Positions 1 to 64,000 of a stretch of DNA of 64,000 nt are shown here, in pieces. The stretch covers positions 248,001-312,000 of the forward strand of contig JABCZL010000008.1 of assembly GCA_013289685.1 (NCBI GenBank). Reading direction: 5' to 3'. This DNA is from Acidobacteriota bacterium (GTDB lineage: Bacteria; Acidobacteriota; Terriglobia; Terriglobales; Acidobacteriaceae). Below the pieces are notes generated by a model, which saw only the letters and a list, made by a program, of their open reading frames with translations, made no database searches and had not been told where the DNA came from. Both the position numbers and the translations under genes were made by a program. Numbering within the stretch: the first letter of the stretch is position 1; every line of letters begins with the position of its first letter.

Positions 1-2
1 TC

Positions 3-785
3 ACCGACCATCCTAAACTTGCCTTTGCACGGGCCGCGCGGTTGCTGCGGGAGGTCCCGCCACTCAACGGCGCATCACAGCAGGGAAGCGTGCACTCTAC
101 GGCCGTGCTGCATGCCTCTGTGCTGCTCGGCCCCGGCGCAGTTGTGGAAGAACAGGCGGTAGTCCGCGAGCAGGCGCAGATCGGGGAGAACACGCGGATT
201 GGCGTGGGTTGCTCGATTGGCGCCGGCGTGCGCATAGGGCGCGACTGCGAGATTTATCCTAACGTGACGATTTATCCGGGCACGACTCTGGGCGATCGCG
301 TGATCGTGCATGCGGGCGCCGTGCTGGGCAGCGATGGCTTCGGCTATGTGCGCGACCGCAAGACTGGGCACTACGAAAAATTCCCGCAAGTGGGGCGCTT
401 GGCGATCGAGGATGACGTCGAGATCGGGGCGAATTCCACCATCGATCGGGGCGCGCTCGACGAAACCCGCATCCGACGCGGAACGAAGATCGACAACCTG
501 GTCCACATCGGACACAACTGCCAGATCGGTGAAGACGTTGTGATTGCGGCGCAGACGGGCTTGTCGGGAAGCATTGTGATCGAGAACGGCGTCATACTGG
601 GCGGCCAGGTGGGTATCGGGGAGCACGCCCGCATTGAAGAAGGAGTCATGCTCGGCGGCCAGGGCGGCGTTCTGCCCAACAAAGTTCTGCGCGGCAAAGG
701 CGTGGCGTTCTGGGGGACCCCGGCGCAACCGTTGCGTGAATATCTGAAGCAACTGGCGACTTTGGCGCGGCTGGCAAAAAAGTAA
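3..785 (+). CDS. lpxD: UDP-3-O-acylglucosamine N-acyltransferase (LpxD), 5' end outside window
   Basis: LpxD adds the N-linked hydroxyacyl chain to UDP-3-O-acylglucosamine in the third step of lipid A synthesis in the cytoplasm. The open frame runs in from the window edge, and its first codons read [15 protein letters not shown], the N-terminal-domain segment seen in LpxD, so the gene is cut by the window and not intrinsically short; roughly 80-90 residues are missing. What follows is a long run of hexapeptide repeats (the left-handed beta helix), a segment GSDGFGYV, and [12 protein letters not shown], where the catalytic histidine is expected. The C-terminal helix ends in [10 protein letters not shown]. 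It leads a same-strand group that also holds lnt. The call is firm; only the 5' part is unseen. Confidence 0.95.
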
Positions 786-834
786 TGAAACAGACTTCGG
801 ACGTCAGACCTTGGACCTCAGACCGTGGGCTTCA

Positions 835-976
835 CAGTTTGCTGAAAAACTCGGGCCTGTCGGTCCTACCGTGGAAGAGCGGCCCTTTAGGGCCGCGTAA
901 GCCGTTGAAAATTAATCTGGGGCTTCAGCCCTCGTCGTCGTTTTTTCTTCGACCAACTGAGTTTTTCAGCATACTG
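835..976. repeat. MITE-like repeat, copy 1 (142 bp)
   Basis: This segment begins CAGTTTGCTGAAAAACTC and ends in the near-perfect inverse GAGTTTTTCAGCATACTG, so it has terminal inverted repeats of about 18 bp. It contains an internal palindrome GCGGCCCTTTAGGGCCGC. A second copy lies at 25781-25920 with the same ends and interior. It has no coding capacity of its own; the short open frame running through it (785-1009) is repeat sequence. A non-autonomous transposon-like element is the best reading. Confidence 0.85.
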
Positions 977-1076
977 GTCAGCCCCGGCCTCGGAGTCGGT
1001 GCAAGCTAATGAAGCCCGACACGTCGAAGGCTGATTGGTCCGATGTCTGAGGTCCGACCCCTGAGGTCCGGCACTT

Positions 1077-1697
1077 ATGGCAATCATCGTCATCGGCGGA
1101 CACTCTCGCAGCGTGGGCAAGACCAGCGTGGTCGCGGGCCTGATCTCCGCGTTGCCCGAGTTCCATTGGACCGCCGTCAAGATTACGCAGTACGGCCACG
1201 GCGTCTGTTCCGCGAACGGCCAGGCTTGCGACTGCGCGACCGCCGATCACTCGTGGGCAATTTCCGAAGAGCGCGACCGTTCCGGCAAGTCGGATACCTC
1301 CCGGTTCCTCATAGCCGGGGCCGCGCAAACCTTCTGGGTGCGGACGGAACAAGGCCGACTGGCCGAAGCGATGCCCGCCTTGCGGCAGCGCCTCGCGGAC
1401 GCGCGCAACGTGATCATCGAGTCGAACAGCGTGTTGAAGTTTCTCAAGCCGGATCTGTACTTGACTGTACTCGACCCCTCGACCGCGGATTTCAAGAATT
1501 CAGCGCGGGAATTCCTGGACCGCGCGAGCGCGGTAATTCTGCACCAAACTCCCGACAGCCTGGCGTGGCAATCCGTATCTCTGAAGCCGGTGGCCGGACG
1601 CCCGGTTTTCCGCATCACGCCGCCGCCCTACGTCACCGCAGAGATTGCAGACTTCGTCCGCTCAAGCCTCGGCGAGCGAGTGGCAGGCAGACCGTGA
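1077..1697 (+). CDS. MobB-like P-loop NTPase
   Basis: A 206-residue protein opening with a phosphate-binding loop, GGHSRSVGKTS at residues 7-17, followed by VVAGLISALP and a segment (VKITQYGHGVCSANG) like the region after the P-loop in MobB-type molybdopterin-guanine-dinucleotide accessory GTPases. A cysteine pair (CSANGQACDC) lies near residues 44-53. The later stretch VIIESNSVLKFLKPDLYLTVLD looks like the Walker B strand and base-recognition area of SIMIBI-class NTPases. No molybdenum-cofactor genes are next to it; it sits between lpxD and lnt, so a cofactor role is not supported by context. The P-loop is certain, the subfamily tentative. Confidence 0.7.
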   Translation: MAIIVIGGHSRSVGKTSVVAGLISALPEFHWTAVKITQYGHGVCSANGQACDCATADHSWAISEERDRSGKSDTSRFLIAGAAQTFWVRTEQGRLAEAMPALRQRLADARNVIIESNSVLKFLKPDLYLTVLDPSTADFKNSAREFLDRASAVILHQTPDSLAWQSVSLKPVAGRPVFRITPPPYVTAEIADFVRSSLGERVAGRP

Positions 1698-1749
1698 AGT
1701 AGAGATTCCCTCAGCGGCTTAAAGCCGTCATTCATCTCGCACGTCTCAC

Positions 1750-1776
1750 GGCGCGGCTGGAAGCCGCGCCCTTTCA
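1750..1776. repeat. REP-like palindrome GGCGCGGC..GCCGCGCC
   Basis: A short palindrome (GGCGCGGCTGGAAGCCGCGCC followed by CTTTCAA) that recurs in inverse orientation at 25723-25750. The surrounding gap 1698-1871 also holds AGCGGCTTAAAGCCG and reiterated GGCAACTGG units; no gene is visible in it. Confidence 0.7.
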
Positions 1777-1871
1777 AAACTCTCAAAACGCGCCTTTCAA
1801 GACGACGTCAGTCAGGTCCTCACTGGCAACTGGCAGCCGGCAACCGGCAACTGGGTACTGGCAACTGTCTT

Positions 1872-3494
1872 TTGCTATCCTTGCCCGTGCGGCAAATTCA
1901 CTTCAGCGCCTGGCTGCTGGTCGGGTTGTCGGCGATTCTTCAGGCCATCATCTTTCCGCTTCCCGGCGTTTATGTTCTCTCCTGGTTTGCGCTGGCTCCT
2001 CTGATCGTGGCCCTGCTTCGCGCGCGCTCCACGGGTGAACTCGAGGTTGCCGGTTCCGTCAGACTAAGCCCGGCCACGCCCGGGCAGGGATTTCTGTTGG
2101 GCTACGCTTGCGGAATCCTCTGGTACGCGGGCACGTGTTACTGGATCTACGACACCATGCGCCAGTTCGGCGGCCTGAGCACGCCCGAAGCGCTGCTGGC
2201 GCTGTTTCTCTTCTCTTGCTATCTCGGGTTGTATCACGGTTTTTTTGGTCTTTTAGTTAGCTTGCTGGCAGGGTCGGCCCGGGATTACCGGCGCCCGCTG
2301 GTGATGGCTCCGTTTCTGTGGGTCGCGGTGGAACTGGCGCGCACCCGGATCACGGGCTTTCCGTGGAACCTGCTCGGAATCGCGCAGGTTGACAACGTCG
2401 CGCTCTGCCGCATTGCGTCGGCTACCGGCGTCTACGGTATTTCGTTTGAGATTGTGCTGGTGAATGTCGCGTTGGCCGCGGCGTTTCTGGTTCCGCGGGA
2501 GAAGCGATTCCCCCTGCTGGCCGCGGCCCTGGCCGCCGCCGCCGTGCTGCAGGCCGGGAGACTGGTCGAAGCCCCTCCCGCGAAAGCCGACCATGCGGCG
2601 CTATTGGTGCAGCAGAATATTCCGGTTTCGTTCGACTGGACGCGGCCAGGGTCCTTGCAGCAGACAATGAATGAACTGACAGAACTCACGGTGAAATCGG
2701 CCGCAGAAAGTTCGGCGGCGAAAATCGATCTCATCGTCTGGCCCGAGTCGCCGGCGCCGTTCTTCACCAACGACCCACGATTTCGCGACACGATGAGTGA
2801 GTTGGCTCGCGACACCAAGACCTGGAACGTGGTCGGAGCGATTGGAACTTCATCGTCGGCGGCCGTCGGCGGGCAGACTTCGCCGTTGTACAACTCCGCG
2901 GCATTGATCAGCCCCAGCGGCGAATGGACGGCGCGTTACGACAAAATCCATCTCGTGCCCTTCGGCGAGTATCTGCCCTTCCCGAGCGTGTTCTCGTTTG
3001 CCGGGGGCCTGACCAAGGCAGTCGGCGAGTTTCAGCGGGGCACATCGCGCCGGCCTCTGGACGCGGGCGACGCGCGCCTCGGCGTCTTCATCTGCTACGA
3101 GTCCATCTTCCCGGATGAAGTCCGGCAGTTCGCCGATCAGGGTGCGCAAGTATTCGTGAACATTTCGAACGACGGATGGTACGGCGACAGCGGCGCTTAC
3201 GCGCAGCACCTGAACCAGACCCGCATGCGCGCCATCGAGAACAACCGCTGGCTGCTGAGCGCAACCGACACCGGGGTCACGGCGTCGATCGACCCCTGGG
3301 GACGCGTGGTGGCGCAAATCCCCCGCAAGCAGCGGGCGGCCCTGGTCGCGCCCTATGCCCTCACTTCCGTCACTACTTTCTATGCCCGCCACGGCGACTG
3401 GTTCGCGTATGGGTGTGCGATAATTTCATTGGGAGCGCTGCTCGCGCGCTTTACACTCCCCGGGAAACCGCTCCAAAAATCGCAAAAAGGCTGA
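1872..3494 (+). CDS. lnt: Apolipoprotein N-acyltransferase
   Basis: Lnt transfers a third acyl chain to the N-terminal cysteine of lipoproteins in the inner membrane. The 540-residue protein has several hydrophobic helices in its first ~230 residues, then a nitrilase-fold periplasmic domain and a final C-terminal membrane helix. The catalytic Glu-Lys-Cys triad is readable: E292 in VWPESPAP, K358 in YDKIHLVPFGEYLP and C408 in FICYESIFPDE. The spacings (66 and 50) closely match those of the E. coli enzyme (68 and 52). The start is a TTG; no good ATG lies nearby, so the exact N-terminus is uncertain. It ends 9 bases before prfB. Confidence 0.95.
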   Translation: MLSLPVRQIHFSAWLLVGLSAILQAIIFPLPGVYVLSWFALAPLIVALLRARSTGELEVAGSVRLSPATPGQGFLLGYACGILWYAGTCYWIYDTMRQFGGLSTPEALLALFLFSCYLGLYHGFFGLLVSLLAGSARDYRRPLVMAPFLWVAVELARTRITGFPWNLLGIAQVDNVALCRIASATGVYGISFEIVLVNVALAAAFLVPREKRFPLLAAALAAAAVLQAGRLVEAPPAKADHAALLVQQNIPVSFDWTRPGSLQQTMNELTELTVKSAAESSAAKIDLIVWPESPAPFFTNDPRFRDTMSELARDTKTWNVVGAIGTSSSAAVGGQTSPLYNSAALISPSGEWTARYDKIHLVPFGEYLPFPSVFSFAGGLTKAVGEFQRGTSRRPLDAGDARLGVFICYESIFPDEVRQFADQGAQVFVNISNDGWYGDSGAYAQHLNQTRMRAIENNRWLLSATDTGVTASIDPWGRVVAQIPRKQRAALVAPYALTSVTTFYARHGDWFAYGCAIISLGALLARFTLPGKPLQKSQKG

Positions 3495-3503
3495 CGCGTC
3501 CTC

Positions 3504-4605
3504 ATGAATCAAGAGTTGGTGCTGGAATACGAAAAACTCAGCAAGAAGGTCCACGAACTTCGGGAGTATCTTTGACGCGGAGAAAGTCCGTCCGCAGCTA
3601 GCCGAAATTGAAAAGCAGTCCGCCGACCCGAATCTGTGGTCGAATCCGCAGCGATCCCAGCAGGTCATGCGCGAGAAAAAGCGCTTGGAGCACGTGCTCG
3701 CCACCGACGCCGATCTCGCCCGCCGCGGCGACGACATTGCCGCATACTTCGACCTGTCCAAAGAAGGCGAGAACGTTGACGCCGATTTGCAGCGCGAAAT
3801 CGGCGCCCTGCGCGAGTTGCTCGACCGCCTCGAAACCGAGACGCTGCTCTCGGGCGAGAACGATGCGCGCAACGCCATCGTCACCATCCATCCCGGTGCG
3901 GGCGGCACCGAGTCGCAGGATTGGGCCGACATGCTGCTGCGCATGTACTTGAGATGGGCCGAGCGGCAGCGGTTTGAGACCGTTCTCTACGACTACCAGC
4001 CGGGCGAAGAAGCGGGGCTGAAGTCGGCGACGTTCGCGGTCAACGGCGAATACGCCTTCGGACTTTTGCAAAGTGAAATTGGAGTCCATCGCCTGGTGCG
4101 CATTTCGCCCTTCGATCAGGCCAAGCGCCGGCATACGTCGTTTGCCAGCGTTTACGTCTCGCCGGAGATCGACGAGAGCATTGAGATTGTCATCAAGCCG
4201 GAAGATATCCGCATCGATACGTACCGCTCCAGCGGCAAGGGCGGACAGCACGTGAACACCACAGATTCTGCCGTGCGCATCACGCACATTGCGACGAACC
4301 TGGTCGCCAACTGCCAGAATGAGCGCTCGCAGCACAAAAACAAAGAGCGCGCCATGAGCATGCTGCGTTCGAAGCTCTACGAATTCGAGATGGAGAAGAA
4401 GCGCGCGGCTACTAAGAAAATCGAAGACTCGAAACTCGACATCGAATTCGGATCGCAGATCCGTTCCTACGTGCTGCAGCCCTACCGGATGATCAAGGAT
4501 CACCGCACCAAGACCGAGGTCGGCGACGTCGATCGAGTGCTCGACGGCGATCTGCAGCCATTCATTCGGGCGTATCTGCTGGCGCGGCGCGGAGAGAAGC
4601 AGTAG
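3504..4605 (+). CDS. prfB: Peptide chain release factor 2, programmed +1 frameshift
   Basis: RF2 recognises UGA and UAA stop codons and triggers peptide release on the ribosome. The gene is in two frames: 23 codons from ATG 3504 reach an in-frame TGA at 3573-3575, and the remaining frame resumes at GAC 3574 and runs to 4605, for a product of about 366 residues, normal for RF2. The slip site reads GGGAGTATCTTTGAC, the classic CTT-TGA-C with a purine-rich stretch upstream. The protein shows the stop-codon-reading tripeptide in RISPFD and the catalytic GGQ in SSGKGGQHVN. It follows lnt directly. Annotating only the second frame would lose the true N-terminus. Confidence 0.96.
3561..3576 (+). promoter_or_regulatory. 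prfB autoregulatory +1 frameshift site
   Basis: CGGGAGTATCTTTGAC: a Shine-Dalgarno-like purine tract (GGGAG), the slippery CTT codon, and UGA followed by C. When RF2 is scarce, the ribosome pauses at UGA and slips forward one base, allowing full-length RF2 synthesis. This is well established for the family; here the upstream tract is CGGGAG where the commonest form is AGGGGG. Confidence 0.93.
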
Positions 4606-4620
4606 GGTGCGTAAACCCTT

Positions 4621-4742
4621 GTCATCCTGAGGCCCGCGTTCTTTGCGGGCCGAAGGATCTATGCAACTCGCGTGAGGCTCCGATGCTGTAGGCAGACTGC
4701 ATAGATCCTTCGAGACGCACAGAACGCGTCTCTCAGGATGAC
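4621..4742. repeat. 122-bp hairpin repeat with GTCATCCTGAG ends
   Basis: The segment starts GTCATCCTGAG and ends in its inverse CTCAGGATGAC. Inside are a second inverted pair (CGAAGGATCTATGCA and TGCATAGATCCTTCG) and two short palindromes (GCCCGCGTTCTTTGCGGGC; GAGACGCACAGAACGCGTCTC). It fills the gap between prfB and the next gene. A related half-element lies at 19781-19812, and GTCATCCCGAG relatives lie at 11568 and 53308. Confidence 0.85.
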
Positions 4743-4762
4743 AAGGCTAGAAATCTCGGACT

Positions 4763-5410
4763 ATGCCTAAGCAGCCAAAAGTTCGAAGTCGCTCAGTAAA
4801 ACTCGGGCCTCGCTTTCTGCGTGCCATCCAGTTCGCGGCCGAGAAACATTCCGGTCAAACGCGCAAGGCTTCGACCATTCCCTATATCGCGCACCTGATG
4901 GGCGTGGCGTCGCTGGTGCTGGAGGCTGGCGGCGACGAAGATCTCGCCATCGCCGCGCTTCTGCATGATGTGGTTGAGGATTGCGGCGGGGCGCCCATGC
5001 TCAAAGAAGTTCGCCGCCGTTTTGGGAGCCGCGTTGCGAAAGTTGTCGACGGCTGCACCGATGCCGACACCTACCCCAAGCCGCCGTGGCGCGATCGCAA
5101 GGAAAAATATATCCGTCACCTGAAAAATGCCGATGCCGACACCCGCCTGGTTTCGGCTGCCGATAAGGTCAACAACGTCCGCTCCATCCTCAGCGACTAC
5201 CGCGCCATCGGCGAATCTGTCTGGTCACGGTTCAACGGTGGACGCGAGGGCACTCTTTGGTACTATCGGACTCTGCGGGATGTGTTTCTCCGGTACAAGC
5301 GGAATCGCATCACCCGGGACCTGGAACTAGCCGTGAACGAGTTGGACGCGCTCGCCGCAGGGCAAGCGATTCCCGGCGGCAGAAAATCCCAACCCTTCGT
5401 CGAGGCCTGA
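4763..5410 (+). CDS. HD-domain hydrolase, SpoT/MESH1-like
   Basis: A 215-residue protein whose first ~150 residues resemble the HD hydrolase domain of (p)ppGpp pyrophosphohydrolases: FAAEKHSGQTRK..TIPYIAHLMGVA, then the metal-binding ALLHDVVEDCGG, and a later segment LVSAADKVNNVRSIL. There is no synthetase, TGS or ACT domain, so it is a stand-alone hydrolase, comparable with small MESH1-type enzymes. Cytoplasmic, with nucleotide phosphohydrolysis as the likely chemistry; ppGpp as substrate is an inference. The next gene starts 4 bases after its stop, so the two are probably co-transcribed. Confidence 0.85.
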   Translation: MPKQPKVRSRSVKLGPRFLRAIQFAAEKHSGQTRKASTIPYIAHLMGVASLVLEAGGDEDLAIAALLHDVVEDCGGAPMLKEVRRRFGSRVAKVVDGCTDADTYPKPPWRDRKEKYIRHLKNADADTRLVSAADKVNNVRSILSDYRAIGESVWSRFNGGREGTLWYYRTLRDVFLRYKRNRITRDLELAVNELDALAAGQAIPGGRKSQPFVEA

Positions 5411-5414
5411 CGCT

Positions 5415-6635
5415 ATGGCGCGTACGATCGATCAAATTCGCGCTTCGAAGCTGCCGTCTAACCTGATGCAATTCGCCGCCCGTGGCGCCCTCCAGGTCTC
5501 GCCGGCCGAGAACATCGAAATCCTCGTATATCTGGCGCGGCACAACCCGGTCTTCGGCCCTGTGGCTCGCATGACTCTGGCGGGATGGGACGAAAAGGCA
5601 TCGCTCGTGGCCGCCGCCGATCCCACCACTCCAACAGAAGTGCTGGAATACTTGATCGCCCCCGACAATTTGCGGCCGCCGTTGCTGCCCGCCCTCCTCG
5701 AGAATCCTTCGATCTCCGAAGCGCAAGTGGCGAAACTGGCGATCGGCGCTTCCCGGGACTCGATCGAAGTGATGCTCAAAAGTCCGCGGGTACAGTCGCT
5801 TAGCGGAGTCCTTGAGGCGCTTCGGGCCAATCCATATCTGGCGAAGGAAAAAGCCGACGAAATACGGGTGTTGTTGACTAGCGCCCGCCAGACGGCCGCC
5901 GCTGCTGCGCCCGGCGCGACTTCTGAGGTCGAGCACCCGGAGGCCGCGACCGAAACGCCAACGCCGGTAGCGGATTCCGGGACCGGCGACGAATGGGCGG
6001 ACGACGAAGCTCTCGCCGCCTACCTCAAGGAACACGAGCACGACATCGCCGCGGAGGGCGACAAACCCTTTAAGGCGATTGGCGGAATCGTCGAGCTGTT
6101 AGGATCGGACTATTTTCCGGTCGACGACGTTGCGGACGCGCCCGCCCCCGCCGAGCCCGCCGCGCCAAAACCTGCCGCTGCAGTCAAGAAGGCCCCGGCG
6201 GCGCCCATCCGTGAGAACGCGCTTCAGAAGATCAGCCACCTCGACGTGAAGGGTCGCATCCAGCTGGCGCTGAAAGGCAATAAAGAAGAGCGCTCGCTTC
6301 TTATCCGCGACGGCACAAAAGTTGTGGCGCTGGCCGTGCTGGAGGCTCCCAAGCTTTCCGACGGCGAAGTTGAAAAATTTGCCAGCCAGAAGAACGTGCT
6401 CGAATCCGTGCTGCGCCAGATTCCTCTGAAGCGGCGCTTCATGAAAAACTACAAAGTGGTGCGGAACCTGGTGTCGAACCCGCGCACTCCTCTCGATCTG
6501 GGACTGGGCCTGATGAAACACCTGTTAGTCGCGGATTTGAAGAACATCTCCGCCAACAAGGAGGTCTCGGAGACGATCCGCAAGCTGGCCTTGAAAATGT
6601 TCAAACACAAAGAGGAGCAATCGAGTAAGAAGTGA
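5415..6635 (+). CDS. Unknown helical-repeat protein
   Basis: I do not recognise a named family. The 406-residue protein has an N-terminal half of repeated short helices (for example PTTPTEVLEYLIAPDNLRP and NPSISEAQVAKLA), compatible with a HEAT or leucine-rich-variant solenoid. An Ala/Pro-rich acidic linker covers roughly residues 155-265, and a helical, basic C-terminal part contains KGNKEERSLLIRDGTKVV and KNYKVVRNLVSNPRTPLDLGL. It has no signal peptide or membrane helix, so it is probably cytoplasmic. The start has a GAGG tract upstream and lies 4 bases after the HD hydrolase. A scaffold-type role is only a guess. Confidence 0.85.
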   Translation: MARTIDQIRASKLPSNLMQFAARGALQVSPAENIEILVYLARHNPVFGPVARMTLAGWDEKASLVAAADPTTPTEVLEYLIAPDNLRPPLLPALLENPSISEAQVAKLAIGASRDSIEVMLKSPRVQSLSGVLEALRANPYLAKEKADEIRVLLTSARQTAAAAAPGATSEVEHPEAATETPTPVADSGTGDEWADDEALAAYLKEHEHDIAAEGDKPFKAIGGIVELLGSDYFPVDDVADAPAPAEPAAPKPAAAVKKAPAAPIRENALQKISHLDVKGRIQLALKGNKEERSLLIRDGTKVVALAVLEAPKLSDGEVEKFASQKNVLESVLRQIPLKRRFMKNYKVVRNLVSNPRTPLDLGLGLMKHLLVADLKNISANKEVSETIRKLALKMFKHKEEQSSKK

Positions 6636-6658
6636 AGTAAGGCGGATCGCCCGCTTCC

Positions 6659-7078
6659 ATGACAGAATCGGATTCCATTGCCGAACTGCTGAAGCGCGCC
6701 AAGACCATTGCCGTGGTCGGCCTTTCCTGTAATCCCTTGCGTCCCAGCCACGGGGTCACAGCCTACATGCAGAGCCACGGCTACCGCATCATCCCGGTCA
6801 ATCCGCGGATAGAGGAGTGCCTGGGCGAAAAAGCTTACGCGTCGATTCTCGATATTTCGCAGAAAGACGTGCCCGAGAAAATCGACATCGTGAATATTTT
6901 CCGCCGTCCGGAGTTTGTGGAAGAGATTGTCGACCAGGCCATCCAACTCAAAGTCCCGGCCATCTGGATGCAGGAAGGCGTCGTCCACGAGAAGGCTGCG
7001 GAAAAGGCGCGCCAGGCCGGGATATTCGTCGTGATGGACCGCTGCATCCTGAAAGAACACCGCCAGCGATTCCGCTGA
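6659..7078 (+). CDS. CoA-binding domain protein (YccU-like)
   Basis: A 139-residue, single-domain Rossmann protein of the CoA_binding_2 type. Typical features are AKTIAVVGLSCNPLRPSHGV near the N-terminus (the nucleotide-binding turn), YRIIPVNPRIEECLGEKAY, VDIVNIFRRPEFV and AIWMQEGVVHEKAAEKARQAGIFVVMDRCILKEH. This family resembles the CoA-binding part of succinyl-CoA synthetase but stands alone, and its physiological role is not established. It lies 23 bases after the previous gene on the same strand. Confidence 0.9.
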   Translation: MTESDSIAELLKRAKTIAVVGLSCNPLRPSHGVTAYMQSHGYRIIPVNPRIEECLGEKAYASILDISQKDVPEKIDIVNIFRRPEFVEEIVDQAIQLKVPAIWMQEGVVHEKAAEKARQAGIFVVMDRCILKEHRQRFR

Positions 7079-7084
7079 GCGGCA

Positions 7085-7229
7085 GTGTCGGGCGGACACT
7101 CCTGTCCGCCGCCTTTGAATTTGATTTTGATTACGATTTTGTTTTCCAAAGAAGACAGTTCGGCGGTTTTCCTGACCAAATAAGCAGGATCCAAGTCAAA
7201 GGCGGCGGACAGAAGTGTCCGCCCCACAC
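7085..7229. repeat. Inverted pair of GGCGGACA..TGTCCGCC repeats
   Basis: Two arms, 7085-7118 and 7196-7229, are inverted copies of a TCAAAGGCGGCGGACAG..TGTCCGCC unit and bracket an AT-richer centre. The unit recurs at 55419-55452. It sits between two convergent genes and could act as a transcript end, although no clear T-run is present. Confidence 0.75.
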
Positions 7230-7232
7230 GAA

Positions 7233-8516
7233 CTACCGTCCGACGCCCACAAAAACCACGCTGGCATCGTCGCGCACGCCCGACCCGTTGGCAAACGACC
7301 GCACGTCATCCACGATGCTCACCGCCGACGCCCCCGGCTTGACCGCGTGCTCGGCTAGACGGCACGCGCCATATTCCTCTTCACTGGCATTGACTGCCTC
7401 GGTGATGCCGTCGCTGTAGAAAATGAGTTTCGATCCCGCGGACAACGAAACCTGCGTCTCGGAATAATCTCCGCAACCGAGCCCCAGGGGGAGCCCGCGT
7501 TCCGTATCCAGAAAGTGTTCGCCTCGATCGTCAATGAACAGCGGCAGCAGATGTCCGGCGTTGGCAAAAACCACGGTGCGGGCTGCGGGATCGAGCACGG
7601 CATAGACCATGGTCACGAATTTCCCGGCGGGAAAATCGTCGACCAGCAACTGGTTCAGCCGGGTCAGTACCTCGCCGGGCGTGCAGCGGGCCTCCGCCAG
7701 CGAGCGCAAAACGCCGCGCGTCGCCGACATCAGCAGTGCGGCAGCGGTGCCTTTGCCCGAGACGTCGGCCAGCACCAGTCCCCAGCGCCCGTCGGGGAAG
7801 GGAATGAAGTCGTACCAGTCGCCGCCCACAGCCCGCGCCTGCACGCTGAGTCCGGAAACCACATACCCGGGAATGTATGGAGAACTCTTAGGCAGCAGCG
7901 CCTGCTGCATGGCGCGCGCTTCCTGGGCTTCGCGATCCAGAGCATCGCGCTGCGACCGTTCATGCTTAAATTGCCGCGCATTGTTCACGGCGACAGCAAC
8001 GTGATCGCACAAAGCCTGCAGAATCCTCACTTGCTGACGAGGAAAACCGTCAACCTCAGGATGAGAAGCGGTGAACACCCCAACCAGGCGTTCGCCAACC
8101 CGCAGCGGAATAGCCACCTCCGAGAGCGTCGATGCCTGGCATCCCACGTAGTACTGGTCCTCGCGAACGTCAGGTGCATAGTGAAGCTGGCCGGTGGAAG
8201 CGACGTATCCGACCATTCCCTCGCGGCCGATTTTCAGGCGATGTCCTTTGCCCGGCGCGCAGCATTCCAGGCATCCCCGCACCCCCGCCAGCACCATCTC
8301 GCTGTGCTCTTCGTCGTGCAGGTAGATGCTGGCCTCGATGCATCCGAAGGAATCAGCTACCTCGTTGACCACGCTGTCGATCAGTTGGTCGAGGTCGAGA
8401 ATCGAGGTGATCTTATGCGCAGCTTTTTGCACGCGCTGCAGGTCTTCGATGAGATCGACGGGCAGAGCACGGACGGGGACAATTTCGTTGCTGGCAGCGC
8501 TCGGAATCGTAGCCAT
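7233..8516 (-). CDS. GAF-domain PP2C-type serine phosphatase (RsbU/SpoIIE family)
   Basis: This is a signalling phosphatase, probably acting on an anti-sigma-factor antagonist or a similar phosphoserine protein. The N-terminal ~200 residues form a GAF sensor domain (LDQLIDSVVNEVADSFGCIEAS, later GREGMVGYVASTGQ and IPLRVGERLVGVF). After a helical linker (REAQEARAMQQALLPKSSP) comes the SpoIIE-type PP2C domain with metal-binding aspartates in VGGDWYDF and VLADVSGKGTAAALLMS, and near the end FYSDGITEA and DDASVVFVG. It is soluble. ATG 8516 is preferred to an upstream TTG at 8525. No anti-sigma partner is adjacent. A cluster of four cysteines and a glycine (CLECCAPGKG) in the GAF domain could bind a ligand. 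Confidence 0.92.
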   Translation of the reverse strand: MATIPSAASNEIVPVRALPVDLIEDLQRVQKAAHKITSILDLDQLIDSVVNEVADSFGCIEASIYLHDEEHSEMVLAGVRGCLECCAPGKGHRLKIGREGMVGYVASTGQLHYAPDVREDQYYVGCQASTLSEVAIPLRVGERLVGVFTASHPEVDGFPRQQVRILQALCDHVAVAVNNARQFKHERSQRDALDREAQEARAMQQALLPKSSPYIPGYVVSGLSVQARAVGGDWYDFIPFPDGRWGLVLADVSGKGTAAALLMSATRGVLRSLAEARCTPGEVLTRLNQLLVDDFPAGKFVTMVYAVLDPAARTVVFANAGHLLPLFIDDRGEHFLDTERGLPLGLGCGDYSETQVSLSAGSKLIFYSDGITEAVNASEEEYGACRLAEHAVKPGASAVSIVDDVRSFANGSGVRDDASVVFVGVGR

Positions 8517-8593
8517 TGAAACCAATCCTTCTTGCCGAAGGCAGGCCTTTTAGCAAACGTTTAAGGTTGCTCTATAAGATGCCGCGTGGGGCG

Positions 8594-10015
8594 TTACGAT
8601 TCTTTCTTTGGCTGCGCGGGCCCGCTCTCTGAGGCCCGCGAACGCTGGCGTTTGATCTCTTCCATGCGCTCGCGGATGCGCTTTTCAACGCCTTCATTAG
8701 TAGGGTGGTAATAGACCCGGCCGCTCAGATTGTCAGGCAGGCATTGCATGTCGGCGACCTTGCCTTCGAGGTCGTGCGCGTACTGGTATCCCTGCCCGTA
8801 GCCGAGTCCCTTCATCAGTTTGGTGGGCGCATTGCGCAGATGCAGCGGCACCGAATCTGCCGCAGTCTGCTCGACGTCTTGCTGAACGTCGCCGTAGGCC
8901 GTGTACAGGGCGTTTGACTTAGGCGCGACCGACAGATACACGACGGCCTCCGCCAGCGCCAGGTTGCCTTCCGGCATGCCAATGAAATCGACCGCGTCGC
9001 GGGCCGCCATGCACAGCGAGAGCGCATTGGGATCGGCCAGCCCAATATCTTCCACGGCCATGCGCACCACGCGCCGCGCAACATAGAGCGGATCTTCTCC
9101 CGCCTCCAGCATGCGTCCGAGCCAGTACAAAGCCGCATCGGGATCGCTGTTGCGCACCGACTTATGCAGCGCGGAAATCAGGTTGTAGTGTTCTTCGCCC
9201 GACTTGTCGTAAAGCAGAGTGCGCTTCTGCAGCGCGTCGCGCACGATCTCGTCGGTGATCTCGCTCGGCCCGGGTGCCCCATTCTTGCCCTGAGCGGAGT
9301 CGAAGGGTCTCGCGTCCTTTGCGAGAAGTGGGGGTTTTGCCAGTCCCGCCGCAACTTCCAAAACGTTGTAGCCACTGCGCGCGTCCCCGCTGGTGTAGCT
9401 GGCAATTTTCTTCAGCACGTCGTCGGAAGCCGCTAAATTCATGTTCCCCAGCCCGCGCCCGCGGTCCGTAAGCGCCCGCCGGAGCAACAATACGATCTGG
9501 TCTTCGGTAAGCGGCTTCAGCACATAGACACGGCAGCGCGACAGCAATGCGGAATTGATTTCGAACGACGGATTTTCCGTGGTCGCGCCGATCAGCCGAA
9601 TATTGCCCTTTTCCACGTGCGGCAGAAACGCATCCTGCTGCGCTTTGTTGAAGCGGTGAATCTCGTCGATGAACACGATGGTCCGCGTGCCATACTGCCG
9701 CGCCCGCTCGGCGTCGGCCATCACATGCTTGATCTCTTTGATCCCCGCCAGCACAGCGGAGAATTCGATGAACTCCGCCTTGGTCATGCTCGCGATAATC
9801 TTCGCCAGCGTCGTCTTTCCCGTGCCCGGAGGGCCCCAGAAGATCAGCGATCCGGTATCGTCGCGGTCGACCTGCGTGCGCAGCGGCTTGCCGGGACCGA
9901 TCAGGTGCTCCTGGCCCACATATTCCTCGAGCGTCCGCGGGCGCATGCGATCCGCCAGCGGCCGCGTCGCATCGGCCGCGCTGCCGGCATTCGGAATAGG
10001 TTGAAACAGGCTCAC
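8594..10015 (-). CDS. rarA: Replication-associated recombination protein A (AAA+ ATPase)
   Basis: RarA/MgsA acts at stalled replication forks with SSB and the clamp-loader system. The 473-residue protein shows Walker A GPPGTGKTTLAK, Walker B IVFIDEIHRFNKAQQD, sensor 1 IGATTENPSFEIN, and the MgsA C-terminal part with YDKSGEEHYNLISALHKSVRNSDPDAALYWLGRMLEAGEDP. The start is GTG. Odd feature: residues ~226-248 (LLAKDARPFDSAQGKNGAPG) are encoded by a copy of a dispersed intergenic repeat, adding in-frame residues between the AAA+ lid and the C-terminal domain; most RarA proteins have only a short, variable loop there. The frame stays open throughout. Confidence 0.93.
   Translation of the reverse strand: MSLFQPIPNAGSAADATRPLADRMRPRTLEEYVGQEHLIGPGKPLRTQVDRDDTGSLIFWGPPGTGKTTLAKIIASMTKAEFIEFSAVLAGIKEIKHVMADAERARQYGTRTIVFIDEIHRFNKAQQDAFLPHVEKGNIRLIGATTENPSFEINSALLSRCRVYVLKPLTEDQIVLLLRRALTDRGRGLGNMNLAASDDVLKKIASYTSGDARSGYNVLEVAAGLAKPPLLAKDARPFDSAQGKNGAPGPSEITDEIVRDALQKRTLLYDKSGEEHYNLISALHKSVRNSDPDAALYWLGRMLEAGEDPLYVARRVVRMAVEDIGLADPNALSLCMAARDAVDFIGMPEGNLALAEAVVYLSVAPKSNALYTAYGDVQQDVEQTAADSVPLHLRNAPTKLMKGLGYGQGYQYAHDLEGKVADMQCLPDNLSGRVYYHPTNEGVEKRIRERMEEIKRQRSRASESGPAQPKKES
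9271..9338. repeat. GGGTGCCCCAT-family repeat inside rarA
   Basis: CGGGTGCCCCATTC..TTGCGAGAAGTGGGG matches the intergenic repeat family seen at 30532-30662 and 58913-58978, including the CCCTGAGCGGAGTCGAAGGG element. It lies wholly inside the rarA frame without breaking it. Confidence 0.85.
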
Positions 10016-10125
10016 GGAACCCCTTTATGCAAAGGTGCAGGCTTCCAGCTTAACCCAACTGGCCGATTGACACCGATTCGCGCCTTACCTAGACTCCAGA
10101 GTAGGCGTTTCCCGAGGTCCCAAGC

Positions 10126-10686
<561 letters not shown>

Positions 10687-10781
10687 AAGCCAGGACCAAC
10701 GAAGTCCGCGAAAGGCCATCGGCTTTATCTGTACGACCGAGCGAGGCTCGGCACCATTCCTGATTCGAACGGCAAGATGCC

Positions 10782-11147
10782 TTGGACGCCGGTGACATCA
10801 TCGCTATCTCGGAAGGCGTGCTTCTGGCCGGAACCTGGGTGTGGGTTCTTCGCGCTAAACGGGGCTGGTCAGGATGGAGAGAAAAAGCCGCTCTTTGGGG
10901 ATTTTTGTGCGCCAGTATCGCAATTCTGGCTGACCTAATTCTAACCGTGGTCATGCACTTTCGCGGCGAGAGCAGCTTTGCTGCGGTGCTGTTCCTGGCT
11001 ACCGTTGCCGCCGGCATTCTGTTGGGGGTAGCTGGCATTGTGTTAGGGATTCTCGGCAAAGGCTCACCCAGGTTCGCCGGTTTGGCTTGGTCCTCAGTCA
11101 CTCTGATCTCGGTTGCCCTCACAGCCGTTCTGGCAGCTTCCCAGTAG
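10782..11147 (+). CDS. Small hydrophobic membrane protein, unknown
   Basis: A 121-residue protein starting at TTG. It has an N-terminal helix (EGVLLAGTWVWVLRA), then three strongly hydrophobic segments (ALWGFLCASIAILADLILTVV; FAAVLFLATVAAGILLGVAGIVLGIL; VTLISVALTAVLAA). Four inner-membrane helices are likely. No family recognised. It follows nuoB by ~95 bases, but there is no evidence it is a complex I subunit. Confidence 0.6.
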   Translation: MDAGDIIAISEGVLLAGTWVWVLRAKRGWSGWREKAALWGFLCASIAILADLILTVVMHFRGESSFAAVLFLATVAAGILLGVAGIVLGILGKGSPRFAGLAWSSVTLISVALTAVLAASQ

Positions 11148-11232
11148 TGCGGATTTTGGTGAGAATCCAATTCAGCAACTTCCAGTCGCCATGCTCCCGT
11201 TCTAAGCTAGGCTAGTATTCACCGAACCTACT

Positions 11233-11541
11233 ATGGCCTTCGTCAAAATCATTCCCCAAGCCCATCTGCCCTACACCAACGAAGCGCGAGACTTTCCCTG
11301 CAACGGAAAAGTAATTTGCATTGCCAATATCTGGGGGAAGATCAGCGCCATCGATAACGTGTGCCTGCATCAGGGCGGCTCGCTCGGACAGGGAGTCGTC
11401 GAAGACGGCAAGGTGGTTTGCCCCTGGCACGGCTGGCGATATGATCCCAAGACGGGCGTGGCCGTGGATCATCCCGATCAGAAGTTGAAGACCTACCCCA
11501 TCAAAGTCGAAAACGGCGAAGTCTTTATCGATCTGGACTAG
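11233..11541 (+). CDS. Rieske-type [2Fe-2S] ferredoxin
   Basis: A 102-residue soluble protein containing one Rieske domain. The cluster ligands are C44 and H46 (CLHQGGSL) and C63 and H66 (CPWHGW), the CxH...CxxH pattern of NirD-like and dioxygenase-ferredoxin proteins. There is no signal peptide or membrane anchor, so it is a cytoplasmic electron carrier rather than a bc1/b6f Rieske subunit. No oxygenase lies beside it. The sequence ATCGATCTGGACTAG spanning the last codons and stop is repeated immediately after the gene (11549-11563), a small tandem duplication. Confidence 0.92.
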   Translation: MAFVKIIPQAHLPYTNEARDFPCNGKVICIANIWGKISAIDNVCLHQGGSLGQGVVEDGKVVCPWHGWRYDPKTGVAVDHPDQKLKTYPIKVENGEVFIDLD

Positions 11542-11567
11542 AGACTAGATCGATCTGGACTAGGCCG

Positions 11568-11691
11568 ATCTCTGATTAGTCTCCTACTTTGTCATCCCGA
11601 GCGGAGCAGAATTGCCGCCTTTCGGCAATTCTGTGGAGTCGAGGGACCTTGTGTTTTTCTCTTACGATATTTGATCAGAGCCTCCCTAGGC
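11568..11691. repeat. GTCATCCCGAGCGGAGCAG repeat, copy 1
   Basis: About 124 bp running from ATCTCTGATTAG through GTCATCCCGAGCGGAGCAG, a small hairpin AGAATTGCCG..CGGCAATTCT, GTCGAGGGACCT and on to CCTCCCTAGG. It is nearly identical over its whole length to 53308-53429. It sits between the Rieske gene and the convergent DUF1501 gene. Confidence 0.85.
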
Positions 11692-11758
11692 CGACATCCG
11701 AAGGACCGTCGAGGTCGCGCTCAAGCTGCTCGGCGCATAAAGGCGGAGAGAGATCGCC

Positions 11759-13003
11759 CTATCCCAGCACCCTCAGAAATTTCCCCGGCTGATTATCGTA
11801 CCCCGGGAAGACCTGCGCCAGATTCTTGTTGCCCATGTGCCGGGCGACCGCCTCTCCAATCACCTGTCGGAAGTCCGTGGTCAGGGCCAGGTCGCGGCCC
11901 TCATAAAGTTGCGATTGATCCAGGCCGGGCCAGCGTCCGTATACTTTGCCGCCCTTGACCGGGCCGCCCAGCACGAACATCACGTTGGCGTGCCCGTGGT
12001 CGGTGCCGCGATTGCCGTTTTCGCGTGCCGTGCGCCCGAACTCCGACATGGTGACGACCACCGTGTCTTCGCCCAGATCGCCGAGATCGGTCCAGAACGC
12101 GGCGATCGATTGCGAGAACTCCGTCAGCACGTTAGCCAGTTGACCTTCGGTCGCGCCTTCGTTCACGTGATGGTCCCAGCCACTGATATCGGAAAACGCC
12201 ACTTGCACGCCGAGATTCGCCTTGATCAGTTGTGCCAGCTGCCGCAAGCCGTCGCCCAATCGGCCCTTGGGATAATTCGCGCCGGGAGCGGGCGTGTACT
12301 TTCCGGGATCGGCGGCCTTCAGCATCTTTACCGCGTCGAAGGTTTCTGCTCCCGTGCCGTGCAGCACGCTGTCGGAGGAGTGGTCGTACATCGCCTCAAA
12401 CGCGGTCGCAGCCGGTGACGCTTTGGGATTCTTCCCACCCACCGAAAAGTCGTTGATGTTATTCATCGCGACAGCCGGCTCGGAGCCGCCTAAAATGCGG
12501 GGCAACGACGGCCCCAGCGCAATCGCGCGAAAAGCAGAATCCTGCGCTGCCCGCGGCATGCTGTGCAGGGAACGGTTGAGCCATCCGTCGTCGGTGGCTT
12601 TCACGCCCGGCGTGCCGGTCTCCATGAAATCCTGCGCATCGAAGTGCGAGCGCGTCGTGTCGGGCGATCCCGCCGCGTGAACGATCGCCAGATGCTTCTG
12701 CTGCCAAAGCGGCTGAAACGGCGCGAGCGACGGATGGAGTCCGAAAAAACCATTCAGATCAATCACCGACTTCCGTGGAATATTGATGCTCGGCCGCATC
12801 GCGTAGTACTGTGGCTCGGCGTGCGGAACAACAATGTTCAGCCCGTCCGCCGCGCCCCGCTGAAAAATGACGACCAGCCGCTTGTTGCGCCCGCCCGCCT
12901 CGACGGCGCCAAAAGCCGCGCGGGTCAGAAAGCTCGGCACCGCCGCCGTCCCGACGACGGCCAGCGCGCTGTTGCGAAGAAAGATGCGACGCGTAATGGA
13001 CAT
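11759..13003 (-). CDS. DUF1501 family, Tat-exported protein
   Basis: A 414-residue member of the DUF1501 family, which has an alkaline-phosphatase/sulfatase-like fold and unknown substrate. The N-terminus MSITRRIFLRNSALAVVG carries a twin-arginine motif (RRIFLRN), so it is exported folded. Typical segments are LVVIFQRGAADGLNIVVPH, VHAAGSPDTTRSHFDAQDFME, WDHHVNEG and VVVTMSEFGRTARENGNRGTDHGHANVMFVLGG. It lies directly downstream of a DUF1800 gene on the same strand; the two families are commonly paired, and they are probably co-transcribed here across a 143-base gap. Confidence 0.9.
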   Translation of the reverse strand: MSITRRIFLRNSALAVVGTAAVPSFLTRAAFGAVEAGGRNKRLVVIFQRGAADGLNIVVPHAEPQYYAMRPSINIPRKSVIDLNGFFGLHPSLAPFQPLWQQKHLAIVHAAGSPDTTRSHFDAQDFMETGTPGVKATDDGWLNRSLHSMPRAAQDSAFRAIALGPSLPRILGGSEPAVAMNNINDFSVGGKNPKASPAATAFEAMYDHSSDSVLHGTGAETFDAVKMLKAADPGKYTPAPGANYPKGRLGDGLRQLAQLIKANLGVQVAFSDISGWDHHVNEGATEGQLANVLTEFSQSIAAFWTDLGDLGEDTVVVTMSEFGRTARENGNRGTDHGHANVMFVLGGPVKGGKVYGRWPGLDQSQLYEGRDLALTTDFRQVIGEAVARHMGNKNLAQVFPGYDNQPGKFLRVLG

Positions 13004-13017
13004 GTGAACAGCTCCCG

Positions 13018-13148
13018 GCTTTTGGCTCTTAGCTCTTGGCTTTTAGCTCTTGGTTTTTGGCTTCGATCCCACCGATCTCTATAGAGTTGCTCCACTGCCT
13101 GTAGCCGTGCGATTCAAGCCAAAAGCTAAGAGCCAAAAGCCAAAAGCT
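13018..13148. repeat. Inverted GGCTTTTGGCTCTTAGC-type repeats
   Basis: Two arms, about 13018-13062 and 13116-13148, consist of reiterated GCTTTTGGCTCTTAGCTCTTGGC units in opposite orientation with a ~50-bp spacer. The right arm overlaps the last codon of the DUF1800 gene. The same arm pairs bracket 17827-17988 and the four-helix-bundle gene at 23 kb. Confidence 0.8.
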
Positions 13149-15450
13149 ATCTCTTCTGAAACTCCGGCGAGCCCAGCAGCAATCCCGCGATCGTGCTCGC
13201 GTCCGGTGGACGTGCCACGTCCCCCGGCTTGCGTTGCGGAGCTCTCTTATCCTGCGAGCCCTGATCTTGCGGCCCTTTTCCTGGCTGATTGGCCGCGGCG
13301 CTTTTTGCCGGAGCTTCAATCTGCGCCATGATCGAGTCGTGTGTCTGCTGCGATACGTCGCCCGCAAGCAGCTTCGCTTCCATGGTCGACAGCGCAACCG
13401 CCGCATCCGCTGGCTGAGGCGGCCCGCCCGCCAACTGCACCGCATCCACCTTCACGCCTCGAACTCTTCCCGCAGTCAACCCCAGCGCGAAGTTCATGCG
13501 GTTCAGCAGCGCGGACGAACTCACCCAGGTGTCAGCCTTCATCGAATACCCCGTCGGCGGCTGCGCCGAGTACAGCGGCATGCCCATGTTGCCGATCTGG
13601 CGCGCGAGCGGAAGTGCATCGTCCACGTCGGCGCCGGTGGCGCGCACGGCCGAGGCCACAAACTCGAGTGGCGTTTTTACTTTCGCGCGATAGGTGTCAG
13701 CCGCCCAGAATTCCGGCGACTGAAACAACGTCGTCAGCACTTCGCGGATGTCGCCTTTCTTTTTCTGAAAGGTTTTTGCCATGCGGTCGACCAGCGCCGC
13801 CGGCGGATCATCCGACACAAAACGTTGCGCCAGCTTCAACGAAATAAAGTGCGCGGTCTGCGGACTGGTTGCCAGCATGTGCAACACTTCCTTGCCCTCG
13901 TCCTCACCCTTGGGCTTGATGCGATGTCCCAGAACAAACTTGGGCCCGGGCTCGTGCATGCGCGGGTCATACTTGAATCCCAAACCTTCGTACGGCTTCT
14001 CGATGGTCCAGCCAGTGAAGACCTTCGCGACCTCGGTCACATCGCGCTGCGAGTATCCTCCATTCACGCTAAGCGTGTGCAGCTCGAGCAACTCGCGGCC
14101 ATAGTTCTCATTCAAGCCGCTGTTCTGCTTGCGTTTTGCGTTGGGATTCGGTGGCGGAAAACGCCGCGGACCATAGGGACCGTACGGCCCCGGATGAGCC
14201 GGAATCCCCAGCGCCTGCATGGAGTTCGGACCCACACTCATCCAATTGTCGAGATAAAACAACATCGCCGGACTCTTCGCCGTGGCCATCAGCAAGTCTT
14301 CAAATTTTCCCAGCGCGCGCGGGCGGATCACGTCCTGCTCGTACGCGGTCAGGAACAGCCGCTCCGGACCCTTGCCCACGAACACGTTGAAGTGATTGAA
14401 CCAGAAATCGGTCATCACCTGTTCCAGCTGGCGGTCGCTGTAAATAGCTCGCAGCAATTTTCCCTGCATCAGTTCATCGTGCACGATGCCCTGCGGGTTA
14501 TTCATGGCCATCAGCGTTTCCTTCTGCTTCGGGTCCATGCCCGCGACGAAATCCTGCCCCTTGCCGCCGCGCAGAGAGTCGGCGAACGCCACTTGCTCGT
14601 CGCTCGACATTGCCATTACTTTTTTGTAGCGCTGGTCGGGTGGAAGGTCGATGAGTCCCTGCACCTTCAAATCGGCATAGAGACGATCTTCGCGGCGGCG
14701 CGCTTCGGCCTCGTCCGCGGGCGAGAGTTTCACCTTGGCCGGAGGCGCCGCGGCCATTTCGTTAGCCGGCGGGTTGGAGGCACTCATCGAGCTCGAACTC
14801 GTCGGGTTCATGCCGTTGCCGTCCGCGGCCATGCCGGGCGTTGAATCCGGGCTGGCCGCTGCCGCCGCGGCCAATTCTGCTTCCGTCTTGGCGGTGTCGC
14901 TGGCGGCCGGTCCAGTGGGAACCGGAGCGGGGGCCGGCGCAGCGGCTGGCTCGACCCGGTCATTTTTCTGTTGCTGTTTCTCCTCGAGGCGCGCGATCTG
15001 CACCTGATACACGGCGCGCTTCGCGGGATCGGAAGGCATAGGCCGCTTGCCGTCCTTGACCTGCTTGATCACCCCGTTGTCAGGAAAGTTGTCGACCAGT
15101 TCCTTCGAACTCATGCGCAGCGTGCGCAAGGGCGCCAGGCGGGCTTCGACGGCGTTGTCTGGAATTTTTTCCGGGTGCAGCTGCAACTCGATCCAGCGGT
15201 CGACGCCCATGGCCGTCACTTGCTGAATATCGCCCGGCCGCGGCCCAAACGTAAGCCGATTGAGCGCCTGCACCGCTCGCTTCTGTTCGTTCGCGCCAGA
15301 GTCGGGCGCCTTCTCTTTTTTCTTGGCCAGCAATTGCGGGACCGCAAAGGCGAGGCTCAGACACAGCAGAAACAGCGCGAGCTTGGCGCCAAGACTGGAT
15401 CGCCCAAAATTGGATCGCCCAAGACTCGATCGCCTAAGACTGGATCTCAT
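13147..15450 (-). CDS. DUF1800 family secreted protein
   Basis: A 767-residue protein with an N-terminal signal segment (KLALFLLCLSLAFAVPQLLA). The DUF1800 domain begins near RAVQALNRLTFGPRPGDIQQVTAMGVDRWIELQL, resumes after an Ala/Pro-rich linker of ~100 residues, and contains QVMTDFWFNHFNVFVGKG, NENYGRELLELHTLSVNGGYSQRDVTEVAKVFTGWT and FVASAVRATGADVDD. The molecular role is unknown; the family is almost always next to DUF1501, as here. The first ~20 residues (RSSLRRSSLGRSN...) come from a 15-bp tandem repeat, so translation may begin further in, for example before GAKLALFL. Confidence 0.88.
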   Translation of the reverse strand: MRSSLRRSSLGRSNFGRSSLGAKLALFLLCLSLAFAVPQLLAKKKEKAPDSGANEQKRAVQALNRLTFGPRPGDIQQVTAMGVDRWIELQLHPEKIPDNAVEARLAPLRTLRMSSKELVDNFPDNGVIKQVKDGKRPMPSDPAKRAVYQVQIARLEEKQQQKNDRVEPAAAPAPAPVPTGPAASDTAKTEAELAAAAAASPDSTPGMAADGNGMNPTSSSSMSASNPPANEMAAAPPAKVKLSPADEAEARRREDRLYADLKVQGLIDLPPDQRYKKVMAMSSDEQVAFADSLRGGKGQDFVAGMDPKQKETLMAMNNPQGIVHDELMQGKLLRAIYSDRQLEQVMTDFWFNHFNVFVGKGPERLFLTAYEQDVIRPRALGKFEDLLMATAKSPAMLFYLDNWMSVGPNSMQALGIPAHPGPYGPYGPRRFPPPNPNAKRKQNSGLNENYGRELLELHTLSVNGGYSQRDVTEVAKVFTGWTIEKPYEGLGFKYDPRMHEPGPKFVLGHRIKPKGEDEGKEVLHMLATSPQTAHFISLKLAQRFVSDDPPAALVDRMAKTFQKKKGDIREVLTTLFQSPEFWAADTYRAKVKTPLEFVASAVRATGADVDDALPLARQIGNMGMPLYSAQPPTGYSMKADTWVSSSALLNRMNFALGLTAGRVRGVKVDAVQLAGGPPQPADAAVALSTMEAKLLAGDVSQQTHDSIMAQIEAPAKSAAANQPGKGPQDQGSQDKRAPQRKPGDVARPPDASTIAGLLLGSPEFQKR
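15391..15446. repeat. 15-bp tandem repeat in DUF1800 signal region
   Basis: AAGACTGGATCGCCC occurs three times with one or two changes each, plus a partial fourth copy. Being a multiple of three, it encodes repeats of a basic five-residue unit (SLGRS-like) ahead of the hydrophobic core of the signal peptide. Confidence 0.85.
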
Positions 15451-15591
15451 TCAGAACTCCCCGGACGGAGCACGTGTCTTCATTATGAACCCTTGCGGGG
15501 AAAAAAGTTGCTGTCAGACGAGATTCCAGGACGGCTTGAAAGTGATTGCAGGGCAAGGGTTTCGGAGCCGAAACCCCGCGGCAGCAAGGTT

Positions 15592-16992
15592 CTAGTGGCC
15601 GCTCTCTGTGGTCAGATACATCTTCCCGCGGGAAACTTTGTGCTGCAGAGTGGCGGCGAGGTGGTCGATGTCGGCCGCCGCAATGTTCACCGCCATGCCG
15701 TGCAGCAGCGGCGCGCGGTTGCTCCCCACCGCGTCACGGCGCACCTGAATTAGCAGTCCCTGCACCACGTTCGCATCAAACTTATCCGGAGCCATCCGCA
15801 CCAGATCGCTCAGCGCGCTGCCTACCGAAAGAGGAGCCCGGTACGGACGCGTGCTCGTCATGGCGTCGAACGAATCGGCCACGCCCACAATGCGCACCTG
15901 CATCGGCAAGTCATCCTGTCCGAGCTTGTCGGGATATCCCGAGCCATCGCTGCGCTCGTGGTGCCAGCGCACGGTCTCGGGAATCTTGGGCCAGGGAAAC
16001 TGCACGCTGCTGACGATCTGGTGGCCGACGGTGGTGTGGTCCGCCATCTCGCGAATCTCATCCGGATTGAGCGCCCCGGGCTTGCCGAACAACCGGCGAT
16101 CGACCGCAACTTTTCCAATGTCGTGCAGATACCCCGCGCTGCGCAGCGCCGCAACGTCGCTCGACTCCATCCCCATCGCCTCGCCAATGGCCGCGGCGTA
16201 GCGCCCCACACGAAGGGAATGTCCGTGAATGTTCACGTGCTTGACGTCGATGGCCGTCGCAAAGGCCTCGAGCGCGTTGTCGTAGAACCCGTGCAACGAC
16301 GCCATGAGCCGCAGGTTTTCAGAAACACGCTGCGCGATGCTTTGCGTCAAAGCATGATTCTGCACCGCCAGCGCGATGTAGCTGCACAAAAGTTCCAGCG
16401 CGTCGAGTTCGCTGTCTTCATACAGCGCGTCGCCCGGACGGCGCCCCAGCGCGACTACTCCGGCCAGCCGGCCTCCCGCTTTTAACGGGGCGAGGCACTT
16501 GAAAAGTTCAGGCGCGACGTTGCCATTGGAACTCAGAAAAACAGAATATGTCGAAGAATTCAGCACGATGGGCCCACGCGCCGCGCTGATCGCATGCACA
16601 TGTTTGGGCAGGAGAGGAATGAAGGCAGGATTCGGCATCAGGGCGAATCCCTGCGCCGTGGCGGAGGTCAGCATGGCGGGCTTGTCGTTGAACAGAAAGA
16701 GCGCACCTTCGCGCGCGCCCGCCGCTTCCATGATGGCCGACAGCATCAGCCGCGAAGTTTCCGAGAAGTCGCGCTCCGCCGTCAGCGCGGGCCCGAGCTC
16801 GGAAAGCGCCTCAACCGTATGCAACAGCCGCCGTAAATTGTGGGTCTGAATCGCCACTGACGAAGTGGGAGCCAGATCGCAGAGCAAGACGAGGGTACCA
16901 TGCGGGAAATACTCAGCGCGAGAGCGCGTGTTGGTTAGTTTGATGCTGTAGTGACCAACATCAAAACATAGTGACGAGCCTGATTCCGCCAC
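15592..16992 (-). CDS. GAF + HD-GYP domain c-di-GMP phosphodiesterase-like protein
   Basis: The 466-residue protein has an N-terminal sensor region, roughly residues 60-215, reading as GAF (SRLMLSAIMEAAGAREGALFLFND...LAGVVALGRRPGD). A C-terminal HD-GYP domain follows with HGHSLRVGRYAAAIGEAMG, LHDIGKVAVDR, DHTTVGHQIV, WHHERSDGSGYPDKL and VGVADSFDAMTSTRPYR. The HD, the HHE and the GYP signature are all present, so it is probably active in cyclic-di-GMP hydrolysis. No membrane segment. The GTG start is weak, and an internal start such as GTG 16857 is possible. No receiver domain is present, so control is likely by ligand binding to the GAF domain. Confidence 0.9.
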   Translation of the reverse strand: MAESGSSLCFDVGHYSIKLTNTRSRAEYFPHGTLVLLCDLAPTSSVAIQTHNLRRLLHTVEALSELGPALTAERDFSETSRLMLSAIMEAAGAREGALFLFNDKPAMLTSATAQGFALMPNPAFIPLLPKHVHAISAARGPIVLNSSTYSVFLSSNGNVAPELFKCLAPLKAGGRLAGVVALGRRPGDALYEDSELDALELLCSYIALAVQNHALTQSIAQRVSENLRLMASLHGFYDNALEAFATAIDVKHVNIHGHSLRVGRYAAAIGEAMGMESSDVAALRSAGYLHDIGKVAVDRRLFGKPGALNPDEIREMADHTTVGHQIVSSVQFPWPKIPETVRWHHERSDGSGYPDKLGQDDLPMQVRIVGVADSFDAMTSTRPYRAPLSVGSALSDLVRMAPDKFDANVVQGLLIQVRRDAVGSNRAPLLHGMAVNIAAADIDHLAATLQHKVSRGKMYLTTESGH

Positions 16993-17131
16993 CAGCGGGC
17001 TATTGCGGCGGATTCATGGCGAATACTTTCACAGCGTAAAGCTGAATCACCGAGGACACAAAGTCACACAGGCTTCATCTCGTGGTGCTGCTCTGTGTTC
17101 CTCTGTGTTCTCTGTGGTGAAGCTTCGAGAT

Positions 17132-17824
17132 TTAGAAGTGCTCGCGCAGTTCGGCAAACCGCCCGACGATCAGCAGTTTCTGCCGCGGAGGAGCCGGGTT
17201 GATCTCCTCGTGCTCCAGGATCCAGGTGTCGCCGTGCGGCACAAAAACCGCGTGCAGCCCGGCAGCCATCGCGGGATTGATATCCGACTTCGGGCTGTTG
17301 CCCACCATCCACGTGGAATCGAGCGCCAGCTTATGTTTTTCCACCACGTGCCCGTATGCAGCTGGATCTTTCTCGGCGACAATCTCGACCGCCGCGAAAT
17401 ATTCCTTCAGGCCGGAGCGCTCGATTTTTCCCGTCTGCTCGGCGATCGCTCCCTTGGTCATCAGGATCAGCCGATGGCGCTCCGACAAGTACTGCAGCGT
17501 CTCCGGCACCTCAGGCAACAACTCCACAGAATGATCGGCGATGCTATGCGCAAAGCTATGAATCTGCGCGTGCAACTCCGGCGTGACCGGCTTCGCGCTC
17601 AACCGTTCAAACGTATCGACCAGCGCATGCGAAAAGCTGTGCAGTCCGTAGCCGTGTTTCACAATGCATTCGCGCTCCACGTCGTTGAGCACTCCGCGCA
17701 CCTGCTCGGCAGAAAATTCGTGGTGATTCAGAAACGAAATGAAGCGAGCAATGGCCCGCTCGAAATAAATGTTGTTCTCCCAAAGCGTGTCGTCGGCGTC
17801 GATGAGGAGTGTTTGGGGAGGCAA
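17132..17824 (-). CDS. HAD-superfamily hydrolase
   Basis: A 230-residue cytoplasmic phosphatase-type protein. Motif I is LLIDADDTLWENN (nucleophile Asp and acid/base Asp), motif II lies in RLILMTKGAI, motif III is near AEKDPAAYGHVVEKHK, and motif IV is WMVGNSPKSDINPAMAAG. The helical cap between motifs I and II is of the C1 type, as in phosphoglycolate-phosphatase-like enzymes. Substrate unknown. It starts at TTG, and the region upstream contains only repeat sequence. Confidence 0.88.
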   Translation of the reverse strand: MPPQTLLIDADDTLWENNIYFERAIARFISFLNHHEFSAEQVRGVLNDVERECIVKHGYGLHSFSHALVDTFERLSAKPVTPELHAQIHSFAHSIADHSVELLPEVPETLQYLSERHRLILMTKGAIAEQTGKIERSGLKEYFAAVEIVAEKDPAAYGHVVEKHKLALDSTWMVGNSPKSDINPAMAAGLHAVFVPHGDTWILEHEEINPAPPRQKLLIVGRFAELREHF

Positions 17825-17826
17825 GC

Positions 17827-17988
17827 TTTTGGCTCTTAGCTCTTGGCTGCTGGCTTTTAGCTAAACCGCAGCCCCTGGTCGAATTGGGCTATGAGTCTCC
17901 ATCCCTGAGTTCTTAGATGACGATTCGGCGGAAAATCGAAGCGGAGCGGAAGGCTCCAAGCCAAAAGCTAAGAGCCAAAAGCCAAGAG
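17827..17988. repeat. Inverted GCTTTTGGCTCTTAGC repeats around a short spacer
   Basis: The left arm (about 17827-17862) and right arm (about 17956-17988) carry GCTTTTGGCTCTTAGCTC and its inverse AAGCCAAAAGCTAAGAGCC. The ~95-bp spacer shows no gene. Same family as 13018-13148 and 22979-23441. Confidence 0.8.
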
Positions 17989-17992
17989 CGTC

Positions 17993-18877
17993 CTACCCCA
18001 CCCAGTCCACTCGCGCTTCCGGCCCGATAATCCCCGCCTTGTGCCCCATATCGAGCAGCCGGCGGACAGCTTCGCGCCCGTCGGGGCCGTAGTCGAGTGT
18101 GCGCTCGTTCACATACATGCCGATGAACTTATCGGCCGATTGTGTATCGAGATCGCGGGCGAACTGCATGGCGTACGACAGCGCTTCTTCGCGGTGATCA
18201 AGCCCATACTGGATGCTCTCGCGCAACGCGGTAGAAACTAGAGGCATCAGTTCCGGGCCGAGCGCCCGCCGAATCGCATTACCTCCCAGGGGCAAAGGCA
18301 GGCCCGTCACCTTCTGCCACCACCGGCCGAGATCCACAATGCGGTGCAGGCCCAACTTGTCGAAGGTCAACTGTCCTTCGTGAATGATCAACCCAGCTTC
18401 GAATTTCCCCTCGAGCACCTGCGGGATGATCTGGTCGAACGGCACAACCTCGGTTTCCACTCCCGGAGCAAACAGATGCAGCGCCAGATAAGCCGTGGTG
18501 AGCGTGCCCGGCACAGCGATGCGCTTGGTCTTGACTTCGCTGGCGGTGAACGGGCGCGGCGAAACGATCATCGGCCCGTAGCCCTCGCCCACGCTGCCGC
18601 CGCAGGCCATCAGCGCGTATTTATCCTGCACGTACGGATAAGCGTGAAACGAAATTGCGCTGACGTCATAAACGCCTTCGCGCGCCTTCTGGTTCAGCGT
18701 CTCGATATCGCACAGCGTGTGGCTGAAGCGCAGGCCCGGCGTGCGCACCTTGTTCGTGGCCAGGCCGTAGAACATGAAGGCGTCGTCGGAATCCGGGCTG
18801 TGAGCCACCGTAATCTCGCGTACCTGACCGGAGGCATTGCCTCCCGGCGCTTTGGATGTTTCGGATACTACAGTCAT
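17993..18877 (-). CDS. mqnD: 1,4-dihydroxy-6-naphthoate synthase
   Basis: MqnD converts cyclic dehypoxanthine futalosine to 1,4-dihydroxy-6-naphthoate in the futalosine route to menaquinone. The 294-residue protein has the periplasmic-binding-protein-like fold and family signatures: ITVAHSPDSDDAFMFYGLA near the start, GVYDVSAISFHAYPYV, GPMIVSP, KRIAVPGTLTTAYLALHL and LIIHEGQLTF, and LPLPLGGNAIRR. The first ~20 residues are a non-conserved extension. GGAG precedes the ATG. mqnA and mqnC lie elsewhere in the window, while mqnB was not seen. Confidence 0.93.
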   Translation of the reverse strand: MTVVSETSKAPGGNASGQVREITVAHSPDSDDAFMFYGLATNKVRTPGLRFSHTLCDIETLNQKAREGVYDVSAISFHAYPYVQDKYALMACGGSVGEGYGPMIVSPRPFTASEVKTKRIAVPGTLTTAYLALHLFAPGVETEVVPFDQIIPQVLEGKFEAGLIIHEGQLTFDKLGLHRIVDLGRWWQKVTGLPLPLGGNAIRRALGPELMPLVSTALRESIQYGLDHREEALSYAMQFARDLDTQSADKFIGMYVNERTLDYGPDGREAVRRLLDMGHKAGIIGPEARVDWVG

Positions 18878-18905
18878 TATGAACTCCAGAAATCTACGGC
18901 TGGAC

Positions 18906-19493
18906 TTACTGCTGCACTGCGCCCCGCCGAAAGCGCGTGGCGATGGCCGCGGCCAACATCACCTTGATAATCTCCGCCGCAACGAACCAGTACACGCCGA
19001 AATATGCGGCCTTGGCCAGTGAATGCGTGTACAGGTAAAGCCCTGTCAATCCGACCACAAAAAGCAAGATCTCAGCTAGCAATCCGGCCACCGCCGCGCG
19101 CCAGAAACTCTTCGTCCCGCGCTCAAAAACATAACCAGCCAGGAAAGCGACGAACGGATACACCATCAGAAATCCACCGGTGGGCCCGAGAAGATGCGCG
19201 ATTCCAACCAGACCAGTAGCACTCGGACTGAAAACTGGCAATCCGACCGCCCCTTCAACCAAATAAAGCGCCAGCGCCGCAAAGCCGCGCCGGCTGCCCA
19301 GCACCATCCCGACCAGCAGAACGCCCATGTTCTGTACCGTCAGCGGAACCGGCGTAAGCGGCATCAACGGAATCGTAATTCGCGCGCACAACGCTACCAC
19401 CAGGCTCGCGCCCACCACGAGCGCAACCTGCCGCGAAGCCTCAAGGGCCCGGTCCTGCGAACTTCCTAAAGTTTGAATTGCCGGCTTTGCCAT
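18906..19493 (-). CDS. bioY: Biotin transporter substrate-binding subunit BioY
   Basis: BioY is the biotin-binding S component of an ECF-type importer in the inner membrane. The protein is about 195 residues with six predicted helices. Characteristic segments are ARITIPLMPLTPVPLTVQNMGVLLVGMVLGSRRGFAALALYLVEGAVGLPVFS and LLGPTGGFLMVYPFVAFLAGYV. The ATG at 19493 follows a clear GGGAGGT ribosome site and begins MAKPAIQTL; a longer frame upstream is not used. No ECF ATPase (bioM) or T component (bioN) is nearby, so BioY probably shares a module or works alone. Confidence 0.93.
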   Translation of the reverse strand: MAKPAIQTLGSSQDRALEASRQVALVVGASLVVALCARITIPLMPLTPVPLTVQNMGVLLVGMVLGSRRGFAALALYLVEGAVGLPVFSPSATGLVGIAHLLGPTGGFLMVYPFVAFLAGYVFERGTKSFWRAAVAGLLAEILLFVVGLTGLYLYTHSLAKAAYFGVYWFVAAEIIKVMLAAAIATRFRRGAVQQ

Positions 19494-19524
19494 CAACTGG
19501 ACCTCCCGATCGCAACTGCAACTT

Positions 19525-19686
19525 TCAGCGCTGCTCTGTCTGGCGGTGGCGCTCCGCTTCACTCAGCGGTCCGTCATGCGAAGCGTGCGCTTTCTGCAGA
19601 TGCCGCCGCAAGTGCACGTACAGGGCGATGGCCACGCACACTACCACCAGCGTGCTTACGCCCAGGATCAGAAACCACCAGATCAT
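19525..19686 (-). CDS. 53-residue single-pass membrane protein
   Basis: A very short gene: ATG at 19686, stop at 19525-19527. The product begins MIWWFLILGVSTLVVVCVAI, a single transmembrane helix, followed by a basic, polar tail (LYVHLRRHLQKAHASHDGPLSEAERHRQTEQR in two parts). The composition (hydrophobic helix, positive-inside flank) and the tight position 31 bases upstream of bioY argue for a real gene, probably in the same transcript. Function unknown. Confidence 0.65.
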   Translation of the reverse strand: MIWWFLILGVSTLVVVCVAIALYVHLRRHLQKAHASHDGPLSEAERHRQTEQR

Positions 19687-19780
19687 CCGCACAGCCGTCT
19701 AGGATAACAGATGCGGTCGCGCAGGAACTGATTGCGCTCACAGGAAATTAGCCTAACGACGAGGATTTCACCGAGGCCCT

Positions 19781-19812
19781 GTCATCCTGAGCGAAGCGAA
19801 GGACCTATGTAG
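19781..19812. repeat. GTCATCCTGAGCGAAGCGAAGGA repeat fragment
   Basis: GTCATCCTGAGCGAAGCGAA followed by GGACCTATG, matching one arm of the hairpin repeat at 4621-4742. It sits just downstream of the 19833-20294 gene. Confidence 0.8.
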
Positions 19813-19832
19813 TTTGCTGCGAGAGTGGCGCC

Positions 19833-20294
19833 CTAGCTCGCCTTCTGCTCGGCCCGCCTCTGGCGCAGCATCTCCACGCGCTTGACCATGAAGGTCAGGC
19901 GGTCCCGGCCCCACTTTGTGTGGGTGATGACTTTCTCGAGGTTGAGGAAGAAATGCGGGTCGCCCACTTTTTCTCGCAGTTCCTTGATGAAGGGATGGAT
20001 TTTGGCGAAGATGAGGAACATCTCGCCGCTCACGGACGGCTGCAGAAACAATTCTTCATTCAACGCGCCCAGCAGGACGAACGCCGCCGCCATGTTCCAA
20101 TATCCGGCGACCTGGCGAAACCAGTTGTTCTCCTGCGATCCCATCATGAAGGCGACTTTCATGACATCGTCCACGCTCTGGGGAAAAAATTCACTACCCC
20201 ACCAGTTGCGCGCCTTCCGCATCTCCGCCTCGCGGCGCAGATCGTAGAGTTCCAGAATCAAGTGGGCATCGGCAGTAGTCGGCTTCTTTGCCAT
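19833..20294 (-). CDS. Conserved-looking cytoplasmic protein of unknown function
   Basis: A 153-residue protein. The start at ATG 20294 (MAKKPTTADAH) is fixed by AGGAGG about 9 bases upstream; the frame extends further but not plausibly. The sequence is rich in aromatic residues and helical (RKARNWWGSEFFPQSVDDVMKV, NWFRQVAGYWNMAAAFVLLGALNEELFL, HPFIKELREKVGDPHFFLNLEKVI). No signal peptide. I do not recognise a named family. It is convergent with nothing and lies downstream of topA on the same strand. Confidence 0.8.
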   Translation of the reverse strand: MAKKPTTADAHLILELYDLRREAEMRKARNWWGSEFFPQSVDDVMKVAFMMGSQENNWFRQVAGYWNMAAAFVLLGALNEELFLQPSVSGEMFLIFAKIHPFIKELREKVGDPHFFLNLEKVITHTKWGRDRLTFMVKRVEMLRQRRAEQKAS

Positions 20295-20408
20295 TTGAAT
20301 AATCCTCCTGGGCTGTAGAAAGCTACGAGCAAACGGTGGAGAAAGAGAAATGGAATTGTATCCCACGCGGTCCTACCGCGTGTTCGACAACTAGATTACA
20401 TCATCAGT

Positions 20409-22904
<2,496 letters not shown>

Positions 22905-22978
22905 TGTATCCTCAATTTCCTTGCGCTCCGTTTTCGAAGCTAGCACGAATAGGCGGAAAGCAACAAGTTACGGGAAGA

Positions 22979-23013
22979 AAGCTCTTGGCTTTTGGCTCTT
23001 TGCTCTTGGCTCA
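22979..23013. repeat. GCTCTTGGCTTTTGGCTC arm, left of four-helix-bundle gene
   Basis: Reiterated GCTCTTGGC/TTTTGGCTC units, inverted relative to the arm at 23405-23441. The two arms bracket the gene 23020-23385. Confidence 0.8.
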
Positions 23014-23019
23014 AAACCA

Positions 23020-23385
23020 CTATGCCGCCGAGGGATTCCTTACTTTTGACGAGAGCGCTGACAGCATCCTCATGATCCTCTCAAGATTTGCGTTCAGCTC
23101 GGAGTGTTCTTCGTTGTTCACGAAGCCCAAGTCCCTTGCGAGCAACAGATGATAGGAAAGTTCAGCACCTGACCCCATCGCGATCTGGACGAATCGTCCC
23201 ATCTCCCCGTCGGATCGTCTGCCGCAACCTTCGGCCAAGTTCGCCGGAATGGAAGCCGACGCACGTCGAATCTGACTGGTCAAACCGAAGCGTTCTTCCT
23301 TCGGAAACGCCTGCGTGACCCTGTAGACGGAGAGCGTTAACCTGTGGGCTTCGTCCCAAACGCGCAAGTCCTTGTAGTTCCTCAT
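23020..23385 (-). CDS. Four-helix-bundle protein (S23 / 23S rRNA intervening-sequence type)
   Basis: A 121-residue helical protein starting MRNYKDLRVWDEAHRLTL and containing FPKEERFGLTSQIRRASASIPANLAEGCGRRSDGEMGRFVQIAMGSGAELSYHLLLARDLGF, the hallmark of the S23/IVP (bAvd-like) family. Relatives form barrel pentamers and are found in rRNA intervening sequences, beside diversity-generating retroelements, or alone. No reverse transcriptase or rRNA is in this window. It lies between dprA and topA, with inverted GCTCTTGGC-type repeats on both sides, which suggests it arrived as a cassette. Function unknown. Confidence 0.9.
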   Translation of the reverse strand: MRNYKDLRVWDEAHRLTLSVYRVTQAFPKEERFGLTSQIRRASASIPANLAEGCGRRSDGEMGRFVQIAMGSGAELSYHLLLARDLGFVNNEEHSELNANLERIMRMLSALSSKVRNPSAA

Positions 23386-23404
23386 CGCCCCCCCAGTACC
23401 ACTC

Positions 23405-23441
23405 GATTCAAGCCAAGAGCCAAGAGCCAAGAGCCAAAAGC
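23405..23441. repeat. GCCAAGAGCCAAGAGCC arm, right of four-helix-bundle gene
   Basis: GATTCAAGCCAAGAGCC units reiterated three times and then AAAAGCTAG. The same GATTCAAGCC junction begins the right arm at ~13110. Confidence 0.8.
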
Positions 23442-24661
23442 TAGAAGCTTTTCACAAAATTCTTCCCCGGCATCTGCCTCACCTTGCCCGCCAGTTCCAA
23501 CTCAAACAGCGCGGCAAAGATTTCGGAAGACGACAATTCGTTCTCCAGCTTTTCGACAATTTCGTCGATGTGCGTGGTCTCGTCGGCTTTCAGCAGGCTC
23601 AGGATTCGCTTTTCGTGAGGAGGGAGCCCTTCGTCCGGGAATAGAGATGCGGACGACGAGCCTGGGGATTCAGGCGAGGCGGGCGGAGTCAATGCAAGTC
23701 GTACTTCTGTCGGGAGATCTTCCCACACGTCTTCCCAGGTTGCCACCAGCTTGGCGCCCTGTTTAATGAGTGTGTTCGGTCCCCAGGAATTCTTGTTGGT
23801 GACGTTGCCGGGCACGGCGAAAACGTCGCGATTCTGCTCCAGCGCGCAGCGCGCCGTGATGCGCGTGCCGGAATATTCGGCGGCTTCGACCACCAGCACG
23901 CCCACCGACATGCCACTGATAATCCGGTTGCGAATGGGAAAATTTTGCGGCGCGGCAAACGTTCCCAGCGGAAACTCGGAGATCAGCGCGCCCCCCAGAG
24001 CCAGAATCTGTTCCGCAAGCCGCGAGTTCTCCTTGGGATAGATCACGTCAACGCCCGTGCCAAACACCGCGACCGTCTTGCCTTTCGCGGAGATCGCCCC
24101 GCGATGGCTGGAGGTGTCGATGCCCCGCGCCATGCCACTAATAATGACCAATCCCTGCGCCGCCAGATCGCAAGCCAGCCGCTCGGCCATGCCCGTGCCA
24201 TACACCGTGGGATGGCGCGTTCCCACCATGGCAATGCCAGGCCTGGTCAGCACCTCGGGATTACCGCGCACCCGAAGAATCAGCGGCGGATCATAGATTT
24301 CCTTCAGACGCGGCGGGTACGCGGGGTCGTCCATCGAGACCATCGTCACGCCGGCCGCGGCGGCCTGCGCAATCTCTTCCCGCGCCAGTTCCGCCGATTT
24401 GCCCGTGGCCAGCGATTGGGCGGAAACGGCTTGAATTCCCGTGCTCTCGAGTTCGGTCAACGACGCCCGGAATACGGCCTCGGCCGATCCAAAGTGCTCG
24501 ACCAGTTTGCGCGCCTTGGTCGGCCCCAGGCCGGGGGTCAGCGAGATCGACAGCCATTCCAGCAGATGAGTTGCGGCCGGGGATACTGCGGTGTTGGACA
24601 AAAATGCACTCCGAGCGGACTGTACTGAGCCGGGAAGAACCGTGTCAAGGTCATGCGTCAC
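23441..24661 (-). CDS. dprA: DNA-processing protein DprA
   Basis: DprA binds incoming single-stranded DNA during natural transformation and loads RecA. The 406-residue protein has an N-terminal helix-hairpin-helix region (LTPGLGPTKARKLVEHFG). The Rossmann core contains AMVGTRHPTVYGTGMAERLA, IISGMARGIDTSSHRGAI, VAVFGTGVDVIYPKEN and FPIRNRIISGMS, and a C-terminal winged-helix segment (ILSLLKADETTHIDEIVEKL) follows. The start is a GTG at 24661, divergent from mqnA, and the two promoters must overlap within a few tens of bases. An additional ~25 residues precede the conserved start, so the true start may be internal. Confidence 0.94.
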   Translation of the reverse strand: MTHDLDTVLPGSVQSARSAFLSNTAVSPAATHLLEWLSISLTPGLGPTKARKLVEHFGSAEAVFRASLTELESTGIQAVSAQSLATGKSAELAREEIAQAAAAGVTMVSMDDPAYPPRLKEIYDPPLILRVRGNPEVLTRPGIAMVGTRHPTVYGTGMAERLACDLAAQGLVIISGMARGIDTSSHRGAISAKGKTVAVFGTGVDVIYPKENSRLAEQILALGGALISEFPLGTFAAPQNFPIRNRIISGMSVGVLVVEAAEYSGTRITARCALEQNRDVFAVPGNVTNKNSWGPNTLIKQGAKLVATWEDVWEDLPTEVRLALTPPASPESPGSSSASLFPDEGLPPHEKRILSLLKADETTHIDEIVEKLENELSSSEIFAALFELELAGKVRQMPGKNFVKSF

Positions 24662-24688
24662 AATGGGTTTGATAAACTTGTGGAAAGA

Positions 24689-25549
24689 ATGAGACGTTTA
24701 CGTATTTCCGCCATTTCCTACCTGAATACCGCCCCCCTGATGTGGGATTTCGAGCATGCCGGGCTAAAACACGGGGTGGAGCAGAAGGCTAGCCGCGACT
24801 TCGACATTTCTTACACCCTGCCCTCGTCGTGCGCCCGGTCGCTGGCCGACGGAACGGCCGACATCGGCATCATTCCCGCCGCGGCCTATGCCGAAATCCC
24901 GGGATTACAGGTACTGCCCGAAGTCGCGATCGCCTCACGGCGGGCGGTACGTTCCATCCTCCTGGTCAGCAAGGTTCCCATCGAAAACGTCCGCACCGTA
25001 GCCCTGGATACTTCTTCCATGACCTCGGTGGCGCTTACAAAAATTCTGTTCGAGAAGTGGCTGGGCGGCGGAAGGACATTCACTGCGATGCCGCCCGATG
25101 TCGACGCCATGCTGGCCAGTCACGATGCCGCCTTGCTCATTGGAGATCCTGCGCTGAAGGTTGATCGCCTCCGCTACCATACGCTCGACCTGGCGGAAGA
25201 ATGGATTCGCCATACCGGCAAGCCCTTTGTCTTCGCCTTCTGGGCCGTGCGCAGCGACGCCCTGCGCGAGGCTCCCCCGTCGCTCGACCTGCCATCAGTG
25301 TTTCAGAATTCGCGCGACCACGGTCTGGAACCCGCCAGCATGACCCAGATCGCCCGCGAATGGGCGCCCCGCCTGGACATCAGCGACGCCGAGGTGCGGA
25401 ATTACCTCACCCAGAACATTCATTACCAGCTCGACGCCGGGTGCCTGGAGGGATTGCGATTGTTCTACCAGTACGCAGCCGAGATCGGCGCCCTGCCGCC
25501 AGCGCCGGAACTACAGTTCGTAGACGCGTCCAAGGCCGTGGCGTTGTAG
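24689..25549 (+). CDS. mqnA: Chorismate dehydratase (futalosine pathway)
   Basis: MqnA dehydrates chorismate to 3-[(1-carboxyvinyl)oxy]benzoate, the entry step of the futalosine menaquinone route. The 286-residue protein has the MqnA fold and signatures: RISAISYLNTAPLMWDF at the start, LPSSCARSLADGTADIGIIPAAAYAEI, VALDTSSMTSVALTKILFEKW, ALLIGDPAL and YHTLDLAEEW. Start ATG 24689 (MRRLRIS) is preferred over ATG 24653, which would overlap the divergent dprA start. Related to, but distinct from, the MqnD protein at 18 kb. Confidence 0.93.
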   Translation: MRRLRISAISYLNTAPLMWDFEHAGLKHGVEQKASRDFDISYTLPSSCARSLADGTADIGIIPAAAYAEIPGLQVLPEVAIASRRAVRSILLVSKVPIENVRTVALDTSSMTSVALTKILFEKWLGGGRTFTAMPPDVDAMLASHDAALLIGDPALKVDRLRYHTLDLAEEWIRHTGKPFVFAFWAVRSDALREAPPSLDLPSVFQNSRDHGLEPASMTQIAREWAPRLDISDAEVRNYLTQNIHYQLDAGCLEGLRLFYQYAAEIGALPPAPELQFVDASKAVAL

Positions 25550-25722
25550 CGCGTGTCTGCTTTACGTACAAAGTTAATCAGTTCTCTTCTCTGAAGGCCG
25601 ATTATCGAGTCCGGATCGTCGTCCACAGTGCCCTTTCCCGGGCCGGAAACCTGGCAGCAATGATCGGCGTCGAAAGGACACGGCTTCAGAGGCTGCGGAA
25701 AAACTCACGATGCTGTCTTGTC

Positions 25723-25750
25723 TTGAAAGGGCGCGGCTTCAAGCCGCGCC
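25723..25750. repeat. REP-like palindrome GGGCGCGGCTTCAAGCCGCGCC
   Basis: The inverse of the palindrome at 1750-1776, including the TTGAAAGG flank. It is part of the 770-base gap 25550-26321, which contains this palindrome, the MITE-like copy and a GGGTGCCCCATCC-type unit but no supportable gene. Confidence 0.7.
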
Positions 25751-25780
25751 GTAAGTCGAAACGAATCAATGCCGGCTTTA

Positions 25781-25920
25781 CAGTTTGCTGAAAAACTCGG
25801 ATTTGTCGGTGCTACCGTGGAAGAGCGGCCCTTTAGGGCCGCGTAAGCCGTTGAAAATTAATCTGGGCTTCAGCCCTCGTCGTCGTTCTTCTTCGACCAA
25901 CTGAGTTTTTCAGCAGACTG
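25781..25920. repeat. MITE-like repeat, copy 2 (140 bp)
   Basis: Same ends and interior as 835-976. It is flanked on both sides by TTTA (25777-25780 and 25921-25924). The flanks GCCGGCTTTA and TTTAGCCGCTGAGG would rejoin to a GCCGGCTTTAGCCGCTG palindrome, which suggests insertion into an older REP-like sequence with a 4-bp duplication. Confidence 0.85.
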
Positions 25921-26165
25921 TTTAGCCGCTGAGGCAATTCATGTTTCAAGCCGCCTCAACTCCCAAGATCTGTGCGGTATCGGCTACTCCACAATATGCC
26001 TCAGAATGCATAGGCCGTCGAGTCGATAACCGAAAGGCGTCAGCGCCGGCAGCATCGCGCCATCGGTTGCCACGGGATGAAAATCGCGCCCAGTTCGGTC
26101 ATCTCCGAGCCTGCGCTTGGGAGGATTCCCTGCGGTGAAACCCGGCGCTGCTGGCGGCATCTCTG

Positions 26166-26200
26166 CCCACCCTTGCAAAAAGCGCAAGGATGGGGCACCC
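26166..26200. repeat. CCCACCCTT..AAGGATGGGGCACCC repeat
   Basis: A short hairpin copy of the GGGTGCCCCATCC family: CCCACCCTTGCAAAAAGCGC followed by AAGGATGGGGCACCC. Confidence 0.75.
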
Positions 26201-26321
26201 TCAGTTTTTATGGTTTCCGAGGAAAGGCTGGCCAGCCGCCATTCTTCAGTTACATTTTTTGCAAGAATCAGCCGAGACGTCATTCTTTATTCGCGTCATC
26301 CCAATCGCGCGAGGAGGTCTC

Positions 26322-26804
26322 ATGCGATATGCCATCGCTCTCGCTTTGTTTTTCTGTCTCTGCGTCCCATCAGCGTTCAATCAGGCCGCGTCCACTCAAG
26401 CGCAACAATCAACGGCGGCGACGGGCGTCCAAGGCGACACCAGCGCGATCGAGGCCATTGAAGCCGACTTGCTCAAGAGCGAAGCGTCCACCAACATTGC
26501 TTTTATGGAGCGGACGTTGGCGGACGACTATGTGAACCTCCTGCCCAGCGCACCTGGTCCCGGCAAGAAAGAGATCATCGAGGGTATGAAGCCGCATGCC
26601 GGCCAGGCGCCGCCTTATTCGGTCGAGATGCACGACTTGCATGTGTACCTGCTGGGAGACACCGCGGTCGCGGTTTTCGTGAAAACCTATACGGGGAAAG
26701 AGAATGGCAACATGGCCAACGAAGACCTAACTCATGTCTTCGCAAGAGACCATGGGATCTGGAAGCTGAAAATCTCCCGGGCCAGCGGATGTCAGATGAA
26801 TTAA
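26322..26804 (+). CDS. Secreted NTF2-like (DUF4440/SnoaL-type) protein
   Basis: A 160-residue protein with a signal peptide (MRYAIALALFFCLCVPSAFN). After a Gln/Ala-rich stretch comes a cone-fold domain: IEAIEADLLKSEASTNIAFMERTLADDYVNLLPSAPGPGKKEIIEGMK, then MHDLHVYLLGDTAVAVFVKTY and DLTHVFARDHGIWKLKIS. This matches the DUF4440 pattern of small exported NTF2-like proteins; the ligand or activity is unknown. The start is fixed by GAGGAGGT 6 bases upstream of ATG 26322. The frame stays open further upstream through repeat sequence, which should not be included. Confidence 0.85.
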   Translation: MRYAIALALFFCLCVPSAFNQAASTQAQQSTAATGVQGDTSAIEAIEADLLKSEASTNIAFMERTLADDYVNLLPSAPGPGKKEIIEGMKPHAGQAPPYSVEMHDLHVYLLGDTAVAVFVKTYTGKENGNMANEDLTHVFARDHGIWKLKISRASGCQMN

Positions 26805-26882
26805 GTACGGGCTGCGCTACAAGCTACTGCGTGAACTTGAACACCGCGGGTGGCGCACCATTTTTACGCGAGCATAAATCCT

Positions 26883-26921
26883 GGGTTGCCCATCCTTTCG
26901 CGCTTTTTGCGAAAGGGTGGG
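26883..26921. repeat. GGGTTGCCCATCC..AAAGGGTGG repeat
   Basis: Another GGGTGCCCCATCC-family copy (GGGTTGCCCATCCTTTCGCG, then CTTTTTGCGAAAGGGTGG). The rest of the 317-base gap 26805-27121 holds CTCAAGATTTTG units at 27060-27102, the left flank of the IS element, and no gene. Confidence 0.75.
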
Positions 26922-27121
26922 ATTCGCGAGAGACTCCCCCTCGGGTTTTCCACAACCCAATGTGACATCTGACCTTGACCCCAAAACTCAAACAGCAGAT
27001 CATGGTCAAGGCGGAGGCGGTGCCCGCAGAAATCCCGAGCCAGACTCTAACTCCTTTGTTCTCAAGATTTTGACCTCTAAACCCTTGGGGCTCAAGATTT
27101 TGCAGACCATTTTTGCAAACC

Positions 27122-27147
27122 GGTAATAAACTAGTTGACACACATGT
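27122..27147 (+). repeat. IS1595 element left terminal inverted repeat
   Basis: 26 bp starting GGTAATAAACTAGTTGAC, paired with 29276-29301 in inverse orientation. Preceded by TGCAAACC (27114-27121), one copy of the target duplication. Confidence 0.92.
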
Positions 27148-27163
27148 GCGCTTCTGGTATCGT
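27135..27163 (+). promoter_or_regulatory. Probable transposase promoter
   Basis: TTGACA at 27135-27140, a 17-base spacer, then TATCGT at 27158-27163. The -35 lies inside the left inverted repeat, so transposase expression and end recognition would compete. The transposase ATG follows 7 bases after the -10, which would leave little or no leader. Confidence 0.55.
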
Positions 27164-27170
27164 TTTCTGT

Positions 27171-28220
27171 ATGGACGCACCGAACAGCCTTCCCGAGCCG
27201 AAAACGCTCCAAGAAGCGATTACATACTTTGCCGATCCTGACCGGGCTTTCCAGTTTGCCAAGGGCCTTCGCTGGCCGGATGGAAACGTGGTCTGCCCGC
27301 GCTGCGGAGTCGCTAAAAACTCGTTCATCAAAACGCGCCGCCTGTGGTTCTGCTACGCCTGCAAGAAGCAGTTCACGGTCAAGGTTAAGACGATCATGGA
27401 AGATTCGCCTATCGGTCTTGACAAGTGGATGACGGCGTTTTGGCTGCTGGCCAATGCCAAGAATGGAATCAGTTCGCATGAACTGGGCCGCGCTCTGGGA
27501 GTAACGCAAACGACGGCATGGTTCATGCTTCAGCGGATTCGTGAGGTTATGAAGGGCCGCAAGTTTGGTAATACGACCAAGATCGGCGGATCGGGTAGCG
27601 AAGTCGAGGCGGACGAAACCTTCGTCGGCGGGAAGGTTCGCAATATGCATAAGGCGCGTCGGCAACGATTCGTGAAAGAGGAAGGATTCGCTGGAGCCGC
27701 AACGGGAAAGACTGTGGTGCATGGGATGCTTGACCGGAATCTGCGTCAGGTCCGTGCTCAGGTTGTGCCGAATGTGAAGCGCGAAACGCTGCAAAATATT
27801 CTTCTGAAAAATATCAAATACGGCACCAAGGTCTATACCGATGACGCCGTAGCTTACACGCGAGACATGAACTGGCGATTCGTGCATGATTTCGTGAACA
27901 AGACTGAAAGTTATGTAAAGGGCCGCGTGCATGTGAACGGCATGGAAAATTTCTGGTCGCTGCTCAAGAGAGCACTGCGCGGAACCTACGTTGCTGTTGA
28001 GCCGTTCCATCTTTCACGCTACGTTGACGAACAGGTTTTTCGGTACAACAACCGCAAAGACGAGGAAGGCCGAAAGATCACCGATGCAGAGCGTTTTGCC
28101 ACGGTCATGTCGGACGTTCTCGGCCATCGTCTCACCTATAGCGATCTCACGGGCAAGAGTGACTCGCCACATCACGCGCCGACAGGGACGGGGACGGCGC
28201 AAGTCAAAGAACCGCTCTAA
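27171..28220 (+). CDS. IS1595-family (ISXO2-like) transposase
   Basis: A 349-residue DDE transposase. An N-terminal zinc ribbon (C42-x2-C45 in VVCPRCG and C61-x2-C64 in FCYACKKQF) precedes a helix-turn-helix-like segment (GISSHELGRALGVTQTTAWFMLQRIREVM). The catalytic DDE_Tnp_IS1595 core follows with D148 in EADETFVGGK, D224 or D225 in VYTDDAVAY, and E259 (or N256) in VNGMENFWSLLKR. The frame is intact, so the element may be active. ATG 27171 is preferred because an in-frame TTG at 27135 is the promoter -35 box. Its stop codon overlaps that of the convergent 50-residue gene. Confidence 0.93.
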   Translation: MDAPNSLPEPKTLQEAITYFADPDRAFQFAKGLRWPDGNVVCPRCGVAKNSFIKTRRLWFCYACKKQFTVKVKTIMEDSPIGLDKWMTAFWLLANAKNGISSHELGRALGVTQTTAWFMLQRIREVMKGRKFGNTTKIGGSGSEVEADETFVGGKVRNMHKARRQRFVKEEGFAGAATGKTVVHGMLDRNLRQVRAQVVPNVKRETLQNILLKNIKYGTKVYTDDAVAYTRDMNWRFVHDFVNKTESYVKGRVHVNGMENFWSLLKRALRGTYVAVEPFHLSRYVDEQVFRYNNRKDEEGRKITDAERFATVMSDVLGHRLTYSDLTGKSDSPHHAPTGTGTAQVKEPL

Positions 28221-28369
28221 TCCCTGTCGGATCTCGGCGCTTTCTTTCCAGAAGCAGGTTTCTTAACCTGCTTCTTCTTATTTTTCGGATTCGCCTGTAG
28301 AATTGCGCCCGCAAGCGCCTTGAAGCTCTCCAGCGCTTCCGGTCCTTCCCTGTATTCGGGTGTTTTCAT
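28217..28369 (-). CDS. 50-residue basic protein inside the IS1595 element
   Basis: ATG at 28369, stop TAG at 28217-28219, overlapping the transposase stop on the other strand. The product begins MKTPEYREGPEALESFKALA and ends in a Lys-rich tail (NPKNKKKQVKKPASGKKAPR). GAGAGG lies ~14 bases upstream of the ATG. I recall similar short TPEYREGPEA-type proteins beside transposases in other bacteria, but cannot check that here. Strongly basic, so it may bind nucleic acid. Function unknown; not a shadow of the transposase, since it lies beyond its end. Confidence 0.65.
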   Translation of the reverse strand: MKTPEYREGPEALESFKALAGAILQANPKNKKKQVKKPASGKKAPRSDRD

Positions 28370-28395
28370 AGGTCTAGTAGCCTCTCAATCGCATT

Positions 28396-29226
28396 ATGGA
28401 CGAAATAGATGCTAACGGCCAGCAGCATGATTCCGATAGTCGGCTGGACCTTGCCGGAAAAGGAATCGAACACAATCCACCACCCCAACAAACTAATCCC
28501 CAAGAACAGCCCAAACAAGGCAGCGGCAAGCTCCAAGAGGCGAAGATTGCGATGAGAGACTGGCTGTGGGCGCATTATCAGAGCTGGAAAAAAGAAGAAA
28601 CGCACGACAAGCTGAATACCCTCTTCACCTTTGCTATTGCCACAGCAACGATTGTGTATGTGATTGTTGCCAGTTGCCAACTGGGAGAGATGAAGAGAAC
28701 TACTGATTTGATCCGGCATCAACTGGCAAGCGGCATACCTGCAATAGTAGTTCCCAATATTTCCTATGAGAAGCCGAATCAAATTCAGGTCTCTTTGACC
28801 AATAGCGGAAAGAGCGTTTCCAAAATCGCAACACTTGAATTGGTTGTTACCAGAATCGACCCGAGTTCCAACAACCCAATGGGGCCATCGCAGTTGGAGA
28901 CCTACAGCAGACAGCAACTTCTTCCCGAGAAGCCCACCAGTCCAACTCTTATAATCATCCAGGGACTGGACGATTCCGGATTGGAATCTATTCGCAAAAA
29001 CAGGGAAACGATAGTCATAAAAGGGAAAAATGTTTTCGACAACGGATTTGGTGACATAGTAACGGTCGATAACGAAGAGGATACCTGCTGGCAACTTGCA
29101 GCAAATCGCAGCATCACCGACGGAAAACGTATAGCCGTGGTTGGCAATCTTACGACTTGCAGATTGGCCCGAGAAACTATCCACTCCTACCAAGAGGAGG
29201 ACAAGAAAAGCAATGATTGGCAATAA
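28396..29226 (+). CDS. Passenger single-pass membrane protein of the IS element
   Basis: A 276-residue protein. It opens with a polar, Gln/Pro-rich region (~60 residues), then WLWAHYQSWKKEETHDKLN, a transmembrane helix at about residues 73-95 (NTLFTFAIATATIVYVIVASC), and a ~180-residue C-terminal domain with beta character (ISYEKPNQIQVSLTNSGKSVSKIATLELVVTRID). Base composition is visibly more AT-rich than the flanking genes, consistent with recent arrival with the element. No transposase motif and no family recognised. It lies wholly within the inverted repeats, 27 bases beyond the start of the minus-strand 50-residue gene. Confidence 0.8.
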   Translation: MDEIDANGQQHDSDSRLDLAGKGIEHNPPPQQTNPQEQPKQGSGKLQEAKIAMRDWLWAHYQSWKKEETHDKLNTLFTFAIATATIVYVIVASCQLGEMKRTTDLIRHQLASGIPAIVVPNISYEKPNQIQVSLTNSGKSVSKIATLELVVTRIDPSSNNPMGPSQLETYSRQQLLPEKPTSPTLIIIQGLDDSGLESIRKNRETIVIKGKNVFDNGFGDIVTVDNEEDTCWQLAANRSITDGKRIAVVGNLTTCRLARETIHSYQEEDKKSNDWQ

Positions 29227-29275
29227 CCATAGACACACTGCTGCCCCGTCACCAAGCCAATCTAGCGTAAAAAGT

Positions 29276-29301
29276 ACATGTGCGTCAACTAGGTTATTGC
29301 C
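29276..29301 (-). repeat. IS1595 element right terminal inverted repeat
   Basis: The inverse of 27122-27147 with 3 mismatches, followed immediately by TGCAAACC (29302-29309), the second copy of the target duplication. Confidence 0.92.
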
Positions 29302-29474
29302 TGCAAACCCCGCGCCAGTCGCGGCATTCAAAGGGGTGGGGGGAGGGGGGTACCCCTCGAACCCCGCGATTTTCCCAAAACGAACTCGCCAAAAAAGGGC
29401 TCATGAACGCCTCTCCACCAGAAATTTTTTCTGCAGGTTTCGTTACAATGAAAACAGGTTTCTGTGAGTCCCAA

Positions 29475-30521
29475 ATGTCCCTGACCAAACAACAAGCGCT
29501 CGACATGTTCAACTCCGATGACCTGATCGGCATTGGGATGGAGGCCGACGCGGTGCGGCGCAAGCTGCATCCCGAGGGCGTCGTCACCTACATCATCGAC
29601 CGCAACATCAACTACACCAACTTCTGCACCGAGTACTGTACATTTTGCGCGTTCTACAGGCCGCTGAAGGGACCGGCGGCGAAGGAAGGCTACATTCTCG
29701 CGTTCGATACGATCTACGAAAAGATTCGCGAGACCGTCGAGCTTGGAGGCACCGGCGTGCTGATGCAGGGCGGGCTGCATCCTGACCTGAAGATTGACTG
29801 GCACGAGAAGATGCTGCGCGGGATCAGAGAACGATTCCCGAAAGTTCATCTGCATTGCTACTCCGCGTCCGAGATCATTGCGATCGCCGAGTACAGCGCG
29901 CTCTCGATTCGCGACACGATTCTGCGCCTCCGCGATGCCGGCCTCGACTCCATCCCCGGCGGCGGCGCGGAAGTGCTGGACGACGAGGTCCGCTACAAGA
30001 TTGCGCGGCTGAAGTGCTTAACTGACGACTGGCTCAACGTTCACCGCACCGCGCACCAGATCGGCATGCGCACCACCGCGACCATGATGTTCGGCGTGGG
30101 CGAGAACTACGAAAATCTGGTCAACCACTTTCAGCGCCTCTACGAACTGCAGGAAGAGACGGGCGGGTTCACGGCATTCATTCCGTGGAGCTTTCAGCCG
30201 CAGAACACCGCTCTCGGTGGGCGTCACTGGGACGAAGCCACTGCGGTCGACTACTTGAAAGTGCTGGCCATCTCGCGCCTCTATCTTTCGAACTTCCTCA
30301 ACGTGCAATCCAGCTGGGTGACGCAGGGATTGAAAGTCTGCCAGATGGGGCTGCGCTTCGGCGGAAACGATGTAGGCTCGGTGATGCTCGAGGAGAACGT
30401 GGTGCGTGCCGCGGGCGTGACCAACTGCACGACCGAAGAAGAGTTGCGGCGCATCATCCGCGACGCCGGCTTCCGTCCCGTGCAACGCGACACCCTGTAC
30501 CGGCAGTACTTCCTGAACTAA
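29475..30521 (+). CDS. mqnC: Cyclic dehypoxanthine futalosine synthase (radical SAM)
   Basis: MqnC cyclises dehypoxanthine futalosine in menaquinone synthesis using a radical-SAM 4Fe-4S cluster. The cluster cysteines are C51, C55 and C58 in FCTEYCTFCAF. Family features include IDRNINYTNFC, LGGTGVLMQGGLHPDLKIDWHEKM, GLDSIPGGGAEVLDDEVRY and TATMMFGVGENYENLVNHF, ending WSFQPQNTAL and a VGSVMLEENVV segment. ATG 29475 (MSLTKQQALDMF) gives 348 residues; an ATG at 29448 would add nine non-conserved residues. The IS1595 element sits only ~170 bases upstream and may have displaced or altered the original promoter. Confidence 0.94.
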   Translation: MSLTKQQALDMFNSDDLIGIGMEADAVRRKLHPEGVVTYIIDRNINYTNFCTEYCTFCAFYRPLKGPAAKEGYILAFDTIYEKIRETVELGGTGVLMQGGLHPDLKIDWHEKMLRGIRERFPKVHLHCYSASEIIAIAEYSALSIRDTILRLRDAGLDSIPGGGAEVLDDEVRYKIARLKCLTDDWLNVHRTAHQIGMRTTATMMFGVGENYENLVNHFQRLYELQEETGGFTAFIPWSFQPQNTALGGRHWDEATAVDYLKVLAISRLYLSNFLNVQSSWVTQGLKVCQMGLRFGGNDVGSVMLEENVVRAAGVTNCTTEEELRRIIRDAGFRPVQRDTLYRQYFLN

Positions 30522-30531
30522 TCAAGATCCT

Positions 30532-30662
30532 GGGTGCCCCATTTCTCGCGTTTTGTGCGAGAAGTGGGGACTTTCTTTTTCGTCATACCGGTAATGCCAT
30601 TCGGTTTTTCGCGCGAGCGAAAATCCCCACTTCTCGCAAACGGCGCGAGAAATGGGGCACCC
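30532..30662. repeat. Large inverted repeat GGGTGCCCCATTTCTCGC..GCGAGAAATGGGGCACCC
   Basis: The two ends are inverse copies (about 40 bp each) of the GGGTGCCCCAT unit separated by a ~50-bp spacer, forming a potential long hairpin just after mqnC. It may serve as a transcript end, but it lacks a T-run. Confidence 0.85.
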
Positions 30663-30794
30663 GCCTCCCTGTAACGTTCTTCATCAGAATTTCCCGCTGA
30701 TTACCGAAGTCATCGCGATCGCTATTTTCCTTTCCCATTTTGCCGATGGACAGTGGAGGATCTTCTTTTAAGGAGTTTTGAGGAGACTGTAATC

Positions 30795-30974
30795 ATGAAG
30801 AACCCCCACGAACACGTTCCCTATTGCCAAACCAGTTCGTCCATCGCCGGCACCTGTCCGGCGTGTCAATGGGCACTCACGCGGCAGAGCAGGCCGTTGC
30901 CTGCGCCGAGCTTCGAGACGAAGCTGACGGAGGCAGACGAGCAGTTCCTGACCGAGCTGGCCATCTCTTACTAG
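30795..30974 (+). CDS. Small protein with cysteine pairs, unknown
   Basis: A 59-residue product starting MKNPHEHVPYCQTSSSIAG, followed by TCPACQW (a CxxC knuckle) and an acidic C-terminus (FETKLTEADEQFLTELAISY). AGGAG lies about 9 bases before ATG 30795. The three cysteines and His-rich start hint at metal binding. It may be real on ribosome-site and composition grounds, but I cannot assign a family. Confidence 0.55.
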   Translation: MKNPHEHVPYCQTSSSIAGTCPACQWALTRQSRPLPAPSFETKLTEADEQFLTELAISY

Positions 30975-31163
30975 AGGACAACCAGTTGTTGGCCAACGCG
31001 TGCCTGGATGGCCCGCTCTCTCGTCGCGGTCTTCCGTCCTCTTCCGTCCTCTGCGCTTCCTTGCGGGACCCAGCGATTCGCGCCCACCTCTCCGAAATGA
31101 TTTGATCCGCGGCTAAATTCTTAGTACCTTGCTGCTGAAGCCGTTCAGCCCACGAGGTGCACG

Positions 31164-32264
31164 TTGCCCACTACCGCCGCGGATTCGATCACGCTCGCCC
31201 TGGCACACACCAAGCAGCAACTGTTCCAGCGCTTCCGGATTGCGCAATGGACGAAGCTGGCTTTTGTCGGGCTGCTGGCGGGAGAACTCGGTTCTAATGC
31301 ATGTAACCGCTCCAACTTCAACCTTCCCGGCCATCCCGAGACTACTCCACACCTTGGGGTTCCGGGCTCTGGGTTCCCGGGCGCTGGTTTCCCGGGCTCT
31401 CTGGGAATTGATCCTGCCCTGCTGGCCGCGCTGTCCGCCATGCTGGGGGCAGTGTTTATCGCGGCGCTGGCACTCGGAATCATCCTCACGTATGTAGGCA
31501 GCGTGATGCGCTTCGTCCTGTTCGACAGCATCGTCACCCGAGAGTGTCACATCCGCTGGAGTTGGAGCCGCCGGCTGGGCAACGGATGGCAGTACTTCGT
31601 GTGGAAGCTGGGTTATTTTCTCCTCGCCCTGGCTGGGATCGGGGTGCTGGTGGGAGTCCCCGTGGCCCTGGCTTTCGCCAGAGGGTTGTTCAGAGAGCCG
31701 AGAGCTCATCTGCCCGCGCTGGTGTCGAGCGGGATCGTCCTCTTTCTGGTATTCCTCATTTTCCTCGTGGTCACAGCCGTGGTTCTGGTGCTGACAAAAG
31801 ATTTTGTCGTTCCCCAGATGGCTCTGGAGAATATTGGCGTCACGGAGGGATGGCGGCGACTGTGGGCCATGATGCAGGCCGAGACGGGTGCGTACGCAGC
31901 TTATCTTGGGATGAAGATCGTGCTGGCCATCGTGGCCAGCATCGCCATTGGAGCGGCCACGCTCATTTTAGGGTTGATCTTCGTCGTACCCAGTGTGGTA
32001 TTCGGCATCCTGGCGGTTCTCACCGGCAAGACGGCCGGGCTGACGTGGAACGCGCACACCATCGCGCTGGCCGTAGTCCTCGGGTGCATTTTGCTGGGAA
32101 CTTTTCTCTACCTGGTCTCGCTCATCTCTGTGCCCGCCATCGTATTCTTTCCCGCGTATTCCCTGTATTTCTTTGCGGCACGATACCCGCGGCTGAGCGC
32201 TGCGCTCTATCCGACAACGCCTGCGGCTTACGGTCCAGCGGATGCAGCGTTGCAGAAGCGCTGA
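31164..32264 (+). CDS. Multi-pass membrane protein, unknown
   Basis: A 366-residue protein with a short cytoplasmic start (TLALAHTKQQLFQRFRIAQW), a Gly/Pro-rich loop (FPGAGFPGSLG) and about six strongly hydrophobic segments, including LLAALSAMLGAVFIAALALGIILTYVG, LGYFLLALAGIGVLVGVPVALAF, IVLFLVFLIFLVVTAVVLVL and VLGCILLGTFLYLVSLISV. The first third resembles large acidobacterial membrane proteins of the glycerophosphodiester-phosphodiesterase membrane-domain kind, but no catalytic motif is visible. The start is TTG with GAGGTG upstream. The neighbouring gene downstream is also a membrane protein. Confidence 0.75.
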   Translation: MPTTAADSITLALAHTKQQLFQRFRIAQWTKLAFVGLLAGELGSNACNRSNFNLPGHPETTPHLGVPGSGFPGAGFPGSLGIDPALLAALSAMLGAVFIAALALGIILTYVGSVMRFVLFDSIVTRECHIRWSWSRRLGNGWQYFVWKLGYFLLALAGIGVLVGVPVALAFARGLFREPRAHLPALVSSGIVLFLVFLIFLVVTAVVLVLTKDFVVPQMALENIGVTEGWRRLWAMMQAETGAYAAYLGMKIVLAIVASIAIGAATLILGLIFVVPSVVFGILAVLTGKTAGLTWNAHTIALAVVLGCILLGTFLYLVSLISVPAIVFFPAYSLYFFAARYPRLSAALYPTTPAAYGPADAALQKR

Positions 32265-32331
32265 CTCAAGGCAGAATTTCGATTTGAAAGTTCGAGCAAT
32301 TCCCGGCGAGCGATGTTGAGGCATCCCAAAT

Positions 32332-32865
32332 TTGGCCAATCCGACGTCCCCAACTGCCGAGCAGGATCGTCCAGTTCCCCTGCACGGAATACGGATCGCC
32401 TTATGCGTGGCGCTGCTGGCCGGTTGTGCCTACTGGCTCTTAGCATTTATTTCGGACAAGCAATGGCATGCACTGCATCCAGGGGCGATGCCGAGCGGCG
32501 TCCCCGATCCGCTCGCAATCTTGTGGTTTGCTCTGCCGCTCTTGCTCTACGCGGTTTCCGGGCTGCTTCTCTCCACTCGCAGCGAGGATCTCATCATCGC
32601 CGGCGCTGGTATGGCTGCGGGGCTTGCTCCCCCCGCGGCGTTGTTGGCAGTCGCCACTCTCCTGGGATCCATGTTTTTCTCGTTCTATCCTGAGCCTTAC
32701 TTCCTGCCCATGGCGATTTCACTCGTGGCTCTTTTTGCCGGAAGCGCATGGACTCTCGTTTCAGCCTTCAGGATGGGGAAAGCAAATTGGGGCGTATTCC
32801 TGCCGGCCGGAGGCGGGACGTTTATTTGCGTGGCTATCTGCGTGACGAAAGGAATGAATTCTTGA
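32332..32865 (+). CDS. Small multi-pass membrane protein, unknown
   Basis: A 177-residue protein with five likely membrane segments (IALCVALLAGCAYWLLAFI; LAILWFALPLLLYAVSGLLL; LIIAGAGMAAGLAPPAALLAVATLLGSMFF; LPMAISLVALFAGSAWTLVSAF; WGVFLPAGGGTFICVAICV). Start TTG at 32332. No family recognised. It is on the same strand as, and 67 bases after, the preceding membrane protein, and convergent with the ankyrin-repeat gene. Confidence 0.65.
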   Translation: MANPTSPTAEQDRPVPLHGIRIALCVALLAGCAYWLLAFISDKQWHALHPGAMPSGVPDPLAILWFALPLLLYAVSGLLLSTRSEDLIIAGAGMAAGLAPPAALLAVATLLGSMFFSFYPEPYFLPMAISLVALFAGSAWTLVSAFRMGKANWGVFLPAGGGTFICVAICVTKGMNS

Positions 32866-32876
32866 AAGGCGCGAAG

Positions 32877-33908
32877 CTACTGAACCGAACCGTGCGCGAG
32901 CAGGTAGTCGATGACAGGCTGAAATGAGTCGGCGTTCTTCGGAGCCGTGCGGTATACCCTTTGCTGTTGCCGGGCCACCGCAAGCGCGGTCTCGCCGCGC
33001 TCGTTCTTCACGTTTACATCTGCACCGCTCTCCACCAGCAGTTGCACGCTGGCCAGATTTGCCATCGATGCGGCACTCATCAGCATGGTGTGTCCTGCGT
33101 TCGTGACGGCATTGGGATCCGCGCCTTTTTCCAGGAATAGCTTCACAATTGCGGGATCGCGCCAGGCAGCCGCGACGGCGATGTTGTTATCGCCTTCGCT
33201 GGACTCGATTCGCCAGTCCGCACCCGAATCGAGCAGGGCCCGCGTCACCTTGACGCTTCCGAACCGGAGCGCCATCTCCAGGAAATGCTGGTGCGAGTCG
33301 TCGAATCCGTTTACATCGCCGCCGTTGCTGGCGAGAATCCGGATCACCTCATCGGCGTTCCACATGATCGCGTCCTCCATCAACTTCGGCATATGATCGG
33401 AAACTTTCCAGCCATGAGCGATGTCAGAACGCAGCTCCCTTGGGTCATAGACGACCCAGCGCCAAACCTGGGCTAGCGATTCAACCTGGTTCATCAGTTG
33501 CTCAACCGCCGGCGGCGCACCACAGGTGCCGAGCGACTTCTCGCGGCCGTCAAGCCGAACCCGCACGCCACCCGCTGGGCTATCGATGGCTGAGCAGGGC
33601 CCATTGTCGTAGGGACCGGGCAGATCAAGAAATCCTGATGCTCGGATTTCGGCGGCGAGCTGCTCCACTGCGGCGCGGGATATTCTGCCGCGCCGTTTGC
33701 CCATCGCGTGCACGTTGGCGTAACCGCGGTAGGTGATCCGTCCGCTGCCTGCGATCTTGATCGAGTATGCCGGGCTTGGGAAGAATCCGGTCATGCTGTC
33801 CACTTCGATTTCGAACGAACCCACGCCTGTACGATCCGCCGCCAGCGCGGGGGAGAACGACAGCATCACTGCGCCGCAAAGGACAAAGAGTCTCCCCAGA
33901 TGGCGCAT
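32877..33908 (-). CDS. Secreted DUF6438-like plus ankyrin-repeat protein
   Basis: A 343-residue protein with a signal peptide (MRHLGRLFVLCGAVMLSFSPALA). Residues ~30-145 resemble DUF6438 (PAYSIKIAGSGRITYRGYANV, then GRISRAAVEQLAAEIRASGFLDL), although the usual GxCP motif here reads TGFFP. After a linker come three or four ankyrin repeats (WNADEVIRILASNGGDVNGFDDSHQHFLEMALRFGSVKVTRALLDSGAD; KLFLEKGADPNAVTNAGHTMLMSAA; VQLLVESGADVNVKNERGETALAVARQ). Probably a periplasmic protein-interaction factor. The frame extends upstream, but the signal peptide fixes the start near 33908. Confidence 0.85.
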   Translation of the reverse strand: MRHLGRLFVLCGAVMLSFSPALAADRTGVGSFEIEVDSMTGFFPSPAYSIKIAGSGRITYRGYANVHAMGKRRGRISRAAVEQLAAEIRASGFLDLPGPYDNGPCSAIDSPAGGVRVRLDGREKSLGTCGAPPAVEQLMNQVESLAQVWRWVVYDPRELRSDIAHGWKVSDHMPKLMEDAIMWNADEVIRILASNGGDVNGFDDSHQHFLEMALRFGSVKVTRALLDSGADWRIESSEGDNNIAVAAAWRDPAIVKLFLEKGADPNAVTNAGHTMLMSAASMANLASVQLLVESGADVNVKNERGETALAVARQQQRVYRTAPKNADSFQPVIDYLLAHGSVQ

Positions 33909-34094
33909 GTGAGAAGATCCGGCGATCGTCGGAATCGGAGCGCAGGCCATTCGGCTATTATCCGCTGCCTCCACCGGATGTTTCCGGCGAGAAAACTTTG
34001 GATACGTTACCGCCGTGCCAACCACTGTCGGGCCATTATCAAGACGCCTTGCTTACGGCAAACTGCATACATCTTGGCAACGGGAACACACCTC

Positions 34095-34211
34095 ATGGCA
34101 AGCGAATCCACGACGCGCAAAGACACTTTGAAAGTCGAGAAGCTATCGCTCCTGGTGTTGGCTCTCTGCATCGTCGCGCTGGTCTACGTGATCGTCGCCC
34201 GCCCTTTCTAA
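34095..34211 (+). CDS. 38-residue single-pass membrane peptide
   Basis: ATG 34095 to TAA 34211. The product is a charged N-terminus (MASESTTRKDTLKVEK) followed by one hydrophobic helix (LSLLVLALCIVALVYVIVA) and RPF. The ideal single-helix layout argues for expression, but no convincing ribosome site is visible, so it is tentative. The stop codon lies at the beginning of a 13-bp tandem repeat. Confidence 0.45.
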   Translation: MASESTTRKDTLKVEKLSLLVLALCIVALVYVIVARPF

Positions 34212-34255
34212 GCAAGATCTCTAAGCAAGATCTCTAAGCAAGATCTCTAAGCAAG
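34208..34255. repeat. 13-bp tandem repeat CTAAGCAAGATCT x 3.7
   Basis: Three perfect copies plus nine bases of a fourth. It begins inside the last codons of the 38-residue gene and repeats its stop codon. The remaining 270 bases up to the pilin gene contain the hairpin and promoter-like sites listed next, and no gene. Confidence 0.93.
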
Positions 34256-34412
34256 CCTCCTCGAAACCCCAACTTCACCTGAACACCCGAATCGCTTCAG
34301 ATTGACAAAAATTGACAAGGCCCATGCCGTTCGCTGGCAGCATAGGGTTCTCCTGGCAGAGCAAGAACGCGCAAATGGCCCCACGTTATTGAGAATAAAG
34401 GCGGTCCTCCGT

Positions 34413-34433
34413 AACCCGCACAGTCGGGTTTTT
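34413..34433 (+). terminator. Hairpin with T-run upstream of the pilin gene
   Basis: AACCCG-CACAGT-CGGGTT followed by TTT: a 6-bp stem, 6-base loop and T5 run (two Ts are in the stem). It could end an upstream transcript or act as an attenuator. It directly precedes the sigma-54-like site. Confidence 0.45.
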
Positions 34434-34448
34434 GGCATAGCAGATGCA
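34432..34448 (+). promoter_or_regulatory. Sigma-54-like -24/-12 promoter for the pilin gene
   Basis: TTGGCATAGCAGATGCA: GG and GC are separated by exactly 10 bases, as required for sigma-54, with TTGGCA matching the -24 element well and ATGCA the -12 element with one change. It lies 76 bases before the pilin ATG. Type IV pilin genes are often sigma-54 dependent, so the placement fits; untested. Confidence 0.5.
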
Positions 34449-34524
34449 ACATACATGCCCGACTGAGTCATTCGTGACCAGATGAGTTCAAATTCAATTT
34501 AAAACAGCTTGGGGGAAATTAAAG

Positions 34525-35046
34525 ATGCGAAAACAAAAGGGTTTCTCACTGATCGAGCTGCTGATCGTGGTGGCCATCATCCTGATCATCGCAGCGATTG
34601 CGATTCCGAACCTGCTGCGCGCCCGCATGGCGGCCAACGAGTCGTCTGCTGTCGCCTCCATCCGTACCGTTACCACTGGCGAAGTGACCTACCAGACGGC
34701 GTATCCGACGGTGGGCTATTCGAAAGATCTGGTTTCCTTGGGCGGCGCGTTGGGCGCAGCTTGCGTCCCCGCCTCGACCTCGGCGTGCTTGATTGACTCC
34801 GTGCTTGCCAACAACGGCAACCCGGCAGCCAGCGGCAAGAGCGGCTATTCGTTCACCACTGCCCCGGGCACAGTTGTGGCCGGCGTCTACGCGGGCTATG
34901 GTATTCAGGCAACTCCGCTTGCGAAGAACCAGACCGGCATCCGCGCTTTCTGTGCGGAAGAAGATGCTGTGGTTCGTGTCGACCCCGCGGGCGCTTGCTC
35001 GACGGCCGAAGCGACCATCCTCACCTTCAACCCGCTCAACCAGTAA
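34525..35046 (+). CDS. Type IV pilin (PilA-like)
   Basis: A 173-residue prepilin. It has a short basic leader MRKQKG, the cleavage/methylation site G|FSLIELLIVV with the conserved Glu+5, and a continuous hydrophobic helix to AIPNLLRARMAANESSAVASIRT, followed by a variable head domain with three cysteines (GAACVPASTSACLID and FCAEEDAV) and a further one near the end (AGACSTAE). Cleaved by PilD peptidase and assembled into a pilus for twitching, adhesion or DNA uptake (dprA is in the window). The gene is alone between a possible sigma-54 promoter and a strong terminator, so it is probably highly expressed as a single-gene transcript. Confidence 0.94.
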   Translation: MRKQKGFSLIELLIVVAIILIIAAIAIPNLLRARMAANESSAVASIRTVTTGEVTYQTAYPTVGYSKDLVSLGGALGAACVPASTSACLIDSVLANNGNPAASGKSGYSFTTAPGTVVAGVYAGYGIQATPLAKNQTGIRAFCAEEDAVVRVDPAGACSTAEATILTFNPLNQ

Positions 35047-35089
35047 GGCAGGTTTAACTCTGGCCAATACCCGGGGAAGGGTATAAGCC

Positions 35090-35125
35090 AAAGGGCAGCG
35101 AGCTTCACGCTCGCTGCCCTTTGTT
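35090..35125 (+). terminator. Strong intrinsic terminator after the pilin gene
   Basis: A 14-bp perfect stem (AAAGGGCAGCGAGC with GCTCGCTGCCCTTT), 5-base loop TTCAC, followed by a T-rich GTTCTT. It is 44 bases after the pilin stop. Confidence 0.9.
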
Positions 35126-35232
35126 CTTGGATGGGGACTGGAGTTGACGGAAGATTGGAATATCGCTCATCGACTCGATGACAGCAGATTTTCAGTGTAA
35201 CGGCCTTGCTTGCGACAGTTATGCTCAGCCGA

Positions 35233-35742
35233 TCAGTTCCTGGGATGCGAAGTGCTGAACTTTGACCAGGCAACAAACCACCTTCCCTCGTCTGGATCCA
35301 ACTGGTCTAGTTGAAGAACGAACCCGGTACTGATGCCGACCAAGCGAGTCCTGAAATAATAGGTTTCGCCTGGCTCTGCCTTCAATGAATGCACCGAAAC
35401 TCGAGGGCCTCTCGCTGGAAGAGAGGATTGCAGCATCGCGCAGACATGGTGTTCACCGGGGTCGATTGGCACGAAGAAATACCTTCCACCGCTGACGCCA
35501 CCGTTGACGGCACCCACCCACATTTCGTCAAATCCGAAAATGCTGGTGAGGTGGCCGTCCGCAACGACATAGATCATCGCCTTGCCATCTTTCGGCGTGG
35601 GTGTCGGATGTTGCGATTCGTCGGTCTTCACTTCGAATTTCTCGTCCTGCGGTCCGCAGCCTACTTCCGCTCGAGAAATCGCCCTCTTATCTTGGGCGAG
35701 CGCACAGCACGACAGTAGAACGATCGCGGCGACCTTCTTCAT
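35233..35742 (-). CDS. Small secreted protein, DUF2846-like
   Basis: A 169-residue exported protein. ATG 35742 is preceded by AGGAGG, and the signal peptide is MKKVAAIVLLSCCALAQ. The mature part, KDGKAMIYVVADGH...GGRYFFVPIDPGEHHVCAMLQS and KAEPGETYYFRTRLV, has the alternating beta pattern of DUF2846-type domains (a short beta sandwich with an ApxGxHxv-like turn, here DPGEHHVCA). No enzymatic motif. Stands alone, convergent with the pilin gene. Confidence 0.8.
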   Translation of the reverse strand: MKKVAAIVLLSCCALAQDKRAISRAEVGCGPQDEKFEVKTDESQHPTPTPKDGKAMIYVVADGHLTSIFGFDEMWVGAVNGGVSGGRYFFVPIDPGEHHVCAMLQSSLPARGPRVSVHSLKAEPGETYYFRTRLVGISTGFVLQLDQLDPDEGRWFVAWSKFSTSHPRN

Positions 35743-35948
35743 GATTGCCTCCTGTAGGAGCTCACTATCCACAACTCGGTAATCGCCGGCAATTCTATGC
35801 TCACTTGATATTTGGCGTCACATCCATTTCACGCACTGAGAGAGTCTTGCGGGAATCGGCCTCCTACAGGAAATACCTGATTCACTGTCTGCGGTTGTAC
35901 AGGTATCTTTCGCTCCGTTCCGGCACTCCTCACATGACAACGAGTCCC

Positions 35949-36149
35949 ATGGCTAGAGAACTACTCTGGCTGGAAGATAGCACCTTTGCGGCTTGGGGAT
36001 GTGCGGAGTGCGATTGGATCGTACCCAATCCTGGTCGCACGGTTTCTCACAAGCCGCCCGCAAGAGTGAAGCAAGCGTTCGACCAACACGAATGTGCCCA
36101 ATATCCTCGCCTACCAGCAGCGCAAAGGCGGAAGCCTGAACGAGAATAG
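35949..36149 (+). CDS. Small zinc-finger-like protein, unknown
   Basis: A 66-residue product starting MARELLWLEDSTFAAWGCAE, with a cysteine pair (GCAECDWIV), and later QAFDQHECAQY, giving a CxxC...HxxC pattern that could bind zinc. Comparable short proteins with a RELLWLEEP-type start are familiar from Acidobacteria, from memory only. An ATG at 35934 is possible. No ribosome site is obvious. Upstream 35743-35948 shows no other gene. Confidence 0.55.
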   Translation: MARELLWLEDSTFAAWGCAECDWIVPNPGRTVSHKPPARVKQAFDQHECAQYPRLPAAQRRKPERE

Positions 36150-36274
36150 TTCTCGCATGCTCGGGGGAACCAAGGCCGCACAAACAGATGGTTGGCGAAA
36201 AAATCCCCATATCACTCATCGTGCCGCCGTAGGGATCTTGAGTGCTATGGCTTGCTTATGACAGTTAAGATCGA

Positions 36275-36448
36275 TCATTGCTTTGGGACAACGATGACGG
36301 ATTTTCCCGTCGGTACCATTCTTGGCGGTGCCGGTTGTTGACGCTGGGGAGGTTGGGGCACCTGTCCAACTCCGTTAGCTGGAACGTCCGGCACCGTTGT
36401 CCGATACCCGTTCCCCTGTTTCCGCAGATAGTTGTCGTAAAATCCCAT
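36275..36448 (-). CDS. Possible 57-residue Pro/Gln-rich protein
   Basis: A short frame starting MGFYDNYLRKQGNGYRTTVP, then a low-complexity Pro/Gln segment (QVPQPPQRQQPAPPRMVP) and TGKSVIVVPKQ. The beginning has the look of a real protein, but there is no ribosome site and no recognised family; it is kept as a weak candidate. The rest of 36150-36662 shows no gene. Confidence 0.3.
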   Translation of the reverse strand: MGFYDNYLRKQGNGYRTTVPDVPANGVGQVPQPPQRQQPAPPRMVPTGKSVIVVPKQ

Positions 36449-36662
36449 AGCCCGCACTGGCCAGTGCAGGGAGTTCTAAGTGCTCTGGCCTGACTAACGT
36501 CAGTTGAAATTGGGATTGCGACAGACAACGAAACGGGAAGCAACCCGGTAACGAAGATTAGAAAATCTTGAGTCGGAGTTTCGCTTGCTCTTGCTCACCG
36601 TGGGCATAGTCGAGGTAAAGGGTCCGGCGGGTAAACCTGCCTCATCGGCGGGCGAGCAATTC

Positions 36663-37406
36663 TCAAATGGCCGTGCGCCCTCCGTCGACGGCGAGTTTTG
36701 CGCCGTGAATGAAACTGGAACGATCCGTCGCCAGGAAAACGATGGCCTCGGCGATCTCGTCTGCCATAGCCGGACGACCCGCCGGCGCCTGAGCGGCGAG
36801 TTGATCGAGGGCCTTCCCCATCGCGTCCGTGCCTTCCGTGCGCGTAGGTCCAGGGCTCACGGCATTGACGCGGACCCCACTCGGGCCATATTCAGCCGCC
36901 CACGCTTTGGTCAGGAGATTGATGGCGGCCTTGCTCGACCCATAGAGGCTCATACCGGATGCTCCGTAATCGGCAACCATGGTCGATACATTCACGATTG
37001 CGCCTTTGCCTCTCTTCGCCATCAGCGGAGCAAGTTCCGCAACCAGGAAGTACGGCGCCTTGACGTTGAGCGAATACACACTGTCAAACGCTTCCTCTGT
37101 CATTTCATGAGTTGGCCCGAACGGGAAGATCCCCGCGTTGTTGATCAAAATATCGACTTGGCCGTTTCCGAGTTCGACCGCCCTTCTCGCCACTGCGCGC
37201 GCGCTTGACGCGTCTCGAAGGTCAGAAGGGATAAAATCTGCTTTGCCCCCTGCTGCGCGGATTTCGGCAACCGTCTTCTCGCCGCGCTCCACATTGCGGC
37301 CAACCACTAGGACATGGACACCAAGCTGCGCCAGTTTATTAGCCGCCGCTCGGCCAATACCGCTCGTTCCTCCTGTAATAAGTGCTGTCGAGCCTTTGAT
37401 ACTCAT
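36663..37406 (-). CDS. Short-chain dehydrogenase/reductase
   Basis: A 247-residue classical SDR using NAD(P)H. It shows the glycine-rich cofactor loop TALITGGTSGIGRAAA, the structural NNAG (LINNAGIFPFG), catalytic Ser in VNVSTM, the active-site YGSSKAA (Tyr and Lys) and VNAVSPGPTRTEG. The early motif VVGRNVERGEKTV has an Arg after the second beta strand, favouring NADP. Substrate unknown. It stands alone with its own promoter region; the 206 bases upstream show no gene. Confidence 0.92.
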   Translation of the reverse strand: MSIKGSTALITGGTSGIGRAAANKLAQLGVHVLVVGRNVERGEKTVAEIRAAGGKADFIPSDLRDASSARAVARRAVELGNGQVDILINNAGIFPFGPTHEMTEEAFDSVYSLNVKAPYFLVAELAPLMAKRGKGAIVNVSTMVADYGASGMSLYGSSKAAINLLTKAWAAEYGPSGVRVNAVSPGPTRTEGTDAMGKALDQLAAQAPAGRPAMADEIAEAIVFLATDRSSFIHGAKLAVDGGRTAI

Positions 37407-37612
37407 TTGCGATTCCCCTTCAAGGGATATTGATGCCTGGTCTCGGACATTCGAACCGGAATCGTTCTGAGCCGGTAGACGCGATAGCCACCCCCTTCGC
37501 TGAGGGCCAGCTGAACGCCGGAACCGATAGATATCTCGCGCGGGATTCCGCGAATAGATAGCAACCGCTTGAGAACAGAAATACTGCTGGCGGTCGACGC
37601 CTGTTAGCGCAG

Positions 37613-37906
37613 TTAGCCCAGACGCTCCAGGTTAGGCGTGGGCCACATTCCCGGATAAATGCCCTTCAATCGCCTTCGATTACGCTTCAGTGGGCGACTA
37701 GCCCCTTCAAGACCTTCGACGGCAGCCAAAGCAACTACCTTAGCCAAAAGTGGGGGCTTTCCGGGCGCGTAAAGGTAGTGATCTGCGACCTCGCCAATCT
37801 TGTTCATCTCAGCGTCACTGAGAGTCAGGATGCAAGCAGCAAGTTCGTCTTCGCCGTAAGTTCGGAGATTGGCCTGAAGCAGTTCGCGGCTGGTGGATAC
37901 GGGCAC
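37613..37906 (-). CDS. Hypothetical 97-residue protein
   Basis: A short protein, MPVSTSRELLQANLRTYGED, followed by helical segments (LAACILTLSDAEMNKIGEVADHYLY, LLAKVVALAAVEGLEGASRPL) and a basic tail (KRNRRRLKG). No signal or membrane segment. The amphipathic helices look like real protein rather than a shadow; no family recognised and the ribosome site is weak. Confidence 0.5.
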   Translation of the reverse strand: MPVSTSRELLQANLRTYGEDELAACILTLSDAEMNKIGEVADHYLYAPGKPPLLAKVVALAAVEGLEGASRPLKRNRRRLKGIYPGMWPTPNLERLG

Positions 37907-37973
37907 CGCAGGATCGTAACGCTGTTCACTCTTAGCTGTTGAAATATCCCGATTTCACGCATTGAAGGTCAAT

Positions 37974-39116
37974 TTAGCGTTCCACCGATCGCGCGGCCGC
38001 TGACACCGGTGGTGCCGCCGGCGCAGCCGGTGGTTTGGAAGCGAAATAGCGCACCGTAACATCTTCCCCGAAATCGACCTGCCTCTCCCCGGCCCGCCTT
38101 TGCGGCGATGCCGGTTTGGTCGTGAAACGCCGTATGGTTACATCTTCTGCAATGTAGTCGACTTCATTCTGCCCGACCCGGACCCGCTTGAACGCGGAAT
38201 CGGCAACCTTCCTTTTTTCCATTCCACCTGCTGCGGTCTGAGGCTTGGAGATGCGACTGCTTGCCGGCGACGGCCTGGCGGGTACGTGCTGCTCGGTGGC
38301 ATTCGATCGCTGTGGCGCCGAGCCGTCCACGGGCGACGCCGCGCGGTGATCGTAGGCAATCCAGCTAACCACCACCAGCAGGGCAACAACGCCTGCCGCG
38401 GCAACGTTCCACCGGAGCTTGTCCTGGGCAACACGTTTCACTGGCTGGGTAATTGTTGTCGCAGCGTTCACGGGCTCGCGGGAACCGGCCTCCGCAGTCG
38501 GCTCAATGGCATGCGGCACGGTCGTGAGCTGTGTTGCCGGAGATTTTTTCTGGTCAAGCCGGGCTTCACGGAACATCGCCTCCTCGACCAGTCGGGCCAT
38601 CACTCGATAGGTGCTCACCTCTCGATCCTGGAAAGTGTGCGCCTCGCTAAAGAAGACCTCCAGAACCCCTGCCACCGCCCGCTCATGGTATATCGGCACG
38701 ATCAGGAGGGCATTCGCTCCGAACACCCGGCAAACCGCCGCCTCAATTCGCGTGTCACCTTGGGCATTCTCGACGCGCAGAATCTCATCTCTTGCCTCGT
38801 TGTGCGCTGAGACACTCAGCACGGCGGTCACCCGCCGGCCGACATAAGCAGCAGCACTTCCACTACCGGCCCGGTACACCAGGTGGTCTGCTTTCAGCAG
38901 CGCAACCGCGATTCCAGTAGCGTTGGCCACATTTCGCGCACGGTCGGCGACCATGTGCATGGCTCGATCCAAGTCGGGCTCGCCCGTCGCAATCGAGAGG
39001 TGGAGTTCGACCAGAGCCGAGAGCGACCGGCTGTCCAGCCCGCTCTCCTGCACGGCAACCGCGCTGGCCAAAAACTTTTCGAACGATGCGCGATCAAGGC
39101 TGGAATGGGTACTCAT
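37974..39116 (-). CDS. GAF-domain protein with one membrane helix and C-terminal repeats
   Basis: A 380-residue protein. A GAF domain covers roughly residues 25-190 (LSALVELHLSIATGEPDLDRAMHMVADRARNVANATGIAVALL, CRVFGANALLIVPIYHERAVAGVLEVF). Then follow a linker, a transmembrane segment (VAAAGVVALLVVVSWIAYD) and a basic periplasmic-side tail containing two related units, NEVDYIAEDVTIRRFTTKP and RQVDFGEDVTVRYFASKP. No kinase, cyclase or phosphatase domain is attached. ATG 39116 (MSTHSSLDRASF) is preferred to an upstream start. Probably a cytoplasmic sensor tethered to the membrane; output unknown. Confidence 0.8.
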   Translation of the reverse strand: MSTHSSLDRASFEKFLASAVAVQESGLDSRSLSALVELHLSIATGEPDLDRAMHMVADRARNVANATGIAVALLKADHLVYRAGSGSAAAYVGRRVTAVLSVSAHNEARDEILRVENAQGDTRIEAAVCRVFGANALLIVPIYHERAVAGVLEVFFSEAHTFQDREVSTYRVMARLVEEAMFREARLDQKKSPATQLTTVPHAIEPTAEAGSREPVNAATTITQPVKRVAQDKLRWNVAAAGVVALLVVVSWIAYDHRAASPVDGSAPQRSNATEQHVPARPSPASSRISKPQTAAGGMEKRKVADSAFKRVRVGQNEVDYIAEDVTIRRFTTKPASPQRRAGERQVDFGEDVTVRYFASKPPAAPAAPPVSAAARSVER

Positions 39117-39291
39117 ACTTATACCCGAGGGCGTCGCAGGTTTGCGGCAGGATTGCGGAATGGGTTTTCGGCGGACCAACAGTCCGAAACAGTTCCGCCG
39201 GCCGGTAGCCGCAGTCTCTCATCGACGCAAACGCACTGTCAAGTCTAGGTGGTCGCTAGTAGCTTACCTTGTTTACAGCCACTGGAACCTG

Positions 39292-39507
39292 TCAGTTGTT
39301 ATAGGAGGAAAACGAGGGGCGCGAAGCGGGTGATGCCAATTGTTGACGTATGATCGCCACAGCACCCATTGACGGCCGGGTTTCAACAGTCACGTGCGCA
39401 ATAAAGATTGGCACGGTCGTCTGTCGCACAATGCTTGCTTCCCAGCTTTTGAATATTTGGTCGTAATGAGCAGCAAATTCGTCGTAAGAGTGCGTGGAAT
39501 CGGCCAT
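39292..39507 (-). CDS. Hypothetical 71-residue protein
   Basis: Starts MADSTHSYDEFAAHYDQIFK and continues with SWEASIVRQTTVPIFIAHVTVETRPSMGAVAIIRQQ. Composition looks plausible, but no family or ribosome site is evident. A sequence AAAAATCCCCATAGCACTCATC just upstream (39524-39545) resembles 36197-36219. Confidence 0.4.
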   Translation of the reverse strand: MADSTHSYDEFAAHYDQIFKSWEASIVRQTTVPIFIAHVTVETRPSMGAVAIIRQQLASPASRPSFSSYNN

Positions 39508-39647
39508 GATGCATTCTAACTGGTGAAAAATCCCCATAGCACTCATCAACCCCGAGCGGCCGATTCTTGGTGAAGGCTGTCGCCCGGCATCAGCAATCCG
39601 GTTTAAAGCAAGGATCACCACATGCTCGCGCCCGATGACGCCAAAGG

Positions 39648-40502
39648 TTAGCGTCCGGGCTGCGGACCAGCCTCACTCACGTGATAGTCCTTGTACTCGA
39701 TGGTCAGGGTGGCGCGTCCTCCCAGACGGATGTAGCTGACCGATTCATTCCGGGCGGGCAGCCAGAAGGCTCCAACCTTCTTGTATTCGTGACGAATCTC
39801 ACTCTTCTTGGTCCAGAACGACGGGTTCTGGCCGGGTTCGACTTCGATGTGGGTAACGGCGAAGTCGACTCCGTCCACCCACACCTTGCCCTGATAGACA
39901 TATTTGCTGCGGGATCTCGGGCTCACCTGCAACACATATTGCCCGCCCGTGCTCGAGGGCTCGTAGCCCACCAGTTCGAAGGTGTAATTATCGCGATTCA
40001 ACTGGGTCCGCGCGCTGATGGCGGGTTGTGCGGCTTCCTTCTCGCCTTCCAGGAGTTTCTTGAAGACGCGATTCAGAATCAGCTTCGATCCGCTCTCGGA
40101 AACCACTTTGAACTCTTTCGAGGATGGGCTGTCGTAGGTGGCCTTCACGGTCATTTCAGCGTCCCGGTCGCTGGGAAATCCGCGATAGGCGAGGCGGTAC
40201 ACCCGAGTTCCCTCGGAGTGCATCAGGGCCCGCGCGCGCTCTTGATTCTTGCGCACCAGGTTGTCCACCACCTGGTCCAGGGACAGAGATGTGGTCGAGG
40301 TCGACGGTGGCGTTCCCGAATCCAGGGCAACGAGATTCGATGCAGTAATCAGAGCCACCGAGCTGATCAGGACGGCTACGGTACGAATCGTCGGGAGAAT
40401 GGTCGGGAGGAAGGCCGCGCGGGGTCTCAGATAAGCGTCTCGGTCGCGATACTTCAGATGAGCAAACGACCGGTGAGGTTGCATAGACCTTTCACGCCCC
40501 AT
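39648..40502 (-). CDS. Exported LolA/RseB-like lipoprotein-carrier-type protein
   Basis: A 284-residue protein with a long basic leader and a hydrophobic signal helix (TIRTVAVLISSVALITASNLVAL). The mature part begins SLSLDQVVDNLVRKNQERARALMHSEGTRVYRLAYRGF, then YDSPSSKEFKVVSESGSKLILNRVFKKLLEGEKEA, NYTFELVGYEP and VWVDGVDFAVTHIEVEPGQNPSFW. It ends in KYEY-like strands, the open beta-barrel pattern of LolA/LolB/RseB-type proteins, which are common as unassigned outer-membrane lipoprotein-sorting proteins in Acidobacteria. An internal start at ATG 40484 is also possible. It stands alone. Confidence 0.75.
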   Translation of the reverse strand: MGRERSMQPHRSFAHLKYRDRDAYLRPRAAFLPTILPTIRTVAVLISSVALITASNLVALDSGTPPSTSTTSLSLDQVVDNLVRKNQERARALMHSEGTRVYRLAYRGFPSDRDAEMTVKATYDSPSSKEFKVVSESGSKLILNRVFKKLLEGEKEAAQPAISARTQLNRDNYTFELVGYEPSSTGGQYVLQVSPRSRSKYVYQGKVWVDGVDFAVTHIEVEPGQNPSFWTKKSEIRHEYKKVGAFWLPARNESVSYIRLGGRATLTIEYKDYHVSEAGPQPGR

Positions 40503-40807
40503 TTTCCTGCGAAGTTACAACGTGGCTTGCTGGAGTGTCTGTTCAAATTTGCACAGTTCTTAAACATCCGCCATTCTGGGCAAGGTTCAAGGGCCGGAAT
40601 GGGAACGAGCTGGATCGTCGAGAGAAAGGCCGCGGCGGATTGGCCGACGAACGGATTCCCGCGCGGGTGCGTATCGCTCCACTTTTCGAAGACGAAGACG
40701 GTTTGGGAATGCGATACTTCTCACCAGCAAAAATGTAGCCGGCGGGCTACCGCCGAAGTCATGAGCCGGGTGCGACCGAGGGTCCGGCAAGGAGCGTGTG
40801 CGTTGAA

Positions 40808-43009
40808 ATGTTTTTTACAAGAAAGCCTTCTGCAAGAATCTCTTCTGCAAGAACGACCGCGCGCCCAGCGGCGATGCTGATGACGTTGGCGGCTTTGGTG
40901 GCGGGGATGGCAGCGATCCCGGCGCGGGCTCAGCAGCCAAGTATGGAGCAGCCGGATAAATACACCTGGCTGGAAGACATACACGGCGATCGGCAACTGG
41001 CTTGGGTGAATTCAGAAAATGCGCGTACCGCGGCCGTACTGGAGAAGGACAGTCACTTTTCGCCTCTGCAGACCGAGGCACTGAAGGTGCTGGAGTCTCC
41101 GGAGCGGCTTCCAGAGCCGGAGCTTCGCAATGGCGCGGTGTACAACACGTGGCGCGACGCCGAGCACGTAAGAGGAATCGTACGACGCACGACCCTCAAG
41201 GATTTTCTGACGGCCGAGCCGAAGTGGGAGACGGTGCTGGACTACGACGCGCTCTCCAAAACCGACCAACAGAGCTGGGTCGGGAAGGGACTGACGTGTC
41301 TCCACCCCGACGATGAGCATTGCCTGGTGTCGCTGTCGGCTGGCGGCGAGGATGCGGATACCCTGCGCGAGATGGACCTAAAGACGGGCAAGTTTGTAGA
41401 GGGCGGTTTTGTCCTGCCACGTGGCAAGCAGACTGCGGCCTGGGTCGACAAAGACACGCTGCTGATTGGGCGCGATTGGGGTCCGGGAACGATGAGCGAG
41501 GCCGGTTACCCCATCACGGTTCGGCTGTGGAAGCGCGGCCAGCCCCTGGAGAGTTCCGTCGAAGTTTTTCGGGGAGACGTCAAGGACAACGGCTACGGCG
41601 ATGGCGCGCGAGTGTTCATCGACGGACAGGGCCACGTCGCCAAGATCGTTGAGCGCAATCTGAGCACCTTCGCGCATGAAACCTATCTGCTGTTGCCCGG
41701 CGGACCGAAGAAGCTGGCCCTGCCCCTCAAGGCCCGAGTGGAGGGCATACTCGACGACCAGTTAATCACAGAGCTGGATGAGGATTGGACGCCCGCTGGA
41801 CAAAACAAGATTGCCCAGGGATCGATGGTTGCGCTCGACTTGTCCGCGCTCGAAAAGGATCAGACGCGCCTCAACCCCGTCGTCGTGTTTGCCCCGACTT
41901 CGCAGGAGTTTGAACAGTGGTTCTCGAGCACGAGGAATCACTTGATCCTGACCACGCTCGAACATGTGCAGCAGCGGGCCTATGTATACACCTTGGGCAG
42001 CGACGGCAATTGGACGCGGAAGCCGCTTCCGGTGCCCGACAATCTCACCATCAATTCCGTGACGACGAGCCGCACCGACGACCGTTTTTTTCTCGGCATG
42101 GAGGGTTTCTTAACGCCAACTTCTCTGTGGCTGGGCGACGCCGGCGATGGCTCGTTCATTCTGGCCAAGTCGCAGAAGCCACAGTTTGACGCCAGCCCCG
42201 ATGTAGTCGAGCAGTTGGAGGCAACCTCCAAGGATGGAACCAAGGTGCCCTACTTTGTGGTGCACCGCAAGGATATGCGCTACGACGGGTCGAATCCCAC
42301 GCTGCTGAACGCCTATGGCGGATTCCAGGTCGCGAGCACGCCGCGCTACCGGGCGGTGGCTGGCAAACTCTGGCTCGAGCATGGCGGCGTGTTTGTGCTG
42401 GCCAATATTCGTGGCGGTGGCGAGTTCGGTCCCGCCTGGCATGAGGCCGGGCTCAAGACCCACCGGCAGCGCATTTATGACGACTTCTACGCGGTGGCCC
42501 AGGATCTGGTCGCCCGGAAGATCACCTCGTCGCGCAGGCTGGGGATCATCGGCGGATCCAATGGCGGCCTGTTGATGGGCGTGGAGTTTACTCAGCACCC
42601 CCAGATGTGGAACGCGGTGGTGATCCAGGTGCCGCTGCTCGACATGCTGGCCTTTGAGCATCTGTCGGCCGGCGCGTCGTGGGTGGGAGAGTACGGGTCC
42701 GTCTCAGTGCCCGAGGAGCGGGCGTTTCTGGCGTCCATTTCGCCCTATAACCAACTGAAGCCGGATGTGCAGTATCCGGAGCCCCTGATCTTTACCACCA
42801 CCAAGGACGATCGCGTGGGCCCGGTTCATGCCCGTAAGTTTGCGGCGCGCCTGGAGGAGTTTCACAAGCCGTTCTTCTATGACGAGATCACCGAGGGCGG
42901 ACACGGCGCCGGCGCGGATAAAAAGCAGGAGGCAAGGACCGACGCCGAGTACTTCACCTATCTGATGATGAAGCTGATGGATTCACCCGGCCCCACGCGG
43001 ACGGATTGA
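40808..43009 (+). CDS. Secreted prolyl oligopeptidase family (S9) peptidase
   Basis: A serine peptidase of about 733 residues that cleaves short peptides after proline, here exported (leader ending LMTLAALVAGMAAIPARA). The N-terminal beta-propeller begins YTWLEDIHGDRQLAWVNSENART. The alpha/beta-hydrolase domain has the nucleophile in GIIGGSNGGLLMG, then Asp in TTKDDRVGPVHARKFAARL and His in TEGGHGAGAD. The region GGFQVASTPRYRAV...GVFVLANIRGGGEFGPAWH is the S9 pre-catalytic signature. The ATG at 40808 is preferred to GTG 40796; starts near the signal core are also possible. Stand-alone; convergent with the next gene. Confidence 0.93.
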   Translation: MFFTRKPSARISSARTTARPAAMLMTLAALVAGMAAIPARAQQPSMEQPDKYTWLEDIHGDRQLAWVNSENARTAAVLEKDSHFSPLQTEALKVLESPERLPEPELRNGAVYNTWRDAEHVRGIVRRTTLKDFLTAEPKWETVLDYDALSKTDQQSWVGKGLTCLHPDDEHCLVSLSAGGEDADTLREMDLKTGKFVEGGFVLPRGKQTAAWVDKDTLLIGRDWGPGTMSEAGYPITVRLWKRGQPLESSVEVFRGDVKDNGYGDGARVFIDGQGHVAKIVERNLSTFAHETYLLLPGGPKKLALPLKARVEGILDDQLITELDEDWTPAGQNKIAQGSMVALDLSALEKDQTRLNPVVVFAPTSQEFEQWFSSTRNHLILTTLEHVQQRAYVYTLGSDGNWTRKPLPVPDNLTINSVTTSRTDDRFFLGMEGFLTPTSLWLGDAGDGSFILAKSQKPQFDASPDVVEQLEATSKDGTKVPYFVVHRKDMRYDGSNPTLLNAYGGFQVASTPRYRAVAGKLWLEHGGVFVLANIRGGGEFGPAWHEAGLKTHRQRIYDDFYAVAQDLVARKITSSRRLGIIGGSNGGLLMGVEFTQHPQMWNAVVIQVPLLDMLAFEHLSAGASWVGEYGSVSVPEERAFLASISPYNQLKPDVQYPEPLIFTTTKDDRVGPVHARKFAARLEEFHKPFFYDEITEGGHGAGADKKQEARTDAEYFTYLMMKLMDSPGPTRTD

Positions 43010-43073
43010 GGGGCCGACGTCCAACTCCGGGTCGTCGGCCAACGTGGGGCCACGATTCTCCTCGGCATCACGG

Positions 43074-43106
43074 CAAAAAATAAGCCGCCCGTACAAGGGG
43101 CGGCTC
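43074..43106 (-). terminator. Intrinsic terminator for the 43132-44496 gene
   Basis: Reading the minus strand: AGCCGCCC-CTTGTAC-GGGCGGCT followed by TATTTTTT. The 8-bp GC stem plus T-run lies 27 bases past the stop codon of the minus-strand gene. Confidence 0.85.
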
Positions 43107-43131
43107 ATAGCGAAACGCTTTGGTTCGGTGT

Positions 43132-44496
43132 TTATGGAGCCGCTACGCAGCCGGGAAGCAGCGGCCCGGGAGAAAGCGATGGCAGCGTCGTTTCATCCGG
43201 GAAGCTGTAGGCCCCCAGGTTTGCCGGGGACGGCGACTCGAACGCAAACCATGGGAACAGAGCCATGTTCTGTGGGTGATAGGTGAGTCCATTCCCCGGA
43301 ATCGTCGAGACTGGGTTCAGGGAGTCGAGAACCTCAACCACATCGCCGACTTCGAGGTTGTTCTGACAATTCCCACCACCGGTGAACGGATCCACACTCA
43401 ACCACCACGGCGTCGCGTTGTTGATGAAGGGGTCATTGAAAGTCTCGGCCATTTCATGGCTCCAGGGCGTGATGTCCTCGAAACCAAAAAGGAAAAGACC
43501 GGGCGATAGCCAGCTGGAATAGTTCAGCACGTAAAGCCGCGGAAGATTTCCATTCTGCGGGATTCCGGGCTCGTAGTCATAAGTGTGGTAGCCGATGATG
43601 CAGCAATTTTTGATGTTGCCGCCGTAGAACAGTACAGTGTTGTTGAAGAGGAACGTTGACATATCGTGGGTGGTGATGTCGCCCGCCAGTTCAGCGGCTC
43701 CGACAGGAGTGCTGCTGTCGAACGGGTAGGTCGCGGGGAAAAGCAGGTTCCCGAAGGTGTCGTAGTCGATGGCTCCCAGCACGGGCTGCCCCGCTGCATT
43801 GACGAAGTAATACCACGCGTTTGCCCCGTTGGCAGTGAGGAATGGCACCTGGATGGTTCTGCCAGTTCGGAGCTTGGGATACAGGATGGTGTGCCAGCCG
43901 TCCTGGTCGTCGCGCTCGCCGTCGCCGTGGTGGTGGTGGTGAAGACGGTCGGCAAACGCGGCCCGCATCATCTGGTCGTTGAATTGACCGATACCATTGG
44001 TGTAGATGAACGGCTCAAACTCGGGAGACGAAAGAGCATTGTTGACGACGTTTCCGTCGGGACCGAAGGTTAAGGCCACGCTGCCATCAGGACCCAGCAG
44101 TTCCACCGTAACCGGAACAATCGGAGCCTTAATCGACGTGCTCTGCCCGGATTCGGGCGGGTTTCCGACCATCGTGTAAGGCCAGACCGACTGCGCATTG
44201 CCGTTTCCGTCATACCCGGCATAGTTGAATTGATCGCTCCAGTTGACGATGCTGTCGATGCCCGGGATTGAGGAAGACTCGGCGGTTTTGAGCCCCACAG
44301 AGTTCTTGGTGGTTCCGTATCTCTTCAAATTCTGGCTGGAATGGAGGGTGCTTGGCTTCATCGTACGCAGAGTGCTGGCTTGCAATTTTCGGCTTTGAAT
44401 GGCTTGTTGGGCAAAGGCGGTTAACGTCGATGCAGCCACGAGTAGAGTGGCCAGACCGACCAGAGTGCACACTTTTCTTAACATCCTTCTTAACAT
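43132..44496 (-). CDS. Large secreted protein with metalloprotease-like HExxE segment
   Basis: A 454-residue exported protein (signal VCTLVGLATLLVAASTLTAFA). Most of it is beta-rich (SIVNWSDQFNYAGYDGNGNAQSVWPYTMVG; VPVTVELLGPDGSVAL). It contains a natural five-histidine run (RLHHHHHGDGERDD), and near residue 350 WSHEMAETFNDPFINNATPWW, which resembles the HExxE..NDP/TDP motif seen in some secreted zinc peptidase-like proteins; a third zinc ligand is not certain. AGGAGAG precedes the ATG, and the first 12 bases of the gene are duplicated (ATGTTAAGAAGG, ATGTTAAGAAAA). Exact family unknown. Confidence 0.75.
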   Translation of the reverse strand: MLRRMLRKVCTLVGLATLLVAASTLTAFAQQAIQSRKLQASTLRTMKPSTLHSSQNLKRYGTTKNSVGLKTAESSSIPGIDSIVNWSDQFNYAGYDGNGNAQSVWPYTMVGNPPESGQSTSIKAPIVPVTVELLGPDGSVALTFGPDGNVVNNALSSPEFEPFIYTNGIGQFNDQMMRAAFADRLHHHHHGDGERDDQDGWHTILYPKLRTGRTIQVPFLTANGANAWYYFVNAAGQPVLGAIDYDTFGNLLFPATYPFDSSTPVGAAELAGDITTHDMSTFLFNNTVLFYGGNIKNCCIIGYHTYDYEPGIPQNGNLPRLYVLNYSSWLSPGLFLFGFEDITPWSHEMAETFNDPFINNATPWWLSVDPFTGGGNCQNNLEVGDVVEVLDSLNPVSTIPGNGLTYHPQNMALFPWFAFESPSPANLGAYSFPDETTLPSLSPGPLLPGCVAAP

Positions 44497-44652
44497 CGAA
44501 CTCTCCTGTGTTTTGAATGTCTAGTTTTGAGCCTCAGGGAAGGCGGCGGCAATATTGTCCGGAATTCCTGGTGGTGTCAATGTGAAAGATTTTTCACTCA
44601 GCTGCGAAGAGCATGTTCTTTCGTCGCGGGTGGCGATCAATCGCCGTCACGT

Positions 44653-44877
44653 TTATTGATCGCTGGAGTCCCCGTCGTCGAGATTGTCTCCCACAGACTT
44701 GGCCAGAAATCCGAGGCCACCGCATACGACAGCAAGGCCGATGCCCTCCCCTTCGGCCAGCACCCGTTCTGTCTTGCTGAAGATACTGATGGCTCGACCG
44801 CCCACAAGAAACGACAGGCCAGCAATGACAAACAAGAGCTGAGCCAAGCCTCGCAGCAGAGTCTTCATCTTCATCAT
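44653..44877 (-). CDS. Small membrane protein, unknown
   Basis: A 74-residue product starting at ATG 44877 (MMKMKTLLRGLAQLLFVIAG). Two hydrophobic segments (LAQLLFVIAGLSFLVGG and GIGLAVVCGGLGFLAKSV) and an acidic tail (DNLDDGDSSDQ). It is divergent from the zinc-ribbon gene starting at 44907. No family recognised. Confidence 0.6.
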   Translation of the reverse strand: MMKMKTLLRGLAQLLFVIAGLSFLVGGRAISIFSKTERVLAEGEGIGLAVVCGGLGFLAKSVGDNLDDGDSSDQ

Positions 44878-44906
44878 TGCGTGTGGATTGTTATCATAGT
44901 AGAGAA

Positions 44907-45107
44907 ATGGCATTTCCTATCAAAGTCTGCGCGGTATGCTCCGAGGAGTTCGAACTGAAGCCGGGGAAGCCCGGCTTTGCCAACCGCTGTCCGGCTTGCA
45001 GCGAGCCTGAGAATGCCGACCCCGCGCCGAAGCGGACCGTCGACAAAGAAGCGAACGAGGCGCGCCGGGCCGCGATGCGCAATCTTCTCTACCGCAAAGA
45101 CAGCTGA
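44907..45107 (+). CDS. Small zinc-ribbon protein
   Basis: A 66-residue product starting [20 protein letters not shown]. Two CxxC knuckles (VCAVCSEEF and RCPACSEPE) give a complete zinc ribbon, followed by a charged helix ([20 protein letters not shown]). GTAGAGAA precedes the ATG. The role is probably nucleic-acid or protein binding; unknown. It occupies the region upstream of the ADOP permease, which argues against a long upstream start for that gene. Confidence 0.75.
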
Positions 45108-45183
45108 GCGTGCCTGGATTGTGGTTCCGACGTCATTTCGTTCTTCGACCCACTCCGGCGGCGCGCTGAGTTACACTTTGGGC

Positions 45184-47706
45184 GTGGTCCGCATCGGGTC
45201 CATCGCGCGTTGGATCGAAACTCTCGGGCAGGACGTTCGCTACGCGGCTCGCGGACTGCGCAAGGCGCCCGGCTTTACTCTGGTGGCCGTGCTGACGCTG
45301 GCCCTCGGGATCGGCGGCTCGACAACGATTTTCAGCGCGGTCGATGCACTTCTTCTGCGTCCTCTTCCTTATCCTGATCAAGACCGGCTCGTGTCTCTAT
45401 CGAATACCTATACGAAATATCCGCGCGAGCGCGGACCGGTCTCAGGCACGGACGTGGCCCACTGGAGAACCGACAACCAGGTATTCGAGCAAATCGAGTG
45501 CGTGTCGTGGCCGGACATGGTGGCCATGTCGGGCGCGGGCTCTGCGGAACGCGTCGGTGTGCAGCACGTTAGTGTGCGGCTATTTTCGCTGCTGGGTGTC
45601 AAAACTTTCTTAGGCACCATCCCCACGGACGCCCTGTCTGAGAAGAAGGGATCGGACGGTGTCGCAATCAGCTATGAATTCTGGCAGCACCATTTCGGGG
45701 GTGACCCGAATGTGCTTGGGCGCACTATCTTCGTCGACACCGCGTCAACCACGGTGATAGCGGTTCTGAATCCTGGATTCAACCTCTTTGGCACAGGTGT
45801 CCCCGAGGCTTACTACATCCACGGCATGGCAGATCCAGCGGACTCCGGTTTCGATGATCCCCGATTTCTGGTTGGCATTGGAAAGTTGAAGCCGGGTGTT
45901 TCCGTGGAGCAGGCTCAAACCGCCATGAATGTCACGGCGCTTCATCTGGCCCAGGTTTTTCCCAAAGTCTACACAGGCATGGGAGTGAAAGTTGAGCCCT
46001 TGCAGAAGGGGCTGTTCGGCTGGTCGGCGGAGGTCATCTACTTGCTCTTCGCAGCGGTGGGGTTCGTTCTGCTGATTGCATGTACGAACGTCGCCAACCT
46101 GCTGTTGGTTCGCGGGGACGGGCGGCGCAGGGAAATTGGAGTGCGCGTCGCTCTGGGCGCAAGCCGGAGAAGTCTAATCCAGCAACTCTTGACCGAGAGT
46201 GTTTTACTCTCCCTGGCCGGCGGGGCAGCGGGTCTGATTTTGTCTTTCGCGGGCGTCCGGATTCTGGTTGCGCTGTCCAAATACCTGCTTCCGACAGCAG
46301 GAGTTTCTGTGAATGGCCGGGTTTTATTCTTTACGTTCGGCGTCTGCGTTCTGACCGGCCTGGTGTTCGGGCTGATCCCGGCTTACCGGGCATCGAAAAA
46401 CGACCCGAATGAATGTTTGCGAGAGGGAGGCCGGAGCACAGCGACCAAGTCCCGCCATCGCACGCGAAACATCCTGGTGGTGGCGGAGATTGCGGTGGCG
46501 TTGGTCTCGTTGATTTGTGCGGGGCTGATGATCAATACGGTGGCTCGTATCCTGCGCACCAGTCCGGGTTTCAATTCCGACCATCTGCTAACGGCAGAAG
46601 TGCGGCTGACCGGGGAGAAGTACATGGACGCCACTGGTCAGGATAAAACAGGGTTTAATGTGATCCAGCCGGGAGTGAAAATTTTCTGCCGGCAGGTGCT
46701 CGAGAGGGTTCGAGAAATACCCGGCGTCGAAAGTGTGGCTTTGGTCGACTGGCTTCCGCTCGCCGATAACGCCCAACATGCTTTTCCGGACTTCACGATT
46801 GTAGGCCGGAGTACGGATCTTTCGGCAGAAAAGCCAAGCATAATCCTGGATGGTGTGAGTGCGGGTTATTTTCAGTTGATGGGCATTCCGATCGTGCGCG
46901 GCCGCGGCGTCACCGAGCAGGACACGGAGACATCTGCGCCGGTGGTCGTGATTAGCGAAGCGATGGCGCAAAAGTTCTGGCCCAACGAAGATCCCATCGG
47001 GCGGGAGATCACGTTCGATTCCTCCCCGGAGGAACGGCCGCGACAGATCGTCGGCATCGTGGGAAACGTGAAACAGTTTGAGCTGATCCGCGAATCGCAA
47101 CCCCAGGCGTATGTCTCGTATTTGCAGTTGCCAGCGCATACGGTGCCGGGCTGGACGGAGAGCCGGGTTCACAAGAGCCTGGTTATCGGCACTCGATCTA
47201 CCTCCGCGGCGCTGATCGAGAACGTTCGGAGAACAATCTCGAGCCTGGCACCAGATTCAGCCGTGTCCGGAGTCACGACGGTGGAGAAGACGGTCTCGAA
47301 TTCGGCTCGGCCCTGGACGGTTCTCTCTGAAATGCTGGGACTCTTTGCCGCGATGGGCTTGATTCTTGCCGCGGTCGGAATTTACGGGGTGATTTCGTAC
47401 TCGGTCAGCGAACGCAGCCATGAGCTTGGCCTGCGCATGGCACTGGGAGCGCAACGCGGACACGTGGTCCGACTGGTGTTGGGACAGGCCATGATGCTGT
47501 CGGTCGTCGGCGTCGTCATTGGCGTGGCCGCATCTTTTGCCGCGGCGCCCTTGCTGGCGGAATTCCTCTACGGGGTGAAACCCCACGACGTGCTGACTTT
47601 AGTTTTGGTTTCGTTGCTTCTGATCGCGGTGACGTTTTTCGCCAGCTATATCCCGGCTCGGCACGCTACTCTGATTGATCCCATGGAGACGCTGCGGCAC
47701 GATTAG
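45184..47706 (+). CDS. ADOP-type duplicated ABC permease
   Basis: An ~840-residue inner-membrane protein of the acidobacterial duplicated orphan permease type. It has two MacB/FtsX units fused in one chain. The N-terminal tag is [36 protein letters not shown], the first periplasmic core follows, and the first FtsX core is [53 protein letters not shown]. The second half repeats the plan and ends with [34 protein letters not shown] and [17 protein letters not shown]. No ATPase gene is adjacent. The start is taken at GTG 45184, because a longer frame overlaps the zinc-ribbon gene. Confidence 0.9.
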
Positions 47707-47799
47707 TTGTCGAAAGGGAGTTTCCGTTTCAAACTCAGGCCTAAAAGCCGCGCTGCGCGCAGCGGACGGACGAATGCGTCCGTCCCTACATAGGCCTTG

Positions 47800-49476
47800 C
47801 TACTGCTTGGCGATCCAGGTCGCCATTTTGTCCAGCGCGACCGGCGACATGGTTTCCTGAATCTGTGCGTATTCGGCGGGGGAGCCGGTCTTGGCGCTCT
47901 GGAATAAGTGGTTCAGGCCAGTCAGTTCGTCGACCTCGACGTGTTGATTGCCGGATTCTGCCAGTGCTTTGCGGATGGCCGAAAGATTCTGGCTGGGCAG
48001 CACCTGCTTGTCGAGGGAGCCGTTGATGGCGAGCACGGGGCAGGTGACTTTGCGCAGCGCGATGGCGGGATCGTAGGTCAGGAAGTAACGGAACCACACC
48101 GAGGTGAGCTGCTTGATTTGAAGGCCGATCTGGCCCTCCGGAACGTCGCCGGCCATCTTTTCTTTCAGTTTCTTTTCTAAGATGATCGCGTCTTTTTCGG
48201 TCTCGACCAGGGTGAGCATCTCTCTAAGTTTGGCCGCGTTCTTGGCGGCCTCTTCGGGACTTTTGCCGCCGGCGACCTCGATTGCCTCTCCTTGCGCCGG
48301 CAGTATCTGATCTCCCGGAACGCCGGTGCCGGCCATCATCACGATGAAGGCGACGTCTTTATTGCGGGCCGCGATCATGGGGGCGATGACTCCGCCCTCG
48401 CTGTGGCCGATCAGGCCGATTTTGTGGGGATCGACTTCGGCGCGCGTTTTCAGATAGGCGATGCCGGCTTCAGTGTCAGTGGCGAAATCGGCAGTGGTCG
48501 CAGTTGAGAAATCTCCCGTCGATTTAGCGGTGCCGCGGTCGTCGGCGCGCAGCACGGCAATCCCGTGGCGAGTCAAATAGTCTGACAGAACCAGGAAGGG
48601 CTTGTGGCCGAGCAGGGTCTCGTCACGATCCTGCGGGCCGGAGCCGGTGATGAGCACGACCGCCGGAAACGGGCCCTTGCCCTGCGGAATGGTCAGGGTT
48701 GCGGCCAGCGTGACGTTCTGTACTTTGTTGTCATAGGCGACGTCTTCGTCGCGGTAAGGATAGGGCTTCACCGGATTCTGGGGGCGTTTCAGTTCCAGCT
48801 CCGCTTCATCCTTCACCCGCTTCAGGACGAGGGGATGAGTGCCACCCATTTGCGTGAAGGTTCCGTCGATGGAGGACACGTCGGCAGCGATCTTGCCGTC
48901 GAAGGCTCCTTCGATCTTTTTCACTTCAATCTTGAGCGATGAGCCGTCGCGGGTGACGGAGGAGGTGGGGATGTCTTTTGCGCCCTGATCCGGACTGTCC
49001 AGAGTCGCGGTCAGGCCGTCTTCAATGCTGACGATGTGGAAGACGACGCGCAGCTTGATGGATCCGAGATCGAGTGTTCCCATCCAGGCGCCGTCGATGT
49101 CGGAAGGTTTGACAGCCTTCGGCGCGCCGCGTTTGAAATCGAGCGGAAAGCTCTGACCTTGCTGCGTCCACGTTCCCGAAAGTGAGTTTCCGTCGGCGGC
49201 GACCTTGGCTTCGTACTTGCCCTGGATGATGGCCAGTTCCAGGCTCAGCTTGGCATCCTTCAGCGAAATCGAGCTCACCGGAATACCGTTTGCGCCCGCT
49301 TGGTCAAGGCTGTCCATGGTCGCTTTCAGGCTGCCGTCGGGCGCTTTGGTGACGTGCAGGACGAGGCGGAGCTTGGCGCCAGCGTCGAGGGTGCCTTGCC
49401 AGTCGCCGGTAATATCTTGCGCGTGAGCCAGGCAGGCGATCAGAAAAAAAACTCCCAACAACATCCATCGCTTCAT
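47800..49476 (-). CDS. Secreted alpha/beta hydrolase with two N-terminal repeat domains
   Basis: A 558-residue exported hydrolase (signal MKRWMLLGVFFLIACLAHAQ). Residues ~20-235 contain two copies of a beta module, DITGDWQGTLDAGAKLRLVLHVTKAPDG and DIDGAWMGTLDLGSIKLRVVFHIVSIEDG. The alpha/beta-hydrolase domain has oxyanion region LITGSGPQDRDET, nucleophile GLIGHSEGGVIAP, and acid and His in NGSLDKQVLPS and TGLNHLFQ. Esterase or peptidase chemistry is likely; substrate unknown. The start is set by the signal peptide and a GGAGTGACGAC tract. The next gene upstream is a paralogue of the N-terminal half without the hydrolase. Confidence 0.88.
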   Translation of the reverse strand: MKRWMLLGVFFLIACLAHAQDITGDWQGTLDAGAKLRLVLHVTKAPDGSLKATMDSLDQAGANGIPVSSISLKDAKLSLELAIIQGKYEAKVAADGNSLSGTWTQQGQSFPLDFKRGAPKAVKPSDIDGAWMGTLDLGSIKLRVVFHIVSIEDGLTATLDSPDQGAKDIPTSSVTRDGSSLKIEVKKIEGAFDGKIAADVSSIDGTFTQMGGTHPLVLKRVKDEAELELKRPQNPVKPYPYRDEDVAYDNKVQNVTLAATLTIPQGKGPFPAVVLITGSGPQDRDETLLGHKPFLVLSDYLTRHGIAVLRADDRGTAKSTGDFSTATTADFATDTEAGIAYLKTRAEVDPHKIGLIGHSEGGVIAPMIAARNKDVAFIVMMAGTGVPGDQILPAQGEAIEVAGGKSPEEAAKNAAKLREMLTLVETEKDAIILEKKLKEKMAGDVPEGQIGLQIKQLTSVWFRYFLTYDPAIALRKVTCPVLAINGSLDKQVLPSQNLSAIRKALAESGNQHVEVDELTGLNHLFQSAKTGSPAEYAQIQETMSPVALDKMATWIAKQ

Positions 49477-49519
49477 AACGTCGTCACTCCTTAAATGCTC
49501 ACTGCTGTATGCGCGGCCT

Positions 49520-50287
49520 TCACTGCTTGGGCGCATCCGCCGTAGCTGGCTTGGAAGCCTCCGGGCTGGCCTCTTCTTTCGTGCGCTTCAGGCTCAAGGC
49601 CCGGGCCGGGTCGTCGCCCTGGATCCAGTCGCCGGTCATCGTGTCCAGTGCCTTGTTGATCTTGACCTGGACAATCACGTTCACTTGCTTCAGGTTGATT
49701 TTGATCGAGTTCCCCTTGCGAGTTACGGCGGTTGCCGGCCATCCCTTGATGCCCATCATTTCGGGCAGATCGGCGGTCGCCGTCAGTCCATCCGCGGTGT
49801 TCTTGATGTGGAAGGTCACATGATTTTTCTCGATGCGCCCACCTTCCCCGTGCGTCTCGTAGATGCCCTCCCACATGCCGTCAATATCGGAGGGCGGAGC
49901 GGGATCGTGCGTCATCTTCATGGGCGTCGTAGTCTTGCTCAGAGTTAGCGGCATCTTCTGTCCGCCGGTGCCCTGCGTCCAGTTCCCGCTGATCGAGCCG
50001 TTCCCTTTGAGCGCACCGTCGAAGACTCCTTTGATGATGTTCACGGTGAAATGCACCTTGGAGGCGTCGAGGACGATGGAATCGACGGGGGCGCCGGCGG
50101 CCGCCTGGTCGGGGCTGTCCATCGTGGCCTTGAGAGTTCCGTCGGCGTTCCTGGTGATATGCAGGACCATCCGCAACTCGCCCATGGGAGTGGTCAAGGG
50201 GCCTTGCCAGTCACCGGTGATATCTTGCGCCTGGGCCGCGCACCCGGCGGCCAGAACGATCAAAGCAAGCCCGAACCCCTGTTTCAT
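49520..50287 (-). CDS. Secreted paralogue of the DITGDWQG beta module
   Basis: A 255-residue exported protein (signal MKQGFGLALIVLAAGCAAQAQ). It consists of two copies of the same module as the downstream hydrolase: DITGDWQGPLTTPMGELRMVLHITRNADG at the front and DIDGMWEGIYETHGEGG..HVTFHIKNTADG in the middle, each followed by LKATMDSPDQ-like or LTATADLPEM-like and DGALKGNGSISGNW-like strands. No catalytic triad. Probably co-transcribed with the hydrolase (43-base gap); it may bind the same ligand. It ends in a short Ala/Pro tail. Confidence 0.82.
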   Translation of the reverse strand: MKQGFGLALIVLAAGCAAQAQDITGDWQGPLTTPMGELRMVLHITRNADGTLKATMDSPDQAAAGAPVDSIVLDASKVHFTVNIIKGVFDGALKGNGSISGNWTQGTGGQKMPLTLSKTTTPMKMTHDPAPPSDIDGMWEGIYETHGEGGRIEKNHVTFHIKNTADGLTATADLPEMMGIKGWPATAVTRKGNSIKINLKQVNVIVQVKINKALDTMTGDWIQGDDPARALSLKRTKEEASPEASKPATADAPKQ

Positions 50288-50323
50288 CCGGGTGTTTCCT
50301 TTTCCATTGCTGCTCGTTGCCAT

Positions 50324-51016
50324 TCACAATCCTCCCTGTCGTTCCAGCTGTTTGTAGAACACGAGAGAGTATATGACGGGAGCGAGCGCCGCAACGAGAA
50401 TCGCCGCGATTGGCAGCCAGAAGGGCGCGCGCAGAAGCACGGCGACCAGACCCAGCAGGCCTCCGGCAAAAAAAGTTCTGGCGGCGAAACGGTGGGTGGC
50501 GTTCCACACTTGTTCGCTGGCAATGGTCCACGGGGTGCGCACGCCGACGTAGAAATTTCGCCGCACTTTGCCCAGAACGTTTCCCAGCAATGCAATCAGA
50601 AGGCTAACGCCGCCTTCGAGAGCGCGGCTTACGTCGATTGCAACTCCCAGGGCTGAAGCCAGGATGAGCAGCTGAACGTAGGCCAGCAGGGCGACGATGA
50701 TGATCATGATGTAGAGGTAGGTCGCGCGGAAGGAGTCCACTTCGAACTTCTTCGGCGAGAGCCAGGGCAGAGCGGAAAATAGCAGGACAATGCCGAGCAT
50801 GAAGCCAGGGCCGTAGACGAATAGCGACCACTTCGGGCCCCAGCCGTCCACCTGTCCATGAACGTCCCAATGTACGGGGACGATGTTCGGGAGCTGGGGG
50901 TACGCAACGATCGTTCCAACCAGCGTAGCGAGAATTACTGCCGCGGCGCCCAGGTAGTATTTCTGATTGATCGTCATCTTGTTGATCGTCTTGTTGGCAG
51001 TCGGATTCGTTGTCAT
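50324..51016 (-). CDS. SdpI-family membrane protein (DUF1648)
   Basis: A 230-residue inner-membrane protein. The N-terminal DUF1648 segment is YPQLPNIVPVHWDVHGQVDGWGPK (the PxHW motif), and the C-terminal SdpI-like part is LGKVRRNFYVGVRTPWTIASEQVWNATHRFAAR. Six hydrophobic segments are visible. In Bacillus, SdpI gives immunity to the SDP toxin and senses it for the repressor SdpR. Here the gene overlaps the ArsR-type gene by 4 bases (ATGA), so the two form an operon. No SdpC-like toxin was seen nearby. Confidence 0.9.
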   Translation of the reverse strand: MTTNPTANKTINKMTINQKYYLGAAAVILATLVGTIVAYPQLPNIVPVHWDVHGQVDGWGPKWSLFVYGPGFMLGIVLLFSALPWLSPKKFEVDSFRATYLYIMIIIVALLAYVQLLILASALGVAIDVSRALEGGVSLLIALLGNVLGKVRRNFYVGVRTPWTIASEQVWNATHRFAARTFFAGGLLGLVAVLLRAPFWLPIAAILVAALAPVIYSLVFYKQLERQGGL

Positions 51017-51375
51017 TTTTCGTCTTCTTCCGGGGACCTGTTCGTCCCGGACTTATCGTCTTTCGGCCGAGCATCTTTCTGCGGCGCATTCTTTGGCCGA
51101 GCTTCGCTGCCGCGCATTAAATCCATGGCCCAGGCCATCAAGTCCTGCACCACGGTGGTGTTCAGGCCATACCAGATCTGCTGGCCGTCGCGGCGGCTGG
51201 TGAGCAGATCGGCCTCTTTCAACACGGAGAAATGGTGCGACATGGTTGGTTTGGTCATGTCGAAGCGCTCGGCTAAATCGCCGGCCGTCATCTCGCCGCG
51301 GCGTAAGAGGCGCAGAATCTCACGGCGCGTGGGATCGGCGATTGCCTTGAACGCTTCGTTGGAGGACGGTGCCAT
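51013..51375 (-). CDS. ArsR/SdpR-type transcriptional repressor
   Basis: A 120-residue winged-helix DNA-binding protein: FKAIADPTRREILRLLRRGEMTAGDLAERFDMTKPTMSHHFSVLKEADLLTSRRDGQQIWYGLN is the full ArsR fold. No metal-binding cysteine box (CxC) is present, which fits the SdpR subtype rather than metal sensors. The C-terminal ~35 residues are a charged, low-complexity tail (KNAPQKDARPKDDKSG). It overlaps the SdpI-like gene by four bases; SdpR proteins commonly repress their own operon and are relieved when SdpI binds them at the membrane. Confidence 0.93.
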   Translation of the reverse strand: MAPSSNEAFKAIADPTRREILRLLRRGEMTAGDLAERFDMTKPTMSHHFSVLKEADLLTSRRDGQQIWYGLNTTVVQDLMAWAMDLMRGSEARPKNAPQKDARPKDDKSGTNRSPEEDEK

Positions 51376-51534
51376 AGTTAGATCGACGTGTAATTAGACA
51401 ACCATCGAAATATAAGACGGGGAGCAGGGTTTGTCAAGGGCTGTCGCGAAGGCGCGAAACAGCGCTTGGGGCAGGCCGTTTGCCGGGGTAGAATGACCTT
51501 GGATCACTGGCCGACCCCTCACGGCCCGTAAGTA

Positions 51535-53304
51535 ATGCCGCCATTCCAGTTTGAATCCATGAAGCTGAGTTCCACGAATACATCCATGAAGCTCAATTCT
51601 CTATGTCTCGTTCTACTGAGCGCCAGCCTCGTGGCCCAGGTCGCGGGCAATGCTGCCGGGAGACCTGCGAGCCGCGCAGTGATTGAGGGCATCGTCACCA
51701 GGGAGCCGGGCAGCGAGCCGGTGAAGAAAGCGCTGATCGAATTGATTGCCGAAAACCAGGCGGAGGGTGGAGACTACACGGCGGTCAGCGGGCCCGACGG
51801 CGGCTTTCGTATCGAAGGGATTGTGCCGGGCCGCTACCATCTCTTTGCCGAGCGCACGGGATTGCTCGAAGTCGACAAGCACCACGCGCGCGCCGATGGT
51901 CGCGTCCTGACGCTGGCGGCCGGGCAGGAAGTGAAAGATCTGCGGATTCGGTTGCAGGCGGCGGCGGTGGTGCGCGGACGCGTGACCGACGAAGATGGGG
52001 ATCCTTTGCCCAACGCACAGGTCGCGGTGCTGCGGCAGACCTTCGCATCGGGGCACAGCCGGTGGGAGCAGGCCGGTGCCGAGCGCACGAACGACCTTGG
52101 CGAATACCGCGTGGCGGGACTGGCGGCGGGGAACTATTACGTGTCGGTGAGTCCGCCGCCGGATTTCAAGAGCCTGATCGAAGGGGCTGGCGTGGCCGCG
52201 GATACCCACAAGGGTGGCGCGCCGGATAACTCAGCGGCTACTTCATATCAGACGACATATTATCCGGGCACCGCTGATCGCAGCCAGGCCTCGCCGGTGC
52301 AGCTGCACGCCGGCGATGATTTTCCGGTGAACTTTTCTCTCACGCCGGGTCCGAGCCTGAGCATTCGCGGGTCGGTGGTGAATCTCCCGCCAAGGTCTTC
52401 GGCGGTGATCATGCTGCAATCGCGCGATTTCAGCCTGGTGCTGAATGGAGCGGAGATGCATCCCGACGGAAGCTTTGTGATTCGCGATGTCGCGCCCGGA
52501 GCCTACACAATTCTGGCGACGGTAGAGAACGCTCCAGTGCCGATGATGGCGCGCCAGGCGCTGCAGGTGGTGTCGAACAGCGTTGAAGATCTGCGGCTGT
52601 CGCCGCAACCCGGGGGATGGATTCACGGGCGCCTGCGGTTGGAAGGCAAGAGTGGCGGCCGGTTTGACCCCACCCAGATCTTTCTCACCTTGCGCTCGGC
52701 CGACGGAGACGATGAAGCGCTCAGTGAGTTCACCATGGGAAATGGATTCTCGCACCTCGCCCATGTTGCGGCGGACGGGACGTTTGAGTGGAAGAGCGTT
52801 CCTCCAGGAACTTACTACGTGCAGTTCGCCGGCGAGGGCTCAACGCCTTATTCGCCCACCGGCGGCAACGCAGACTGGTATCTGAAGTCGGTAGCGGCGG
52901 GCGGTCGGGACGTGGGTGATGCGGGCATCAGCGTGAATGGCGGCGCTGCGGTGCTCGACCTGGTGGCGAGCGCGAATGGCGGGGTGGTCGAGGGAGTTGT
53001 GGCTGACTCCAAGGGCGAGCCGGTCGCGAACGCGGTGGTAGTGGCTGTCCCGGAGATGCGGCTGCGCGCCCGCGCCGAGCGCTATCGCAAGACGGTCAGC
53101 GATCAGAGCGGACGATTCACACTGCATGGCGTTGTGCCCGGGGAATACACGGTGCTCACCTGGGAGAGCGTGGAGGGCGAGGCTTACTACAATCCTGAAT
53201 TTCTGAAGAATTACGAGGGGCAGGGAAGCGGCATGCGCGTGAGCGAAGGCGAGCGCAAGAGCGTGCAGGTGAATGTGATTCCGGAGAGTGACGAACGGCC
53301 CTAG
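51535..53304 (+). CDS. Secreted carboxypeptidase-regulatory-like domain protein
   Basis: A large exported protein built from repeated beta-sandwich modules like the carboxypeptidase regulatory (CarbopepD_reg) fold. Examples are VIEGIVTREPGSEPVKKALIELIA..GPDGGFRIEGIVPGRYHLFAERTG, VVRGRVTDEDGDPLPNAQVAVL and VVEGVVADSKGEPVANAVVVAVPEMRLRA..DQSGRFTLHGVVPGEYTVLTWE. No catalytic site is seen; the likely role is surface or ligand binding. The signal peptide is best formed from ATG 51586 (MKLNSLCLVLLSASLVAQ); ATG 51559 and 51535 are also in frame, and the first is adopted only as an outer limit. It stands alone. Confidence 0.85.
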   Translation: MPPFQFESMKLSSTNTSMKLNSLCLVLLSASLVAQVAGNAAGRPASRAVIEGIVTREPGSEPVKKALIELIAENQAEGGDYTAVSGPDGGFRIEGIVPGRYHLFAERTGLLEVDKHHARADGRVLTLAAGQEVKDLRIRLQAAAVVRGRVTDEDGDPLPNAQVAVLRQTFASGHSRWEQAGAERTNDLGEYRVAGLAAGNYYVSVSPPPDFKSLIEGAGVAADTHKGGAPDNSAATSYQTTYYPGTADRSQASPVQLHAGDDFPVNFSLTPGPSLSIRGSVVNLPPRSSAVIMLQSRDFSLVLNGAEMHPDGSFVIRDVAPGAYTILATVENAPVPMMARQALQVVSNSVEDLRLSPQPGGWIHGRLRLEGKSGGRFDPTQIFLTLRSADGDDEALSEFTMGNGFSHLAHVAADGTFEWKSVPPGTYYVQFAGEGSTPYSPTGGNADWYLKSVAAGGRDVGDAGISVNGGAAVLDLVASANGGVVEGVVADSKGEPVANAVVVAVPEMRLRARAERYRKTVSDQSGRFTLHGVVPGEYTVLTWESVEGEAYYNPEFLKNYEGQGSGMRVSEGERKSVQVNVIPESDERP

Positions 53305-53307
53305 GGA

Positions 53308-53429
53308 ATCTCTGATTAAGCTCCTACTTTGTCATCCCGAGCGGAGCAGAATTGCCGTTTTTTGGCAATTCTGCGCAGTCGAGGGACCTGGTGTTTTCTC
53401 TACGGTACTTGATAAGAGCTTCCCTAGGC
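53308..53429. repeat. GTCATCCCGAGCGGAGCAG repeat, copy 2
   Basis: Nearly identical to 11568-11691, from ATCTCTGATTA to TTCCCTAGG, in the same orientation. Confidence 0.88.
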
Positions 53430-53450
53430 GGCGCCCGTAAAAGTCAAAGT

Positions 53451-53516
53451 CCCCACCCCTTCGGGAGGCCCAGGGCAGGCTCTGTCGCAAAAGACGCGAC
53501 AAGGATGGGGCACCCG
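53451..53516. repeat. CCCCACCCCTTCGGG..GGATGGGGCACCC repeat
   Basis: A GGGTGCCCCATCC-family copy. It begins a ~240-bp segment (about 53451-53690) that is repeated at about 54650-54890 and includes a promoter region and signal-peptide coding. Confidence 0.88.
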
Positions 53517-53584
53517 AAAAGCAAACTTTATCCTGGGATGGCCGTCATACTAGAATGACTCAATTCTTCGTAGGAGGTTCCGTC

Positions 53585-54624
53585 ATGCGTTCTCATTCGA
53601 AAACGCTTCTGATCGTTTCGTTTCTTCTGATCTCGCTCAGCACGTGGGCGCAAGAAACCGATCACCACGAATCCGCTTTGCTGTGCCGCATCGGCAAGCT
53701 GGACTCCCCGAGCCCGCCTCGATATGGGCAAGACACTGGGGACTCCGATGGGACAAGGGATATTTAATTACGTATGACGAGTTGCCGGAGGGCGGTCCTG
53801 AGAGGCCCACCGTCGTGCTCTATGACCGCAGCGGACAGGTCGCGAGAGAAGCCACTGTATGGTTTAAAGACGCGCGCACTGTCAGTATCAGCGATGCGGC
53901 GGTAAGCAAAGCGGGGGAACTCGTCGTGTCTGGGGGAACGGAGAACGAAGCTGGCGTGATCGCAAATTTCATTGCATCCATTGGGTCCGACGGTCGCGTG
54001 AGCCGAGTTGTTCGAACCACGCCCTTTCTTCCTCTCCACCTGTGCGGCTCCGGTGATGGTACGGTGTGGAGCTATGGCGTGGACCGAGACTCGCCGGGCC
54101 GACGAGTCGAAGATTCCCTGATGCTGCGCCGCTACGGTCTCAGCGAAGGCCAACTGGCTGCCATGCTAGATCAATCGAAACTGAATTCGTCGGGCTGGTC
54201 GTTGGTGGATGGAGTGTATCCCGGCGCGATTAGCTTGAGGTGTACTTCTACAAAGGTTGCGCTGCTGAATGTTGGCAGTAGTGAATATGTAGAGGTTGAC
54301 ATTCCCACGAACACTCTGAGAATTCGAAAACTGAATCCGCTGCCTTCTCCAAAAGAGATGCGTATCACTGGGTTTGCTCTCACCGAGTCAGGGGATGCCT
54401 TTGTGAGCCTGCATGACCGCACGAGCCAGCCTCCTCGTTCGGGAGTTTTCAAGCTAACATTCGATGCTGCCGAAGTCGGATCCTGGAGTCCCGTTGAGAA
54501 CACCGTGGGGCCCTACCTTCATGGGGGGCCGATCGAACGCCTGCTCGGCGCAGACGGCAACGACTTGGTTTACACCCGCGACCTCAGCGGAACGGCGTTT
54601 TGGTCGCAGTATAAGAGTCGTTGA
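53585..54624 (+). pseudogene. Secreted beta-propeller-like protein, frameshifted
   Basis: ATG 53585 (MRSHSKTLLIVSFLLISLSTWAQ, a signal peptide, with AGGAGGTT upstream) reads about 43 codons in one frame and then hits a stop at 53765. The remainder, LPEPASIWARHWGLRWDKGYLITYDELPEGGPERP through DLSGTAFWSQYKSR, is open in the -1 frame to 54624. Restoring one C in the CCCC at ~53706 would join them as KLDSPEPASIWARHW. The mature protein has repeated blade-like strands (VVLYDRSGQVAREATVWF, GELVVSGGTENEAGVI). The break may be a real mutation or a sequencing error; no slip-and-hairpin signal is evident. The leader is near-identical to the next gene. Confidence 0.75.
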
Positions 54625-54650
54625 AGGAGCGACAGTGTAAACCAGAATCC

Positions 54651-54714
54651 CCACCCCTTCGGCAGGCTCAGGGGAGGCTCTGTCGCGAAGTACGCGACAA
54701 GGATGGGGCACCCG
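54651..54714. repeat. CCCCACCCCTTCGGC..GGATGGGGCACCC repeat
   Basis: A second copy of the unit at 53451-53516, opening the duplicated leader of the next gene. Confidence 0.88.
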
Positions 54715-54789
54715 AACAGCAAACTTTATCCTGCGATGGCCGTCATACTAGAATGAAGAATGATTCAATCCTTCGCAGGAGGTCCGACA

Positions 54790-55398
54790 GTGCGCTCCCA
54801 TCGAAAAATGCTTCTGACTGTTTCGTTCCTTCTCGTCCCGCTTGGAATGTCGGCGCAAGAAACGGGTCACCATGATTCCGCCTTGCTGGCGCGGCTTTCT
54901 TATGAACGCTCCGGTGTGGTGGTGCAGGCCGACGGGGTGCGGCACGTTTGTGTGGCGGTCACGCGGGACGGAGAGTATCGGATCGTCCGCACCGGGCCCC
55001 TCGGACTGACGGATCGGCTTCACGGGAAAATGCCGAAAGAGCAGTTGCAGCAGTTGACGAAGTTGCTCGCATCGCCAGAATTCCGAGCTGTGTCTGGCGA
55101 CCATAGTGGGCTGATTCGCCAGGATGCGGAGAGCTTTGCAGCGGAGATTCCGGGCCCCGTGCGGGATCACGCGGATGGAGCTCGGCAGTGGATCGAGCGG
55201 GATGCTTGGCGCTTGCAGTGGTTGAATGCCGATGGCGAGAGTCCGTTCCCGGTTTCGGTCGCGAAGGTGGTTGACTGGCTGCAGCAGTTTCAGCCTAAAG
55301 ATGGGAAGTCTTTCTTGTACGCCGAGTTTCCCGATGTGTGTCCGTCGAGCGGACTGCGTTTGCTGCAGCCGACGGTGGCCGGCAATCAGGGGCCGTGA
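54790..55398 (+). CDS. Secreted protein with duplicated leader, unknown
   Basis: A 202-residue exported protein. GTG 54790 (RSHRKMLLTVSFLLVPLGMSAQE) matches the start of the gene at 53585, and AGGAGG lies 8 bases upstream. The mature part (SYERSGVVVQADGVRHVCVAVTRDGEYRIVRTGPLGLTDRL, QLQQLTKLLASPEFRAVSG, VAKVVDWLQQFQPKDGKSF) shows a DUF6438-like pattern but lacks a clear cysteine motif. No enzyme motif is visible. It has no resemblance to the mature part of the previous gene. Confidence 0.75.
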   Translation: MRSHRKMLLTVSFLLVPLGMSAQETGHHDSALLARLSYERSGVVVQADGVRHVCVAVTRDGEYRIVRTGPLGLTDRLHGKMPKEQLQQLTKLLASPEFRAVSGDHSGLIRQDAESFAAEIPGPVRDHADGARQWIERDAWRLQWLNADGESPFPVSVAKVVDWLQQFQPKDGKSFLYAEFPDVCPSSGLRLLQPTVAGNQGP

Positions 55399-55418
55399 TT
55401 CGTTTGCCGAAGTCAAAA

Positions 55419-55452
55419 TCAAAGGCGGCGGACAGGAGTGTCCGCCCCACAC
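55419..55452. repeat. TCAAAGGCGGCGGACAG..TGTCCGCC repeat
   Basis: Same unit as both arms at 7085-7229, followed by palindromes GCCGCGCTGCGCGCGGAGG and GACAGCCGGGGGCGGCTGTC. Confidence 0.8.
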
Positions 55453-55510
55453 GCCGCGCTGCGCGCGGAGGACAGCCGGGGGCGGCTGTCCCCACATGAG
55501 TCTTTCCTGC

Positions 55511-55975
55511 TCACTTCAGCGGCGGGGAATTTTCATCCGCGGCTTTGGTTTCGTCGGCGTGGATCTTGCCGTCATCCTCTGCATAAAAAGACCGGTGTTG
55601 AGCGTCCAGATTCTTCGGGGTCATGGTGAGGACGTAACTGTCCTTCGTGCCTTTGAAGCCCGCGGTGTAGTCGCCGCGATCGGGGTTGACCATGCGCTTG
55701 GTGAAGGATCCGGAGTGCACCAGTTCCGCCAGCGTGGTGGCGAAGTGATCGTATTGCTTGTTGAACTGGCGCTGGGCGCGGATGACGACGAGCATGTAGC
55801 GAATCGCCAGATCTTCGGAGTCGGAGCGGGCGGGAATATTGGGCGACTTGGGTTTGTACGCGGGCGCAGTCTGCTCCGGTGCAGGCGGAGCGGGCGGGGC
55901 GTCCTGAGCGGATAACGTGCCGGCGGTGAGAAAAAGCGCGGCGAGGATGGTCGACAGCAAAATCGGTCTCTTCAT
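55511..55975 (-). CDS. Secreted protein, pilin-like C-terminal domain
   Basis: A 154-residue exported protein (signal MKRPILLSTILAALFLTAGTLSAQ) with a Pro/Ala-rich spacer, then SEDLAIRYMLVVIRAQRQFNKQYDHFATTLAEL and GDYTAGFKGTKDSYVLTMTPKNLDAQHRSFYAEDDGKIHADE. This resembles the globular half of minor pseudopilin-type proteins in its spacing, but no prepilin site is present. ATG 56023 would add a 12-bp-repeat-coded segment (VTHIVTHIVTH) before the signal. Function unknown. Confidence 0.75.
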   Translation of the reverse strand: MKRPILLSTILAALFLTAGTLSAQDAPPAPPAPEQTAPAYKPKSPNIPARSDSEDLAIRYMLVVIRAQRQFNKQYDHFATTLAELVHSGSFTKRMVNPDRGDYTAGFKGTKDSYVLTMTPKNLDAQHRSFYAEDDGKIHADETKAADENSPPLK

Positions 55976-56011
55976 ATGGGTCACAATATGAGTCACGATA
56001 TGGGTCACGAT
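55976..56011. repeat. 12-bp tandem repeat ATGGGTCACAAT x 3
   Basis: Three copies (ATGGGTCACAAT, ATGAGTCACGAT, ATGGGTCACGAT) directly before the start of the 55511-55975 gene. In that gene's frame they would encode IVTH repeats. Confidence 0.92.
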
Positions 56012-56231
56012 TCGATTGCTCATACGAGCGGTTTCTCCCGGTATTTCGGTTCGACGCGGTGACGCGTGCTGGAACTGGCCACGCGCGCGGCGTGAACTTC
56101 GGTTGCCAATGTTAAGTTCAAGCTCATTTTTCCATGTTACTCCCGTAATTTCCCTTCGGTCACCTTCTCTTTGCATCGCGATGAATTATCACTATGCTGG
56201 ATACAAGAATTCAAACCCTACAGGGAAAACT

Positions 56232-56888
56232 ATGAAAGCAGCCGTCGCCAGAAAACCAGTCATCAAAATCGCAGTGGTGGAAAGCGACCCATTGCGCTTT
56301 GTTGGGTTCCGCGCGTTGTTCGACTCTGAGCCCGAGTTCGAACTCATCTCCGCGGCACTCCCCGAGATCAGCATGCTGCAAGGCATTGATCTCATCCTGC
56401 TCGGCAACCGTAACGGACAAAACCTGTTTGACGTGATGGCCAGCCTGAAGGCCACACGGCCGGATTTGCGGATCATCGTGACCGGGTCCGGAATTGACGA
56501 GGAAACCATTCTGAAAGCGATTGCGTCCGGGGCCAAGGGCTACGTCGACGAGGCTGCCACACCGGCGGAATTCGCGCAGGCGATCCGCATTGTGAATCAA
56601 GGATCGGTCTGGGCTCCGCGCAAAGTTCTTTCCATGTTTATCGAGCGGGTGTCGTCGGCTCCGGGACGGATTTTCCCGGCGGGCCGGGTGACATTCACGG
56701 ACCGCGAGAAAGAAGTGCTGGAGATGCTGGTAGCCGGCCGTTCCAACAAAGAGATTGGCGGCCAGTTAGGGATCGAGGAGCGCACCGTAAAAGCGCACGT
56801 GGCGAAGTTGATGCGCAAGGTGGGCGTACAGAACCGCATTGCGTTGTCGGTGCATGCCATTACGCATTCGCTGGTGACGGCGAAATAA
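56232..56888 (+). CDS. NarL/LuxR-type response regulator with degenerate receiver
   Basis: A 218-residue regulator. The receiver-like domain covers residues ~10-130 (IKIAVVESDPLRFVGFRALFDSEPEFELI, then LRIIVTGSGIDEETILKAIASGAKGYVDEAATPAEFAQAI). It is followed by a GerE/LuxR helix-turn-helix (VTFTDREKEVLEMLVAGRSNKEIGGQLGIEERTVKAHVAKLMRKVGVQNRIAL). The position where the phospho-acceptor Asp belongs reads DLILLGNRNGQNL: LLG in place of LLD. Lys of GAKGY is kept. It is therefore probably phosphorylation-independent, binding DNA by another cue. No histidine kinase is adjacent. Confidence 0.9.
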   Translation: MKAAVARKPVIKIAVVESDPLRFVGFRALFDSEPEFELISAALPEISMLQGIDLILLGNRNGQNLFDVMASLKATRPDLRIIVTGSGIDEETILKAIASGAKGYVDEAATPAEFAQAIRIVNQGSVWAPRKVLSMFIERVSSAPGRIFPAGRVTFTDREKEVLEMLVAGRSNKEIGGQLGIEERTVKAHVAKLMRKVGVQNRIALSVHAITHSLVTAK

Positions 56889-57249
56889 TAGCTCATCGCT
56901 CGCCGTAACTTGGGGACACTTACTTTCGTAATCTTGTGGGGCCTGAGGGTGTACGCCATACTCGCCTCACCTACCACAGAACCTGGGAGACGGGGTTGAG
57001 AGTGGCGATTAGGGTCACTACTTTCAGCCCCGCATTTTTTTGTCTCCATCATTCCTTGCCATCCTTAATTTCCGCTTGTGCCCGAAGGACTTCATTTGCA
57101 GGGGTTTCCTTTGTGTGACTTCGTGTCCTTCGTGGTGAAGCCTTTAAATTGAGTCACAGCTGAAACCCCAGCCTGCCCTTTCGTGAGCCCAGACTTCATT
57201 TACAATTTGGCTACGGGATCCCAGTCAATTCTTGGTGTGGTGAGGGCGC

Positions 57250-57942
57250 ATGAAAAAACTTGTTCTGTTGACCCTAGTGGTGACGCTTTGCAGCTTCGCT
57301 TTTGCTGCGGATGACCAGCCGAAGGAATCGAAGGCTGTCGATCGTGTGCAAGCCGCTGCGGATGTGTTGAATGAGATTCAATCGGCGCCGGACTCCGGCA
57401 TTCCCCAGGAAATTCTCGGCAAAGCGGAGTGCGTGGCCGTGGTCCCGTCGATGCTGAAGGGCGGGTTCATTGTGGGAGCGAAGTACGGGCGCGGGCTGGC
57501 CACTTGCCGCACTCCCAAGGGCTGGAGCACGCCGGCGTTTTTCATGCTGGAGGGAGGCAGCGTCGGATTTCAGATCGGCGGACAGGCGGTCGACCTGGTG
57601 ATGCTGATCATGAACAACGATGGCATGCAGCATTTGCTGTCTTCGAAGTTTGAATTGGGGGCAGATGCCTCGGTAGCCGCGGGCCCGGTGGGTCGTCACG
57701 CTGAAGGCAATACCGACTGGAAGATGCGCGCCCAGGTGCTCACCTATTCGCGCGCCCGCGGAGTGTTTGCCGGCGTGAGCCTGAACGGAGCTGTCATCAA
57801 GCAGGACAAAGACAGCACCCGCGAGTTCTACGGGCACATGATGACTACCAAGGCGGCATTGACCGGTGAAGTGGAGCCGCCGCCCGCCGCGAACGCTTTT
57901 CTGACAACGCTGGCGAAGTGGGCGCAGGAGGCGGCGAAGTAG
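57250..57942 (+). CDS. SYLF-domain (Ysc84/DUF500) lipid-binding protein
   Basis: A 230-residue exported protein with signal MKKLVLLTLVVTLCSFAFA. The SYLF domain fills the rest: VDRVQAAADVLNEIQSAPDSGIPQEILGKAECVAVVPSMLKGGFIVGAKYGRGLATCRTPKGWSTPAFFMLEGGSVGFQIGG, then DASVAAGPVGRHAEG and ILTY-like VLTYSRARGVFAGVSLNGAVI. SYLF domains bind phosphoinositides in eukaryotes; the bacterial role is unclear, with outer-membrane association suspected. The 361 bases upstream show no gene. Confidence 0.93.
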   Translation: MKKLVLLTLVVTLCSFAFAADDQPKESKAVDRVQAAADVLNEIQSAPDSGIPQEILGKAECVAVVPSMLKGGFIVGAKYGRGLATCRTPKGWSTPAFFMLEGGSVGFQIGGQAVDLVMLIMNNDGMQHLLSSKFELGADASVAAGPVGRHAEGNTDWKMRAQVLTYSRARGVFAGVSLNGAVIKQDKDSTREFYGHMMTTKAALTGEVEPPPAANAFLTTLAKWAQEAAK

Positions 57943-57998
57943 GGCGGCAGACCGACTTCAGACCTCCGACTTCCGACCTCGGCCCTTACGCTTCCCTG

Positions 57999-58898
57999 AT
58001 GCGGCGAAAACTCGAATACGCAGCGGCCTGGCCGTTCATTAAGATCCTGGGTATTCTGCCGCGGCCCCTCTCTCGCGCCTTCGCCATCGCTCTCTCCCAG
58101 TTGGTTTATCTGCTGCACTTCCGTTTGCGCCAGGTGGGGATGCGCAATCTCGCGATGGTGTTTCCGGAAAAGAGTAACGCTGAGCGCGCGCGTATTCTGC
58201 GCGGGGAGTTCACGTCCCTGGGACGCCAGCTGGCGGAACTGTGCCAGTTTCCCCGCTACACGCCGCAGAATATCGACCAGGTCGTGGTCTATGACGGTCT
58301 GGAGAATTACGAGCGGGCGTACGCGCGAGGCAAGGGAGTGCTATTTCTGACCGCGCACTTCGGCGGGTGGGAGCTTTCCGCGTTTGCCCACTCCCTGCAT
58401 GGCCATTGGCTGCACGTGGTCATGCGTCCCATGGACAATGTTTACCTGGATCGTATGATTCGCCGCTACCGGACGATGCACGGGAACCAGACCGTCGACA
58501 AGGATGATTTTGTGCGCGGCTTGCTGGCGGCGATGAAGGCGGGCGAAGTCGTTGGAATATTGATGGATACGAATATGACCCCGCCGCAGGGCATCTTCGT
58601 GAACTTTTTCGGCATTCCCGCCTGCACGGCGAGCGGCTTGGCCCGCATTGCTCTGCGCACCGACGCGGCAGTGGTGCCGGGCTTCACGATCTGGGATGCG
58701 GCGTTGGGCAAGTACCGGCTGCGGTTTGATCCGGCGCTGGAGTTGATTCGCACCGGCGAACTGGAGGCGGATATCGCCGCTAACACGCAGATGTTCACCA
58801 ATGTGATTGAGGACTACGTACGGAAGTATCCCGACCAGTGGTTGTGGGTGCACCGGCGGTGGAAGACGCGGCCGGAAGGGGAACCACCGCTGTACTAA
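57999..58898 (+). CDS. Lipid A-type lysophospholipid acyltransferase (LpxL/HtrB family)
   Basis: A 299-residue inner-membrane acyltransferase. After a start MRRKLEYAAAWPFIKILGILPRPL comes FAIALSQLVYLLHFRLRQVGMRNLAMVFPEKSNAERARILRGEFTSLGRQLAEL, then VLFLTAHFGGWELSAFA, whose H-x4-E (HFGGWE) matches the catalytic HX4(D/E). GQVVGILMDTN-like (GEVVGILMDTNMTPPQGIFVNFFG) and YPDQWLWVHRRWKTRP at the end are LpxL signatures. It probably adds a secondary acyl chain to lipid A. Start ATG 57999; an upstream frame contains only repeat DNA. Confidence 0.93.
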   Translation: MRRKLEYAAAWPFIKILGILPRPLSRAFAIALSQLVYLLHFRLRQVGMRNLAMVFPEKSNAERARILRGEFTSLGRQLAELCQFPRYTPQNIDQVVVYDGLENYERAYARGKGVLFLTAHFGGWELSAFAHSLHGHWLHVVMRPMDNVYLDRMIRRYRTMHGNQTVDKDDFVRGLLAAMKAGEVVGILMDTNMTPPQGIFVNFFGIPACTASGLARIALRTDAAVVPGFTIWDAALGKYRLRFDPALELIRTGELEADIAANTQMFTNVIEDYVRKYPDQWLWVHRRWKTRPEGEPPLY

Positions 58899-58912
58899 TG
58901 TGAAGATCAAAT

Positions 58913-58978
58913 TCCCCACCCTTCGGCTTCGCTCAGGGCAGGCTTTCTCGCAAAGAACGCGAGAAATGGGGCACCCGG
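58913..58978. repeat. CCCCACCCTTCGGCTTC..AATGGGGCACCC repeat
   Basis: A GGGTGCCCCATTTCTCGC-family copy including TTTCTCGCAAAGAACGCGAG, closest to the unit at 30532-30662. Confidence 0.85.
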
Positions 58979-59146
58979 CGGTACTCGAGAACCTCGTCCC
59001 CGTCCGATCATGGACACCTCCCGGCGAAATCGGACAGAACAAACTCTCCCGCACACGTTGTTGCTCCCTGAAAATAGAACGACTTTGAGTGGCCCACGAT
59101 TGGTGACTGAAGTGCCGGTTTCTCGTCCATCTTCTGAGGGACAACG

Positions 59147-61585
59147 ATGCAGACCCTGCTGCAAGACATCCGCTTCAGCCTTCGCCAACTGTTCAAGAGT
59201 CCCGGATTCGCTTTGACCGCGGTCCTGTCACTGGCGCTGGGAATCGGCGCGACCACCGCGGTTTTCAGTGTGGTCTACGCGATCCTGATGAATCCCTATC
59301 CGTACGCGGCGTCGGACCGCATGATCCATATGCGGTTGCTCGACGATTTGCAGCAGGAGCGAGGGTTCGGGCTGACCGGCGCGCAATGGCAGCAGATGCG
59401 GAAGTCGCCCGTAGTGGAAGACGCATTCATGGAGGATGATTGGAGCCTGACCGTCACCGGGCGAGATCTGCCGGAAGATGTGCAAGGCGTCTACCTGAGT
59501 TCCAACGGCTTTTCTTTCATGGGTGTTCCGCCCGCGCTGGGACGGGGATTGCTTCCGTCGGACGCGATCGATGGACAGGATCCGCAGCCGGTCGCGGTGC
59601 TGAGCTATAAATTCTGGCAGCGTCATTTCAATGGGGATCCGGGCGTGTTGGGCCAGAACCTGCAACTGGTTCGCAAGAATTACACGATTGTGGGCGTGGC
59701 CGGCCCGCGTTTTACCTGGGGTGATGGCGATGTCTACCTCCCGCAAAAAGTCACACAGGATCCCACCAAAGCCTTTTACGTCGGCATTCGGTTGAAACCG
59801 GGCGTGACCCACGAGGCGGCCAACGCCGCGTTGCAACCGTTGATCGAGGAGTTCGCGAAGGAAACTCCCAAACATTTTCCCTCGGATCATTTCCGCTTGC
59901 ACGTGGTTGGGCTGAATGAACAGTTTGTTCACGATTTAGGGGGGACTTTGTATCTGCTGTTCGGCGCAGTGGCGCTGTTGCTGGCCATCGGATGCGGAAA
60001 TGTGTCGATCCTGTTGCTGGCCCGGGGCACGGCGCGCCAGCATGAATTCGCGATACGCACGGCGATTGGCGCCAGCCGGGGCCGCATGATCCGGCAACTG
60101 CTGAGCGAGTCGTTGCTGCTTTCGCTGACCGGGGCCGCTCTAGGCGTGCTGCTGGCGTACCGGGCGCTGGCGCTGATCGTGGAGTTGCTGCCGAAATATT
60201 CCTTTCCGCATGAGGCGGCCATCCGAATCAATTTGCCGGTGCTGGCCTTCAGTGTGGCGGTCGCGCTGTTCACCGGGATTCTGTTTGGCCTGTGGCCTGC
60301 GCTGCAGCTCTCGCGGCCCGAGGTGAGCCAGGTGATGCAGTCCACGACCCGCAAGATCGCGGGCGTGGTGGGCGGGCGCACTACCCACGGCGTTTTGACG
60401 GCCGTCCAAGTCTCGCTAACGCTGGTGATGCTGGCAGGAGCGGGCGCCGCGATGGAGGGATTTCTGCGCCTGATCCACACGCCCCTGGGTTATGACCCGC
60501 ACAACGTGATGTCGGTGGGCATTCCGGTGCATGATGGCGCGTACCCGACCTGGGCGGCGCGCAAGGCGTACTTCGAGCAACTGCGGAATAAGGCGGCGAC
60601 AGTTCCCGGAGTAACCATGGCCGCGATTTCGAGCAACGCCACTCCTCCGTCGAACGGATGGCAGACCGGCGTCGAGATCCTGGGCAGGCCGCAGCGCGAC
60701 GGGCAGAAGATCCGCGTCAACTTCGTGAGCCCTGGGTATTTTCCGATCCTGCGAATTCCGCTGAAGCAGGGAAGGATTTGGGATGAAACGGAAAACCACA
60801 ATGCCGCCCATGTGGCCGTCATCAATGAGACCATGGCGCGGCTTTACTTCCCGGATGGCGATGCACTCCAGCGTTCCCTAAGAGTCCCGGATGTGAAGGA
60901 CGAGCCGCCCTACACCACGGCCGCGTCGGGCGCCGACACCTGGCTGCAGATTGTGGGCATCATGGCCGACAAGCGCGATGACGGGTTGAGAAATCCGATC
61001 CTGCCCGAAGCCTTCGTGCCCTACACGCTGTCGATGCGGGTGTGGACGCAAATCCTGGTTCGGTCGGACGTGCCGCCAATGACATTGCTGCATGCCGTGG
61101 GACAGCAAGTAAACTCCATCGATCCGGACCAGCAGATCAGCGGGAGTGTTCAAGACCTCGACCACTGGATCACGGGCCAGCAGGAATATGAGCAGGAGCA
61201 GCTGGTGGCGTGGTTGTTCGGGGCTTTCGCGTTGCTGGCGCTCGCGCTGGCGGCGGTCGGGCTGTATAGCGTCGTCTCTTATTCGGTGGCGCAGCGGACC
61301 AACGAATTCGGCATTCGGATGGCCCTGGGCGCGCAGCGGACGCATGTGTTGCGAATCGTGTTTGCATCCACGGTGGCGAGCGTGGGGAGTGGAATTGCCG
61401 TGGGCCTGGTCCTGACGCTGGCGCTGAATAGGATCCTGGCGCGCTGGGCGGAGGGCAGTTCCCGCGATCCGCTGGTGCTGCTGGCGGTGACGGTTCTGTT
61501 GAGCGTGGTCGCAGCGATAGCGTGCTCTGGGCCCGCGCGCCGGGCGGTCAAGGTCGATCCGATCACGGCGCTGCGGTACGAATAG
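59147..61585 (+). CDS. ADOP-type duplicated ABC permease
   Basis: A second, 812-residue ADOP permease, MQTLLQDIRFSLRQLFKSPGFALTAVLSLALGIGATTAVFSVVYAILMNPYPY. Then come the periplasmic core (QPVAVLSYKFWQRHFNGDPGVLGQNL), first FtsX core (AVALLLAIGCGNVSILLLARGTARQHEFAIRTAIGASRGRMIRQLLSESLLLSL) and second core ending with [31 protein letters not shown] and PARRAVKVDPITALRYE. No ATPase nearby. GAGGGAC lies before the ATG. It differs markedly from the copy at 45184, so it is not a recent duplication. Confidence 0.93.
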   Translation: MQTLLQDIRFSLRQLFKSPGFALTAVLSLALGIGATTAVFSVVYAILMNPYPYAASDRMIHMRLLDDLQQERGFGLTGAQWQQMRKSPVVEDAFMEDDWSLTVTGRDLPEDVQGVYLSSNGFSFMGVPPALGRGLLPSDAIDGQDPQPVAVLSYKFWQRHFNGDPGVLGQNLQLVRKNYTIVGVAGPRFTWGDGDVYLPQKVTQDPTKAFYVGIRLKPGVTHEAANAALQPLIEEFAKETPKHFPSDHFRLHVVGLNEQFVHDLGGTLYLLFGAVALLLAIGCGNVSILLLARGTARQHEFAIRTAIGASRGRMIRQLLSESLLLSLTGAALGVLLAYRALALIVELLPKYSFPHEAAIRINLPVLAFSVAVALFTGILFGLWPALQLSRPEVSQVMQSTTRKIAGVVGGRTTHGVLTAVQVSLTLVMLAGAGAAMEGFLRLIHTPLGYDPHNVMSVGIPVHDGAYPTWAARKAYFEQLRNKAATVPGVTMAAISSNATPPSNGWQTGVEILGRPQRDGQKIRVNFVSPGYFPILRIPLKQGRIWDETENHNAAHVAVINETMARLYFPDGDALQRSLRVPDVKDEPPYTTAASGADTWLQIVGIMADKRDDGLRNPILPEAFVPYTLSMRVWTQILVRSDVPPMTLLHAVGQQVNSIDPDQQISGSVQDLDHWITGQQEYEQEQLVAWLFGAFALLALALAAVGLYSVVSYSVAQRTNEFGIRMALGAQRTHVLRIVFASTVASVGSGIAVGLVLTLALNRILARWAEGSSRDPLVLLAVTVLLSVVAAIACSGPARRAVKVDPITALRYE

Positions 61586-61622
61586 GTATTCCCGCGAGGC
61601 CGTGACGATTGGAGGCTCGTCG

Positions 61623-62708
61623 TTACTTCAGCACCATTCTCGATCGGGTGCGAAAGAGACGGTAGTGCGAGTACCTATGGCGTTCGCGCAGAGTCGATCC
61701 GTCCAAGTTTGCCGTTACCACAACTTGAATCGGCAGCCATAAGGGCGAGGCCACATCCGCTATGGAAGTCTGCGCAAACCGAATATCGGCGGTCAGTTGG
61801 CGCAGCGGAAGTCCGGGTGGAACGGAAAGAACGTCGGACCGCAGGCGCACGATCCGGAGGTCGTAAGCATCCACCCAGGCCACGCCCTGCATGAAAACTG
61901 GATAGGTCTTGTGGTTATAGTCGATCACCGTTGGGAGCTGAACCAATCCGGGCTTCTGCGCAAAGGCCACGACCAGCGTCTGGTGGCCGTCCATCTTTTC
62001 CTGGCCCAGATAGCGGAACTCCAACTGCCGCCGGTTGGCGGGGTAGAAATAAAGCCATTCGCTGACGAAGCCCCGCGAGGTGGGTCCTGTGGATTGCGGC
62101 ACAATCGGGAGGGGTGATTTTAAGTCCAGCAGAGACGGAGGTGCGGGGGGTGCCTCGGCTTCTGGGGTTCTCTCGGAAAAGTCAGTTTGGAGTTTCTCGC
62201 CCGTAGCGACGTCTACGCGAAATTCGTCGAGTACTCGGCTATTCGGACCCATTGCGTGTTGCAGGATGAGAAAGGAAAAGTTCTGCCGCGTGGTTTGATC
62301 GCGTTGCTCGGAGACGACAGCCTCATGCGAAATGAGGTCAGGCGTTTTCCCGGCGATCTCGACCGTCTTAGCTCCAATCTTGTCCAGAAGCGCAGCAAGT
62401 TGCGTCTGATTCTCTGCCACTTTAAGATGCTCTAACTCTGGGACTGTGAGCCGAAGCTCGGCCATCGAACAGGTAGCGAAGTTCGGAAACTTGATTTCAG
62501 GAAAGGCAGCAGGAGCTTTCGGCGCAGCAGGAGTTTCCGTGGGCGGCAGTTGCAGGGGAATCTCGATCGTTTCGGGCTTGGGTGCGGGGGGCGCAGTTTG
62601 CGTGCTGCTATCGGGAGGCTGAACTGGCTGCGGGGCAATTTGCGCATGCCCTACTTGCGCCAATGCGGCGAGTGCAGCTGCAGCGAACCAACGTCGTCGC
62701 CGAAACAC
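61623..62708 (-). CDS. Exported protein of unknown function
   Basis: A 361-residue protein with a Tat-like start (MFRRRRWFAAAALAALAQVGHA; four arginines) and a ~55-residue Pro-rich linker. The mature part contains KFPNFATCSMAELRLTVPELEHLKVAENQTQLAALLDKIG, TPDLISHEAVVSEQRD, FVSEWLYFYPANRRQLEFRYLGQEKMDGHQTLVVAF, VDAYDLRIVRLRSDVLSVPP and RERHRYSHYRLF, a layout seen in acidobacterial exported proteins with carrier-like beta barrels. No named family recognised. It is convergent with the ADOP permease. Confidence 0.75.
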   Translation of the reverse strand: MFRRRRWFAAAALAALAQVGHAQIAPQPVQPPDSSTQTAPPAPKPETIEIPLQLPPTETPAAPKAPAAFPEIKFPNFATCSMAELRLTVPELEHLKVAENQTQLAALLDKIGAKTVEIAGKTPDLISHEAVVSEQRDQTTRQNFSFLILQHAMGPNSRVLDEFRVDVATGEKLQTDFSERTPEAEAPPAPPSLLDLKSPLPIVPQSTGPTSRGFVSEWLYFYPANRRQLEFRYLGQEKMDGHQTLVVAFAQKPGLVQLPTVIDYNHKTYPVFMQGVAWVDAYDLRIVRLRSDVLSVPPGLPLRQLTADIRFAQTSIADVASPLWLPIQVVVTANLDGSTLRERHRYSHYRLFRTRSRMVLK

Positions 62709-62842
62709 GGTGTCTCCTCGAACCTAATCGATGTTACACCGAACGGGGCCGGTTGACGTGGGGAGCCCGCGAGGACCCGCTTCCACATCGCATTCCGGCA
62801 GAATCGAATTTCCGGTGGAGGTTTTAGGGCCACGTCTGTTGT

Positions 62843-62908
62843 TTCGACCGCTGGCGGACGCGCCGGGCGGTCGAGCTCGATCCGATGACTGCGCTGGGTA
62901 CGAATTGA
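62843..62908 (+). pseudogene. Scrap of an ADOP permease C-terminus
   Basis: Translation of the + strand gives FDRWRTRRAVELDPMTALGTN and then stop (TGA 62906-62908); this matches the C-terminal tail PARRAVKVDPITALRYE of the permease that ends at 61585, with a one-base slip near the end. No other permease sequence precedes it. It is a decayed remnant of a third ADOP gene. The rest of 62709-63062 holds nothing recognisable. Confidence 0.5.
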
Positions 62909-63062
62909 AGGCGTTCACCGATTTCGTTTTCAGCGCATGTGCTGCTTGGCAGTGAGCATCTCGGCTGCGACTTGATCCCGCGCTCGAATGGAGCGGTCTA
63001 AGGCCGAAGGAGGTCGTCAAGGAGTGCTATCGCTGTTATCGTCAACAATTGTTGGCGATCTC

Positions 63063-63701
63063 TCAGTTAACAAAGAGAGCATCAAACGCTTTGGGCAAAT
63101 CTTGAAGTGAAGATGTCTGTGCTTGGGCTTTGGGAGCTGCCTCGACCTTAATCTGACCAACCCTCGTTTCAACATCGTGCTCACCGAGAGCGCCGTCGAG
63201 TAGCAGAAACGCGATTGCCATATATGCTTTCCGATCTGCTTCGGAATAGTTCGGGATGAAGACGGTAAGATCGGCGAACTGCCCGTTTCGGATTAGCTGA
63301 ACTGTGACCGATGTAGCTCGCACGGAAATGCCCTCATAGTCGACATCCATCGGCTTTCGTCGAGGGCGAAATTTAACAAACTTCCAGCGGGATAGTGAGG
63401 GAGCCGCTGCGTACAGGGCCTCTACCTGTGGGAATGCTTCCTTAATCCCATCAGCGCTAATGACGAACTCTCGTTTTCCATCCTCAATTGGGCCGAACTC
63501 AAACGTCAGGCTCGGATTGAGCTTGTGCATTTCGGCACCTAACTTGTCGAACGTTTGCTCCCGATTTTTCTCGAAGTTAAATAGCGCGTCTTCATTGCTT
63601 TGGAACCATTTCCAGAAGTCTTCCGGTGTAGCTTGAGCGCGTTTGCAGGAAAGTGCGAATCCAGCTATGAGGCTTAACACCACCACGAATGGGCGCTTCA
63701 T
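63063..63701 (-). CDS. Exported protein of unknown function
   Basis: A 212-residue protein with signal MKRPFVVVLSLIAGFALSCK (possibly a lipoprotein, though the residues before Cys are not ideal). The mature part begins ATPEDFWKWFQSNEDALFNFEKNREQTFDKLGAEMHKLNPSLTFEFG, continues with GKREFVISADGIKEAFPQVEALYAAAP, and ends AFDALFVN. The WxWF..NE..LF segment recurs in small proteins of other bacteria (from memory); no function is known. It stands alone. Confidence 0.75.
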   Translation of the reverse strand: MKRPFVVVLSLIAGFALSCKRAQATPEDFWKWFQSNEDALFNFEKNREQTFDKLGAEMHKLNPSLTFEFGPIEDGKREFVISADGIKEAFPQVEALYAAAPSLSRWKFVKFRPRRKPMDVDYEGISVRATSVTVQLIRNGQFADLTVFIPNYSEADRKAYMAIAFLLLDGALGEHDVETRVGQIKVEAAPKAQAQTSSLQDLPKAFDALFVN

Positions 63702-63931
63702 CCAGTATGCCTTCGTCTCCGGAAAGGCATTCTACCGCGTAATCGGCGAAACATCGTTACATCAACGATCCAGCTTTTCCTAATAGCCCCCGACGGATCA
63801 CTGCCGGTTTGCCCTGTCGCTCGGGGGTAATCCCGCGATGCTCGAATGTTTTTCTGAGCTTCCCTGACATCTTTTGACAGTTAACCAGCGGACAGGGCGC
63901 TTATACAATTGCAGGCCGAAGGAGCGTAACC

Positions 63932-64000
63932 ATGCACGGTTCAAAATTAAGCGCTGGAAGAGATCAATTTGACCGCCGGGCCTTTTGCAAGGCCGCCGGC
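63932..64000 (+). CDS. Start of a Tat-exported protein, cut by the window edge
   Basis: ATG 63932 is preceded by AAGGAG at 9 bases. The visible 23 codons begin MHGSKLSAGRDQFDRRAFCK and end AAG. The DRRAFCKAAG segment is a twin-arginine-type leader (RR-x-F-x-K), and the hydrophobic core would lie past the window edge. The product is unknown. The 230 bases upstream (63702-63931) contain a TTGACA at 63874 and a TATACA at 63902, which are too far apart to be a standard promoter. Confidence 0.7.
   Translation, partial: MHGSKLSAGRDQFDRRAFCKAAG

What the first reader, a model, noticed from the sequence alone, without database searches (positions are those of the whole stretch)
27114..29309. Complete IS1595-type element with perfect 8-bp target duplication and cargo
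The sequence shows 26-bp terminal inverted repeats with 3 mismatches, TGCAAACC on both outer sides, an intact DDE transposase and two further genes inside. Established knowledge: IS1595-family elements make 8-bp duplications and some carry passenger genes. Inference: it inserted recently ~170 bp upstream of mqnC, into a repeat-rich spacer, because its duplication has no mutations.
Basis: partly seen in the sequence, partly recalled or inferred. Interest (0 to 1): 0.65.

Follow-up and report, generated by a model that had tools for sequence, protein, structure and literature searches.

The report
Jumping gene with swappable cargo slot
A 2.2-kb mobile DNA element jumped into a repeated stretch just upstream of a probable vitamin K2 biosynthesis gene in a soil bacterium, and it belongs to a widespread group whose members keep the same kind of transposase and an undescribed tiny protein while swapping the other genes they carry.

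Summary
Window 27122-29301 is a 2180-bp IS1595-family element with 28-bp inverted repeats (4 mismatches), an intact DDE transposase and TGCAAACC on both sides. It is the only copy in the 6.85-Mb draft. A congener and three other copies of the spacer repeat in the same genome lack it, with one octamer at the site, exact in two and altered by one or two bases in two. The interpretation needs correcting. One 'passenger', the 50-aa minus-strand gene, is a lineage-specific core gene: its family occurs in 109 of 115 delimited elements, and within 4 kb of 79 of 88 listed related transposases but 0 of 60 more distant ones. It has no NCBIfam match and no Pfam match shared by two members (26 scanned). 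Its divergence tracks the transposase; DUF3800 cargo does not. Most pairs compared share a 1.0-1.27-kb core but no cargo DNA. So this is a carrier IS1595 transposon with a fixed core and an exchangeable slot. Cargo is often toxin- or defence-like, but enrichment is not shown. By eye, ten elements lie in one type of dispersed G-rich repeat. A perfect TSD alone does not prove recency.

The parts
27048..27121 (+). Left part of the dispersed intergenic repeat that was the target
   Evidence: Aligns to three other copies in the own genome (L304-L306) and to the G016 orthologue
27114..27121 (.). Left target-site duplication TGCAAACC
   Evidence: a single octamer in the empty sites: exact in L036 and L304, one base different in L306, two in L305
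27122..27149 (+). Left terminal inverted repeat, 28 bp
   Evidence: left-end consensus GGcAAtaATaTACTTGACtcAcc over 115 elements (printed before that script failed)
27135..27140 (+). -35 box (TTGACA) inside the left TIR
   Evidence: TTGAC at this position in 113 of 115 left ends
27158..27163 (+). -10 box of the transposase promoter (TATCGT, 17-bp spacer)
   Evidence: Mean TATAAT match peaks at spacer 17 in 113 left ends (3.83 of 6); best of spacers 16-18 averages 4.12 against 2.60 for shuffles, highest of 300 shuffles 2.84
27171..28220 (+). IS1595-family transposase, 349 aa
   Evidence: PF12762, PF12760, NF033547; DDE and zinc-ribbon cysteines in place
28217..28369 (-). Lineage-specific small protein, 50 aa, tail-to-tail with the transposase (stop codons overlap by 4 bp)
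   Evidence: Family in 109 of 115 elements, the same stop overlap in 53 of 109, dN/dS 0.21 pooled over 11 pairs, one of them saturated
28396..29226 (+). Cargo gene of this element: 276-aa protein with one predicted transmembrane helix and a beta-rich domain
   Evidence: Profile seeded from 10 other cargo proteins matches it at 3.2e-6; AlphaFold2 model, mean pLDDT 66; no Pfam family reached its cut-off
29274..29301 (-). Right terminal inverted repeat, 28 bp
29302..29309 (.). Right target-site duplication TGCAAACC
29310..29382 (+). Right part of the target repeat, with the G-rich tract

Best explanation
This is a complete carrier transposon of the IS1595 family. Shown: a fixed core (left TIR with a built-in promoter, transposase, small gene) is joined to an exchangeable slot closed by a short right TIR. 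The core moves through evolution as a unit while the slot content changes. Insertion makes an 8-bp duplication and prefers CTAATTAG-like octamers; in Acidobacteriota, several members sit in one type of dispersed G-rich intergenic repeat. This copy entered such a repeat upstream of mqnC. Inferred: the transposase acts on both TIRs by DDE chemistry. The small protein (one short helix plus a basic tail) most likely works with the transposase, as a regulator or end-binding co-factor. New cargo is gained when the left core becomes paired with another right end, for example that of a neighbouring element. The cargo of this copy, a single-span membrane protein, probably benefits the host or helps retain the element; its function is not known.
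For: TIR and TSD. Empty sites in a congener and in three repeat copies of the same genome. Small protein in 109 of 115 elements, against 3 ORFs (4 domain hits) in 964 kb of flanks. Within 4 kb of 79 of 88 listed transposase matches at 45% identity or more, 0 of 60 below; 0 of 20 in a separate check of distant loci. Distances: transposase-small r 0.42, 0 of 2000 permutations as high, 102 elements. In 29 DUF3800-carrying elements: transposase-small 0.38 (0 of 5000), transposase-cargo 0.005 (2164 of 5000), small-cargo -0.007 (2744 of 5000). Module breakpoints: in 13 of 15 pairs compared the core aligns but no cargo-length DNA does, and in 7 of these 13 the last 25-67 bp align again, e.g. L090/L098 and this element/L065. 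Different cargo on closely related transposases: L091 and L096, branches 0.014 and 0.036, core DNA 88% identical. Target data.
Against: No transposition was observed, and the own genome holds one copy. Six of 115 elements have no recognisable small gene. 18 of 95 small-protein hits have no listed transposase within 4 kb. Of 16 of these fetched, 2 show transposase fragments (L293, L294); of 13 inspected for neighbours, 3 (L287, L289, L292) sit directly next to a DUF3800 gene, which fits a cargo-linked role as well. In 43 of 104 elements a same-strand ORF of 100 aa or more lies directly upstream of the small gene, in 11 with a 4-bp overlap (some of these ORFs are antisense to the likely cargo). 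In four smaller cargo groups (5-10 elements) the transposase-cargo correlation ranged from -0.30 to 0.38, with 88 to 1603 of 2000 permutations as high, so one group of 10 is borderline. Two of 15 pairs do share cargo DNA (L090/L099, L079/L117). The elements were found by transposase similarity and kept only with both ends and an identical TSD, so decayed ones are under-counted.
Confidence: 0.8

Rival explanations
1. The small protein serves the cargo, not the transposase: for instance a general antitoxin or regulator that makes harmful cargo tolerable.
For: Solitary small genes next to DUF3800 genes without a transposase (L287, L289, L292); one in-frame fusion of a DUF3800 protein with the small domain (L070); a same-strand ORF directly upstream in 43 of 104.
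Against: The same small-protein family accompanies many unrelated cargo types. Its divergence tracks the transposase and not DUF3800. In this element it is divergent from the cargo, not in an operon with it.
Confidence: 0.2
2. An ordinary IS1595 element with two chance passengers; the small gene is simply one more hitch-hiker.
For: IS1595 elements with passengers are known (ISNha5, as mentioned in PMC11891212, passages seen).
Against: 109 of 115 elements carry the small gene; 0 of 60 more distant transposase matches have it nearby; purifying selection.
Confidence: 0.05
3. The insertion is old rather than recent, and G016 lost its copy or the locus was replaced by recombination between repeat copies.
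For: The TSD is only 8 bp and cannot date the event; several copies of the spacer repeat exist and could recombine.
Against: G016 keeps the flanks on both sides with a single octamer and no footprint, and the three genes of the element are open.
Confidence: 0.2

Closest known systems
IS1595 family (DDE_Tnp_IS1595 plus zinc ribbon)
   Same: Transposase domains, TIRs, 8-bp TSD; family features as stated in PMC8101967 (passages)
   Different: That paper says members have a single transposase gene; here each of 115 elements has at least 646 bp after the transposase and 109 of 115 have the small gene
Transporter IS (tIS) such as ISNha5, an IS1595 member
   Same: Passenger genes between the TIRs (PMC11891212, passages; the primary source, Siguier 2009, is known to me only from reference lists and recall)
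   Different: ISNha5 is mentioned there as carrying transcription regulators. A conserved extra core gene plus an exchangeable slot is not mentioned in the passages seen. ISfinder could not be compared
Tn7-like transposons with defence cargo
   Same: Works alike: conserved transposition core, varied cargo including toxin-antitoxin and defence genes (PMC8649781, abstract)
   Different: Different transposition machinery and target choice (recalled); here one transposase gene and 1.7-5.9 kb in total
Distant IS1595 elements of related hosts (30-38% identity to this transposase)
   Same: 14 of 20 loci could be delimited: 8-bp TSD, 1.9-3.6 kb, so also carriers; 13 of the 14 left ends hold CTTGAC (no mismatched-end control run)
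   Different: No small protein found in 20 loci

Membership tests
IS1595 family | DDE_Tnp_IS1595 catalytic domain with intact DDE | tested here: met
   PF12762 3e-35, NF033547 3.8e-48; D148, D224, E259. That these are the catalytic residues rests on their invariance in 16 sequences and recalled family knowledge
IS1595 family | N-terminal zinc ribbon (all groups but IS1016, per PMC8101967) | tested here: met
   PF12760 3.7e-14; C42, C45, C61, C64
IS1595 family | 8-bp target duplication and terminal inverted repeats | tested here: met
IS1595 family | One transposase gene read without frameshift | tested here: met
   Single open frame 27171-28220
IS1595 family, named ISfinder subgroup | Assignment to ISPna2, ISH4, IS1595, IS1016, ISSod11, ISNwi1 or ISNha5 | not testable with these tools
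   ISfinder is not available; in 25 listed plasmid records of 330 the best identity is 38.5% and the annotation gives only the family name
Transporter IS (tIS) | Passenger gene not needed for transposition between the TIRs | tested here: inconclusive
   The 276-aa gene is replaced in related elements, so it behaves as cargo; dispensability was not tested
Anti-phage defence cargo (for this copy) | Match of the cargo to a PADLOC family | tested here: not met
   0 PADLOC families at 1e-3 for the 276-aa protein

The most novel reading that the evidence does not exclude
A cross-phylum lineage of compact transposons uses a dedicated, undescribed small basic protein as a near-obligate partner of its transposase. 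This partner, or the short right end, lets the core re-pair with new right ends and so pick up and pass on toxin- and defence-like genes, landing preferentially in dispersed intergenic repeats that serve as safe harbours.
Probability: 0.35. Interest if true: 0.78.

Novelty: new variant of a known kind. Interest (0 to 1): 0.6.

Why it matters
Small one-transposase elements are usually seen as selfish DNA with occasional passengers. Here is a clade, seen in nine phyla by record titles and on contigs called viral, in which a core unit plus exchangeable slot is the norm. That makes it a simple system for asking how transposons acquire cargo, and a search handle (TIR plus small protein) for finding new toxin and defence genes. 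The small protein is a testable candidate transposition factor. Insertion into dispersed repeats suggests a way to avoid damaging the host.

Tried and rejected
Rfam: no RNA family in the element and its near flanks at E up to 1; in 11 of the DUF3800 loci only one RNase P and one tRNA, both outside the element, so the DUF3800-associated RNA motifs (recalled) are not seen. AlphaFold2 of the small protein gives one helix (residues 10-24) and a low-confidence tail, mean pLDDT 70, pTM 0.34. The cargo model has no PDB match at E 0.001. Solved structures: none related by sequence to the transposase or the small protein. A right-end promoter is unclear: 57 of 115 right ends keep TTGAC, with a weaker -10 signal (3.40 against 2.33 shuffled).

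Defence enrichment was tested crudely and not shown: PADLOC matched 173 families in 149 element ORFs and 151 families in 149 flank ORFs. The flank set is not matched in length or number of real genes (longest ORF of 130-450 aa per flank, loci only, 149 of 156), and the element set includes spurious ORFs. The Pfam make-up does differ: DUF3800 in 18, RelA_SpoT in 5 and Panacea in 3 of the 149 element ORFs; none of these is among the families that match two or more of the 149 flank ORFs (25 of 130 families shown, ranked by members). The element set had 176 ORFs; 27 short ones were left out before the scan. 6 duplicate elements were dropped. Of 36 long transposase loci, 6 gave no convincing pair of ends and were dropped; 3 more held short fragments only; that set had no mismatched-end control. 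One search used only the 148 transposase and 95 small-protein matches that searches listed; one search says that more were not listed, and some matches may be fragments of one gene. In the cluster labels L099 was wrongly labelled DUF3800 through a short antisense ORF (seen); the clean profile list was used. I first looked for TTGAC one base off (script failed part-way) and corrected it. A CCTTTG motif near the sites gave 7 of 115 against 4% of background windows and was replaced by the comparison of whole sites. The iterated membrane-cargo profile gave this cargo 1.4e-30 but includes it in the model; the seed-only value is the one used.

Full report
What is there. The element spans window 27122-29301 (2180 bp). 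Its ends form a 28-bp inverted repeat with 4 mismatches, and TGCAAACC, present only twice in the window, flanks it directly. The transposase (27171-28220) carries the IS1595 zinc ribbon and DDE domain with the expected residues. A 50-aa gene on the minus strand (28217-28369) meets it tail to tail, stop codons overlapping by 4 bp. A 276-aa gene (28396-29226, +) fills the rest. The G+C content is 51% against 59% for the window.

Insertion shown by empty sites. The congener G016 has the same spacer in front of mqnC, reading through one TGCAAACC (L036). The spacer itself is a repeat: three further copies in the own genome (L304-L306) also read through one such octamer, exact in L304, with one base changed in L306 and two in L305. 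The genome holds no second copy of the element and no other match to the IS1595 DDE family. The perfect TSD by itself does not date the event, since 8 bp would often survive even since the split from G016.

A family with a fixed core. Related transposases were taken from relatives, from named genomes (best 80 of at least 560 loci) and from viral contigs (best 80 of 440). With both ends and an identical TSD required, 30 elements (this one included) came from the first set (30 of 36 long loci) and 91 of 160 from the other two; in 160 mismatched-end controls none reached the lowest accepted score of 16, two reached 15. Without 6 duplicates that leaves 115 elements of 1702-5904 bp, median 2520. 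By record title the named ones come from nine phyla, mostly Acidobacteriota (34 of 51 with a phylum); five of the nine phyla are represented by one contig each, so mis-binned contigs are possible. 33 lie on contigs called viral. Every one has at least 646 bp after the transposase.

The small protein. An iterated profile finds it in 109 of 115 elements and in 3 ORFs of 964 kb of flanks; the six without it include the single Gemmatimonadota and Bacteroidota elements (L143, L163). 53 of 109 have the 4-bp stop overlap; 27 of 109 are on the same strand as the transposase. In 101 genomes it lies within 4 kb of 79 of 88 listed transposase matches at 45% identity or more, and of 0 of 60 below. A separate look at 20 distant loci found none, although these elements also carry extra DNA. 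It evolves under purifying selection (dN/dS 0.21 pooled over 11 pairs, one of them saturated). Nine Pfam models matched one member each of 26 (best E 0.0033), none matched two, and no NCBIfam model matched. The model is one helix plus a basic tail.

Core against cargo. The distance of the small protein follows that of the transposase (r 0.42, 0 of 2000 permutations, 102 elements). In 29 elements with DUF3800 cargo the transposase-small link stays (0.38, 0 of 5000), while transposase-cargo (0.005) and small-cargo (-0.007) links are absent. Four smaller cargo groups are too small to decide: transposase-cargo r -0.30 to 0.38, 88 to 1603 of 2000 as high. Pairwise DNA comparison shows the break: this element and L065 share positions 1-1250 at 78% and the last 26 bp at 88%, nothing between; L090 and L098 share 1-1226 at 80% and the last 25 bp at 100%, with an ATPase plus DUF3226 pair in one and DUF433 plus DUF5615-like genes in the other. 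Of 15 pairs, 13 show no cargo-length alignment and 7 of these align again at the end; two share cargo DNA. On the transposase tree, close neighbours can carry different cargo (L091 RusA-like, L096 DUF3800).

Cargo. 87 of 115 elements fall in a recognised group: DUF3800-like 29, single-span membrane proteins 15 (this element included), two unnamed groups of 10 each, RusA-like 6 (a weak label: Pfam E 0.034, below cut-off), RelA/SpoT 5, Panacea 3, AAA_15 plus DUF3226 2, DUF4145 2, SspD-like 2, and single cases (for the smaller groups some members are placed by similarity rather than by a family match of their own). Some match PADLOC models strongly: PDC-S33 for RelA/SpoT (2e-118), AbiLi and AriA for the ATPase, SspD, AbiU, and a pAgo-related model for an AlbA protein. 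The raw PADLOC tally gives no enrichment over flank ORFs (173 against 151 families), so a defence bias is an impression, not a result. DUF3800 itself has been linked elsewhere to Cas12a2 and a predicted RNase H fold (PMC10910872, passages). The own cargo has no PADLOC match. Its model shows a transmembrane helix and a beta-rich domain at moderate confidence. The seed profile of other membrane cargo finds it at 3.2e-6, and its only homologue in the 100 other genomes searched (G057, 28% identity) lies near a weak, partial small-protein hit at a contig end and a TIR-like end.

Promoter and target. The left TIR holds TTGAC in 113 of 115 elements, followed 17 bp later by a conserved -10 box: the transposase promoter is partly inside the TIR. 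TSDs favour C at position 1 (57 of 115), G at position 8 (58 of 115) and A or T at positions 2, 6 and 7; CTAA or TTAG occurs in 30 of 115 against about 1% of background octamers. In the genome search set 8 of 30 insertions, this one among them, have a G-rich tract within 70 bp (background 5 of 2280 windows); among the other Acidobacteriota 5 of 34 (14 of 2560); in the remaining genome-contig loci 1 of 18 (7 of 1360); on viral contigs 0 of 33 (9 of 2640). By eye on the sites printed, which were picked for that tract, ten (this one, L065, L066, L069, L070, L079, L091, L096, L105, L117) line up at one position of a shared intergenic repeat. The own octamer does not fit the CTAATTAG trend.

How it probably works. 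Shown: mobility in the past, core-plus-slot structure, core co-inheritance, target bias. Inferred: the DDE transposase recognises both TIRs; the small protein assists or restrains it; cargo changes when the core pairs with a different right end. The rival, a cargo-serving small protein, is kept at 0.2 because solitary small genes next to DUF3800 genes exist.

Literature. Eight of ten paper searches asked about IS1595, its passengers, or cargo; two concerned DUF3800. None of the listed titles and abstract openings describes this small gene or this architecture, but three of the lists were capped at 20 (of 32, 34 and 180 papers). The library lacks most subscription papers, among them Siguier 2009 as far as these searches show, so absence from print is not claimed.

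Noticed in passing
window 27048-27121 and 29310-29382; L304, L305, L306: Dispersed intergenic repeat with two CTAA(G/C)TCCTTTG...AAGATTTTG-like units and a GGGGGGAGGGGGG tract; four copies in the own genome counting this one, plus weaker partial matches.
   Followed up: partly
L292 about 3028-4514: Possible non-autonomous relative: TIR-like ends 1487 bp apart, octamers matching 7 of 8, DUF3800 gene and small gene but no transposase.
   Followed up: partly
L287, L289: DUF3800 gene followed by the small gene with no transposase and no TIR-like end above the scan threshold: relics or an independent operon.
   Followed up: partly
L265-L284: A more distant IS1595 lineage in related hosts also carries extra DNA (14 of 20 loci delimited, 1.9-3.6 kb, 8-bp TSDs) but lacks the small gene.
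   Followed up: partly
L185-L264: 33 complete elements of this lineage lie on contigs called viral (IMG/VR), so they may travel on phages; the viral calls were not checked.
   Followed up: no
L097 (element-internal 1250-3436): RelA/SpoT-like gene together with a Panacea antitoxin-like gene, resembling a toxin-antitoxin pair as cargo.
   Followed up: no
L070:615-1799:+: DUF3800 protein fused in frame to the small-protein domain at its C-terminus.
   Followed up: no
L236: Largest delimited element, 5.9 kb with several long genes on the minus strand; three of them have no Pfam match.
   Followed up: no
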